NCBI GenBank assembly: GCA_008933995.1 | Contig: WARS01000031.1 | Span: 2,632,001-2,696,000, forward strand | Length of the DNA: 64,000 nt | Source of the DNA: Datnioides undecimradiatus | Lineage: Eukaryota > Chordata > Actinopteri > Lobotiformes > Datnioididae | Direction of reading: 5' to 3' | Program-made: the position numbers and the translations under genes | In this document: positions 1-64,000 of the stretch, piece after piece | How the letters are laid out: the number at the start of each line of letters is the position of its first letter | Numbering within the stretch: position 1 is the stretch's first letter | The notes under the pieces: model-generated | What the model saw: the letters and a program-made list of their open reading frames with translations, nothing else | Told to the model about the DNA's origin: nothing | Database searches by the model: none

Positions 1-172
1 GTAGGCATATATTAAGTGGCACAATATGGGAGCAGTACTTGAGTAAATGTTCTTAGCTCCACAGTCTGGGATTTGGTCTACTAAAGCTCTATAAATAGAC
101 AAGAGCACATTGTCACAGTTGTCTTTCTCATGTATCTGCAATACATGAAAGAACTTGAGAGAAAACACTCAC

Positions 173-3100
173 CTTGAGTATCGTTGCTTTGCCTCCTTTT
201 GTGAGTTTCTTCAGGTTTTCTGCGACTTCAGCCTTTGAGGGCTTTTTGTTCTCCCCTGTTGTGCTGGCCTCTTTAAGTTTCTGTCTCTTTTCTTTCTCCT
301 TGATCTTTAGGCGCTTCACTGTCTTCTTGCGGCGTCTCTCACGCTTCTTATCCGTTGACGTCTTCTCCGTATCACCCACAATATCTCCTGCTTTGTTCTT
401 CTCCTTTGGTTAGAGGAGAGTAAAATTAGACATGCTGTGTAACTAAATATACCAGGATAAAAATATATGTTTGAGGATGCATTGATGACAAACCTTGACT
501 TCCTCTGGTGCAAGCAGTGTAGCATCACTAACACTGACTGGAGCCACCTCCTCCATTGTGATGGATGGCAGGTTAGACACCACTTTGACCTCAGGAACAT
601 GCTGTGGACAGTCAAGGGCAACATGAATCTAATGGCTTTATACCCTTTACAGTACATTGATATGTACATGCTCTATTTTTACTATTTTTATTTTTATTTT
701 TACAAACAGCATGTTTTGGGGTTATGGTATTTTATACATTATCTATTACATTTTAAAAATGTTTTATCCATAACAATCATAGGTTAAGCTTAATCACTAG
801 CCAGAGGTAGATCCATAGAAACAAACCCACACAGCAGGTTTTTGTTAATAAGTCTTGTTTGGTGGTTGCCAAAAAAGTAACTTGTACATTTTTCAAAATT
901 AGTCAATCTAAATAATTTAAGCATATTTGGTAAACATCAGTCAGAGCTGGGAAGCCAAACTTACTGGTTTAGGTGTAAAGTGGAAGTTGGAGAGAGCGTC
1001 CAACTTTAGGAAGAGTGTGTCCATAAGTTTTTGAATTTCTGCATGAGCTGGGTTCTCCTCCTCCACTGTCTTTTGCTGTAATAGGAAAAAAATTACAAAA
1101 ATGATGCAGCACATGTTCATATCTGTTGGTAGAAGTCTCAAGACTGAGGTCAAACCTGATTCTGCTTGAGGTATTCTTGCTCATAGATTTCTGCTAGACT
1201 CTGCTTGCTCTTCTCATGGTCCAATGTTAGCCTCTTCTTGTACTCAAACACCTCCTCTTTGGGCTTCTCCTTGCGGACCACATCATCAAACGCCTCACAA
1301 AAAAAAACAAAAAAAAAAACACACTGGGTGATAATCAGGTGACGGAAAAGGCTGTCTTCAAACAAACAAGTTATTTTGACTAACCTGGTCTTTAATTCTC
1401 TGCTTGATGATGTCTTCAAGCTGTAATGTGGTTTCCTCTGTTATTACAGGCGCTGAAAGAGCAAAGATAAAACTGTGTTGTCTAATTTGAGATGGCACAT
1501 ACAGAAATTCTTCATTTTAACACTGACATTAGTCAAACAACAGAAATATGACACCGGTGTCACTCACCCATCCTGGACGTCTGGTCAAACTCGACATCTT
1601 CCTCCAGCATGCTGTTCTCCGGTCGGGTCTGTGCTGTCACTTCTCCGGACAGCTGCCAGGGCTTCTCCCCTAGAGCTGCTTTTTCCAGCTCGTTGATCTT
1701 CTCTGACATCTGCAGGTTACAACAACAATAGGACAGAATAAATAATTGTTATTAGCAAGCATTCAGACTATAATTAACACTGCACTCAAACAGCATAGCA
1801 CTCAAACACAAGCATGTTGACATGGGCTTGTTGCTTATTCACTACAGTTTAAACCTGATTACCTTTTCTTGACGTTTCTCAAATGATGACTTTGATTCAG
1901 ACTTTGCTGGAGCTGGACTTTTTCCACCAAATATGTCCTCCATGTCCTCACCCTCGCTGTCCTCATCCCCAGAGAGGTTAAAGGTCACTTTCTTACTAGA
2001 TGCTTTGGACTGACTTCCCTCTTCATCCCTGTCAAGCATTGACACAAACATGCTGAAATCAATCAAGTGTGCGTGCTTCACCCACACATAATGATACACA
2101 TTACATAATTTTTTAATCACACTTACTCATCGTCACCCTCCTCTTCACCATCATAATCATCTTCGTCGTCATCCATTTCTTCTTCACCTTCTTCCTGGCT
2201 TTCAGCCATGCTGTCATCCTCGCCATCTGACTGGTCATCTGCTTGAGCTGGTTCACTATCCACAGCATCAAAGAAGTCCTTGTACTTGAGATTCCTGGAG
2301 CTCTTTGCCTGTCAATATAAATAATAATCCATATATCTGCTGTATTCTGTACCACCAGGACACAATGAAATAGGTATGGGTAAGTGATTAAATACATACA
2401 GTGTTTTTCTTTTGCTTTTTGGTGGAAAGCATCTGATCTAAGTCAAGATCGTCATCCTCATCAGAGGGCAGGTCCTGGAAATAGTCCAGGTCATCTTCGT
2501 TCCCATCCTCCTTTCCCTCTTGCTTGTCCATTTCATCAAGAAACGACTCCATTTCTGACAGTTTGAAGAACTTATCATCAACCTCAGAGGGAACCACCTT
2601 TGTTTTGGTGCCTTTCTTTCCATTCTCCTTTTTCTGTTTCTCTCGCTTCTCCAGAGCATCCACGTCAAAATCTAAATCAGAGTCCTCATCTGTGTAATCC
2701 TCTGCCCCGTCCTCATGCTCCACAGCTATTTTCTTTGACTGTCTGGGTAGATTCTCCTCCTCCTCCTCCTCATCAACATTTTCATCATCAGTCTCTACTT
2801 CTTCCTCCTCCTCCTCCTCCTCCTCCAGCAATGTTAATGTCTTATCTGACAAAACCTTGTCAGTGGCATTTTTAAAGTGTTTCAGTACAGCATTGTTCTG
2901 CAGCTCCAGCTCCTGCCAGATTTGCTCTTCATCAAAGTTTTCCACCACCAGCTGAGCTAACGGGCTGCCTTTATAATCTGCAGGCTCCTGGGCTTTGTGG
3001 AGGTCATATAGGGTCTTAGTGAGAGAGGTGAAGTCTGCTGCTATTTCATCTTGAAGGCTGAAAAGGTGGTAACACACAATTAGTTGAGGTACACTACCAT

Positions 3101-4066
3101 TACAATAGTACCAAGAATTAATGTTGGCAATGGAGATAGTTATAACCAAGGAGACGGATTTGGTATTTTAAAAATTATTTTACAGTCAGTTTCAGTTTTT
3201 CTTGCAAGTTGGCCACCTCAAAAGACAAATTTCCACTACCATCATGAACATTTTATTTAATAAAACAAGATATGTAAGAGTCTAGGGAGATTATAACCAC
3301 TATCTAACTATTTTTAAAAAAAAAAATTGGACTTTGAGAACATATTTTTTTATTGCAGCCGTTGTAACTCCCTTCACTTAAATGCTTTTACTTTGTGGTG
3401 GTTTAGTGTTTCCCTGGTTTAAATCCATTGCAGTACATTTTTCAGTGTGTATAACTTTGACATTACACTGTTAACCGTAGATTATCTATAAGATTTGCGG
3501 TTAATAAATCAAGAATATAACCCCGCATCTACTGCATCTTAAAATACATTTTGCTATTCATTTTCTTCCAGTTACCGTGGATACTTGAACGTTTTGATAT
3601 ATCACAGCAGTTAATTATCTCCAAATAAACCTTGTATCGCAATCACATCGTCTCTATCACATGCAGCATTTGATAGCATTGTAAGTCCCTGATTGGATAA
3701 TACTATATTGCAACTATCTTAGCAACGTTACAGTAACATTGGATGGTTATGGGAAAACAGGATAATAAAAACCAATAGTCACCAAAGCCCTCTAAAAGTA
3801 ACGAAGGGTTGATTGTGACCGAAACTGTTGACGAAACATGGTGCTTTCTCTGTAAATTCATGCAGTTAGCTTAGGCTAACAGTTCGCTAGCATACGCGTC
3901 TTCAAAGATCCGTAAACGACCCCGCAGGAACATCAAACAACCTTTTCAACATCCCAAGCATAAATACCACAAACACTTGCCTCAGAAAGTTTTCTGGCTG
4001 TGCGGTGTTAGCGTTTATTTTCTTAACACACTCCTCCAGCACGCTCAGCACATCTCCACTGGCCAT
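173..4066 (-). CDS. mphosph10: M-phase phosphoprotein 10, U3 snoRNP component; 3' end outside the window
   Basis: Nucleolar protein of the U3 snoRNP / small-subunit processome, needed for early 18S rRNA processing. Ten coding exons read on minus: 3981-4066, 2400-3057, 2127-2308, 1863-2028, 1568-1709, 1385-1452, 1156-1293, 965-1075, 494-601 and 173-403. They total 1890 nt (630 codons) with no frame conflict. The first exon starts [12 protein letters not shown]. The long second exon encodes [33 protein letters not shown] and several Asp/Glu-rich tracts. Later exons carry [77 protein letters not shown] and the basic segment [20 protein letters not shown]. All match vertebrate MPHOSPH10 in order. 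The human protein is 681 residues, so roughly the last 50 (one exon) lie beyond position 1. Intron 1 has a GC donor, not GT. The gene shares a promoter with mcee. Confidence 0.96.
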
Positions 4067-4158
4067 CTTTTACCCCCACATGTGTGACCATCTGTGTCGC
4101 AGGTAAACAGGCTCGCCGCGAAACTGTTCCTCGGCCGCCCGGGTTCCGAGATACAAAC
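4067..4158. promoter_or_regulatory. Bidirectional mphosph10/mcee promoter core
   Basis: Only 92 bp separate the two divergent start codons. Both 5'UTRs and the core promoter must therefore overlap here or extend into each other's first exon or intron. The stretch is locally GC-rich with several CpGs (around 4110-4140) and has no TATA box, as expected of a housekeeping divergent promoter. The head-to-head order matches the human MPHOSPH10-MCEE pair. Transcription start sites cannot be placed from sequence. Confidence 0.75.
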
Positions 4159-5979
4159 ATGGCGTCCGCCGTGCTGAAGGTTGCAGGTTGGTTTGTGTCA
4201 ATGATTATGTAACTGTCAAGCGCATGCGATTTTCTAATGTATTGCGCAGTACCAGCTATCAGTATGGACGTCTTGTGATTAAATGTTGAATATTAGTTGC
4301 GTTAATTGTCTGTCTTAAGGTTACGACAGGAGCATGTCTTGTTGCGGTGTTAGGATACCATGTACGTTTCGTGTTTTGTGTCAAAAAAAGTGATTATATT
4401 TCTTCTATATAAACGTATGCAAAGAAACATAGCTGTATGCAGTTAAATGTGATTCAGTCTTGATATCAGCCCAGTCTTACACTCGCCAAGATGTTTCCGA
4501 AGTGATAAAATTGAACTGTGTTATCGGTCCATAATCTAGTGTTATGCAGCCAAACATTGTTCAAACACTCACAAGTTTATTTTAAAATTTACTGAAAAGT
4601 CAAAAGTTTACATTTGTACGAAATGTCAGGCTGACTTTGGTGAAATGAGTGTAAACTGAAGCACAATACTAGACGTTTTGTTGGACTTGGGACATCTCTA
4701 AAACATCATACAGTTTAACTGAGAAGCTGGAACAGGTAGATGCAGAGTATACTGAACCAAATCAAATCCTAGAGTAAAAGATTTTTTCCAACCTTGAAGT
4801 TACTTGAACCAGAAATAAGTGAAAATGCATAAAAGGTTTTAGTGTTAACTAATCTCACTGTGTTTTAACCTGTGCATTCAGTGGCAGGTCTTTCCAGATG
4901 TTCTCGTCTTACGCTCATGAGGGCACATTCAACGACAGCACCCCTACGTCAGGGTGTTCCTGCATCACTGTGGAAACTTGGGAGGTTGAACCACATTGCC
5001 ATCGCTGTCCCTGACATGGAGAAGGCCACGGCTCTGTATCGGGATGTGCTGGGGGCCACTGTGAGCGACAAGGTCCCTCTGCCCGAGCATGGCGTCTACA
5101 CAGTGTTTGTAGAGCTTGGCAACACCAAGCTGGAGCTGCTCCATCCTCTGGGGGAGAAGAGCCCGATCGCTGGCTTCTTACAGAAGAACAAGTCTGGAGG
5201 GATGCACCACATTTGTATTGAGGTGGGACAGCATTTACAGCTTGCCAACAGTAAATTAGGTATACTCAGTCAATATAATGTAGAATACAGGGTAACCCTT
5301 AGATGAGCTTTGAGAGAACATACTCAAAGCAGGCGTTATATCATGACAGAAGCGGTATAAGTGTAACCAACATTAATGTAGACGCTGTTGCCTTTACTGT
5401 ATGTGTCCAAGTCAACACAAAGCATGCACTATAGACATTTTTTCATATACATGTAAAAGCACAGGTGTTAGTACATTAGTGGTGGCTCTTTTCTATTCAA
5501 CTATCGCTTTGTAAGCTGTGACAGTGAGCTGACATTCACAATAACAGAACCCTGAAACCAAAGTAAATTAAATTTAGTCTTCATTCATTTTAATATTACA
5601 CCTGTGCTTTTCCTACAGTGACATTAATTTTGTTTGATCTGAGATAAATATAGTGATGTCTTTATTAATACTACTAATACTGTATTTTATGGTTGTTGTT
5701 GTTGTTGCGTTGATGTTAAAAGCATATTTTTATCACACTTTTTAAACACTCGCAGTAATAGTCTGTCACTGAGCGTGTGTGTCAAGGGGACCAAAGGGAG
5801 ACAAACATTTTTCTTTTTGGTTGCAGGTTGATGACATTAATGCTGCAATAGTCGACTTGAAAGCGAAGAACATCAGAACTCTATCAGCAGAGCCACGGAT
5901 AGGCGCTCATGGGAAACCAGTCATGTTTCTCCACCCTAAAGACTGTGATGGTGTGCTGGTGGAGCTTGAGGAAGCGTAA
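4159..5979 (+). CDS. mcee: Methylmalonyl-CoA epimerase, mitochondrial
   Basis: Converts (S)- to (R)-methylmalonyl-CoA in the mitochondrial matrix, feeding the B12-dependent mutase in propionate catabolism. Three coding exons: 4159-4186, 4882-5222 and 5827-5979 (522 nt, 173 residues; human 176), the same number as in human. It is a single VOC/glyoxalase-fold protein. An Arg/Ser-rich N-terminus (ASAVLKVAVAGLSRCSRL) of about 35 residues fits a mitochondrial targeting peptide. The metal ligands are in place: His47 (RLNHIAIAVPD), His119 (GGMHHICIE) and Glu169 (GVLVELEEA), a constant offset of 3 from human His50, His122 and Glu172. Other matches are VPLPEHGVYTVFVELGNTK and KIGAHGKP-like RIGAHGKPVMFLHPKDC. 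Exon 1 encodes only nine full codons. A reading frame continuing past 5222 is intron read-through, not coding. Confidence 0.97.
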
Positions 5980-6175
5980 ATACCTCTGTCTGTCAAAGAT
6001 TGTTGGAGCTGTTAATTTACATTTCTATATTTCATAGTAATTTTGATAAACATTGTGATGACAAATATTGGTCTTTATAGCACTTAGGTCTTGATCTTCT
6101 TACTTCAGAAAGGTGCCTCCATGTTATTCTTTTCATTGGTTTCAGTGCTCTTATTGGCCTTTCTGTCTTGTTGGG

Positions 6176-6181
6176 AATAAA
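6176..6181 (+). terminator. mcee polyadenylation signal
   Basis: AATAAA lies 197 nt after the mcee stop codon, the first canonical signal downstream, predicting a short 3'UTR. Confidence 0.6.
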
Positions 6182-7540
6182 TTACAGAGTGGTGTGCACG
6201 TTGACAGTTACCATGAAGTCTTGTATTTGAGTTAAGATACCAAGTTATTTTTAACACATTTTCAGCATTTAGAGTGTAGTTGTACCTATTGATACTACAG
6301 TAAGTGTTCAGATGGGGAGATGGTGTTGTGTTAAATGTTATTTTAATACAGAATATGCTTTTTTAACCATAACACGACTGATAAAGTTAACGCTTTCACA
6401 ATCTACAAACAGCTCATGCTGTTATTTCACTTGGTGCAAATTCCAAAATGAAGAAAGAGGAATTGAATAGAAAAGATGAACTTTAAATTTTAATTATCCG
6501 TTTAACCTGTTAAACTTCAACACAAATATAAAAATATGAAACGATTGAGTCATTTAGGTGAAATCAAAATTGTAGTTATTTTTTAGTTTTACATAAAGGT
6601 TGGACAGAAATCCCAAATTTTCCTTGTGTAATATATATAAAATTAGTTAGTTAGTTTAATGTAGTTGATTATTAATTCTATATTGAATTCATGACTCTTT
6701 GCTTATTAGTAGCACTAGTCAGTAGATCTCCACTAGAGGGAGTGATAGTAATAGTAGTAGTAGTGACTAGTAATACACTTGGTACAATCTGGACCTGAGA
6801 CTACCAAACGAGAGGAACTCATTGTAACAATTCATTTACACTTCCTCTCAAGCGTAAACTGTCTCTGAGCTGGAAATCCCCAGATCACCTGACTCTTTGT
6901 AAGCCTTTGAGGTGTTGGTACAAAAAATAAGAACAGATATAAATGTAGGGGAACTATCGATTGAAGTTTAAAACAGTCTATTCAAATCAGTCTAGTCTAC
7001 AGCTATTTGCTAAAGCTTTGAAACATGAGCGACAGATGATTATCGTTAACTTCACATCAAGCTGCTTATTTTGGATTTTTGCTGTATATTTTCTACAGAC
7101 CACAGGCTCTGAGGAAAATAGTAATTACTCGCGTTGCGTTCCGGTAAACATGATTATTTTCATGATAACCAGTCTCCTTCACCTACCAGAACACTTGACC
7201 TCCACTAGTTTACGTACAACTGCAACAACCAGATCTTTGCAAACAGTCAAACTGCCAAGACAAAATAACAGACAGTGGGACGTTTATAGCGGTTAAATAA
7301 AGATTGTCACTAGAATTAAATTTTATTGAATGTGTCAGTTTACCACCCAGTTTTGCTTCCTCTGGTAATGGAAGTGAAACAGTTCACCATAACTATAATT
7401 GTCACTGGGGGAGTTTTGCTGCTTTTTCAGAGGTTCAGCTCAATTTGAACCAGATGGTTGGCTGTTTTTAAACATAGTTGATGTTAAAAAAAAAAAAGAA
7501 AAAAGAGAGAGAGAGACTAATCAGAATCCAGAGGGTTCAT
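6182..7540. other. Intergenic, mcee to ferritin 3' ends
   Basis: AT-rich spacer between two convergent genes. I see no conserved coding pattern. The open frame at 6961-7296 has no recognisable similarity, no good start context and no splice partners, and I read it as chance. Short simple repeats occur near 6750 (TAG-rich) and 7485-7516 (poly-A then GA). Confidence 0.5.
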
Positions 7541-7546
7541 TTTATT
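7541..7546 (-). terminator. Ferritin polyadenylation signal
   Basis: AATAAA on the minus strand, about 320 nt past the ferritin stop codon at 7867. It is a canonical signal at a plausible 3'UTR length. Confidence 0.55.
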
Positions 7547-7866
7547 TAATTTGATTGACAGTTCCTGGCATAAAACACAGCAAATACATAGTTATGACTT
7601 AGGCATTGACAGCAGAGAGAGAACTGCAAGATACAACAGTGGGATTTGAACGTAGTAGCTCACAGCTCTGGGGAAAAAGGGATTATAGATCTAACTAATG
7701 TGGAGAAATAGCAATAACGAGTAAGAGTAATAAAGAAGTTTAAATGACTCTTCACTAACATGCAGATGGCTTCTTATTTTGAAAAGGTTTTGGAAGCGAG
7801 ATACAAATAAACATATATAGAAAGCTTAGTGGAAATGTGATCTGGATCTGGATGATCTGGAGGGAT

Positions 7867-9759
<1,893 letters not shown>

Positions 9760-10553
9760 GATTCTGAAAAATAACCAAATGTGGCACAAAATTATACATT
9801 TTGAACATGCGTTTAACAAGAAATTAGTAAGATTAGTGTGTGTGTATATATATATATATATATCTCAAGCAAAACATTACAGCTCAAGCTTCTTTTATGT
9901 ATGGCTTTGCTTTCCACTGTATAACAAAGTATAACAAAAACTGTTGATGACATAAAACATCCTGTCCCCTGGAAAACTGATTTCACCATTTAATTTTTTA
10001 AATACAAACTAAACAATTTATCAAAATGCTAAAGATAGGCTTAATCAGTAAAATAATGTTGAGTTGTGGCCCCAATTACTATTATTACAGTTTTAATGTA
10101 CTTCTTGTTTTCTAGTTGATACCTATCACAGCTTCAGCGTGAAAGTGAAAGTGGTTTTACTGACAGAAATGGGGCAGGCGCTGCGGTAAATGCATGGTTG
10201 TTGTAAAATATCAATTCTGTAGCTCACTTGTACAAAAATATCCAACATGAGTCTTAGATGATTAATGATAAATGCCAAATATTACTAGCTACATTGCCGA
10301 GCCTCTGGTGCTGTTGTTGTGTGGCACGCCTAGCACTCAAACGATCACACAAGGCTAGAGAGCCAAATGCGCCAAGGCCACATTGGCAGCAGCAGCAGGG
10401 AGATAAACAACCGCACTAGAGACGTTAGCTACTACGTTACTGTTAAAGGCTACATTCTGCTGAATATCAACCAACATATACGTAGTCTACAGTATGTGTC
10501 GCGACAAGAAAATGTACAATTGATAAAAGAATGGTATAGATATGTATTCTTAC

Positions 10554-10838
10554 CAAATCTCAGCGGTGGGTCTTCTTGTGAGGACGTCGAAAATCTTTCC
10601 AAATGGCTCGCGCGGCTAGTTAGCAACAGTTGTAGCAAGCTAGCAAGCTAAACGCGTTCAGTATAACTTTAATCTAGCTAATGTTTCCAGGTATTTAAAT
10701 TCTGATTTGTTGCTATCGATGGTAGTGCGAGCGATCGAGTGGATTATTCAGAATCAAGGTGTTCGAAGACAGTTGAAAGGTTGCCGTTCAAGCACTGTTG
10801 AAGCAGGTAACCTTCACCGTCCGCTAGCGAATGGATCA
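10554..10838 (-). other. fth1: Ferritin 5' noncoding first exon
   Basis: Inferred exon. The 3' border is a good donor (ATTTG|GTAAGAATAC, GT at 10552-10553). It pairs with the acceptor TTTTTCAG at 9764-9768 just before the coding start, giving a 790 bp intron inside the 5'UTR. The exon contains the IRE. The 5' end is approximate: a TATA-like TTTTATTTG sits at about 10865-10872, so transcription should start near 10835-10840. Confidence 0.75.
10779..10812 (-). promoter_or_regulatory. Iron-responsive element (IRE) hairpin
   Basis: The minus strand reads TTCAACAGTGCTTGAACGG within a larger stem. It has the six-base CAGTGC loop (genome 10792-10797), a five-pair upper stem TTCAA/TTGAA, the bulged C of CTGC below it, and a lower stem closed by GGTTACC/GGCAACC. 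This is nearly the human FTH1 IRE. IRP1/IRP2 bind it when iron is low and block translation. Its place near the predicted cap site is the one required for this block. Confidence 0.95.
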
Positions 10839-10864
10839 ACTGTGTGTTATGGCCCGAACCTCGA

Positions 10865-10896
10865 CAAATAAAATGATGGTAAGGGCCATGACGTCA
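10865..10896 (-). promoter_or_regulatory. Ferritin core promoter: TATA-like box and CRE palindrome
   Basis: A perfect CRE, TGACGTCA, lies at 10889-10896. A TATA-like TTTTATTTG lies at about 10865-10872, some 50 bp upstream of the IRE. The spacing suits a compact cAMP/ATF- or bZIP-responsive promoter. The sites are seen; their function is inferred. Confidence 0.5.
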
Positions 10897-10899
10897 CTG

Positions 10900-13222
10900 A
10901 CCCCGGAAGAGGGAGGGGCATGTATTTACGTTACTACTTGGAGGGGGGGTTTTTTGTTTCGCAGAAAGTAACTCAGTATTTATGTAATTTAGTGTTTAGG
11001 TTGTTTTCTACTTTATACATTTGCGTGGGTGCACTTGTATTTATTAGCTGTCTTGGCTGATATAGTTTCTTTTTTAACTCATAGCATCTGATTAGGTAAT
11101 GGCATAACAAGACAGAGTAGCTAGAATTTGAATCTCCACAGGAATAACATTGTTGTGCTGCTATGCCATAACTGTGTTGATAATTAGTTAGACTAACTCA
11201 TTAATGTCGGCTGGGGATAACAGGAGACTAACAATATGTACATTAACCTCTGTCATCCATCTGACATTCAACTCAAAACCTAACCCAAAAATACTTACTC
11301 AGCTTTGAACACATGACATGACTCAGCTGTGTTGTTTAGGCATTACAAAACTGGTAAAGTTGGGAATTAGGTAACAGCCTGTCACACATCAGGATATGAC
11401 TAACTGGTTTATTGTGACATTGCATTGTATTAGTTGCCATAATAAAGGTTCAGCGTTTAAGCTTTTCTGTCTGGACTCAGACGTCATCTGCTTTGATGCA
11501 TTTAAGTAAGTGTGGTTTTAATCTCAGAGGAGTGGTGGACATTGGAGCAGAGATTTGAAGGAAATGTGTCTGTTAGAAAGCATTGCCTGACAGGTACAGG
11601 TGCTGTCGTAGTAACAATACACTTAACTTGGATTTTGTATTAGAGTATTTTCTAGTAGGTTAAAGACAGCTATAAACAACTTAGTCATTTTCTAGTCATG
11701 TTGAAAAGGTTTTGTCACAAATAGCAAGTTTATAATCTGGTTAAAGATCTGGTGTTGCCATGGCAATCAAAACAAAAAGGGGCCATGAAATTTGAGCCTA
11801 CTGGAATGATTTCCTTGTTTTTGTTGTGACTAAGTGACATTCACTGACTTTAGGAATTGAGGGCAGTTAATGACACAGGTTGACCCAACTAAAACTTATT
11901 ATGACTGGATTTTAGTTTTTGCTCATCTATATCACTAAAAGAGTTTGTATTGATGTTTGCCAATAACGGAAAAAAACAGATTCTACTGACTAGTTGGTAA
12001 GCTGTTTTGTAATGAGATGTTGCATATGTCCCCTTCAGAAGTTTAAAAAATGCATTTTGTTGTAGATTTTTCTGATCAAATTAAAATATTTTCATTGTTT
12101 AAATTCCATTATGAACTATGGCCACATTTTATTTTTTTATTTTTTTACCACAGTTACCAACAAATACATTTCAGATCCTTAATTTAAGTAAACATATCCA
12201 TACCTGGCCATAAAAATACTGCAGTGCAAGTAAAAGTCCTGTATTCTGAATTTTATTACTTAAATGTAAATGTAAATGTATTGTCAAGAAAATGTACATA
12301 CAGAATCAGAAATAAAAGTACTCATTATGCATCAAGATGCTGCCTGTCAGTACTTTTCTGCTTACGTAGTTATTTAAGTACTGTTTTGAATGCAGGACTT
12401 TTACTTGTAATTGAGTATTTCTGCATTGTGATATTTTGAAATAAAACATTTTAATACTTGTTTCACCACAGGAAAAATGGAGATATGTCCTTCTATAAGT
12501 GCCCCATAAAGCACTATATAAATTCAATGTATTTGAATGTAAAGCCCATGATTGTCTTGGGACTCAGAGGGCTGTGGACTAACTTTATGAGTAATAGTGT
12601 TCCAATTGCTTGTTTCCATAGCAACAGTCAACACACAGCCTTGTTATCAATGATCATCTAATTTCTAACAGGAACATGAGTGATCCAGGTATTCAAATTG
12701 TTTTGCTCACGTTACATGAATGTAATTAAACTGTAAATATTTCTTATTGACAAATTGCCGTGGTCAGTTTTTCGGATCTGATGTCAATTAATAAATGGCT
12801 GTGTACGACTACAGGCCCGCAACACACGTCTTCAGCCCATCAGTAAATAATGCAGGTTCGGCTGTTATCTGCAGGGATCAACGTTCATCCTCATCTATAA
12901 TTCACAGCATTTCCAGAACAGGAGCTCCAAGGTGTACCTTACACGTGTTGTGTGGAACTCGACAGCGCCATCTGCTGTTCACTGGAACCAATTATGGTCT
13001 TAAATTACTCATTAACTTGCGCCAGTATTTTTGGTAGCTTGTCTGGGCACCTAATAACTTTAAAACCTTGGGATGGCTGCTTTGTTTCATGGTTTTTATC
13101 CACAGAAGGCAAGTCACACTGAACCACTATGCAGATTTTTTTCTACTCTACTGAATACCTGTGATATTGTCATTCACCAGTCAAAAAGACATTTAAAGAG
13201 TCAATCGTTTTTTTCTATAAAC
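10900..13222. other. Intergenic, ferritin promoter to rplp2 3' end
   Basis: AT-rich spacer with no gene that I can support. It includes a decayed teleost dispersed repeat at about 12.14-12.47 kb (listed separately). The short open frames here show no coding character. Confidence 0.5.
12145..12475. repeat. Degraded teleost non-autonomous DNA-transposon-like repeat
   Basis: Contains the phrases AAGTAAAAGTCCTG, TGAATGCAGGACTTTTACTT and GAGTATTTCTGCATTGTGAT, followed by a CACCACAG end. From memory these match a very common teleost dispersed repeat whose edges read CAGTGGTGG...CACCACTG. It is made largely of near-palindromic TACTTTTACTTAAGTA runs. The copy is diverged and probably incomplete on its left side. 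Family assignment (hAT-like MITE) is from recall. Confidence 0.5.
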
Positions 13223-13228
13223 TTTATT
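13223..13228 (-). terminator. rplp2 polyadenylation signal
   Basis: AATAAA starts 17 nt past the rplp2 stop codon on minus. A very short 3'UTR is typical of ribosomal protein genes. Confidence 0.75.
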
Positions 13229-13244
13229 CAACAGTTGAAAAAGT

Positions 13245-14915
13245 TTAATCGAACAGGCCGAATCCCATGTCGTCATCGGACTCTTCGGACTCTTCCTTCT
13301 TCTCCTCCTTCTTCTCCTCAGCTGCAAAACAAGAGGTGCTTGATGTCAACCACTGCTATAATCAACATAACTTTGAAAGTAATTTGTACAATTATTGAGT
13401 TCACTTTACTTGAGTATTAAACAAATATGCAAGTTATGACAAACTGTCCCTGTTTGAGACACTAGCAAATGTCCCTTAAATGGAAATGTAGACAGCTTAT
13501 CTACATGACTTCTGACAGGCTACATTTATGTAGATTTGTAATATTTATTTCCATTAAAGACTAACTGCTGAAAACTAAACTGCCTTGGCTGCATGTGATG
13601 TCTTGGCTGCATCATATTGACACACAAGGTGAAGCAAAGGCACTCTCTGCCAAGTGTCACTGATGCTGACAAACAAGGTGCTAAGCTGCAATGCTCACCT
13701 GCAGCAGGGGCTGCGGCTCCGCCTGAGCCAGCAGCTGCAGAGCTGGCAACAGCTACGGCACCGCCTGCTGGCATGCTGGCCAGCTTACTGTAACCTGAGG
13801 AGACACAAGTTGGCAGACATAAAGCTCAAGTGATAACATCAACACTCAGCAGCCAGAAACAAGATAGAAGGTCAATAACGTTAGGTTGTTATCATTATAT
13901 TTAATCTAACAATTTAGTTTGACAGTTTGATGTGGTGTATTTCATATATAGTGTTTTGGCCCATAAGTAAAAACATATGACCTATTTTGCCATTTTAGCC
14001 CAATTCACATTCACACAGATTTCCTCAACCTGCAATCATATGTAGAACCTTGCCTGTTACATAAAACTGTTAATTTGTACTCCAGGTTTATTAGTAAATG
14101 CAATAAGGAAGTACCAATGCAACTATTCACAGCACTGTCACAGTATGAAAACTAAGATGCAGCCAAATTTGTGATTTCATTTTGTGCAGCTTGAACCACA
14201 TAGAAACAAAGCATTCACCCACATGATAGCACTTGAAAAACATATCTTCCTAAGAGCACACATTGAAAATAAATGTGCATTTGCAGAGTACCCTGATCAA
14301 TTCATAAGAAAATAAACACTGAAAAATTCACGTGTTCATGGCTCAAGGCGAATGTAAATCACTGCACTTCAGGACTTTCAACTTAAACTAATGTTAGAAA
14401 ACTACATTTGTTTTTTAAGGCCGTGAGACCATTAATGATGTGTTCATGTTTGAAAGCTTAAGTGGCTTTAATTTCTCAAGAATTTTTTTATTCTTTTAAA
14501 CATTTTTCTGAAAAGGATTTAACACTTTAGTCTCAGTATTAAAATCCCACCTGCTGCAGTAGCAGAGATAAAGGACAAAGGGACCTACCAATTTCCTCAA
14601 AACTAAAATAAAATATCAAAATAAAATCAGCCTGTTGGCGTACTCACCTGTGGCGATCACCTCATTCACATTCTTTCCACTGAGCTCAGAGATGACCTGT
14701 TGAGAGATGTGAGCACAGTTGTGAAGGTCAATCTGCTGGTAGAACTGCTGCTGTCAAAACACTTGAAACAAAAGCAGAAGACTGCTCTGTACCTTCTCCA
14801 GACGAGTGGCATCAGCCTCAATACCAACACTGTCCAGGATCTTCTTGATGTCCTTGGCCTCAGGGTTCTCATTGCCACCCAGGGCAGCGAGCAGGTAAGC
14901 AGCAACGTAACGCAT
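13245..14915 (-). CDS. rplp2: 60S acidic ribosomal protein P2
   Basis: Stalk protein of the large ribosomal subunit; P1/P2 dimers on P0 recruit and activate translational GTPases. Coding exons on minus: 14793-14915, 14648-14696, 13699-13794 and 13245-13321 (345 nt, 114 residues; human 115). The N-terminal dimerisation domain reads MRYVAAYLLAALGGNENPEA, then KDIKKILDSVGIEAD, then VISELSGKNVNEVIATG. An Ala/Gly hinge (PAGGAVAVASSAAAGSGGAA) follows, then the charged tail ending ESDDDMGFGLFD, the conserved factor-binding peptide. IKKILDSVGIEAD separates P2 from P1. The coding ATG is one base inside its exon, and a noncoding leader exon lies near 15.8 kb. Human RPLP2 hosts a snoRNA in an intron; I could not recognise one here. 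Confidence 0.97.
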
Positions 14916-15797
14916 CCTGAAAAAACATGAACCACAAGTGTTCAAAGTGTCAGTACATGTTTTTTTAACGTCAATACACACAAAAAAGGTCTGGCCACCT
15001 TTAACCACATGCTCACAAATGATGCATTACTATAATTCTGATATAAATCTGATTCTACTTAAAGATATTAAATTAAAGTTACGTAATCTTACTTAATTTG
15101 GACGTTAATGCTTCCTGGGACATTAATTGCCATTGTGCATATTTTAAACAAAATGCATTTATATTTACAAAATACTTGGATTCAAATTCCAAGTCTGGCA
15201 GTTAGTGGCTCATCTGATTGAATCAGTAAACAATAAATGTGTTTACTTATAATTTGATTCAAACAGCGAGCAAGTTTCCTTTATACAACAGCTGCAAGTT
15301 GTTCTTTGGCAGAGCTTCCACGCATCGCTGACAGTATGTGTTTAAATTTTTAACACTAAGATGTTTAAAAAACGTGTAATTTTTGAAACAAACAGTTAAG
15401 TTGTGAATTTCTGACACTGAACAGGAAAGATAGCCAGGCATCAAATCTGAACATCTACTGCGTCTGAGAGTTAACAGCTCTGATAGCAAGTATTTGACAG
15501 AATGTCTCTGAAGGGAAAACTAGTTAGATTTTGTCGGATAAAGTGCAAAATGCGACAGAAAACAGTCAAGATTTCTTTTTTTTTTACACCCATGTGGCGG
15601 CATGTTCCTCTGCCCCGTTAGCATTAGCTATGTTAGCCTCCACAGACGTTGTGGCGTTAAAAGGAGATAATGTAGCTTAAGTGCCTCTTTTTGAGTTTGT
15701 TGAGATGCCGGGTTTGGAAGTGCATTCATTTCTTGGTACAGCATGCTTGTTTTGTCGACGAATAATACATTATATTGTACAATAAAAAGACACTCAC

Positions 15798-15852
15798 TTG
15801 CTAGTCAGGCGAACGCGTGTTCACTTCGAGGTTAGCACGGACAGAAAGGAAG
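15798..15852 (-). other. rplp2: rplp2 noncoding leader exon with 5'TOP
   Basis: The donor CTAGCAA|GTGAGTG has its GT at 15796-15797 and leads by an 881 bp intron to the TTTTTTCAG acceptor before the rplp2 ATG. The 5' side shows a pyrimidine run (CTTCCTTTCTGTCC, minus strand about 15839-15852), fitting a terminal oligopyrimidine cap site. That places the start within a few bases of 15848-15852. A CRE-like TGACGTAA abuts it (15853-15860). Confidence 0.65.
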
Positions 15853-16019
15853 TTACGTCATCGGATGAAAGCCCAAGAAACATCTCTTCTTCTTTGTCTC
15901 CATTAAAAGACCGAAAGCGAGTAAATCGCTCCCTGCTGTACCGGAGTGTGTCATGTAAGTTTTTCAAAACAGTTCAGTTTGCTGGTATTAAAAGGTTCAA
16001 CTACGTGCTTTAAACGAAG

Positions 16020-17590
16020 CTGCCACCATTTCAACCCAACTACTGTGACCTTTAACTATAATCCTCCGTGAGTGTCGTGTTATCAATCAACACGGAGGGT
16101 GCTGATATCATTGTACTGGTAAACCTCCACAAGATGTAGCAAATGTTCCATACATAAAATGTCAGAACCAAAGGGATCCAACATAAAAGCCCATTTCATG
16201 TCTATTAAATACTAAAATACAAAAAGTCGTGACATGCCTGAGGAGGTCTGGATGTTGGAGCTTATATCCTGTGATGCTCAGAAATCCTTTTTGTACTTGA
16301 ATGATGCACCTCTGCAAGTTTTTCCCATCTTTTTTTTTCTTTTTTTACTGTATTCAGGTCTAGTTATTTAAAATATTTGTGTGATATTTGTTGTTTCTAA
16401 CTATGCAGCAATATTAATGTGTTGTTTCATGTGTGTTCTCCAACTGTATAAGGGTTTTCTTGGGCAGTGTTTCTTCCTTATCTTCTCCTACTGCTGATTT
16501 GGCATCTTGACAGATTTTTCCTAAAAACAAACCCTATGTGGAAGTGTATGCATGTTTTCATTAACATGAATCAATGTCTTCCTCCTTGTCTGCTCCTGCT
16601 GCTGATTTGGCTCCTGGTCCAGTTCGGCCTCCTGCTTCATCCCCAGCTCCTGCTGCTGCTGCTGGACCTGCTCCTGGGTGTGATTGATTTTGGTTGCCAG
16701 AAAAGACGAAGTGACATGACACTCTGCAATGGATTGGATCCACACCATGAGAAACCAGCAGCTGTGCTCTGGTCTCAAGCTGTAGTGTGAACAACCAGCT
16801 CTAATGAATCCCTGTCACGTGCACCGTTTGGTTCCAGGCAACCAGCCACTGATCTAACACTAAGCTCCTGTAACAGAGCTCCTCTCAGTCATCTATGGGT
16901 GAGTGAAACCCCCTTTTAGGGTAAATACCAAAGGCTACAATGCAATTTAACTTTTTGGCAACACTACCGCCTCGAGTAATTTCACAAACCTAAATCAATG
17001 TGATTAAATATGTAGCCAACATTCACAAAGGTACCATGTGATATTGGCTATACATCATAACAATAAAAATCTTTCTTGGCCAAGGATGTGTACTTATACT
17101 GGGATATTGACTCTTTCATTGATCTAAGTGTTAAAGACTGTTAATAATTGGCTTAAAGCTAAAAACAAGGACAACAAAGCTGAACAAAGAAAGGTACAAA
17201 TAATATAGAGCTATTATATACTTACATGTGAAAAATAGATATATATCTAAAAAAAAGCAATAATGTCAAGTGTTTCCGTAAATTGTAAACGAATACAAAT
17301 AGAGCAAAGAAAAGCATGCTGACTGTATATAGTGTTTACAGTAAAAGAGGAACATGCAGTTTTTTTTATCCTAAAGTAACTGACTGAATGTTTGCGCGTT
17401 ATTTTAGAGTTCAACCTGTAAAACTGAGGAAAAAATATTGTATAAAGGTTTGTTTTTTCCACATTTTGATTTTCAGACACAGGTGTTACTGATTAATTAA
17501 TTACTTCTGTGTTGCAGTGTTGCTGGAATGGAGCCATGGTTAATGTTATTAGGAACACCTGTGCTTTTCCTGATATTACAGGTTAAAACA
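16020..17590. other. Intergenic spacer with an internal duplication
   Basis: No gene that I can support. A C/T- and CTG-rich stretch at 16450-16690 contains two diverged copies of a segment about 108 bp apart (see findings). Otherwise AT-rich. Confidence 0.45.
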
Positions 17591-17615
17591 TTTGCCCTGG
17601 CAAAGGCTTGTCAAT

Positions 17616-17740
17616 AGGATTCATTTAACAATAAACAGAGTGATAAAGAGCTTTGTCGCATGGTGCAACAACAATCACTTGAAGCTCAGTATCAGCAAAA
17701 CCAATGAGATTGTGCACTACCATGAAATATTTAAAATACA
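17616..17740 (+). mobile_element. LINE reverse-transcriptase fragment
   Basis: One open frame reads VIKSFVAWCNNNHLKLSISK followed by TNEI. This resembles the conserved segment downstream of the RT catalytic box in fish non-LTR retrotransposons, of the form FVxWCdxNxLxLNvsKTKEm. Only this short piece is recognisable; upstream and downstream the similarity fades. It is an old, truncated insertion. Clade (L2- or Rex-like) cannot be settled by eye. Confidence 0.5.
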
Positions 17741-18429
17741 TTGCAGCAAAGAAGCTACAAATCCTGCAACGTGGATGCTTCACACACGTCAGCACAACAG
17801 CTCAAAAGATCTCTACAACTGGCACAGTTTCAAGGCGAGCACCAAAAAAATGATCCATTATGTGTGAGCTGCTGTGATGCTCTCACCAAGTGTCCACTTC
17901 CATCTCTGAAGTAGTTTCCTGCTTTTCATACAATTAAGCCAAGACAGTGAAAGAGGAGCTTTGAAGTGGAGGGGAAGACATTTGTTGCCACAGCTGCCGC
18001 AGTGCACGTCAACCAGCGTGTGTCAGATTTGTCAGAAAATAGTCTCTCCAGTTAGGAACTCCTGTTAGTTCGGGGTTCATCCTTCCAACAGTATTTGGCA
18101 GCAAACATTTTTCATTTTCCTCTCCATCAGAAAGACCTTTCACTGTGTCTTCGGCATGCTCTTGATGCTGAATTTCCATCAGACATCTTCATCTATACAT
18201 ATGTATCACACAATACAATTACTAGTAAGCAAGACTCTACTATGCAGCCTGTATGCATAATAATTACATCTTTGGAACAAAACCTTTGGATAAGGGGTGT
18301 CTTACTCTTTGGATGAAGAAAGGAAGGGATCGAATGTTACCTCTCACTCCTCTTTCACTGTCTTTGGTGGTTGAGCGTAAAACTAAAATAACTGCTGTAA
18401 AAGATGTTCAAGAAGACTCTCAAAAGTCA

Positions 18430-21400
18430 TGAATGTAAGCACTCTTTATTTAGCCTCCAGTCCAATTATTATGTTCTACATCACAACATTTTACATTCCA
18501 CATCAATTTAACACAGTAAATCAGGTTAAGAAACCAGAGAACACAAAGTAACACAACACGGTCTACAGGTTATAACCCTAAACAAGCACTGACTAAAACA
18601 TTTCAAAACATTATCAAAGTGTTCACAAATGTTGTAAGTTTGGTCTTGGTACTAGAGAGAAAGGAAAATCAGCTCAGATCTCAGGAAAGCAATACTGATC
18701 TAGGACAGTGTATTAAGTCCGCAAGTTGGTGCAGGCAGGAGATCTCAGTAACCATGTGACATCAGAGCTGCTTTTCAGAGAGCCTCTGCTGATATGGCCC
18801 TGGTACACAGTCAAAATGGAAGTACCAATCATTCCTGGCATTTGTTTTTTAGGAAAATCACTTATAAAAATTGAGAAAAATATCAAAAGAAAAGTATTAT
18901 AAAATATACTCTATTGACCATTCCAATATTTAGACAAAGAAAATGGGTAGAAAGTTGAAGGGTACCTCACAAAATGTTGAAACTAAGTTAGACAATGGTC
19001 AGTGACATTCAGTGGAGAGTGTGACTGTGCAATATCAATGCCAAGTCTCAATACATTTTTTCCTGATTTCCTATACATGTATGTAAGCAGTGAATCTATC
19101 AAGCTAATGCTGGATAAAGACAATTAAGGGTCAAACTATACATTATATTAAGACCTCTGAACTCTTATGTACACCCCAACTCTTCTGCTAAATTCTCTGC
19201 CTCAAAACAAACATATGCTCAACACAGCCTATGGAATGGTTTAGTGCTAACCACACGTCCACATGAGCCTACTCCTCTACATGCATCCTGACAATCATTA
19301 TTGAATAGCAAGCCTAGCATCACATGGAAATTTCACTGCAACTACTTTGAATAGTGATCAATATGAGAATGTTATAACAAACATTGTCTATGTCTTACAA
19401 CATTAGGTAACTCCAATGTTCCCGAAATTGTTGCACATGTCATATTACATTCGACATGTATCCACACAGTCTTAAAGTAATTTTCAAGAACATTCTGCAG
19501 TAAAATTATATATTTTGCACCATTACAGGATATTTCCAAAGTTTTAAATGACTTTGCATAGATAACTGATTTGCATTTACTTTTTGCAGTACTGTGTGTA
19601 TATTACTTTATTACTTTGTCCCAAAATTCAGCATTTTTTCAGAAGAAGTAATGCATTACACAACCACTACATAAAACTGGGCTGCGTGTTCATGGATTAC
19701 ACTTTTTCTTGCAATATTTAAAAGAACTATAATAACACAATTCGACAAAAGCTAATGACGCCTTCGACCCCTTTGAGCACAGCCTGCAGGTTAACTTGAT
19801 ACATAAAGGAACAGCAAACTTAAGAGCTGACATGGAGCATTATCATGGACACATGAAGAGACTGTAACAGACAAAGTAAGATGCCAAAGAGGGATGCATT
19901 TGTTCTAAATTTTGCCTAAGCAAACTGCAGTTTCACATCACCAGGCGATCCCTGCTTTCCAACTTTGCACTTGATACATTTCAGTGCATTAAGTGATGAA
20001 TTTCAACATAAATGATAGATTGCTGAAGACACATACAAGCATATTTTGGAGAAAACAGTAATTTTTAAATGCCAAATAGTACCTTTGGAGTTTAAAACCT
20101 TTGAATGCGCTATTTACAGTTTATGTCATAGGCAGTTGCTTTATTGAACCTTACTGTATATTAGGAGATGGTGGATAAAACAACGAGAACACAGAATGAG
20201 TACATCACGAAAGCAGCAACACATTGGAGATGCAGTTATTTAATTAGGCATGTTGTGTCTCAGCCATGACAGCAACGGTTTTCCAATGAATATCGATTTA
20301 ACACTAAACTGCATTTAAGATGAATTGATTTGTGAAGATCAGTTCACAGGACAAACACTTGAGGATTTGTGTGACAACAGTCAAAGAGGGCAACATCTTC
20401 CTGATTTATACACAACCATATGTTTGTGTTACTTTATCCACCATCCATTAAACTTCTGCATCAGTTAGATTATTCAACACTACCATCATCATCATCTGAA
20501 GCCTATTTTACATAATGCTATATACATGCCTGCATCTACAATGGAAACAAAAGCTTGAATAGTAACTTTCTAAAATAAACTTGTTCTTAGGGGATTTTCG
20601 TGTTGATGATCTGAGAGTTCAACAGCCAGTCATTTATACTGAAATCAACTTTAATCTTGTGTTTGCAGAGAAATCAAAACAAGTTTTTGGACACTCACTT
20701 TTTTTAAAAATGTAAAATAATAAAATCATGATTTGTGGATGTGTTTGATTGGCATGTTGCATGTAGGCATCAGGGTACAATGCATGTGCTTTATACATAA
20801 ACACAGGATAAGAGCCTACATGATATATTGGAAGTTAGTGACACTGTTTTGACATCAGCCTACTTTAAACCACATATCAGAACAACGTTGACTATTTGGC
20901 AGTATTCAGTAATAAAGGTTCTGTTGTTATAATTTTTGCATGATATGCAAACAGAGAACATGGGGACCCTTAAACTGTTGGTCAAATGCATCTAAAAGGG
21001 TTGTTGTTGATAAGAAAGAAGAGAGAAATCTGAAGTCACACGCATCAATAAAAGTTTGAACTCATTGCTCTGATGAATTCTTGTGTATGAGTGTACTGTT
21101 GTGTGTGGATGGAGCACCAGCATCAGTAAACTGAATGCTTAACTTATCCCAGCATTTAATTTAGGAAACACTTTTGTTCTGCAGGACATCGATTCACAAA
21201 ATGAACAGAAGAGTAAATGTGATGAGTCGGTGTACAGCACAATCCTCTAGAAACTACATGTAGCCTTGATGCATATGCAGTATCCATGTACAGTGTGTGT
21301 GATATCTACCTCTGACAGCCCATTCATCTAAAAAATTCAATCTAAAACTGCTTGATAATGCAAATGTCCTATTTTTCCTCCTTTTAAACTTTCTCTTGAT

Positions 21401-22414
21401 GGTGAAAAAGCAGTTTTCAGAAAAAGTCAAAAACAAATGTTAAGAAACTGAGCCCTCATCAAATATTGTACCTGGCAAAGAAAAAACACGACGCAGAGAG
21501 ATATGTCGAGACAAATTAATCAGAAGGTGAACAGGTTTCATCTTGTTTCATCTTGACTGCAGAGTTTATGCTTCTGATTTATTACTATGGTAAAATTTAA
21601 ATGTGAGTCTCTGTGTAGCAATATGCTGAGAGCCCATTACGTCACTTACAGTACATGCTGAGTTTTTTATAGTGTGGTATGACGTTAGAAAACCAAAAAA
21701 ATCCATCACATTTGTTTTGAAGTGTCCTTTCAGTCATTTTGCTTATTATCAAACATACAACTGTATCTTAATCTCTCGTCAACTAAACTACTATCAACTC
21801 CCCCAAAGCATCTTTCTGAATGTGCCTGTAGGTTGGCAATATAGATAAGACTGAAACTTCTTTTTTAAAGTTTTGCACAAGTAAAGGGTTTTATGAATGT
21901 TCAAATAACAGATGCAAAGCATGGATAACTTCCTGCCGCAAGCATTTGATTACCAGAACTTGATTTAAACCATTGGAAAAAGAGAACAGTGAACACAGGT
22001 AAACGTGTTTGCCCTGAGGCACTTGGTAGTGGCTGTGATAAAAGAATTAAAAACACTACCTTTCCAGTCTAAGGAATTGTGTAATTAGTCTCAAAAGCAC
22101 TCAAAGTTGCATTCAAATTGTCAATTCAAAAATAATGCACATGTGAGTGACCACCTACACTGACAATCATGATCATTCTAGTGTTTGCCTAGAGTTGTAG
22201 TGTCCAGTGTAACAATGGCGAATATCAAAAATGCTACAGAAAAGGGTTGAAGCACAATATACAGTAAGTGGGAAGAGGAACTGAAACTACACTTGTAGTA
22301 TGTTTACTTTGTTTTTGGGGGGAAGGGAGATAAGAAAGAGACCAGAACAAATGGCCAGAAGGCTAGAGGAGGACAGAAAAGGGAGCTAGGCATCAACATG
22401 AAAAAAAAAAAATC
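18430..22414 (-). other. lin7c: Probable long 3'UTR of lin7c
   Basis: Almost 4 kb between the lin7c stop codon and an AATAAA at 18445-18450. It has no convincing open frame on either strand, few obvious transposons and a fairly even AT-rich composition. That pattern is more like a conserved 3'UTR than ordinary intergenic DNA. No transcript evidence is available here. Confidence 0.45.
18445..18450 (-). terminator. Candidate distal lin7c polyadenylation signal
   Basis: AATAAA on minus, about 3.96 kb past the lin7c stop. Mammalian LIN7C mRNA also has a 3'UTR of several kb. It is the proposed end of the long 3'UTR; other signals may be used. Confidence 0.4.
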
Positions 22415-25400
22415 CTACTGGGGATAGTTGTTCTGTTGCCGGCGCTTTGCCGACCTCATTTTCTCAAAGCGTGACTCCATTTCCTCCAAGACTTTGGGAG
22501 TGTACCTCACTACCAGCTTCACTGTGCCCTGAGCTGCTTTGAGGAGTTCAACGGCCTTCTCGTGGTGCTCACCTTCCACGCTCTGGAAAAAAAAAAAAAC
22601 TATTGTAAGATTTTATCACAAAGAGGCATAACAACTGTAGTAAAGTCTGCAGTTTTTATAGTTTTATAAACCAAAAAGTAATATACGGTGGGCAACTGTT
22701 TAACACAAGGTATGTGGTAAGTCTGGAAGAAACAATGATCTCAGTATTTTATAGGTATTTAAGTGAGTATAACATAAGCTCTGGCAGCATGGTTCAATTT
22801 ACAGTTTTAAAGTATAGTAATTTGGCCATTTTAATGAGAGAACAAACTGAGCAAAAACAAAGTCAATTGGATAATTGTCTTTGGCTGATCCTGAAATTGC
22901 AATGTAAGCACAGCAAGCAATGATCACAACACCTCAAGGTTGTAGTAAATGTGGAGAAACCTGTGGAGTTACTTTTCCAAACATAAAAAATACATGTTTA
23001 CATTTAGTTTTAAAACTTACTGTATGTATACCTGAGGTCTTGTTAACATGTTCAACGCATTTTGTCCTTCATAAACACATTTTCAGAGATAACGTCTGGA
23101 TGAATTCGAAATCTACATTGTTTACATCCTGTGTTGCTCTTCTTGCTTACTTAATAAAGCAACAATTCTAACATCTACCACCTGTCAATCAGAGGAGTAA
23201 CAGAAACCCTGTCTGCAGGACTGAGTATGCATCCCTCTTCCTGCATGGGAGTATGTGCTGTCACTGACAAATCAAACGCAAAAACAATCTATGAGTGGTC
23301 AAATACTCCACAGGGTTACGATCTAGTTCTTGTGACAGTTGCTTTGTTGAAGCTTGTTGTACAACACAACTGTTCTGGCAAATGGCCATTGTTTATCAGC
23401 TCCTCCTACTCACAGTGAACAAACATGATGAAAGTATTTCTCTGCTGCAATTTCTGCAGACACCTCTGTGTTTCATGGAAGTTTAGCATGCAATAAATAA
23501 AAAAATGTTACAAGTTGTAGTTCAGCCAACCTCTCTGCCGAGGAAGCATGGGTGAGATATGGAGAGGCAATCAGTACTTATGTGACATTTGAAATGTTAT
23601 AGAAATACATATAATAAATAAACTATACAAATAAAACTGACATAACAAAGTAGTTGTGAATTTGAACAGTTTCACGCTGTGAATCTGCTGTAATTGCTGA
23701 AGTGTTAATTTCATGACCTGATAGATAATGAAGCTGAGTTTACAAAAACATCAGCTTTGCCCTTTTATGTTATATTTTACTCAATATGTAAGTGCATGAA
23801 GCCTCTGTTAAATGTGAAAATGTCAGACTTAACTGCTGAAGATTGAAATCTAACACCCTGGAGTAAGACAGATGCAGACGATGATTCATGATATGAACGT
23901 ACCACTCCATTAACAGAGAGAAGCTGATCGCCTCTCTTCAGACCTCCATGGCGGTCAGCGATGCCCCCTGGGATGATCCGTGAGATGTATATAGGTGAGT
24001 TTTGCTCCTTTCCACCCATTATGTTGAAACCCAGGCCTTCTTCTGTCTTGGGCAGTTCCACGACCCGTGGATGAGAGTGTCCCTCACTTGCAGCAAAGGC
24101 TGCCACAGTTGCCTACGCATAAGCAAAGTGGTTTTAAAACTGAAAATGAACAATATTTACATTTTTTTTTTATTTAACATGTTCAAGAAACAAATGGTCT
24201 GAAAATGAGATGAAAAAAACATGCGCACAAGACAACAGCTTTCATGTTAGATTTGACTGGGGTCTACCTTAGCTGTGGCGTTGGCCCGGACCTCAGGACT
24301 GCTGTTGATGTCCACTGTCTCATACACATGTTCATAAACCTGAAGAGACATTTTTGGACAATACTGTATTTTGTTTTTAAACACTTTGGTTTAACATCTC
24401 GACAGAAAGATGAAATGATGCCACCTTCTATTTAGGTGTTTTAAAATGGAAATAGACAAAATGTGGCTTACTTCTCTGACAGCGTTACAGAATTCACTCT
24501 GTAGGACCCTTTGTAGTGCCTGCAGCTTCTGGGGAGGCACCTCCCCTGTCCTCTGGAGCTTATCAAGCAGTTCAACAGCACGGTTAATATCTGTCAACCA
24601 GAGCAACACACATCAGGGATTTCATTCATGTCTGCATGTTTAGACTTACGTAGACTGTTGTGACGTCAGCACTCAATCATAGCCAATACAAAAAAACCCA
24701 ACTCTAACTTTCTCTGCCATCACAGACGAAAGGGCACACAAAAAACTTTGTTAAAAATATGAGAACTATGAATATATTTGCAGCTGAGTTTTCCCACTGA
24801 AACAGGACAGACTTCTCTCCTCGTGTGTGCTAACTGCTAATGCAGTTGATTACCTATCAGTTCAACAGCGAAGTCTCACATATATGTGGACTTGGGCTTT
24901 TCTGCAGCCGTAGTTAAATTCACACACGTGGGTGTTTGTCTTGTTCTGTCCTACGACAGTGAATTAACGTTACAGTTAGCAGACACAGCAGCAGCCAATC
25001 TAAGCATGTTGTTAAAAGAAAGACTGAGGTTCAGGAACAGTCTATCAATTAAATATGTTCCCCTTTTGCTAATGGCGATGAAGCTGTTGTAGAAAAAAGT
25101 AAATAAACCCTCAATTTTTGATACAAACATTGGACGAACCTTTCATAAACAAGCTAGGTTGAGTTATAACTGTCTGTAGTCACTATTATTATCTCGTTAG
25201 CCAATACAGGAGAACAATGTAGCTGTAAAATTATGGCTTCTTAATCTCGGTGCCAGCAATATATGCAATCAGTCAAAGACATAAACATTACCTATCTGCA
25301 AGGCATCGCTAACACAACGTCAAGCGACTAAATGACAAAGTATGAAGTCAGTAACAATCACCAGCTGTATTTGGCTAACGCTAGCTAAGCTAGGTTAACG

Positions 25401-25497
25401 TCTTCCCTAATATCACAACAAATATTTCAAAGCTAACGCTAGCTAGCCAATTAACTTTACCTCTCTCCAACCGCACAGGCTCCCCAAGCGATGCCAT
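22415..25497 (-). CDS. lin7c: Lin-7 homolog C, L27-PDZ scaffold
   Basis: Small adaptor of the CASK-Mint1-Lin7 tripartite complex. It positions receptors and channels at synapses and basolateral membranes. Coding exons on minus: 25461-25497, 24472-24590, 24268-24339, 23903-24112 and 22415-22582 (606 nt, 201 residues). The L27 domain (about residues 10-65) reads [20 protein letters not shown] and SEFCNAVRE. The PDZ domain (about 93-175) has the carboxylate-binding GLGF at 102-105 and continues [20 protein letters not shown]. The tail reads [20 protein letters not shown] then NNYPQ, slightly longer than the human LIN7C end (RRQQT) and much shorter than LIN7A. Position next to bdnf in the same orientation is the conserved vertebrate LIN7C-BDNF arrangement. 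Confidence 0.96.
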
Positions 25498-25517
25498 TAT
25501 TAAAATGAGTGGGTATT

Positions 25518-25525
25518 TGACGTCA
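25518..25525. promoter_or_regulatory. CRE palindrome just upstream of the lin7c ATG
   Basis: Perfect TGACGTCA, 20 bp upstream of the lin7c start codon, at the edge of the first coding exon and so in the 5'UTR or core promoter. Function is inferred only from the consensus. Confidence 0.4.
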
Positions 25526-25599
25526 GATAGATATAACGTTAAAGGGTAGATATGGAAAACTAAATATGGTAATCCTGACTGTCGTTTCGTGCGCTTAAC

Positions 25600-27600
25600 C
25601 TAGACGATAAATCAGATTAGCCAAGTTAGCCGGCTAGGCTAGCTGCCAGAGTCATGGTGCGTTCATAAATCCTCGTAAAGTGGATATACTACCGTTCTAA
25701 GTATGTTCCTCTGTGTAGAAAATGGCTGCTCGTGAGTCAACCGTGAAGGCACCTTCCCGAACTATAGTGAATCAGTGTTTCAAATGGTCTGTTCCACCAC
25801 AAATCCCATCCATTTGTACATATGCCACTTTTTAAAATATCACGCTTCAGTGTTTCACATTTATCCCCTGCTTAGTGTACAGACAATGGTAGTTATTTTT
25901 GCTCTTGAGGATCCATCATTCGGACACCTTTGGTGCCGTGTTATATAGTTCCTTTGTTTGGAGGTGATTTCTTAAAATGTTGGATAGAATTTACTTTTAT
26001 TACTAATTTACTTTTTATTATGGGGAGTGGGGACGGGGTCCTCCTTTGGTGCTTTATGCTTACACCTGGCCAGTGTTTGGGACAGGAGATAAAAGGTGCC
26101 CACTCACATCCCAATTTAACGAACACACAAACGGCAAAATCTGATGTGGGTTAGTTCATGATTCATGTAACAGCCGCATTAAACGTCTACATGGCTGCTC
26201 GTAGCTCAGGGTATTGTTACATAATTTCCTGTGTAGTGATGACAAGGGACCAGCCAGAAGCTTCTTTGGCTTCTTGCTGACACCTGGGAGGAATGCTCTG
26301 TCTGCTGCCCTCTACTGGTAGGCTGCAGCACTTCATGACTTCAGTACAGAAGTCTGCAGAAAGCTGCTGCTGCACTGCTCTTTCTGAGCTGAGACTTTCG
26401 AGCATGATTCACTTCTGACCACACCCCAGTTGGTGATGACATACACAGCGTTTGCCTTTGACAGTTGATGAAATACACCTGCTGTGACGTCCTTAAATGG
26501 GGAGGGGTCACAGGCAAAACATATCTGAATGTAGCACCCACATTTATTGGGGCGGGGGCAATTTTGCCCCCCTTTTTGAAAGAATAAGCCCATTGTTTGT
26601 GCAAAAATGTTGAGTTGATTTTCTTTCTTCTTGTTTATCTTCAGGCTTAAGCCACAGCTCTGAGTCATACAAATAGTACATCTGTACTACATTCCATACA
26701 TACCCTAAGATCTGTTCACATGCATAATTTATGATTATAAAAGATAATATGGGCTTCACCCTGGCTCCAAGACAACTGGTGATTTTAGAGTCACTTTGTC
26801 TATTACATTAATAACAGCGTGATTGGTGGAAGGCAGTTTTCTATTATTTAAGCTTTGTTAAACAAAAATAGCCCAGAGCCTCTACTCATGATAAATGGAG
26901 CAGCTCAGAATGCCTTGTCTAAAATACATTGCAGAGGGTTTGATTCATTGGCCTGTGTGCTGAGGATGTGATAGCGCTCAGACACGTTTATACAATTTTA
27001 CAAAATCATTCCAGGTCAATCTTAAGGTGGATTTTCTTTTTTCCTCCTGTAGGATAAGAGAATGAATTAAGAGTAATTTGTATTCTTACTTGGTTTGTGC
27101 AGTAATGATGGGAAACCTCACTAGCTCTTGCACATTTGAGAGACTCTACTGCATGCCTTTCATCTCTGTCAGATGCTGGTGTAGAGACTACCTATTTGTT
27201 CTCAGCTTCTGTATAAGAAAAGTGACTTACAGCATCTTCATCATCCTCGTCCGCAGAATCCAAGAGAAATAGAGAAGAAAGCGGAACATTCTTCCTCTGC
27301 TCATGAATAGTCTCATGAATAGGCTCCTGAAAAGTTTTCCTCTTTTCAGCAATTGATTTTTCCACATCTCAAAATGGCAGTTCCATTTTTCTTTCATCTT
27401 GTTTCACACTTACCTACAGCTTGATCGGGAAGTAAAATGCAATGGTTGGGATCACACGTAACACAAACATAAAATATAATTGAAGCCTTTCATGGAGGCT
27501 TGTATCTCCTTATTAAATGAGTGTCTTGTCTTTCTGGAATTTTTCATATTATGGGTGAGTTTGGGAGTGTTTCATGATATTAAGAGGAACAATTAAAACA
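25600..27600. other. lin7c promoter flank and spacer to bdnf 3' end
   Basis: No gene supported. It includes the lin7c upstream region (25.5-25.8 kb) and several overlapping short frames at 26.2-26.8 kb that look random. A perfect GGGGGCAA/TTGCCCCC inverted repeat lies at 26554-26571. Confidence 0.4.
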
Positions 27601-27603
27601 CAT

Positions 27604-29183
27604 TTTATTTGTGTACTACTACCACCTTAAACCATGGTGTCTAAACTTGGCAAGCAGAGGGCTGTCACTATGCACTGAGTTATAATGTGCTGGAGGGGAT
27701 GTTGATATGAAGCCTCAGTAGTCCTAAAACCCAGATACCGAACTGTTACCCATTCCTTCTCACTGAATGTACAGCTGCAAGAAGAAAAGGATGATTTAAA
27801 GGTTGGATTACCATGCACTGATGAGAAAATATTGGGTTTATATTTTTAATGTACACAAGTGTATGGGTGGGTAAATCCATCACTGTCAAAGTTGGTCATG
27901 CTTCATGTATAATCTGTGCCTGCTTGTACTAATCTACTCTTGTGTGTGTGGGCACTTTTCTTGCCATTTGAAGTTCTTGTTCGTGCGCAGCTTAAGCAAC
28001 CATTAAGTAAGTCGCTGAATACCACCATCCGTGAGTATCAGTGGACATAAAGTGAGTTTGTGTTCCAGCAATGTGCTGGTGAGGGGGCCGCGTGGTTGAG
28101 GAACATTTTTCCACACCAAAAGCTGCAATATATGCACCCATAACCCTGTTGATATTGTTGTAGCTAAATATCACCCACTGCACTCACTCCTCTGCTACTG
28201 AAAATACATTATTTTCTTGCAGCCTGTAAAATTTCAAAGCTGCATTCACTATTTTTGAGCTTCCCGGCCGCTCATGATTTCAATTTGGTCTTTTTTTTTT
28301 TTTTGCAGTGTTTGAGCCCATGCATGTGTGCGTATGTGTGTGTGCCTGCCAGCATTCCTCCCTGCCTGCCTGCCTGCCTGCCTGTCTGTATAATAAAGTT
28401 TATCCTTCCTGGAAATGCATTGTTGAAACTTTATCGACATTGATTTTGTTTTTCAGTTGCCTATAGTCATTTTTATTTCTTCAAATATTTCAGTTTAATA
28501 TTGCAAACAACTTCACAACATACAAAATGAATAATATTAACCCAGAAACATGTCAATGAATAAATTTTATATATATATATATATAATTTTTTTTTATATA
28601 TATCTTGTCCTCTGGTGGGGATAAAAAAATAAACAGCAAAGCTTTGACAACAGCACCTTGACATAGTATGTAATTCCAACATTACCTTGAGAAGTTTAGA
28701 ACAGTAAACAGATAAATTACGGGAGAGGAAAATTGTTTTCTGCTGAATATGTAAACGGAATGTTTTTTGGTCAGCATCATATCCTTTTTTGTAAGTGGAG
28801 AATTTCTCGATTCACAATTGAAGCAGCATGCAAGCTTTTGAAGATGGAACTGTCCTCTCTCATTCCTTGCCTGTTTTTTTCCTTCATTTTCTAATTCTTG
28901 GCAACGTAAACAAATCACAATGTCTTGAGGAATGTGATATAGTAATTTAAACTGGGCGCAAATGACTGATCAGATTTTTTTTAATTGTTTACAAGGTCAT
29001 GAATATGTTCAATAAATAGACTGTAGTATCACTTTTACTGTATAAACTTCATCTTTTTTTACATGCAGTCCATAAAATTTTCATTTGACGGAATAATTTA
29101 CCCTGTTATGTATATATACAAATAGATATTTTCTCTTTATTCTCTTTTTTAAACTCTTCAATAAAATCTATACATTTTATACA
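27604..29183 (-). other. bdnf: Probable bdnf 3'UTR with alternative polyA signals
   Basis: Downstream of the bdnf stop, minus-strand AATAAA signals occur at 29136-29141, 28472-28477 and 27604-27609. They would give 3'UTRs of about 50 nt, 0.7 kb and 1.6 kb. Mammalian BDNF is known for short and long 3'UTR forms with different dendritic localisation. The region also has an AT-dinucleotide run (28566-28605) and a TGCC run (28365-28384). The signals are seen; their use is inferred. Confidence 0.45.
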
Positions 29184-29993
29184 CTATCTCCCTCTTTTAA
29201 TGGTCAATGTGCATACACATGAAGTGTCTATCCTTATAAACCGCCAGCCAATCTTCTTTTTGCTATCCATGGTAAGCGCTCGCACGTAGGACTGGGTTGT
29301 CCTGCATTGGGAATTATAATGCCGCTTGTCTATTCCTCTGCAGCCCTCCTTTGTGTACCCCATGGGGTTGCATTTGGTCTCATAAAAGTATTGCTTCAGT
29401 TGGCCATTGGGGACAGGGACCTTTTCCATGACGGTAACTGTCTGCCCAGACATGTCTATTGCCGTCTTTTTATCCACAGCTGTCACCCACTGGCTAATAC
29501 TGTCACACACACTGAGCTCTCCGCGCCGCGAGGGATCGGAGTGTCGCCGCACCCTCATGGACATATTAGCGGCATCCAGATAGTTTTTGTATTCCTCCAG
29601 AAGAAAGAGCAACGGCGGCTCCAAAGGCACTTGGTTGCTGATCATCACCCGCGAGTCGTACAGGTCGACATCCTTGGTCTCTGTGGTGACCACAGATGAT
29701 GGGCCCCCACCTCCCTGGCTCTTATCAGCCCCCTGTCCCAGCTGTGCCGCCTCTCCCTCCACCTCCAGCAGCTCCTCTATCACCTGCTCAAACGTGTCTG
29801 TGAGTGAGGGCAGTTCCCCGCGCTGGCCTGGCCCACCACCACTCTGTGGAGTCCCATGGCCTCGTGCGGCCGTCGCAGCAGCGCCCAAGTAGCCTTCCGT
29901 CCGATGGCCCCGCATGCCCGGGGCGTCTCTCAGGGGCGCAGCTCTCATGCAACTGAAGTATGAAATAACCATAGTAAGGAACAGGATGGTCAT
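29184..29993 (-). CDS. bdnf: Brain-derived neurotrophic factor, prepro-form
   Basis: Secreted neurotrophin, ligand of TrkB and p75NTR. The 269-residue prepro-protein lies in a single exon, as in all vertebrates. A signal peptide begins [20 protein letters not shown]. The prodomain contains a Gly/Gln-rich stretch ([16 protein letters not shown] and [12 protein letters not shown]), longer than in mammals, and the N-glycosylation sequon Asn143-Met-Ser. The RVRR furin site at 147-150 releases a 119-residue mature domain ([20 protein letters not shown] to CTLTIKRGR). All six cystine-knot cysteines are present (SVCDS, TKCNP, EGCRG, SQCRT, SCVC). The exon begins at 30014 after a CTCCAG acceptor, and TTCCACCAGGTTAGAAGAGTG precedes the ATG in frame. 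An upstream exon ending in ATG would therefore add MFHQVRRV. I chose the canonical ATG at 29993. Confidence 0.98.
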
Positions 29994-30014
29994 CACTCTT
30001 CTAACCTGGTGGAA
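29994..30014 (-). other. bdnf: bdnf coding exon, 5' part open in frame
   Basis: 21 nt between the splice acceptor (CAG at 30015-30017) and the main ATG read FHQVRRV in frame with bdnf and have no stop. The same seven residues stand at this place in mammals, where they join N-terminal extensions supplied by alternative 5' exons. Confidence 0.85.
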
Positions 30015-33000
30015 CTGGAGGGGAGAGAGACAAACAGAAAACAAGAGGGAAGGAGGGGGGAGAGAAAGAGAGCAAGACAGTTAGTCAAAGAGCATTTTCA
30101 ATGAAGTTAGCTTATTCTTGATCCATAATGCACCATATAAGCCTTTCCTCCTATTTACACCCACTACTATTTCTTTGCAAGCCAAAGAGGGAGCCAGTAG
30201 CTGTGGAAGAATCACAAAATGTTTTGGTTTTTTTTTGATTTTTTTGTTTTTTTTATAAACTGCTATTGGCGCTGTGTCATCAGTGTTGTCAAATTGTTTG
30301 GAAACTGTAATCACTCTGTTCCTATGTGAGGTCTGGCTTAGATTTTCATTTGTTGGCAGCAACACACAAAAGCTGTGCTGAGCATCAGAGGGGCCGCTTA
30401 TTACAAAAGATAAGATTGCACAAATAGCTGTCACATCATCTTTACAGGCTTGCTATCATTTATGAGTTGTTTTGGTTTCTTTTTTTACTGGTGTGTTAAA
30501 CTGCACGGTTCATTTCCAGAGCGTGTGAGGATGGGTAGTTTTATAATGTTCAAACCTGTCATTCATCCCCACTCGCTGCATGAACCATTGTGTTGTCTCG
30601 TCAGAGTTGAAATCTCACACGTTCCCCGCATTTTTTAAACTTCATTGAGGACATGATGGAGTTAACTGTGTAGACTCCTGAACTGCTCAATTCTGCTAGA
30701 TATACTAATAATAAAACTGACAGGTGGATGCTTTTTGGACTCCAACCACCTGAGGGTCAATTGTGACGTGGCAAAATTGAGAGACGCTCTGTGTTTGTTG
30801 ACATGAGGATATGGTTTTGTTTGTCTTGTTTGTTTGAGGAGCTTATGTATTATCTTTTAACTATGACATTACCCCGGGAACAAAATCACCATTATCCTCT
30901 TCCCGCTCAGGGAAACTCCAACATGGACCGCACTTACTGACTGACTGAGTGTTGTGTTTGTGTCAGCTCTGACAAACACCGCTGCTGCAGTACTACTATT
31001 ATTTTTTGTTTTTTTTAAAACTGGTCCGTGCTGTAAGACAGGTTTGATCCTAAACCTTATAGTCATGAACGGGAATCGGTAGCTTTGTTGAGGGACTCTG
31101 TTTGGTTTTTGGCAGGTGGATGGCGGAGAGAACACTGCAGGATGAAGTAACAGGACGTCATGAGGAAAGTGAATGACAGTAAGATGTGTCATCCTCCCTG
31201 CACTGTAAAAGTACCAATCTCGAGGCTCCGGAGAGCAACTCACAAGATAAGCAAAGCACTGCTGAGAGGAGGGGGGATGAAAAAAGAGCCAGGTGTAGCA
31301 AAAAATACTGTACATACATCCTTGAGCACATATGTATCCCTTACCTTTGAGAAGCTCTAAGAGTCACAGCAAATCAATGAATTGGTGGACATCCAACAGC
31401 CCGGCATATAAAAGCAACCATAATGAAAAGAAAATCTAGATCTTACTTTCCACAGGGGCTCATTTAAAAATAGCCTGGCCAAGGCTTTGACTGCACTCTG
31501 CATGTCCCAACTTGATGCAGGAAAACATGGCGAGCAAACACACTCCTGCCTCCACTCAGAATGGACACGAGGACCTTTACAGTAGGGAGGAGCGAAACCC
31601 CACCTTAAAAGCATTTGTTTCATTCTTAATTGGTATCTGGGGCCATGGCTGCAATTAACCAACACCACGGTGACTGCCATAGAGATATCTCATCTAAAAA
31701 TAGATGTGCTGGGAGTCTCACAGTCTCTATTCAGAATATCACATCCTTCTTCTTAATGAGCCACTCATTCCCCGAGCTCAGTGACGTGCTCCTCCAGAGT
31801 GTGTGAGTGTGTGTGTTAGAGGGGGGGCATGGGGAGGGGCTGGCTTGTGTGTGTTTGCAGGGGAGATGGGGGTATTTTTCCTCTCACCAATTAAAACAAC
31901 AATAAGGACAAAGCCAAGAATAAGGACCTAATTACCCATTTTTTATTAAATATTGTTAAGGAAGGCATATTTAATGTGCAAAATCAAGCTTATTAACCCC
32001 TGAATGTTGCTCAGGTTTTGGTTCCAAAGAGCAGGAATTTTCTCTGAGGCTTCCCAGCACAGAGAATCACGTAGGTTTTTACGGGATTGAGGCCAGTCAC
32101 GAGCTTTATGTGTAGGATGCATTTAGGCTGATATTATTATCAGCATCGCGCTCAAATGGTTCCACTTCCACATGAAGGAAATGAAGGCAGAGGGCTGATT
32201 ACTGTTAGGCGTCAAACTTCATGCTGGAAATGGTGCAGACGAAGAGTGCTGCATCTTCCGTAACAAACCACAGGGGTAATATTGCAGTAGCAGGGGGTGG
32301 AGAGAGTGCCAGCGTCATTTCGCAGCATAACAACCACAGATGACGTCTCTTCCAGGTCTCCATAGGGGAGAGAATGGAGGGGAGGAGGTTGCTGGGGGTA
32401 ATGCCACTCAACAGTGTGCAATTGCATGCCATTCCCCCGGGTATCCTCACACCGGGAACAACAAATGATTTTATTTCTATCTCTCTGATTTCCTGTTTCC
32501 ATCAGGACAATCAATATGGCTTATGCTCTCAATCAACATCCTGTTAAAATGCGATAAAGCCAATGAATCATTTAATTGCTGTGGGACTGGCGGAGAATCT
32601 CTGGCTTATATCTACTAGAGGCTAAATGTGACAACTGATTGGTTTGCTCTGGTTGCATCCAGTGAAGGAACACTTTATGTGCGCTGCTGGGTTTTGCAGT
32701 TAATAAAAAAGTGGCTTGCGAGTTAACACAACGAGCATGAATAATAAAGCAAGAGAGCAACTGCATATGGAGGAATGTCTGGTGTAAACTGTACTTTTTC
32801 TGTGCAGCCCCTGGAGCAAGCTGTGTGATGGTTTGTTTATGAATATAACTAACACAGAAAGGTGTTTGAGCATCTTTTGTCCGTTTGATTGTTAAAAATA
32901 TGGCCAAATGCAGGTACATCTCCTAATCCAGCTGTGTCATGGCCATACAAGTATCGACCATAAACGTAAATCACTTACTGTAGAGTGCAGGAAGACAAAG

Positions 33001-34281
33001 GCTGCAATAACCACTGCACAAACACGCCTTTATTCACGACAACGCACCTAGGGCATGAAACACCCAGAACAATAGGAGCAGGTGAGTGTGTGCACTCTGT
33101 CTACTGTTTGGCTTTGACGTCTCTTGATGACCACCTGTTCATCTGCTTTGAGTGCGCGCCTGTATGGTGGGGATATGTAACTTACCCTCGCATTTACTCT
33201 TTGTGCCAGGTGGGGATTAAAGTGATAAATGCCTCCTTTGACAGATGCTGAAAAGTTTCTCTAAAGCATGAAAGGACTAGCACGGTTAGTATTATTACAC
33301 ATTCAGTAATGTTCCCCGGCCTCCCTGCACATGTCAGCACACTTTATGGCTTCATCTTCACCAACAGCGTGCACGATATCTTAGGAACCGTTAGAAGGGA
33401 AAATAAACATCAAACAGGAGAGATGAAAGAGGGAAATGTGCCCACTGCATTTGAATAGAAATGTATGACCTATGGCAACATTTGTTTTCTGCTGCTACCA
33501 CTGCTCCCTTGTGGGCATGGGTCTTTGTTCGATTCCTCAAGAACCGTGTCGGTTAGAGCCATTTACCTAGCAACATGTTTTGTCACGTTCAACCTATAGC
33601 ACACGAGAAGAAAGAAAAAATGAGATGGAGACACGAAGTACATGATATCAAAATTTCTACTCAAGGACCCCCTTGTGTGCCACAATGCAGCACTTAAAAA
33701 AGGCAATTAGAGTTGTCTGCAGTAATGGCTGACACATGTGGACACTTGCTTCCTTGAGATCTGTTTTCAATCTGACACAGTTTCAGAGCATGTTTAGTAA
33801 TAGATGAGCATCACTAAGGGATTATACCTGGCCTCCAGGCCAACCCTGGCCACTGCCGCAGAAAGCCCGGCATTCAAATAGCTGCTGAGTGATCTGTGCT
33901 ATCCAAACGAGTCACTGCTTCCCTCCCACACTGTGTGCAACAGTGGACAATTAAAAGACTACATCACATCCAGTATGGATAAAACAATAAGTGAGTCTCA
34001 TTTGAGACTTGTTACACATCTTCAAATGTGTTGGGCATGAGTTTATCAGCGGTAAAATACTTTAAAATCTGATTTCCAATTTCAATCTTAACATTTAAAG
34101 CCCATAGTTCATTACAGTCCATGAATCCGCAACTCTGGAAACTGAAAACCACTAAAATATACCAACAGGCATACGGCTTTAAATTAACAGCGCTACAGTT
34201 TGCACTTTGTACACTAGATGGCGTGTGAGACCGTTAAATAGTTAGAGCTCCTTCTCTTTCTCCCTCCCTCCTGTGAAACAC

Positions 34282-34339
<58 letters not shown>
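34282..34339. repeat. (GATA)n microsatellite
   Basis: Near-perfect GATA tandem array of about 58 bp, about 14 units, in the bdnf intron. Confidence 0.95.
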
Positions 34340-35244
34340 AAGACAAAACCATCTTACCCTGGACAAGACAATTACGGCTGGTTTTGGCTGTGCGTAATTG
34401 TAACCAGGCAATAACTTAAATGGCATTTAGTCTCAACTCTGACCAGAAATGTGGCCCTAATTTGCATTTTTTGGAAAGTGCATCATGATTTCATGACGAA
34501 ACCATCATCTAACGAGCTCTTGTGTACTACTATGATCCCGGGATAAGTTCTTGGACAAGACGCGTTCACACGAATCTGTCACAAATGAGCTGAGTTTTCC
34601 ACCACTCTATAAACGGGACTTTGTTTTAATCCGCGTTCATTGCGGCCAGCAATTTCAAGTTATTCGGTACGAGCACACAACACCGAGAACTAGACCCAAC
34701 AGTGTATGTTGGCCGACGTAGCTGGGCGTTTAGGTCTCGGGTTTCCTATAAAGTCTTAATGAGTTCATCAAAGTTTTCCCCCCTCCAAAACAACAATACA
34801 AAAACTGTGTTGACTATTTTTTTGGTGTGTGTGTGTGTGTTTGTGTGTGCGTTTGTCCACAGTGCAGGAGGTTAGATGAGCAAATATAGACTAGACCACC
34901 TGAACATAGAGTTTACTGAGCTATTTATGAGCACAAAGTTGCCGTGAATGTTCAAACGTGGCTGATTTCGTGCAGAGAGGCACGCTGGATTGTTTCCACT
35001 TTGTGACTTACAAGAAATACTAATAAGAAGTCACATTGCTCGGGCTGCACTGATAATGAGACAACAGTGTCTTTTTTTTCTCGAGATTACATCTGCTGAG
35101 CCCGTGCTCTCCACTGGAAACCCAATCAACATAATAACTCCGTTTTTTATTAATGAACGAGAGGATAAGGTTACACATATCCCCTCTCGGGCTGCGGCGC
35201 TGTCTGTTCGCAGGATAACCGGACTTGATCGAGCTACTTTTAGA

Positions 35245-35263
35245 CCCCCCCCCCCCCCCCCCG

Positions 35264-35310
<47 letters not shown>
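35245..35310. repeat. Poly-C plus (CA)n microsatellite
   Basis: A run of 18 C followed by about 21 CA units, directly downstream (minus sense) of the bdnf exon IV donor. The open frames across it are repeat artefacts. Confidence 0.95.
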
Positions 35311-35400
35311 TACACTAATACCTTTTTTAACCCCTCAAGCAGCATCAAACAGAGCCAAAAGTGCTGAAAACAACTTATCGAGAAACAAACAGACACATAC

Positions 35401-35650
35401 CTTTCACTGCCCAGTCGTAAAACAGACCATTCAACAGGACAGCAGTGTCATCTGGGATGTTTTGGACAACTCCCTGAGTAATTTACTTTAAGCGATATTT
35501 TCCCTCTCTGTACTCTCCCGACAAGCTTCAGGATATCTCTTCAGCTTTGGAGCAAATAGATTAAATTATTGATGGTGGAAATTGCATGGATGAGGTAATG
35601 CACTCCCATGGCTGCACGGCTCCTTTGGAGATCGTCTGAAACTGAAGTTG
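35401..35650 (-). other. bdnf: bdnf alternative 5' exon IV (activity-dependent leader)
   Basis: Noncoding exon. The donor GCAGTGAAAG|GTATGTG (GT at 35399-35400) resembles the mammalian exon IV end, GACTGAAAAG. The core on minus (about 35551-35600) reads ATTACCTCATC then CATGCAATTTCCACCATCAA then TAATTTAATC. Recalled mouse/human exon IV has ATTACCTCCGC, CATGCAATTTCCACTATCAA, TAATTTAACT at the same place. The TTTGCT that follows is shared too. The 5' limit is uncertain, and the CpG-rich stretch up to about 35.8 kb should be promoter IV. In mammals this leader drives calcium/CREB/MeCP2-regulated transcription. Confidence 0.8.
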
Positions 35651-35800
35651 TCGCATGCTGAAACGCCGCAGCGGCAGCGGCAGCACGGGATGAGAGACCT
35701 CTGGAGCTGAAATGAGGAGCCTCTTTGCAACTACAGTAACTTTACTACACAATGACGCTGCAACATGTGACCTGCCGCTGGCTGGCTGGTCGCCACCAAA
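35651..35800 (-). promoter_or_regulatory. Candidate bdnf promoter IV
   Basis: CpG-rich segment directly upstream of the exon IV core. It includes a GCGTCA half-CRE on minus (about 35754-35759) beside an ACATGT E-box-like element. There is no TATA box. It is assigned by position relative to exon IV; I could not align the mammalian CaRE sites with confidence. Confidence 0.4.
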
Positions 35801-38800
35801 CTCCTGTTTAAGCAGCCCCGAGGCGGAACTATTAATGCGCTTTCAGTGTGCATTATCTGCTTTTGTTTGTCCGCATACCGTGCAGCCTGCATCCACACCA
35901 TAATGTCAGGCAATATATAACGCCCGAGCGAAGCCTCTCCTCTTCCGTATTTTGCTCGCTGAGGCCAAAGAGGTGGCGTATTTGGGTTGGTTTTTTTTTG
36001 AAGGTTTTGCGTAACAGCGCGTCTCCACCAAGTCGTGATACACCGCGTGCCATTTAGAGATGGCCTATTTGTGTAAAATTAGATATTCGGAGAATTAAAA
36101 ATAAGCATTTCCTGCACCGCTTTGCAGATAGCGAGGAGGCTAGGCGATTTTTATCAAAATAAGCTGTTGGAAATAAAGTGTTTAAGCACAAAATATATCC
36201 ATATATTTACAATTTAATCCATTTGATACAACATGAGTCCTCCTATATGCATTTTCTACATCCTTAATACAGCCAAAGATGATTCCAGTCTTGTCATTTA
36301 ATATACTCCATATAATGTGATTCCTGGAGTCATCTCACCTATATAAATATATAAACCCCATGAATATGAGCTTAGAGGAGGCTTGTCGTTTCACTTCTGT
36401 GAAATGTAAGTGTGTTAAAACATTTGGATGGCAACAGGCACTGGAGGCTAACAAAGATGTGAACTTATTGAAAACAATTCTGCTTCTGCATGCTTTTAAA
36501 GTGAGCCATCTCCACAACAGATGGATGACTCCCCTGCAAGTGCTCTGCAGTGTAGTAACCAGCTTTCACAGGTTATTATTACCAAATGTCAGCTAAACAA
36601 ACGCATTTAAATTATATACACAGAGCTCGATCCGAGAATGAAAGCGCTTTGCCTCTCGATACTCTGTTTCCCCTCATCGGGAACAAACTGGGAACCATTC
36701 ACTCTCTTTATAATGCAGAATTCAAATAAAAATGTCAGCGGAGCCTCAACCTTTCAATGGGTGATGAACGTTTGCAAACTCCACCTCTGATGAATACAAG
36801 AGTGAACATAATGGGGAAATAGCAGCTCATTATCCTTGTGACTTGGCCCTGGTCCAGTGCAAAGATTTATTGTGATGTGTTTGCTATATTGCCATCATGA
36901 TTCTTCCCTGCACGAGCTTATGAGCTGGAGAGCTCTTGTTTGGCATGTAGCAGTATGGGAGTGGATGCTCACACCTGCTTAATGAGTCACTCCCACCTCC
37001 AACACACCCGGGGACATGCCAAGATAGATATAGCCCTCCCCGAAGGCTCACAGGAGGTGAGGGCAAACTCTGGATGACAAAGAGTTGCATCAGCAATCAC
37101 TGAGCGACATGACTCCAAAGAGGATAAAAAAAAAAATGCACACTGCACAAGGGGGCTGTTCCAAACAAGTAATTCATAAATAAATCACTTGGCATCTCAT
37201 TAGAAGAGCAAAAACAACAACATGGTCTCTCTCATTTCTGCAAATACAACACAACTGAAGGTGGCGTATCAAGAGAGGGCTTTTGGCTTGGCTTGTGTCT
37301 GAAGCTTTAAGGATTGAATTTCTGAATGAAAATAACAAAATGTCCAACAACAGGGAGCAAAAAGGGAGTTGTGAGCAGTGTTAGGATCTTACTGACTCGA
37401 CGGACAGAGGGTCAAACAGACGTATGACACATTGGCCTGTGTTAAGGCAACGGGGAGTCTTTCTGAAAACTGACAAAACCACTATTTCATTGGAACTGAG
37501 GTGTAAGATTTCTTTAGGTTTAAGATTTCTCAATGCGCCGCCAGCAACAATGACTTCAAACTATCAGAGGTGTTGGGATGGAACCCTTTATCTTCGCATG
37601 TCATGTGGCAGGTGTTAATCACCCCATTCATAGCTAAACGCACAAGAACACTTGGGTCTCCTCACATCTTCCCCGCTCACAACCTTTTCCCTGTTTGTGC
37701 AGCAGAAAAGAAGAAACAACCACCAGGAGCTGACAACACGACGCACTTGTATAACCTTTCAAGGCTTCTCTTGCCAAATGCAGCACAAAGCTGACAGGTC
37801 CGCAATGCCGAAAGCTTCACTTAACAAGTAGAATTATGCCTCCTTGTGCGAGAGAGGAACCACGTAACGCGGACGAAATGACATTTTGTGAAATGTCATT
37901 TTCACTGGGGATAAAGGAAGGCGATAAGGGTATTTTGATCAAAGTGAAATTGCATTCCCCCCTCGACAGGAAAACACATCAACTGAGGAAACATTTTTGT
38001 ATGAGGTTGGATGACGTCAAACCAGATGAGGGCGAGCCGGAGAACAGTTGAGAAAACTCAGGACTGGTAAACAGGTAAACTCAGCACGAGCCTTTTATAA
38101 TCAAATGCTGGACTGAGGAGCCTGTGTCTTCCCTCCTGTGATAACAATAACCTTGATTGTAATAATCAGGCAGTGAAGACCAGTCATCAAAGCTTCACAT
38201 ATACTCTTCCTTCCACATCCTCATACAAGCTGATACATTATTTCTATAGTGGCATAGACTGCAACTCACTCCATAGCCTATTACGCCTCTCCCTGTCTCT
38301 GTCTCTGTCTCTGTCTGTCTGTCTCTTTCCTTGGCTTATGCCACCCCCCTCCCTCCCTCTCACTCCTCTTCCTCTTCCCCCCAATCCAATACCACCACAG
38401 CATCAATAACCTTTGCATGGTTCACTGCTGAAGGAAAACACACTAATCATGCCCCCAAATTACTTGGAAATGCTGAAACATTTGCTCTGACTCAAAAAGC
38501 AGACATTTTTCATTTGCCACACAAATGAGCCTGTAGAAAACTAAATCAGTGGCTTGATTTTGCCTCCTGCTTGGGTTAATATGACATATCCTGCCACCAT
38601 GTCTACACATACATTTTTTTTTACCAAAGCAGAGGCAGAGATGAGACACCTTTCCCTCATCAAAATGAAAAAAATGAATAAATAAATAAAAAAAAAATCA
38701 ACCGATAAGTTTGTCCAACCCTGACTCACTTGTAGTCTGACACGCAGGAAATACAAAATAGGCTACCTATGTTTTATTATTTCGGGAAGTTGCTTGGATT

Positions 38801-38866
38801 CACTGACGTGCTGCATGTTCACACGCTGAGAGACACACTTGAACGGTTTGCATGATCGAACATTTC

Positions 38867-38915
<49 letters not shown>

Positions 38916-38919
38916 ACAG
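38867..38919. repeat. (CT)n(CA)n compound microsatellite
   Basis: About 12 CT units run straight into about 14 CA units. Confidence 0.95.
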
Positions 38920-39186
38920 TGAGCATCATGAATCCTTGTAGTCCCGCAGTGGTCCAACGTATAAAATGTCTTTACAGTCAGAACAACTCCATCCACTGTG
39001 TATTAATAACTTATCGTGGGCTTCATTACTGTAAAATCACAATCGTGCCACTGTGACGAATAACTGATAATTAAAGATTCGGAATAAGGTTCACGGCTTC
39101 GCCTCCTGCCAGAACTTGTTTAAACATGCCTGTTAATTGGATGAAGGTGTTGGTGATGAAGATGATGGTGGTGACTAAAGCATTAG

Positions 39187-39240
39187 CGGCAGCAGCGACG
39201 GCGGCGGCGGCGGCGGTGGTGGTGGCGGCGGCGGCGGGCG
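39187..39240. repeat. GCG/GTG trinucleotide tract
   Basis: Triplet-biased CpG-rich tract (GCAGCGGCG then GTGGTGGTGGC units). It reads as poly-Ala/Val on plus, but with no supporting gene context. Confidence 0.8.
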
Positions 39241-39837
39241 ATGTAGCCTACATTTCCATAATGATTAAGATGATTAATTTTCGCTCTAAATATATCGTGA
39301 CGCCCGCCCAGCAATGAGTCGAGATTTCCGCCATCTATAGCCCGAAATAATCAATAGCCTATTTTTAATTTACATCAGATCGTCGTCTTGGATACCTTAA
39401 CAAGTTATTACATTTCATGAATGAAAGCGTTGTGGCAAAGTGGGCAAGCGCAATCCGAAATGTTTATTATTATTATTATTATTAAAAAGCCATATCTATG
39501 GTTTATATTGAAAAAAAATGCACGTCCTTAATTGAAAACCAGATTTCGCCGAATCCTTTTAGCCCCCAAAGTGCAAGAATTGATCGCAAGGGAAAGAAAA
39601 AACGACACACAAAGGCCAACATTTACATTATGAAAAAGCAGCAAAGACATTAGCTGTATGAAACAATCTAGGATATTATTAAGGATAATCCTTATTTCTG
39701 CAGAATGCATGTATTTATTTGGATTTTCTCGTTAAATAAATAGGCCTACCGAAAGAATTTCATCTGATTTTTGCAATGAAACCTACCATCAGGTTTGTTA
39801 TTGACGCCCACCCCAACTCTGCAGAGCTGAGAGTGCA

Positions 39838-39882
39838 GAGAGAGAGAGAGAGAGACAGAGAGAGAAAGAGAGAGAGAGAGAG
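39838..39882. repeat. (GA)n microsatellite
   Basis: Imperfect AGAG tandem run of about 45 bp. Confidence 0.9.
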
Positions 39883-41615
39883 GGGAGATTCTCGGTAAAG
39901 ATAACACACGCGGAGACGCACGCACACAGTTGCGAGCGCACGCAGGCGCACGCCCGCACACAAACACAAGCAACCCCATTTATGGACTGATCCGCTGACG
40001 TACATTGCAGAAAAGTGCTATAAAAAAACCTTCATACATACAAAGTGTGTCGTGCCACCCCACAGACCCCTCCTAACCCGCCTCCGCTCATCCCTCCTCC
40101 TCCACCCAACACGCCCACGCCCACACCATAATCCCACGTCTCAGTACAAAAAATAATAATAAAAATACTGCTACATGGCCAGAAAATAGGCATTCTGCAA
40201 ATAAAAGATTATATTTATATACAAAATACAGACCGGAAAAGATGCTGCAACAATGGCAACCTAACTCTGTCGTGGCATCTGAGAATAAAAGGCCAAATAT
40301 TTCTTTAAAGTATCACAATTTTCCCGTTCTTATATAAACTAAAATGCTCATCGTTTCGTTTCAGAAATTATTGACTGATTATAATTTGTGCAATAAACGG
40401 TTTTGTGGTATAGATAAGCCGGAAACGTGGCTATTATAGTTGCGACACAGCCTTTATTAAAGGAGCATTTTTATGAATGTCGGGCAGCCTAATAAGTAAT
40501 ATAATCTATTTCGGTTTCACTGTCATATGAAATGAGAAGTAATAGGCTGTAATATGCAGAAACCGATCTGCGCGCGTTACATTGGTGGGTAAACTAACCG
40601 AAAACGCAAGCGAAGAAGTCACATAATTCAAATACAATTAGTAATTTGCTGGATAAGATTCGTTTTGGAGTATTTGTTTAAGAAGGCAGCCTGCAAGAGG
40701 AGTCTTGATTAAAACAGGACTGCCAGTGGGCGTTGGGGCTTTTCTCTTCTCTTGCAGTTGTTTTTGCCATGCAATTGCTTCGTCTTGGATCAGAAATCTT
40801 AAATCTTTGACCAGAGGAGGAGAAAAAAAGAAGACGAGAGAGGGAGTGAGTGAGGGATGCAGAGAGAGAGAGGAAATAGACAATATCCACCGCTTCTGCA
40901 TCGGTGCGAGACGATTTTTTAGGCTACAAGTCCTTCAGGAGAGCAGATAAATAAAATCCCGTTGCAGTTTTTGTGTGCTGATCACCTAAATCTAACTGTC
41001 TCGCGTGATGGACTTTACGCGTGCCTCAATTTTAAATGAAAAAGAAAGCAAAAGGAGTAAAAAAAATCGATGCTTCCTGAACAATTGCATATCAAGCCAT
41101 CTTATCTCTCTCCATCACATTCAGCCATAACATCTGTCAGTGGATGCACTTTGACCACGCCCATCTTTATTGTAATTTTACACAGGAATAATAGAACAAT
41201 TTGTATACTGTAAAAGAGACTCGCCTCGGCGAAGCCGGCAAATTACACGAGTCAAAGCGATTAAGAATTAATTCATCTTTCTCTCATTCTTTCTTTCTTT
41301 TTTTTACATTATTCATCCGTAGCCTGCGTTTGACAGGTCGACACGGAGCCGTGTATGGACAAAAGAGGGGGTAGGGTAGCAGGTGAAGTGAAAAGCACCT
41401 TATGAATGAAACCGTGGAGCGGTCGTAGTAAAAACACAAGTGATTTGATGGCGATGACGGGAGGGGGGGCGATGAAGGGAGGGAGGGAGGGAGGGAGGGT
41501 GGTGGTGGGGGGTGGAGGGGTAAAGAGTAGGGCTATTTTTGGTCGATAACAAAATCCGGAGGGTTTGACATCAAGACAAAACATGAATGCAGCAGACTAA
41601 ACAAGAAAAATAAGC

Positions 41616-41682
<67 letters not shown>

Positions 41683-41683
41683 G
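41616..41683. repeat. (GATA)n microsatellite
   Basis: Perfect GATA array of about 68 bp (about 17 units), the second in the bdnf 5' region. Confidence 0.95.
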
Positions 41684-42214
41684 AAAGACAGGCTTTTCCA
41701 GACAATTTTATGATATGCACCAGCATCAGCTACTCCAGTTCGTGCAGGCTGGAAGGATCACTGCAGCGTCTTAAGTCCCATATTGGGAGCATGATTAGGC
41801 ACAACGCAACGATTACGCAAATTATGTTGCAGCAGGCAGTGTTCGGAAACTCCAGAAAGGCTTCAAAAAGCTCTGTTCTAAAAATCCCCAAGCACGAAAA
41901 CGAGTCCCAATTTAAAAACGTCTCACATGACTTCAATGCGAACGAGCACGCATCAGTATTTCACAAATGTAACTTCAAATTTAGAAGGAAAACATAATCA
42001 TGGTGATGAAAAGATGGTCTACGAGATGTTGGTCACCTGGATCGGGTTTCATATCGGAGTTATTTCGGTCACTGATGCCCACAATTAAGACACTGCCAAG
42101 GCGAAGGCTGCATGCTGTAGTTTTTAAAGCCGAAGTTCATTTGAGAAAAGCCAGAAGCCCGTAAAGACGACAGGAACAAAAGAGTGACATGAAAACAATG
42201 GATTGTGCTCTTAC

Positions 42215-42278
42215 CTTTACAAGGGCTGACAACCACTATGTGCGTGGTTAGATCTCCGCGACCAAGACTTGCATGTCC
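42215..42278 (-). other. bdnf: Candidate bdnf 5' exon III
   Basis: A strong donor, CCCTTGTAAAG|GTAAGAGC (GT at 42213-42214), lies about 95 bp downstream of a TATA-like CTATAAGCCC on minus (42301-42310). With a usual 30 bp spacing this predicts a leader exon of about 60 nt. It falls between exon II and exon IV, the place of mammalian exon III. No sequence match to mammalian exon III was recalled, so identity rests on order and signals. Confidence 0.45.
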
Positions 42279-42303
42279 CAAAGTTTAACGCAGTGTGGGG
42301 GGG

Positions 42304-42309
42304 CTTATA
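42304..42309 (-). promoter_or_regulatory. TATA-like box of candidate bdnf promoter III
   Basis: TATAAG on minus, in a local CpG-bearing context about 30 bp upstream of the predicted exon III start. Confidence 0.35.
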
Positions 42310-42525
42310 GGTACCGAGAATGTGGTGTGCAAAAGACGAGACGACCTGACATTTCAACTTTCACAATGCCCTACAAAAACACATCTTAAAGCACGAGCTC
42401 TTTTAACGGCAAGCGCTTTTCTTTTTCCTCTTTTAATGACAAATTTGCCTCTTTTTTTTTTTGCTCTTTAGAATCCCGTTTTATTTTCCGATTACAGACC
42501 ACAGGCTCCCTCAGAATAAGCTTAC

Positions 42526-42670
42526 CAAAAGTTGAAAAAACAATCCCAGGTTTGGCAAAGGGGGGCTGGGAAAAGAGAGAAAGAGAGTTGGCGTCCACTC
42601 GGCGTTTTAGTCCATGCACGACTCCGGTGCCTCTGTCCAACGTGCTGAAAGCATAACACAGCCAGGGTAA
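42526..42670 (-). other. bdnf: bdnf 5' exon II with RE1 silencer
   Basis: Donor CAACTTTTG|GTAAGCTT (GT at 42524-42525). The upstream part carries the RE1/NRSE that marks mammalian exon II. A TATA-like GTATATAG (about 42693-42700) predicts a start near 42665-42670, so the RE1 sits close to the exon's 5' end as in mammals. Exon II leaders are noncoding. Confidence 0.7.
42629..42649 (-). promoter_or_regulatory. RE1/NRSE (REST binding site)
   Basis: The minus strand reads TTCAGCACGTTGGACAGAGG, then C. The rat/human BDNF exon II element, recalled as TTCAGCACCTTGGACAGAGC then C, differs at two of 21 positions. Both halves needed for REST binding (TTCAGCAC and GGACAG) are intact. Confidence 0.85.
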
Positions 42671-42749
42671 CTATGAGGGGCCAAGAAAATATCTATATAC
42701 TTTTGTTTGAGTGCCCACTTTAAACTGCTTTTTTACTCTGCTGCTTCCC

Positions 42750-42765
42750 CGCGTCTTGTCACGTG
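42750..42765 (-). promoter_or_regulatory. E-box CACGTGAC upstream of bdnf exon II
   Basis: CACGTGACAAGACG on minus, preceded by a poly-G run and GGTTTGGCAAAGG. I recall a similar pair (TTTGGCAAAG then CACGTGACAAA) in mammalian BDNF upstream DNA, where E-boxes bind USF/bHLH-PAS factors. The site is seen; orthology is tentative. Confidence 0.4.
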
Positions 42766-43419
42766 TATCCCCCCCCCCCCCTCTCCTTTGCCAAACCAGT
42801 CCTGTTAATATTTGATCACATGTTGGTCGGACATTTCCTTCCAGATAACAGCACCTATATCACAAACGCCGGTTCAATTCAGTGTATAGTCGCCTCAAAA
42901 AAAAAAACAAAACAGGAAGAAAAAGACCCGCTCTCACGCCAAATTACAACTGGCACCGCTGATACTGATACCTCATTGTTCCTAATGTCATGCTTTATGG
43001 AAAGTGTCACAGGTAAGTGGCACATGTTGCTTGCTGTTTTAAGAAAAAAAAAACATGGACACCGCACAAAAAGGAACATGCATACATGCATAAAATATAA
43101 AGCCCTCACTGCCAACACACACAGCCCTCCAAGACAGTCCTCAGCCTACATCACATCCACACATTGCGCACAGACACAATGTAATATTTCCTTACCTCTC
43201 TCACTGTACCGGCATATCCTGAGCGAGAAATGCCACACAATCTTTTTTCACACAAGCTTTGTCAACATCAGCCTCATCAGACATTGGGTCTCGATACTGA
43301 GTTTCTCAAGTAGCCACTGAGTCCAACCCTTCCAGCAATGCGTTGCCAGACTAAATAGCAAGCACGACTATTTACTGGTAATCATCCTTTATATGCCGTG
43401 TGTTTCCATTGCTACTTAC

Positions 43420-43872
43420 CATTTTCCCCTACGCTGTCCTGGAGATAGAAGTGTCTTAATATCCACTCACTCCAACAGATGCTGGTAGGTAATGTGTCTT
43501 GTTTGAAGTCATCATATGAGAACTTCTGCTGTGCTCAGTAGATCGCCCACCACTTCGCTGACTTATGAATCTAATAACCCTTTGCAATATCGGCGTGCTT
43601 AAACTCTCTTAGGCAACACCTTGGTGGCTCTACAGTAAAGACAAATATCAACAAGCCCGGGTTGTCAGAAAAGCTTGTACATATACGTAACACCCTCGCC
43701 CGGACAACGCCATTAGGGGTCTTACGTGATTGAAATAAGCGACGGCAATCCAAGTTTATGGGGGTACTAGTTCCTGACTGCTCGCTCGCTCACTGCCTCA
43801 AATCTTTGAATCCGCATCGGGCAACAATGGCAGACACATAAAACTTATCCAAAAAAAACAACATATCCATAT
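43420..43872 (-). other. bdnf: Candidate bdnf 5' exon I, ending in ATG
   Basis: The donor GGGGAAAATG|GTAAGTAGC has its GT at 43418-43419, so the exon's last codon is ATG (43420-43422) with A at -3. Joined to the coding exon (TTC CAC CAG GTT AGA AGA GTG ATG) it gives MFHQVRRVM, the +8-residue preproBDNF start that mammalian exon I transcripts use. An in-frame TAG lies three codons upstream, so the extension is exactly eight residues. A strong TATATAA at 43898-43904 predicts the cap near 43868-43872, making the exon about 450 nt, similar to mammalian exon I. Confidence 0.6.
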
Positions 43873-43897
43873 TCACGTGTTTATGTTATAGACTGTG

Positions 43898-43904
43898 TTA
43901 TATA
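43898..43904 (-). promoter_or_regulatory. TATA box of candidate bdnf promoter I
   Basis: TATATAA on minus within GAGTCTATATAACAC, with the SRE-like CCAAAGAGGG just upstream. It lies about 480 bp before the predicted exon I donor. Confidence 0.45.
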
Positions 43905-43909
43905 GACTC

Positions 43910-46900
43910 CCTCTTTGGCGAAGGGCCATAGGCCTATTACGCATACGCACAACTGGTCATTTGGCTTTTTCTGACACGGACGATGCACAAGCCAGGTCGA
44001 TTTTCACAAAACAAATATCACATTAATAGCGCCCCTGTGTCTCCCTGTCAAGTTCTTCAGGAACTTGTTGCTGCTCAAAAAGACCCCCCTCCCCCTCTCT
44101 CCGCTTTCTTTTCTCCCACCCCCCGTTTGCTGGACCGAAAACACTCTCAGATATACTTACATTGTCCAATTCTGTTAAACTGCTGCGTTGTGTGTTTCCG
44201 GACAGATTGGGGTAGAAATAAAAAAAAAAAGTTAATCCACGTCCTCCAGAGGCGTAATTACACAGAGAGAGGCGATCAGAGCGATTAAAAGCCAGGAATG
44301 ATACTTTTCGATCAGGAATATCTGGAAGTTCAAAGGCGAAATCTGTTTTCAGTAAAATTCCATCAGTTGCACTGCCAACACTCAGCCATCTGATTGTTAT
44401 GCAGTGACGAAGCGCTGTGCTTGCAAGTGAAGCCCCAAATGTACGAAGTAACATGAGTAATAGGTGATATTTGTCTGACTCTTTGCCAGCAATCCAAAAC
44501 TTTCTACAGTGTTTGTAAGAAAAGTGTCATTCTTGTGGTATAAATTACTTTTTTTGTCATAGTTTATGGAAATCACGCCGCATGGGTGGCGCGTTATTGG
44601 AACCTGTAGGCGTGCGTCTGCAAAGAGACAATAGCAGCAATCTGACAAATCCACGGACTTCTCTCACAAAACAAAACACACGCAAAAAAAAGCTGCTCAT
44701 CAAAGTGTTTTAGGTAACTTAATACCACTCAGACCAGCTACTGGGGAACACAGAGTTTGTCTTCCGCCTCTACACGTGAATCATGGGTTTTAAAGGGGGG
44801 GGGGGGGCAACGCTGTCGCTCCCTCCTCATACATGAACTGAAATAAAACGCATTTACCTGAGTATTTCAAATGCAGCTTTATGAGCTCAGAAGGGGGGCA
44901 GAAAGATGAAAGTCAGCGTCACTTGTCAATATGGTACCAATGAAACTTATGACACACTCATAAGTCTTTTCTTGGCAAATATGGTTGATTCTAATTTGGT
45001 CTGACTATGCATGTACTCTGTCATCCTGCTTGTAGAGGCAGGCGCCCAAAAAAACCCCTTCTTTTCTTTGCAGTTTGTGTCAATACATTTCTATCTCAAA
45101 GACACAAGATGGCATAATCAGATAAAATTAGAGTCATTTTTTTTATTATAAGTACTATCTGCCAAGAAAGATGCACTTTTTTTCATGTGCCGCACAGGCA
45201 ACAAGTGCTGGACTTGAGAGTCACACATAGCTTATTATCCTTGAACTCACTCCTCTCTAAATGTAGGCTTTTCACACAATGGCTACTCATTACAGGCTAC
45301 TAATAAAAGGGAGTGACGTAAAGAGAGAGGTAACACATATCAGCTCGGCGTGGACAGCATGCTGTGGATGAACAATTCCCTTCGTTCGCTTCACATGATT
45401 AAATGATTAGGATGTATGTGTCCCATCACCTCTCGGGCTCCTACATCATCCTACTCTCAGTCCTTTTTGCTTCCTGACGTGGTAACTTGACTTGCTCCTA
45501 CTTGTGATGTTGTTAACACTTCCTCTGCTCCCACAGCTTTTCGCAGACTCTGTTACTGACTCATGCTCGTCCCTTTTCCACTATCCGTGCCCTCCCCCGC
45601 ACTCTTCACCACAATATCTTATGGCTGAGTCCGAGGTCACAGATCAATCACTTCATCCCCTGGGCTGCATATGACTGCATGGCATTTTGCTCTATGGTCT
45701 GCCAAGATACTTCACCTCTTTTGAGCGTACTCTTGGAACTTTTAAGTGTTTGAGTGGAATATGTTTTGGCAGAGGGAGTGTTATTAAAATGTGTAGCCAA
45801 CGTGCTGCGCCGCGGGATAAATATGGAGATGAATGTTGCACCATTAATGATCTTTGTGGTCTGTACAGAAAGACTGAGATTGGTGTACAGTAGCTACTCA
45901 TTAGGTACAGTAAACGCAGCAAAGAAGATATACGATGTTCGAATATCAGCATGAGCAGCTGCAGTAACGGTCTTTAGTGGTTTGCTCATTACCACTTGTT
46001 GTTACTACTCTGTGAAACTGTCTATACTTTCCAAAGAACCAATCGGCCTTCAAGACCTCATCCTATGCCAGTTAATCCAACCTTTCTCAAGAAGCTGACA
46101 ACAATCTGCCCACAAAACCCTGAAAAACAAATCCCTGGCTACACATTTTCTAATGACAACAGTCCAAAATTAATCACACACATGCACAAAAAAAGGTATT
46201 GTTACAGCCATTATAACACGGCAGTCATCATACTTCCCTGTTTACATCTGCTAATTACATTTGGGCCCTGTCTGGTCTCTGGAATCATTACTAAAATGTA
46301 GAGTGCCAGCCTAAAATTTTGAGTCCATCAGCACTCCCCCCCCCCGCCACGTAATGACAACTATTAAGCGAGGATGGATCCAGTCAGGGATATGTGTATC
46401 ATTATTACTCTGTCTTAATCTTTGTTCCATAAATATTGATAACAAGAGCCCCACGTCATGTGTTACTAGTACCTGCTGTTAAAAATAGAAGGCCGGCTGA
46501 TGGCAGGTTATCTCTTACTGTCAGATCCCCCTCCCACCCGCCTCACCCCGGCTCGTTCCTACCTCTTGTATCTACAGGAAGTTGAGCTCTGGGACAAACA
46601 AAGAGCAGACAGAAAACAACAAATACTCTGATTACACACCAGCAAATCAAACTGATGGTCCCTGTGTCTCTCCCATTCAGTCTTTAACACTCAAACAAAG
46701 TGTAGTTTGTTAATAATAATAAGAGGAAGAAGGAGACGAAGAATGATAAACTGACATGTATATTAAGTCTTGATTAATTTACATTAAAACCACAATTTTT
46801 TCTTCTTTCTTCATAATGAAGCAGTCAAAATAGCTTAATCCAGTCACCCTGTTGACAATGTGCTTCATGCTGTACATCTGTCATTCTGTCGTGCAGCTTC

Positions 46901-49900
46901 ATAATATTTCTGTAGAGTGTGGAATTAATTATCAGGCTCGGTCGGTGACTCAGAGCTCAGGTCTTCAGAAAGTAATGCAGCCCGTAAATAATCGCCCTAC
47001 TGCCACCATACTTCACGCTGATGGCGAGCACTGCATTTGTGCTAATTTCGCCGTTCTATGTATAGAGTGATGGACAGTGTCAGGATGGATGATATTTGGG
47101 TTGCCCCAGTGGCTTAGCAGGCTGAAATTGAACTGAATGTGCCGGTGGGATATTGAAGATTTCTATCTGGCTTTGGCTGCTTACAGTATCATCCGTCTTC
47201 CCCAGACCATCTTTTACCAGTTAAACACCAGGTGACTATGTAAACTCTGTCTTTAGTGCCTGAGGGGAGAAATCTAGAGCTCTGGGTGTGACATATAAGT
47301 GCATTGATCTCCTAACTCTGACTAACCTCCGTCTGCCTGACAGCCTGGAGTGGAGGATGCTGCCTGTCTGCCATTAGCTTTATGACTGCCTGGGTGAGAT
47401 GGGCAATCTGGGCCTGCCACTGGACTGAGAGGCTGCCAAACTACAGCAGGCAACAAGGAGGGTAAACACAAACATTTGGATTTAAAATATGTATAGTATT
47501 CTAGTTTCATTTGTCGGGAAGCACAAAACACAGAAATATCAGATTCAGATCAGATATCGCCCCAGGAATGTGACTTATTCAAGATTGAAATGATTGCAAT
47601 GTATTTTAATTCTGCAGCGCGGTGCACTGAGATGAGATTGTGTGCGAGTGTTTGTGTAAAGCTTGAAAGTGTATGGAGTGGTGCGAATTTGAATAGATGT
47701 ATTTGCATCTTGTTGCTTAGCCAAAGGCATTATTGGTTCCCAGTGGTAGTGACCTGAAATTTTGCATGCACGGCAAGTCTGCAAATGGTAGCCCCTTTAT
47801 GATCAGCCAAATATTGCACAGTGAAAGTGTGAGGCACTGACCTTCGATGCAGCACATATATGTAACACACGCCGACGGAGATGTTCACATTGCATGATTG
47901 TCTCTCCTTCCTAGTTCTGCTGCTGGACTCTACAAGGAAAGCAGAAACACTAAAATTTATTTAAATCTGTCTGCATTTGCACAAGGATGGCTTAGATTGA
48001 TTTAGTGACTCTGGTCATTAATAGTCAGTCCCATTTGCATGTCACCACGCCTTCAAGTACAGCCAAGAAGTCAGACATACTATAATGTCACAAAAAAAAT
48101 GACTGAAAAGACGACCACGGGGAATAAAAAACCAAGAGCTGTGGTGATTTTTATAGTTTGCAGATGTATGGAAATCATTCCACAGCCTTACAGCGTGCAC
48201 ACTCAGGAGGTAGGTGGTAGATCGTGAGTTCAGATATTCACTTTGTGTGATTCAGTCCGACACCAGTGAGGTGGACTGAAGCAGCACATGCTGTTGACCT
48301 TGTAATAGATTTCTGAACTGGACATTGAGCCCCCAAACATCTTCTTTTACTTTGAATAAGAAAACACAGGGTTTTTTGTCGATCAGTGTTTCCAGTATAA
48401 CCACTAACCTTTGTAAATACCTTGCTACAAAATCCAGTGGAAGCCAACCTAAACTATTCAGTCAGACAAGGTCAGCAACCCTGCAGGACTCATATCAGCA
48501 TTACCCGGGCTTCAAAACAAAACCATTTTTTCAATGTTTTTATGTAAAAGCCCTACTTCCTGACCCCATACTAAAATGCCTATGTGATGAATATAATCTT
48601 TATCTGCTTAAGCACTTGTGGGCGCCCAGGAATGGACGGGTCAAGAGTTTTAGCTCTTTTACTGGTCATCTGATATAAAAGACAGCAGCAGCCTGCAGAG
48701 GAGGTGGAGGCTCGTGACTTGGAAGCCGGCAGTTCAAATCCCCGGACTGACTGACGAAAGCTGTGTAGGGAAGTAACACTGTGCTCTGCCTCAACAGCAG
48801 CTGTCAAAGTGCTGTTGCACAGAGTCACTGAAGTCCCAACTGTTCAGTAAAAACAGTGGAAGACTGTGGCAGCGACCAGGTGTGAACTTTTCCCTCCCTT
48901 TGCCCAATGAAATGACGGATTTGATTAGAGTTTATGTTTGGGATAACACTCAAAGCATCTGACATGAAGCAATGTTTGGCTGTGTGGATGAAGATCATCA
49001 CATTACTCAAAGTAATAGTCAATCTCCTTAATTTGAGGTTCAGAGCTTATTCCTGGCCATGGAAACAATGATCTCAAGGTCAACTTAGTAACAATTCTGG
49101 AGCTTCTAGTCCTGTCACATTACCTTCCTTTGCAAATGAGGTTTGCCAGGTGATTAAAAATGTAATATTTGACTCTATTTAAATCTGAATATTAATCAGA
49201 ATAATTGAAATAATGTCTGTAATGTCCGGTGGGGTTAGGCTACTGTAAAAAATGGAGGCCTTATTGACTCTATTAGTTGTGGAAGAGCTTTTGATCATAA
49301 CACAACAAACATCCTGATACCACTTAAGAAGAAATTGCAGCAATACCAGATAGCTGTAGAAAAAGTGTCACCATAACTTCATTTGTGAAACAGCGAGCAC
49401 AGACAGGTTGTTTTATTGCACTGTAAAGTGTCCTGCTTGGTCACAGTTCTAAAAATATTGACCAATATCTTGTTAGTGGAGATTTTTAACTGCCATAAAA
49501 CGAGATTCATGTTAAAAGACAATTTCTGAAAATAATCTAATATCTTAACACGTTGTCCAATAAGCCCCTATCATCAGATAACCCAGAGTAAAACCACGAG
49601 TCATTGATACACAATGCTTTTTCTACAAATGCTACTTAACGAGATAATGTTCTAATTATTTAGCTCTAGATATGCTAGTTACCTTGTTACTTTGTGGTTT
49701 TCCCTATTAGTCTTTATCCAAGGTAAGCTAACCAATGGCTTCATTTTTATTATATGGACAATAGAGTGGCATCGATCTACAACTTCATTACAACAGTCCA
49801 AAGGAAATAAGGCCCCTACATATTGACATTAATTATTACTCTTGTAATATGTTTTCATAGTTTCACATGTCTTTATTGTCTAAACAATGTCAAAATGTCA

Positions 49901-51580
49901 CAGTTGTCACCAAACGTTCTTGATAAACAGTGTCACATGGTCAGGTGTAGTTTTTTCATATCTGAACCGCATGCCCCCAGCTCCCCATCAAACCTGTACA
50001 ATAACATCAAATGAGATTCCCCCATTACAGTTGACAGACAGACAGTGGGCACAAAGTTTAAAATAAAGGTCTTAAAGGGAATAAAAGCTTTGCAGTGAAT
50101 GGTGAGGGAATTGTTAAGGATAATACAAAGGAGTGGGATTTCTTGTGCATTTGTCTGCGAGGGATATCCCAGCCAAAGTTTCTCTATACATCAAAGGGCC
50201 GCCGCAAATAAAAGCACACTTGTCAGGGGCGAACAAACTGCCTCCTTTGTGCCTCCTACCAGCCAAATTCAGGCACACAAAGCCTTTGGATGTACAACAC
50301 TGCAAAGAAGACATACTATTCAGATGACATGCTTTGCTCTCTGGTGGTTTGCTGTGTGCTTTTGTCTGTCCTGACCAGGACAGATATATAATATCACTGG
50401 ATCAAAATCCTTTCAGTCCCTTTTACTCCCTGTTAAAGACTCCCGTTACACTCCCTCCCCCATACACTCCACTATTCTTTCTTTTCTTAAACAAAGTAAA
50501 CTTGATGCAGCCAGATAACACTTGCAGCCCTCAGGCCTAATGCCCAAAAATGAGTCTCAGGTTCATTCAGGTTTTGGTTTTTCTTTTCGTTTTTTTTTTG
50601 GCAGAGGGCCTTGTACAAACGGTGGTCAGACAGACTGGACACTTGTCACTGCCGCCTCAGGAAAGCTTTGTCTGTTTTGGTTTTCCATTTCTTCAAACAT
50701 CTGCATCTTTAACACGATATACCACACAAATAAACCACTATCACTTGGAAAGTTTGTCCATGCCAAGAAGAAAAGAAAAGAAAGTAGTCTTACCGCCCGC
50801 ACACACTCTGACACGACTCATAAGTCCATCCAAGTCTAAAGTAAAACAGGCTGAACATGCATCAAAATGACTTGTATGATGCTGTGGAGGTTTCCTCTGT
50901 GAAAACAGATTCAGATAATTATTTATCTATTTTATGTATGGCTACAATTAATGGTTGTTACATTTTTAATTAAGCTAGGGATATTTTTTTGTATATATTT
51001 GTGAAATATATAAAATAATTATAAAAAAATACCCACCATGGTTCCCCAAAATGAAGGCTGACACAGTCAGACTGCTCATTTTGTCTGATCAGCCTAAAGA
51101 TATAAGTTTATTATTACATAAAGCAATAAAAAGTATCATAGTTCGGTAATTTTAACTATGAATCGATAATAGGAATTGTTGCTGCTTACTTTTCTATCTA
51201 TCAACTTTGCAACAGAGTAATCATAATATCTGTAATTGCATAAAAACATAGTTTACAGTATCTTTGAAAAACAGTCTTGGTATGAACCATGGAAGTGGTT
51301 TCCAACCTGTGGGTCAGGATACTTTAAGGAAGTCACAAAACATATCTGAGGGTCTTGGATGATCAACAAGACAGAAAAGAAAACACCTTCTGGTCCACAA
51401 AACTATGTTTTCAGAATTTTCCAAATACTGGATAGTTTTTAGCTTTTTTGACCTCTGGCAAGTACTCAAAATAAAAACTGTTAAATGAAAAAATCTGTGG
51501 AAACATCAACAACTCTGTGACAACGTGCAACAAGAGGTTGCAAGTTACTTTATTTTGAAAGGTCATAAGGAAAATGCTTA
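43910..51580. other. bdnf upstream gene desert, proximal part
   Basis: No gene supported. CpG density is raised up to about 44.9 kb, as expected for promoter I flank, then AT-rich. Blocks of balanced composition without repeats (for example 46.85-47.1 kb) could be conserved regulatory DNA. A SINE-like piece lies near 48.7 kb. Confidence 0.4.
48675..48850. repeat. Possible tRNA-derived SINE fragment
   Basis: Contains GCAGTTCAAATCCCCGG (48729-48745), a good RNA polymerase III B-box, within a GC-richer block unlike its surroundings. No convincing A-box was found, and no poly-A or repeat tail. Low certainty. Confidence 0.3.
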
Positions 51581-51593
51581 ATAATCAATCTGG

Positions 51594-51595
<2 letters not shown>

Positions 51596-51625
<30 letters not shown>
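51596..51625. repeat. (GT)n microsatellite
   Basis: Fourteen or so GT units, imperfect at the start. Confidence 0.9.
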
Positions 51626-51782
51626 CTAAAGTGGACCACTATGCTAAAGAGTCTATGGTTGCAATGTACTGAGGTGATATAAGAGAGCTTCTCCATGTTC
51701 CTGCTGTTTGTTATAGTGTGGTGTGCGCCTGATGTCCAACAGATGTGTGTCCAATCAGCTGTGATATGCAGTGGAAAAAAGT

Positions 51783-52382
51783 ATGGTGAACACTGCAGTG
51801 ATTAGTGTGTCTATACTTGTGTATAAGTGTGTAATTATTGTATTAATTTCAATGTGTCATGTTTTTTTGCCCATGTTTGAACAGCTGTCGCTGGCATGGA
51901 GGCATACAAAGAGTCTGTCCTACAAATGTTCACTGAGTATTGTAGTAATCATGTTTTTTGTTGTGTTTCAATGTTCAACTTGTCAATCCAATTCAAAACC
52001 CATTTATAGCATTTTTCGGTTTTGTGCAGTGTTGTTTAAACCTGTTTATATATATTTTTTTTATGATGTTTTCTTTTGTAAAACAACGACAAATAAAAAC
52101 AACTGTGACCAATTCAACATGTATTATTCCATAAATTTTTATCCAGTCATCCGTCCACAAAGTCAATTTCTAAACACGTTTTTGTTTCCCATACATACTT
52201 CACACAAATCTCACAAAAATGTCAACAATTTAAATAAAACAAAATTTACACCTTTCATTAGTGTCTACGTGCAGAGACCACTTCCTTTTAGGACCATTCC
52301 TTTTGTTCTTTCTTTACTTACAGGACTGAAAATGAATATTAATCAACAAACTGGTGACCTGAAAATCTTGGATTTGCCTTAG
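51783..52382 (+). CDS. Unexplained 199-codon open frame
   Basis: Open frame from ATG 51783 (MVNTAVISVSILVYK) to TAG 52380-52382, in AT-rich DNA where stops are frequent. The first third is hydrophobic (VCIIVLISM-like segments, then SIVVIMFFVVFQCSTCQ), which could be two membrane helices. The rest is polar and Asn/Lys/Phe-rich, ending GDLKILDLP. I recognise no family. No splice partners, promoter or polyA signal are evident. Most likely chance or a remnant; reported because its length stands out in the gene desert. Confidence 0.15.
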   Translation: MVNTAVISVSILVYKCVIIVLISMCHVFLPMFEQLSLAWRHTKSLSYKCSLSIVVIMFFVVFQCSTCQSNSKPIYSIFRFCAVLFKPVYIYFFYDVFFCKTTTNKNNCDQFNMYYSINFYPVIRPQSQFLNTFLFPIHTSHKSHKNVNNLNKTKFTPFISVYVQRPLPFRTIPFVLSLLTGLKMNINQQTGDLKILDLP

Positions 52383-55300
52383 CTACAACTGTTGTGAGTC
52401 AGTCACTATATGTCTGTGTAACAAGCTACATCACATGACCTACAGCAGCACCACAGTTACATGAATTTACATGATCACTTGCAACAGTGTCAGGCTGCGC
52501 ACTTGTGCATCATAGTTACAGTTTGAGATTGTTAGAGGAAGAGCCAGAGGACATTTTGATAGCACCTTGTATTTAGCATTTTTCTTGTTTCTCGAGGGGA
52601 TATGTCATATCTCAGAGACACTTCAGAAATCTCTTTTTAACTTTTTTTGATTTTTAATAGATTAATGGTTGCCACGTTATTATACACATTATATGTTGGT
52701 GTAACTCCCATAATGAGTCCCAGTCATTAAACAAATGTCTTCCTCCAGACCTGACTGGCTCTCATGCAATATCATCATCAGTACACCACCATCCAAGACA
52801 TCTGCATTGTGCCGACTAAAACCCCTTATTGCTGGAATCATTTCCTTGACTGCAAGCTTGAATTACTGAATTAGCCAAAGCAATCTTGTTTGTATCCATA
52901 CGTATCCTGTGTAAACATTTTTCAAAAATGGCCGCCTATTCGCTCATCAGCTTTGGAGTGGTGATATGAGGTGGCTCCAGTATCAGGGGTCCGAACAGCT
53001 TCTTCCAAGCAGTGGTCTCACAGTCTCCTGCCATTAACTAATTTTCATTCCAAAACCTTATTTCTCCATCTGTTTTTCTTCATTGTAAATTCAACAAATG
53101 TTCATAAGCTGAATCTGTAAAAAGCACAAAAAAACAAACAATGATAACAATGAGAATAGACCACATTTTAGTCATTTCTGTTGTTATGGCTGCATATGCT
53201 CTCTGTGCTGTTTGTCCCCTTTTTTCTCTCCTGACCTCTTCCCCTCCAGGTGAGCTACATCTGACTGTTTGATGAGTTGCACATGGCTGGGAAATGTAGT
53301 TCTTAAAAGCTCCTGTGCCAGCAGCAGGAGAAAGACACGTTTGGTGTGGATGCTGCTGGTTTTGCTGACTCTCTGTCTGGGATTTTGTGTTTCTGTTGTG
53401 TTTTGTCTTGTAGTAGTTTTGATTTAGTGTCTTAGGTGTTTGTATCTCTTATTTTAATAAATCCCACAGATCTCATTGTTTTAAAGGTCTTTCTCTGTGG
53501 GTGATTTTGGTCATTGGTGGTGCGTTGTTCAACCCAAAGTTTGGAGTGTCACAATATACATTCTGTAAGGTGTGAAATGCTGGCAAAGACTAAAGTCTGG
53601 GGCCTTCTGCAGAGGTACAGCTCGCAGAGTCTGAAGATTTATCTGAAGGACAGAGAATACCGTGTGAGATGTTACTTAGACTTACAGTCATTCTGTCTAA
53701 TGCCTTGTTCTAAAGATGTTCTTGAATAATTCTCACTGGACCTATTGATCAAACCTGCGATACAAAAAATCCTTGTTGTTAACAAGTCCTTTTCTCCCGT
53801 GATCATTGTAGTTGTGAAAGAAAAACCCCATTTACTGTTGTTCTCCTTGTGCCATTTCAACAGAATGTCTGTTATTAGCCTGGACGTCTCCTCTACCTTT
53901 CTCTAGAAGTGGTCCAACAAACAGCTCAACACAACAGACAATTTGATGTTTTTTGATGACCTTTAGGATATAACAGAAAAAGAAAAAAAAACCACATTTG
54001 GCAGTATTCACCATTACAGAGTAACTGACCACTGCATGTAGATGATCCTTCACTGTTTAGTTCAGTAATGGTGGCTCCGGGTTTAAAGTATAATACTTTG
54101 GTCTTTTATACTGGTTGTGTCACAACTTGAGAACAATGAGTCACAATAATAGTAAAACACTCACCTCATATCAGCACCATGATGATCTCAGAAACAGAAG
54201 GCCTCTGTGCAGTTTGTAGATGTGGTTTTTCATCACAAATAGATTATGAGTATCGAAATAGTGTGTTAAAATAGTGTGTAGTGTTGTTGCGGCTTGTTGT
54301 TTTTTTTTAAATCCACCATTTTTAAATCAAATGTAGTCACTCCTTTGGGTGTACAAAGGTCAACAGAAATACACCCACAAGTAACCTTTATAGCTTTGTT
54401 AAGACCTGAATCATGTCCTTAGATGTAAACACACAATATGTCGAAGCAGATTAAAATACATTTTTACAGACCCAAGTCACATCACACAAACAGACAGAAG
54501 TGTACAGAAGACAGACAGAAGGGTAGTTGCCCCCCCCCACACACACACACACCCACCCCATCATATACACGTGTATTTCGTGCTTTTAATGTGTGCCTCA
54601 GACGCATGAACATGCACTTTTCAAAGTGACTATAAATTCCTTCTCATTTGTTTTTCAGGTTCCTGGCAATTCCAGAGCATTCACAGTTTCAGCTTTACTG
54701 TGCACGCGCTGAAACCTTTAATGAATACAACACAGTTGCCATTGTCACCATAATTATTGTCACAGCAGTTTTTAGCTGCCATACGGAGCACATTTATTCC
54801 TCCTGCCATTCTTGATTCTTTTCACTCTAACAACATGTTTACCCAAGAAAGTAATTTCCAAGGAAGGCCTGAATATTGATTGGCTGGAAATATTATATAA
54901 AGTCTCATATGATCACAGGAGATGGGAGCCCTTTTTAATTGTAGCAAGTGTGTGTGTGTATGTGTATGGCTGGGAAATCAGAGTGTGATTTCTGAGGATT
55001 TTAATGACGTTATGTGCTATTTTTGTTTGACTTTTTTTTTTTTTTTTAACATTTGAGACAAACGTCAAGGCACACCTGAGCTCACTCAGAGGCACAATGG
55101 CGAGAACCACTGCTTCACTCAGCCTTATGAGATTTCAGTGTGTTGAATAAAGCAAATCTCTGAGTGAATGCAATGACTCATCACCAGGGTCATTTGCCTT
55201 TCACTGCAAATGAGTGTGGGTGTCTGACTAACTTGCAGTTATAAGCTGGATATTGTTTTTTAATCATTGAAGAGAGAGAGAGAAAGGGTGAAAAAGAGAA

Positions 55301-58300
55301 ACCTAGTGTTCGCGTTCGCGTGTACAATATGATTGAAAGTGTGTGTGTATGAGAGTGCGTGTGGCTGTGTATGACGTGTGTCAGAGAGACACACAGACTG
55401 AGGGCCACATTTTGAGTCTTTGAGACGCATTGTGTGCCCGAAGCCACGCGTGTTATTTATCAAACAGGCGCTTTGGCCTGGAAGTGCAGTTTCCTGCCAT
55501 CTGACAGAGAAACCCTCTGTGTGTTAGCAGTGAAGTGCGTCTCTCTCTCCCACATGGATTTGGGGGAGGAACACGCAGCAAGTGGGCGGAGACATGATAA
55601 GTGTGGTTGGCTGAGCATTCTGCCTGATTTCATAAAGTTCACACACTTTGTGAAGGCTGTTTTTCAGTGGAACTTTTTTTTCATCTCTACAAAGCAGTTG
55701 GGTTTTTTTTTTCAGGTTTTTAAATTAAAGGCCATGGTAGGCAGAAGGAAATTTAATTATGCTCTATCTGCAGAAATCCAGCCCACATATAGCTACTATA
55801 ATATCCATGGTAACATGTTACTTAATGAGGTGTGCATGAGGCTGGCATCATGCTATCATGAAAACTGGCCCGATCATAAATTAAAATGGTTGTTTATGAT
55901 TGTTGTTATTGAGTGTCATTTAATTAATGTCTGCGAGGGGGGTTCTGAGGCGTGTCACTAGGTTTTTATGACATATTATTGACAGTGTAATACCAGTTCA
56001 TTATATCTTTTATAGTACATATGAACTCTGCCACGAGGACCACGAGGAAATGATTGAGGAAACAGTCATAAGGGAATCTTAAACAGTAATAATACCTTTT
56101 ACTTGTTTTTATGGGTTTACACCACAAATAAAGGCATACAAAAGCAGGAAACAGATGCTAATTCAATGCTAAGAATTGAAATAGTAATAATAATATTAAA
56201 AGTATATAGCTTTCAAAGCTCAAAGTAATCCTGCTTTAATGTCAAGTGTCATGACCAAGAAGCTTCATTATTTACAACATGATACACCATGGTCCTGTAC
56301 ATGTCAGCTTACGACAGTGTTATGCCAGATTTATGCACAAACATGAAAAACTAAAGTCACCAGACTGTACCAGACAGTACCAGAAGCAGAGCGAGCTACG
56401 TTATGAACAAGCAAGCTAGCTGGCCTACAAGCAATGCTAGTAAGACACAGAAGTCAGTACATGTGTCAGTAAAGTGGATCAAACCACTGTTGGCAAATCA
56501 ACAGAGACCAAAAACAAATTTTAAAATGATAACTTACACACGCACAGATGGACAACAACGTAAAACATGCTAACATATATCATATGAATACGCAGCTACA
56601 CACACAAACCACTGCATCCCAAATCATCACCCAACAGCCCAAGAAAGCTCTAACGGAACTGCTAGAAAAGCAGCTCTGCACATTTCTAGTAAATTCAAGA
56701 ACAAATTGTGGGGTTGAGTTGAAGAGAGACTGTCAAGCATCAAGCTGGTCATTTGAGGTCAGTAATTAATTTCATAATAATGTATTAATCCTAAAATGCT
56801 ATACACACTTCTAAAAGCCATGCACTCCCGCAGGCTTTTTCCAAGAGGACTGAGAGCATCAGACAGTCAAGTAAAGTCAAGTAATGGTATTGTAGAGCAA
56901 CAAAGTCCAAGTAGAAAAGAGGTCAAGGTGGATGGATGGGTCAACAAAACAATGGTCTGCTGTTCACTGTTGTTTTTTTTCAAAGTTTGACCATGAATGT
57001 CCTTTAACCTTAGCATTATTTTAGTTATTTAACAGTAATGATTTTGAAAGGCACAAACAATGATGTTCTGCCAGAGGAAGCCTCAGACTGAACTTCTGTC
57101 TGTGTTAACGTCAAATGGAACAAGACAAATAAGAGAAACTAAGAGCAAGGAGTTATTTTAGGAATCCTGAAGTTTGACAGAAAGGCCAAAGGTATTATTT
57201 AGCTTGCTAACATTGAAATTAAGCTAAAGACCATGCTCTGGAGAAATATCAAAAACAACCGTTTAAATAAACTAACTTTCAGATTTTCAATTAGTTTTCA
57301 CAACTGTAGAGCGATATTTTGTTTCCAGTTGCAACAATGACACATTTAGTTTTGACAAAGGTCAGATTCGCTCCTTCTTCATACTCGTCAGTCATACCGA
57401 ACTGACAAATAACACACAGTGTTTCTCCAAAATGCAGCTATAATGGTTAAAACTGATAGTGATAACATACACCTACAGCCGTGTAGGAGACCTGTGTGTC
57501 TGTGCTGAGAAACAAAGAGGATGAAAAAGAGAACGTACACTAAGCCGACCAAACTATTTGTTTATACTACATAGGAATGATTAAGGTGTTAAGTTGTGGT
57601 TAAACAGGTGCAACAAAGCTAACAGAAGAGTGATGCAGCTGTGAATCAAGCACAGTCTGCGCACGCCCACAAAGTCCTGAGAGGAGGTTTAATCCGGCAA
57701 AACAAGTGAAAACGCCTGTGTGGGCAGTGTAGTGGCTCTAACTCTATTTGAAACAGGACAGGCTGGCCCTGAATAAAAACGTTCAGTTGTGAATTAAAAG
57801 GACGTCAGGATGGATAAAAGCTTTAAGGTGATGTGTTGAAGTTACTCTTTCCCTTGCAGGTCGACTTCCTCGCTACCGACAGATTAATTTTGCTACACCC
57901 CACTGCACGGTCAGCCAGTCGTCCTGTGTGAGAGATTTATGTTGTATTTGTCTATGTGCAGCATAGTTCCTTAGTGTTGCGCCAAAGAAAATATGTCCCC
58001 GGTCAAAATAAAAACGGCTTGTGTGTGTTCACGTTGGTTCCCAAACTTGGGGTTAGAAACTTCCAAAGTAAGTCTATCGGCTCACAAAGATGGCTAATAG
58101 GAAAGAAAAAGTGTTTTTAAATATTAAAAACACTGAAGTACTTAAAAACAAAAACAATGTGAGAAGGTTTATAACCAGCAGACACACAGTATGAAATCTG
58201 TAAGTAAGGGTTGCAAGTGGATGTAGCTTTTAGAGGGGCATTAACCAGAAATTGTCAAAAACAATGCTCTTCTTATATTATTTGCCTCTGACCATGTTCA

Positions 58301-61300
58301 TGTTGGGTGTTAGAGGGTAATATATCTGATATTTGCAGCCTGGACCTCAAAAAGAGGCTTCGTCTACGGGCCCTGTCAGCTGCTTCTAAAAATTTAAGAT
58401 GGGAGAAACCACATTTTTCCACAGGGATTAATAAAGCCTAATTCGAATCAAATGAACGAAGCTCCATCTTCATTGGGTGGAGAATACCGCTTCATTAGGG
58501 GCAAACTTAAAAGAGCACAAGATAAGACGACAGAGAGACAGGACACCGCAAACTGACAACAAGGACGGATATATGGGGTGTTTAAAGTGTGCCGGTGTAA
58601 ACGGCTGCTGGGAAAATCATTTGAATGTCTGCACATTCCCTAACCTTCCTTGAGGTTGAGTCACCTCTTTACTCAGTTGTGCACTGTTTCCTGGAAGTTG
58701 TGGTAAAGGGTAATAATCATACACTCATGCACTGTATAATACCAGTAGGTTTGGGACTTAACCCTGTCTCCATGGCAATTGGTGCAATGATGACAAATTT
58801 GCTGTTTCAATAAACAAAATGACTAAAAAATCTGGAGCCTTAACTGATGTCTCATTGTTGTGTGTTTTAGCGATACAGTCGTGACATGTGTACACAGAAG
58901 GGACACGTCAACACGAGGGGATATTTTACACTGTGTGCATTACACGGCAGAATGAAACAGAGTTGGCTTGTCAGTGTTTGTGGTCTGTGGGTTCAGACTG
59001 TAAGTCAGCAAAGTACTTCAGTAGACTCTGCAAATCGTGAAATGTTTATTTGCAAGGCTACCTGCACCATACAGCTCATTCTCCTGAGGATGAGTCATCC
59101 ACAGGCTACATACAGTACATTTGAGGTGGGCTTTGGATAAGCTCCTGGAGGAGAATGTGGAGGGGCAAAGAACACTGCTGAGCCATCACAGCTGTACTGA
59201 TTTTCTGTCACATTGTTTCACAACAGGAGACATTACCTGGTAAAGGAAACTGTAAATCTCACCCATCCCCCACCATAACCACTGCATAAGGTCCTGCCAA
59301 CAGTCAGCTATGTATTGATAAAGGGAGCCAGGTATTTGCTGCCACACTGCTTTCTCGCAAATATTTGTTAGCTGACTAAAACATAGAGGGAGATTGTAAC
59401 ATTTCTAAAAACAAATCTGCTGCTGCAAAGAGTGAGGACCATAAAAACAGCACTGTAAGTAAATATACGTATTATCATATACATTTTTGTTACTATCATA
59501 AAAAATAATGCATTGTTTGTCAACATTCAGCTGGGAATAGAAGAAAAAAACATTGTGTGGCATCTAGTTTTCTCCGATGTGTAATTTCGGTAGTGGACAG
59601 GCAGTATATGTACATATTGTGTTCCTAAGGACAGATGCTTTCCGTTGCCTCAGAACACCAAGGCTTATTTATTATTATGTAAACCAAACAATGACCAGTT
59701 TATTTGTTGTTGTTGTTGTTTTTTAACAGACAAAAACAGGAACTCATATTAAAACTGCTGAAACATACAAAAGCTCCTTTTGTTTAAACTAACAAAATGT
59801 GTCGATCCACCACTGATTATTTTCATTGTTAATTCATTTGCTGATGTAATTTCCTTTTATTAAAAACTGTTTAGTCCACAAAATGTCATGAAACAGAGAA
59901 ATGGCCATCACGATCACCATGGTGCTCTCAAAAGGAGCCCAAAATGGCCTCTTCAGATGTTTAGTTTTGTCCAAAACCCCAGGAGGAGAGAAAAGCACCA
60001 ATCGCTCAGATTAGGTAGCTAAATAAATCACTAAAATGATTAGCTGGTTATCAGAACTGTTAGTGATTAATTTTCTCTTTTAGGGTGTAAAGTATCTTGG
60101 CTTACCTTATCCAGACTCACTCTGTTTGACTGTCTTTAGAGTTGAAATATCTCCCAGAATGTGTTCCAATTTTGTGGATAATAAAGCTATTTTTATTTTA
60201 TACTTATATGTCTGTACCTTTGCTTCCCACTGTTGTTCTGATGTACCGGAAACAAATGTACATGGCGTAAACAACAATCTTCTTGGCCCTGCTTTACATG
60301 CCAAATTCAGGGTGCATCCTAGGAATTTCCATAACCCCCATTTAAATATTTGCATTTAGCATCACGGGACAGGGCAATGAGCAGAAGCAACCATTTTGTG
60401 ACTGCCTTATGTTGCTATATTTTCTACTAAAAATAAAAATACCCTATTCATTTTTTTTCTACACCCCAACAGGTCACATATTTCCCTTTTTATCATTGCT
60501 TTTTCTGTATCCTATTTTTTTTTTTTATTTAACTGAACTATTTACATCAGTGTCCCCTGAAAAAGAAGTGCTGGGAGCATAAAATAATAAATCCCAAGGC
60601 TGCTCTTGACAATTATATAGAGCACTATTTCAATCTGAAAATTAATCATCATTTTTCACATCAGCATGAGACACAGTAAGCTGTGTGCATGCATAAAGCA
60701 TGCACAGCTATTTTCAGGTGATGTATACATACGGTACAATTTTTTTTTACCTTAGTCAAAGGTAAAACAAAAGCCAACAAGCAACACTATTAGTGGTAAA
60801 AGGACAGACAGTACTGGTGGTCAGCTCACCACGAGTTATTCCACTGTGACATATTGCTGTAAGATATCAGGTCATCTAATTAGACAGGGGACGAAAAGTT
60901 CACAGCTGTGACGTGCTGCCTTGTGGGAGTCAGGAACATTGTAGGAGGGATCATATGCTTATATTTGTATGTGGTAGTCAGTGTCTCTCTTCCTGGCCAT
61001 GCACTGATATAAAGGTTCTAATTCAAGCATCGGATTTAGCAAAAACCCATTAAATTTAGGCCAACACTCAAGGTTGCTTTAATCAGAATTATAATAAAGA
61101 AGCATAATTAATTGCATCTGTGCTTTGTGTGTATGTTAGTCTCCAGTAACTGGAGATGCGGCGTGGTTAAAATGTTGCTTCAAAAGCAAATGCAGATATT
61201 CAATCTAGATGTAAAATCTCTGTTTGGACATCTTTGTATGTTGTCTATGTTTATCTCTGACTCTGAGTGTGGATCAGTACATGTTATTATGTCTGTAATC

Positions 61301-63330
61301 AGGAGCAAAAATGAGACAATAAAATCAAAATCCACTTGCATGTGCTCCAGCGACTTGGTGATGAAAATAAGACAGCTTCATGTAGTAACATAATGACAAT
61401 CAATTAAAAGTGCTCTGACATGAGGGCGAAATGCCATTAAAGTCACTGTGATCTTTGTTTAACAGTACAAAAATAGAGTTAACAACTTTGTGACGCATTT
61501 GCACAGAGGTGTTTTTTACTAACAAATCACAACACATAGCATGTTATGTCTCTCAGGGAGGCAAGATAAAACAATGGGTCCGACATGATCTGAGATTCTA
61601 CCTGCAGTTGCTAAGCAACACCCACCTCCAACCTCTCAATCTGTCCCATTGGTCAGCAGGAAAAACGCACAAGGCATCTCATTGGCTAGGAGAAAGTTAA
61701 TAAACTTTAGCCAAGACCTGCCTCCCCGTGTGCGCACACACTCTCCCTTGCTCTCTCCCCCCCCCCACACACACACACACAATGAAGAGATTCTTGTGAA
61801 TGAGAGCATGAGAGGGTGTCAGTGCTTGCGCAGTACAGTGCTGATATATGCATTGAGCTCCTGAGCTAAAAATAAAGATCACACTGAATGCTGTGCCACT
61901 GAAAGTTGCAAGACTGAATTCAAAGTGACAAGTCTAGTTCTCTCCAGACAGAGCAATGAGGTCCCACCCTCATCATAGATCCAGGAGGTATTTTGTGACG
62001 TACGTTTTTAGCATTGAATTCTAATAAAAGCTTGTTCCCAACAGTTCTTCACATTTGATCAGGATAAAAATGTAACATAGGAAAGCCTGAAATACAATTC
62101 AAAGGTGGTATTTAGCAGTGGTTCCCAAATGTAACCCCACAGCCCAATCAGATGAGTGCAAGTACAACTTCACCCACAATAGTCATGTTATTTAGAACAG
62201 ATGTTAACCTGGGTGTTATTTAACAGTTTTTATCACTGAAGTTAATATTTACATATTTTAATGAATATTCTTTTTCATACTAGGTGAACAAAATCAACAT
62301 TTAAGCTGATTTAGTCAAAATTGCATTTGTACCACTTAAACATGGAGAAGAAGGAGATGCACAATTTATTTTACTTTTATTTAGCCTCATCTATTATGTT
62401 TAGCTACACTGTTCATCTATTAAGTACACTTACTTGTGATTAGTTAACTATTTAAACCAAAAGACAACAAAAACACAAGAAACATTTCTCACAAAGGTAG
62501 ACAGTTCCTTCACGATGCATTCATTTAAGCTAATTAATAAACTGTGTAATGGTGGGCTATTTCCATCGTTCTCCATTACTTAAAGATAAATGCATCCTCA
62601 TTTTTTGGCCAATATAAACAAAAATTTGTCAAAAAAATGTCTTTTTATATGTGGATCTTGACTGTAGTTTTGGACAGCAGTGATTGATGTGCTGCTAACA
62701 CCTCTTTCAAGACTGAATGTGTGGTCTGTGCTCTGTTGAAGGTTTAAATACACTTATCATCCGGTATCCCCACGAGGCATTGGTAGAGACAAATAGCATC
62801 CTATCAGTCACTGCACTTTGGAGTTCACCGTTTTCTTCCTAAAGGCATACGAAATGGTTGCTTTTGTGATATCGAGACGACAAGAAAGTTATCTTTGTGA
62901 GTTATGCTGCGAGTCACTTCTAGGTCAGTTCAATTTTTCTTGCCATTGTTTTTTTCACCTTCCATGAACCTGCGCTACGTCACTTATTTATCATTAGAAC
63001 ATCTTGTAACCCACACATCACTGGAAACCACATTCAGACTCAACATCAATAGCACACAAATCAGTTATTACATTTATGAAAAGATTTATTTAGCAAAAAA
63101 CAGTCACAATTTCTGTTACAAGCAGTTTTATTATGAGATAACTATGACCCTAGTGTTATTAACTGTACAAGGGAAAAAGGAATAAAAAATACAAATACAG
63201 CTCATTAAAGAACAGTTTCAGTTTTTTTGTGCCATACCTCCATTTGAGGTCATCAAGAGGCTACCTCTGAAATTAGCTGCCCTGGGAATGTCACCCTCCA
63301 GACCCAACTCAAAACAGTCACAGGACATGT
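52383..63330. other. bdnf upstream gene desert, distal part
   Basis: No gene supported in about 11 kb. AT-rich with scattered microsatellites (54533-54555 C/CA, 61758-61782 C/CA). The frame at 55434-55961 begins with a non-ATG codon and has no family resemblance. Confidence 0.4.
61758..61782. repeat. Poly-C/(CA)n microsatellite
   Basis: Ten C followed by about eight CA units. Confidence 0.9.
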
Positions 63331-63336
63331 TTTATT
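63331..63336 (-). terminator. Candidate polyadenylation signal of the terminal gene
   Basis: AATAAA on minus, 309 nt past the stop codon at 63645. Further AATAAA-like signals lie below it. Confidence 0.4.
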
Positions 63337-63644
63337 TCTTTTGTTAATATGTACATGCATTTAAAAAAAAAAAAAAACATCTTTAAAAAGCTACCAAAAT
63401 AATAATCCAGAAAGACCAAAATGTTTATATACAGTCAAGTGAAATTTTGCTGCAGTTTAATGCAAAATCAAAAAGTGAAGCAAAACAATGCAACTAAAAT
63501 TACATTTGATCTTATTACATTAGCATTCATTAAAGAAAACAAAATTTGCCTTTTTTTCAAGTTTTAACAAAACATGGATGGAAAAGGGTGGAAAGTGAAA
63601 ATTGTCATTCAGGCATACAGGCCAGATTTAAACACAATGTTGCT

Positions 63645-64000
63645 TTACATCCGTTTGGTCACTCGTTTGAACGTTTTACTTAAAATTGACTTTGATTTCT
63701 GAGATTCAATTAGGGTGAGATTTCCTTCAGAAATGCTCCTCACAACCCTTCGAGGCTTGTTCTCTGAACCTGAGGACGGACACCAAACAAGGAATAGCAT
63801 CAAGAATAACCAGAAGTACACCTTTCACTGTAATATTATAGTTAGGATTACATGTATTGTGAATGTCTTTTGTAATTGTGTGTTTTTGGGTTGATACTTA
63901 CCAGCAAAACGATGCACTCTGAGTGGTCTCTGGGACACCGGGGCATCTTTTCTTATACGCTTTGGCGCAGAGAGACCATGTGTTAACTCTTCTCGAATGC
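63645..64000 (-). CDS. C-terminal two exons of a minus-strand gene, possibly kif18a
   Basis: Two coding exons joined in frame: 63902 to beyond 64000 (donor TTTGCTG|GTAAGT) and 63645-63769 (acceptor CCGTCCTCAG), phase 1. The visible protein reads IREELTHGLSAPKRIRKDAP, VSQRPLRVHRFAGSENKPRR, VVRSISEGNLTLIESQKSKS, ILSKTFKRVTKRM and then stop. It is a basic, Ser-rich tail with several RxxS/KxxS kinase-type sites, probably disordered. I cannot recognise the family from this alone. In human the gene upstream of BDNF in the same orientation is KIF18A, a plus-end kinesin with a basic C-terminal tail, so kif18a is the best positional guess. The rest lies beyond the window. Confidence 0.7.

Follow-up and report, generated by a model that had tools for sequence, protein, structure and literature searches.

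Orthology of a fish bdnf first exon with mammalian exon I, including its terminal in-frame start codon

Exon I of mammalian BDNF reportedly carries an alternative start codon, as Timmusk in 1993 and Koppel in 2015 are said to have described. In mouse, rat and human, the exon I ATG gives a preproBDNF that is eight residues longer (PMC1878509), and the available parts of two further papers likewise describe an in-frame ATG in mammalian exon I that leads to a longer preproBDNF (PMC2568880, PMC10135494). According to an excerpt of PMC7891933, which cites Koppel 2015, translation in mammals starts more efficiently at the exon I codon than at the canonical one in exon IX.

The bdnf gene has also been cloned from the sea bass, Dicentrarchus labrax (Tognoli et al., 2010; PMC2829032). 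In the portion of that report available to us, each of five alternative first exons is joined by splicing to one and the same coding exon. One of them, exon 1-beta, is 282 nt long, ends in GGAAAATGgtaagtag (its Table 4) and shares 75% identity with mammalian exon 1. It contains an in-frame ATG that extends preproBDNF. A 1-beta/2 RT-PCR product was obtained from sea bass brain and none from liver, kidney or muscle. SignalP 3.0 scored the 1-beta N-terminus poorly as a signal peptide and called it a putative signal anchor (PMC2829032).

In the fish DNA analyzed here, a stretch of 64,000 nucleotides that we call the window, the bdnf gene lies on the minus strand, as do all of its features given below. 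The coding exon (29187-30014) is taken here from its splice acceptor up to, and excluding, the stop codon. Its acceptor sequence, ...CCCTCCAG, has its last base at 30015. The exon then opens with TTCCACCAG at 30014; its first 21 nt read FHQVRRV when exon I or exon 1b is used. The canonical preproBDNF ORF within it (29187-29993) encodes 269 amino acids. Searches with the coding exon match the Pfam NGF family (E = 3.3e-46), and the two best matches among solved structures are BDNF chains (best E = 4.5e-73, covering residues 151-269), such that the exon holds a prepro form together with a mature neurotrophin of the BDNF type.

At the end of exon I, the minus strand reads ...TAG GGG AAA ATG/GTAAGTAG, where the slash marks the splice site; the ATG occupies 43422-43420, and 43419 is the first base of the donor GT. 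The first-pass annotation had given the exon end as AAAATG/GTAAGT at this place, which is correct. The donor GTAAGTAG (43412-43419) is an exact match to the sea bass junction, and consensus donor and acceptor sites are both present for splicing of exon I to the coding exon. Joining the two at 30014 gives MFHQVRRVM followed by BDNF, and the same frame is closed by a TAG three codons upstream of the ATG, just as had been claimed. The start codon (43420-43422) therefore occupies the very end of exon I, is in frame, would add MFHQVRRV and has its counterpart in the in-frame ATG of sea bass 1-beta. The exon, orthologous to sea bass 1-beta, is placed at 43420-43701; its 3′ end is exact, and its 5′ end was set solely from the 282-nt length of sea bass 1-beta. 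No sign of special RNA structure was seen in the last 181 nt of the exon, where 122 of 200 shuffled sequences folded at least as stably (z-score 0.29). A 30-nt pattern from the exon, present in the window, had no match in viral or genome contig collections, which is expected because the exon is vertebrate sequence.

For comparison with mammals, we used a 118-nt rodent exon I query joined from two printed sources (PMC12615161 and PMC4381300). It aligns over its whole length with the last 117 nt of the fish exon plus TTC, with 99 of 120 alignment columns identical and a local score of 74, compared to a maximum of 16 when the rodent sequence was Markov-shuffled 1,000 times and a maximum of 17 elsewhere in the window (400-nt steps). 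The similarity thus lies in the 3′ part of the exon, and the orthology to mammalian exon I that had been proposed is borne out. The printed spliced rodent junction, ...CACAATG followed by TTC, has the same arrangement as the fish junction: in mammals as in this fish, exon I ends in an in-frame ATG that is spliced, or in the fish would be spliced, straight to the TTC of the coding exon. Fish and mammalian exon I also have in common an eight-residue longer preproBDNF (predicted in the fish), a conserved exon body and an upstream ORF. The sequence, splice sites, reading frame and orthology of the exon are established by this analysis.

The resemblance to sea bass is closer still at the junction, where the 16 nt of GGAAAATGgtaagtag are found letter for letter in the window. 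Of 15 sea bass primers and oligos placed without gaps, seven match exactly, four have one mismatch and three have two to four; the remaining one has no match within five mismatches and matches once a one-base gap is allowed. In particular, SP2 and SP3 match exactly across the end of exon I, and SP1 is also exact. Further primers are nearly so: SP4 aligns over 27 of 29 bases with no mismatch, SP5 agrees at all but one of its 30 bases and SP6_B needs a one-base gap. The window is close to sea bass, yet the primer mismatches indicate that it probably comes from another species. Loss of the terminal ATG in close relatives, which would have spoken against the first-pass annotation, is not seen in sea bass, the one close relative checked, and the ATG with its eight-residue extension is common to this fish, sea bass (PMC2829032) and rodents (PMC1878509). 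What does not stand is the novelty of such a start codon in a fish. Because the available part of the 2010 sea bass report (PMC2829032) already gives the identical junction and an in-frame ATG, the finding is a correct rediscovery of something known in a fish.

Exon I is also the first in a cluster of alternative 5′ exons, as 1-beta is the first of five upstream exons in sea bass. All five sea bass upstream donors occur in the window in the same order, at 43420 (1-beta), 42215 (1a), 39787 (1b), 35401 (1c) and 32332 (1d), such that the minus strand carries 1-beta, 1a, 1b, 1c, 1d and then the coding exon. Four of the five donors match exactly and 1c has one mismatch. Exon 1a (42215-42521) has an exact 3′ end, supported by the sea bass donor, and a start given only as far as the exactly matched primer 1a_FW_new; two other primers match less well (1a_Rev_new with three mismatches, ex1a_rev with four). 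Exon 1c (35401-35665) was likewise placed only as far as its matched primer, with 1c_Rev_new exact and 1c_FW_new carrying one mismatch. Exon 1b (39787-39831), for which the sea bass donor and primer 1bFW are exact, ends in ATG/GTAGG. Its last three bases, ending at 39787, are thus an ATG, and splicing to the coding exon translates to the same MFHQVRRVM, which means that this start codon could come from either of two first exons. The sea bass report likewise mentions an in-frame ATG in 1b (PMC2829032).

Exon 1d (32332-32508), with its start again given only to the matched primer, has an exact donor and 1dRev and one mismatch in 1dFW. If the sea bass donor is used, no stop separates its in-frame ATGs from the coding exon. 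That donor, CTGTGGTT/gttatgct at 32332, seems to fit the usual consensus poorly. GT dinucleotides also begin at 32337 and 32334, which lie three and six bases further 5′ in the exon, so that splicing at any of these sites would leave the frame intact. Sea bass larvae gave no detectable 1d/2 transcript, and in adult brain it took a second round of PCR to reveal it (PMC2829032).

The 5′ end of exon I is less closely defined. The first-pass annotation had drawn on a TATATAA at 43898-43904, about 480 bp upstream of the ATG, in arguing that the alternative N-terminus is kept. It is the only TATAWA on the minus strand of the 880 nt examined, and at least one TATAWA occurs in 29% of 500 Markov shuffles of the same 880 nt. 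The sea bass genome-walking primer SP6_A, which lies over this sequence, aligns to the window with two gaps, one of five bases that takes out the TATA and one of two bases: the primer reads GGGAGT and then TAACAC, whereas the window carries CTATA in the larger gap. Provided that the primer is true to the sea bass genome, the TATA would not be kept even among close fish. We therefore reject TATATAA as a conserved promoter element, since it is interrupted in the sea bass primer and is not rare by chance. The exon start at 43872 had been guessed from the TATA by itself, and the sea bass length of 282 nt points instead to about 43701. In the available part of PMC2568880, human exon I starts at -647 and -428 from the exon end, in contrast to the 282 nt of the sea bass exon (PMC2829032). 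The candidate transcription starts in the window are accordingly about 43870 from the TATA, which is not far from the human -428 start, and 43701 from the sea bass length. The exon I ATG would be preceded by eight upstream ATGs with a transcription start at 43872 and by three with a start at about 43701, and these could prevent ribosomes from reaching it.

One feature of the conserved exon body is an upstream ORF of 19 codons (43456-43515), MMTSNKTHYLPASVGVSGY followed by a stop, which ends 33 nt before the exon I ATG. Its first 15 residues and the position of its stop are common to the rodent: MMTSNKTHYLPASVG is identical in the fish and rodent ORFs, and the stop falls at the same codon. Between fish and rat, two of the 45 sites in the first 15 codons differ, both silently, where about 25% of possible changes would be silent; the last four codons contain five changes, and all four residues are altered. 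A mouse fragment available in print spans only part of the ORF; it adds one silent change in the first 15 codons and shows one silent mouse-rat change at codon 17. Conservation of the ORF core is not significantly different from that of the preceding 21 nt (p = 0.076); it differs from all other columns at p = 0.003, with a boundary chosen after the data had been seen. Coding selection on the upstream ORF is suggested by these comparisons and goes no further than that because the surrounding sequence is also well conserved. The frames differ, in that the rodent ORF is out of frame with the exon I ATG, whereas the fish ORF is in frame with it and is closed by TAA, with a TAG further on.

For human BDNF, predicted upstream ORFs have been listed in 14 of 17 transcripts (PMC12974206); in the accessible portion of that report, the exon I transcript is not singled out and the term ‘zebrafish’ is absent. 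The newly identified rodent exons, which are others than exon I, hold no upstream ORFs (PMC1878509). We put forward tentatively, as a possibility that we consider rather unlikely, that the conserved ORF beginning MMTSNKTHYLPASVG is translated and sets the frequency with which ribosomes arrive at the exon I ATG or, by reinitiation, at the canonical ATG, in fish and mammals alike. If ribosomes do translate it, fewer of them would initiate at the exon I ATG, or initiation would be shifted elsewhere. Fish and mammals would in that case share one way of choosing the start codon and of regulating how much BDNF is made from exon I transcripts, and the conserved ORF could help explain translational tuning of activity-induced exon I transcripts.

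How should the terminal ATG itself be understood? One alternative is a chance occurrence in unrelated sequence, and the bare motif does little to oppose it: on both strands of the window, ATG followed by a GTRAG donor occurs five times, compared to 19 for NAG/GTRAG. The junction stands above chance because of its homology to rodent exon I rather than because of this motif. The rodent alignment scores 74 where shuffles and the rest of the window reach 16 and 17, and sea bass has the identical junction (PMC2829032). The alignments rule out a chance ATG in unrelated sequence, to which we give a vanishingly small probability.

A different alternative accepts the orthology and holds that the exon has been conserved because of regulatory functions at the DNA or RNA level, such as those of promoter I elements or the upstream ORF, with the terminal ATG rarely used and the canonical ATG used in most cases. 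An ATG at the exon end puts a T at position -2 of the donor, which is off the usual consensus, yet it is kept in this fish, in sea bass and in the printed rodent junction, which speaks against such a reading. Conservation that extends well beyond the ATG, as seen in the 99 identical columns of the 120-column rodent alignment, is as a regulatory role would predict, and so are the upstream ATGs that precede the exon I ATG and the poor SignalP score of the extension in sea bass (PMC2829032). Reports that mammals use the exon I codon efficiently (PMC7891933, citing Koppel 2015) argue the other way, as do the seven codons FHQVRRV, which stay open in this fish. On balance, we regard a purely regulatory role as improbable. 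We are instead highly confident that the exon is the teleost orthologue of BDNF exon I, ending in an in-frame ATG, with transcripts that would be able to start a MFHQVRRV-extended preproBDNF.

The proposed effect of the start codon follows the mammalian case. Since the last three bases of exon I are an ATG in the BDNF frame, translation could begin there, and exon I transcripts can therefore make the extended preproBDNF. Eight residues, MFHQVRRV, would be added ahead of the signal peptide, and the mature factor would be unchanged. The likely effect, as in mammals, would be on translation efficiency and on entry of the precursor into the secretory pathway rather than on receptor binding. The exon I ATG lies in the context gggaaaATGt (A at -3, T at +4) and the canonical ATG in agagtgATGa (G at -3, A at +4). 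The extension places two arginines in front of the hydrophobic core, a position at which the canonical form lacks arginine, and raises the best 11-residue hydropathy window from 2.32 to 2.75. Because SignalP 3.0 scored the sea bass N-terminus poorly (PMC2829032), the longer form might be secreted poorly. We infer that exon I and its start codon are used in this fish.

Taken together, the comparisons support an exon I start codon and a longer BDNF precursor as common to ray-finned fish and mammals, and the start codon is therefore likely older than their split. Laboratory fish could thus be used to ask what the longer precursor does.

The gene neighborhood beside bdnf is marked by ORFs at 2388-3149 (minus strand), 4872-5306 (plus strand) and 14754-15026 (minus strand), which we take to resemble mphosph10, mcee and rplp2, respectively. 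An iron response element (Rfam IRE_I, 53.3 bits) lies at 10778-10813 on the minus strand, about 1 kb upstream of an exon that presumably belongs to a ferritin heavy chain gene, given its resemblance; upstream of ferritin heavy chain is the ordinary place for such an element.
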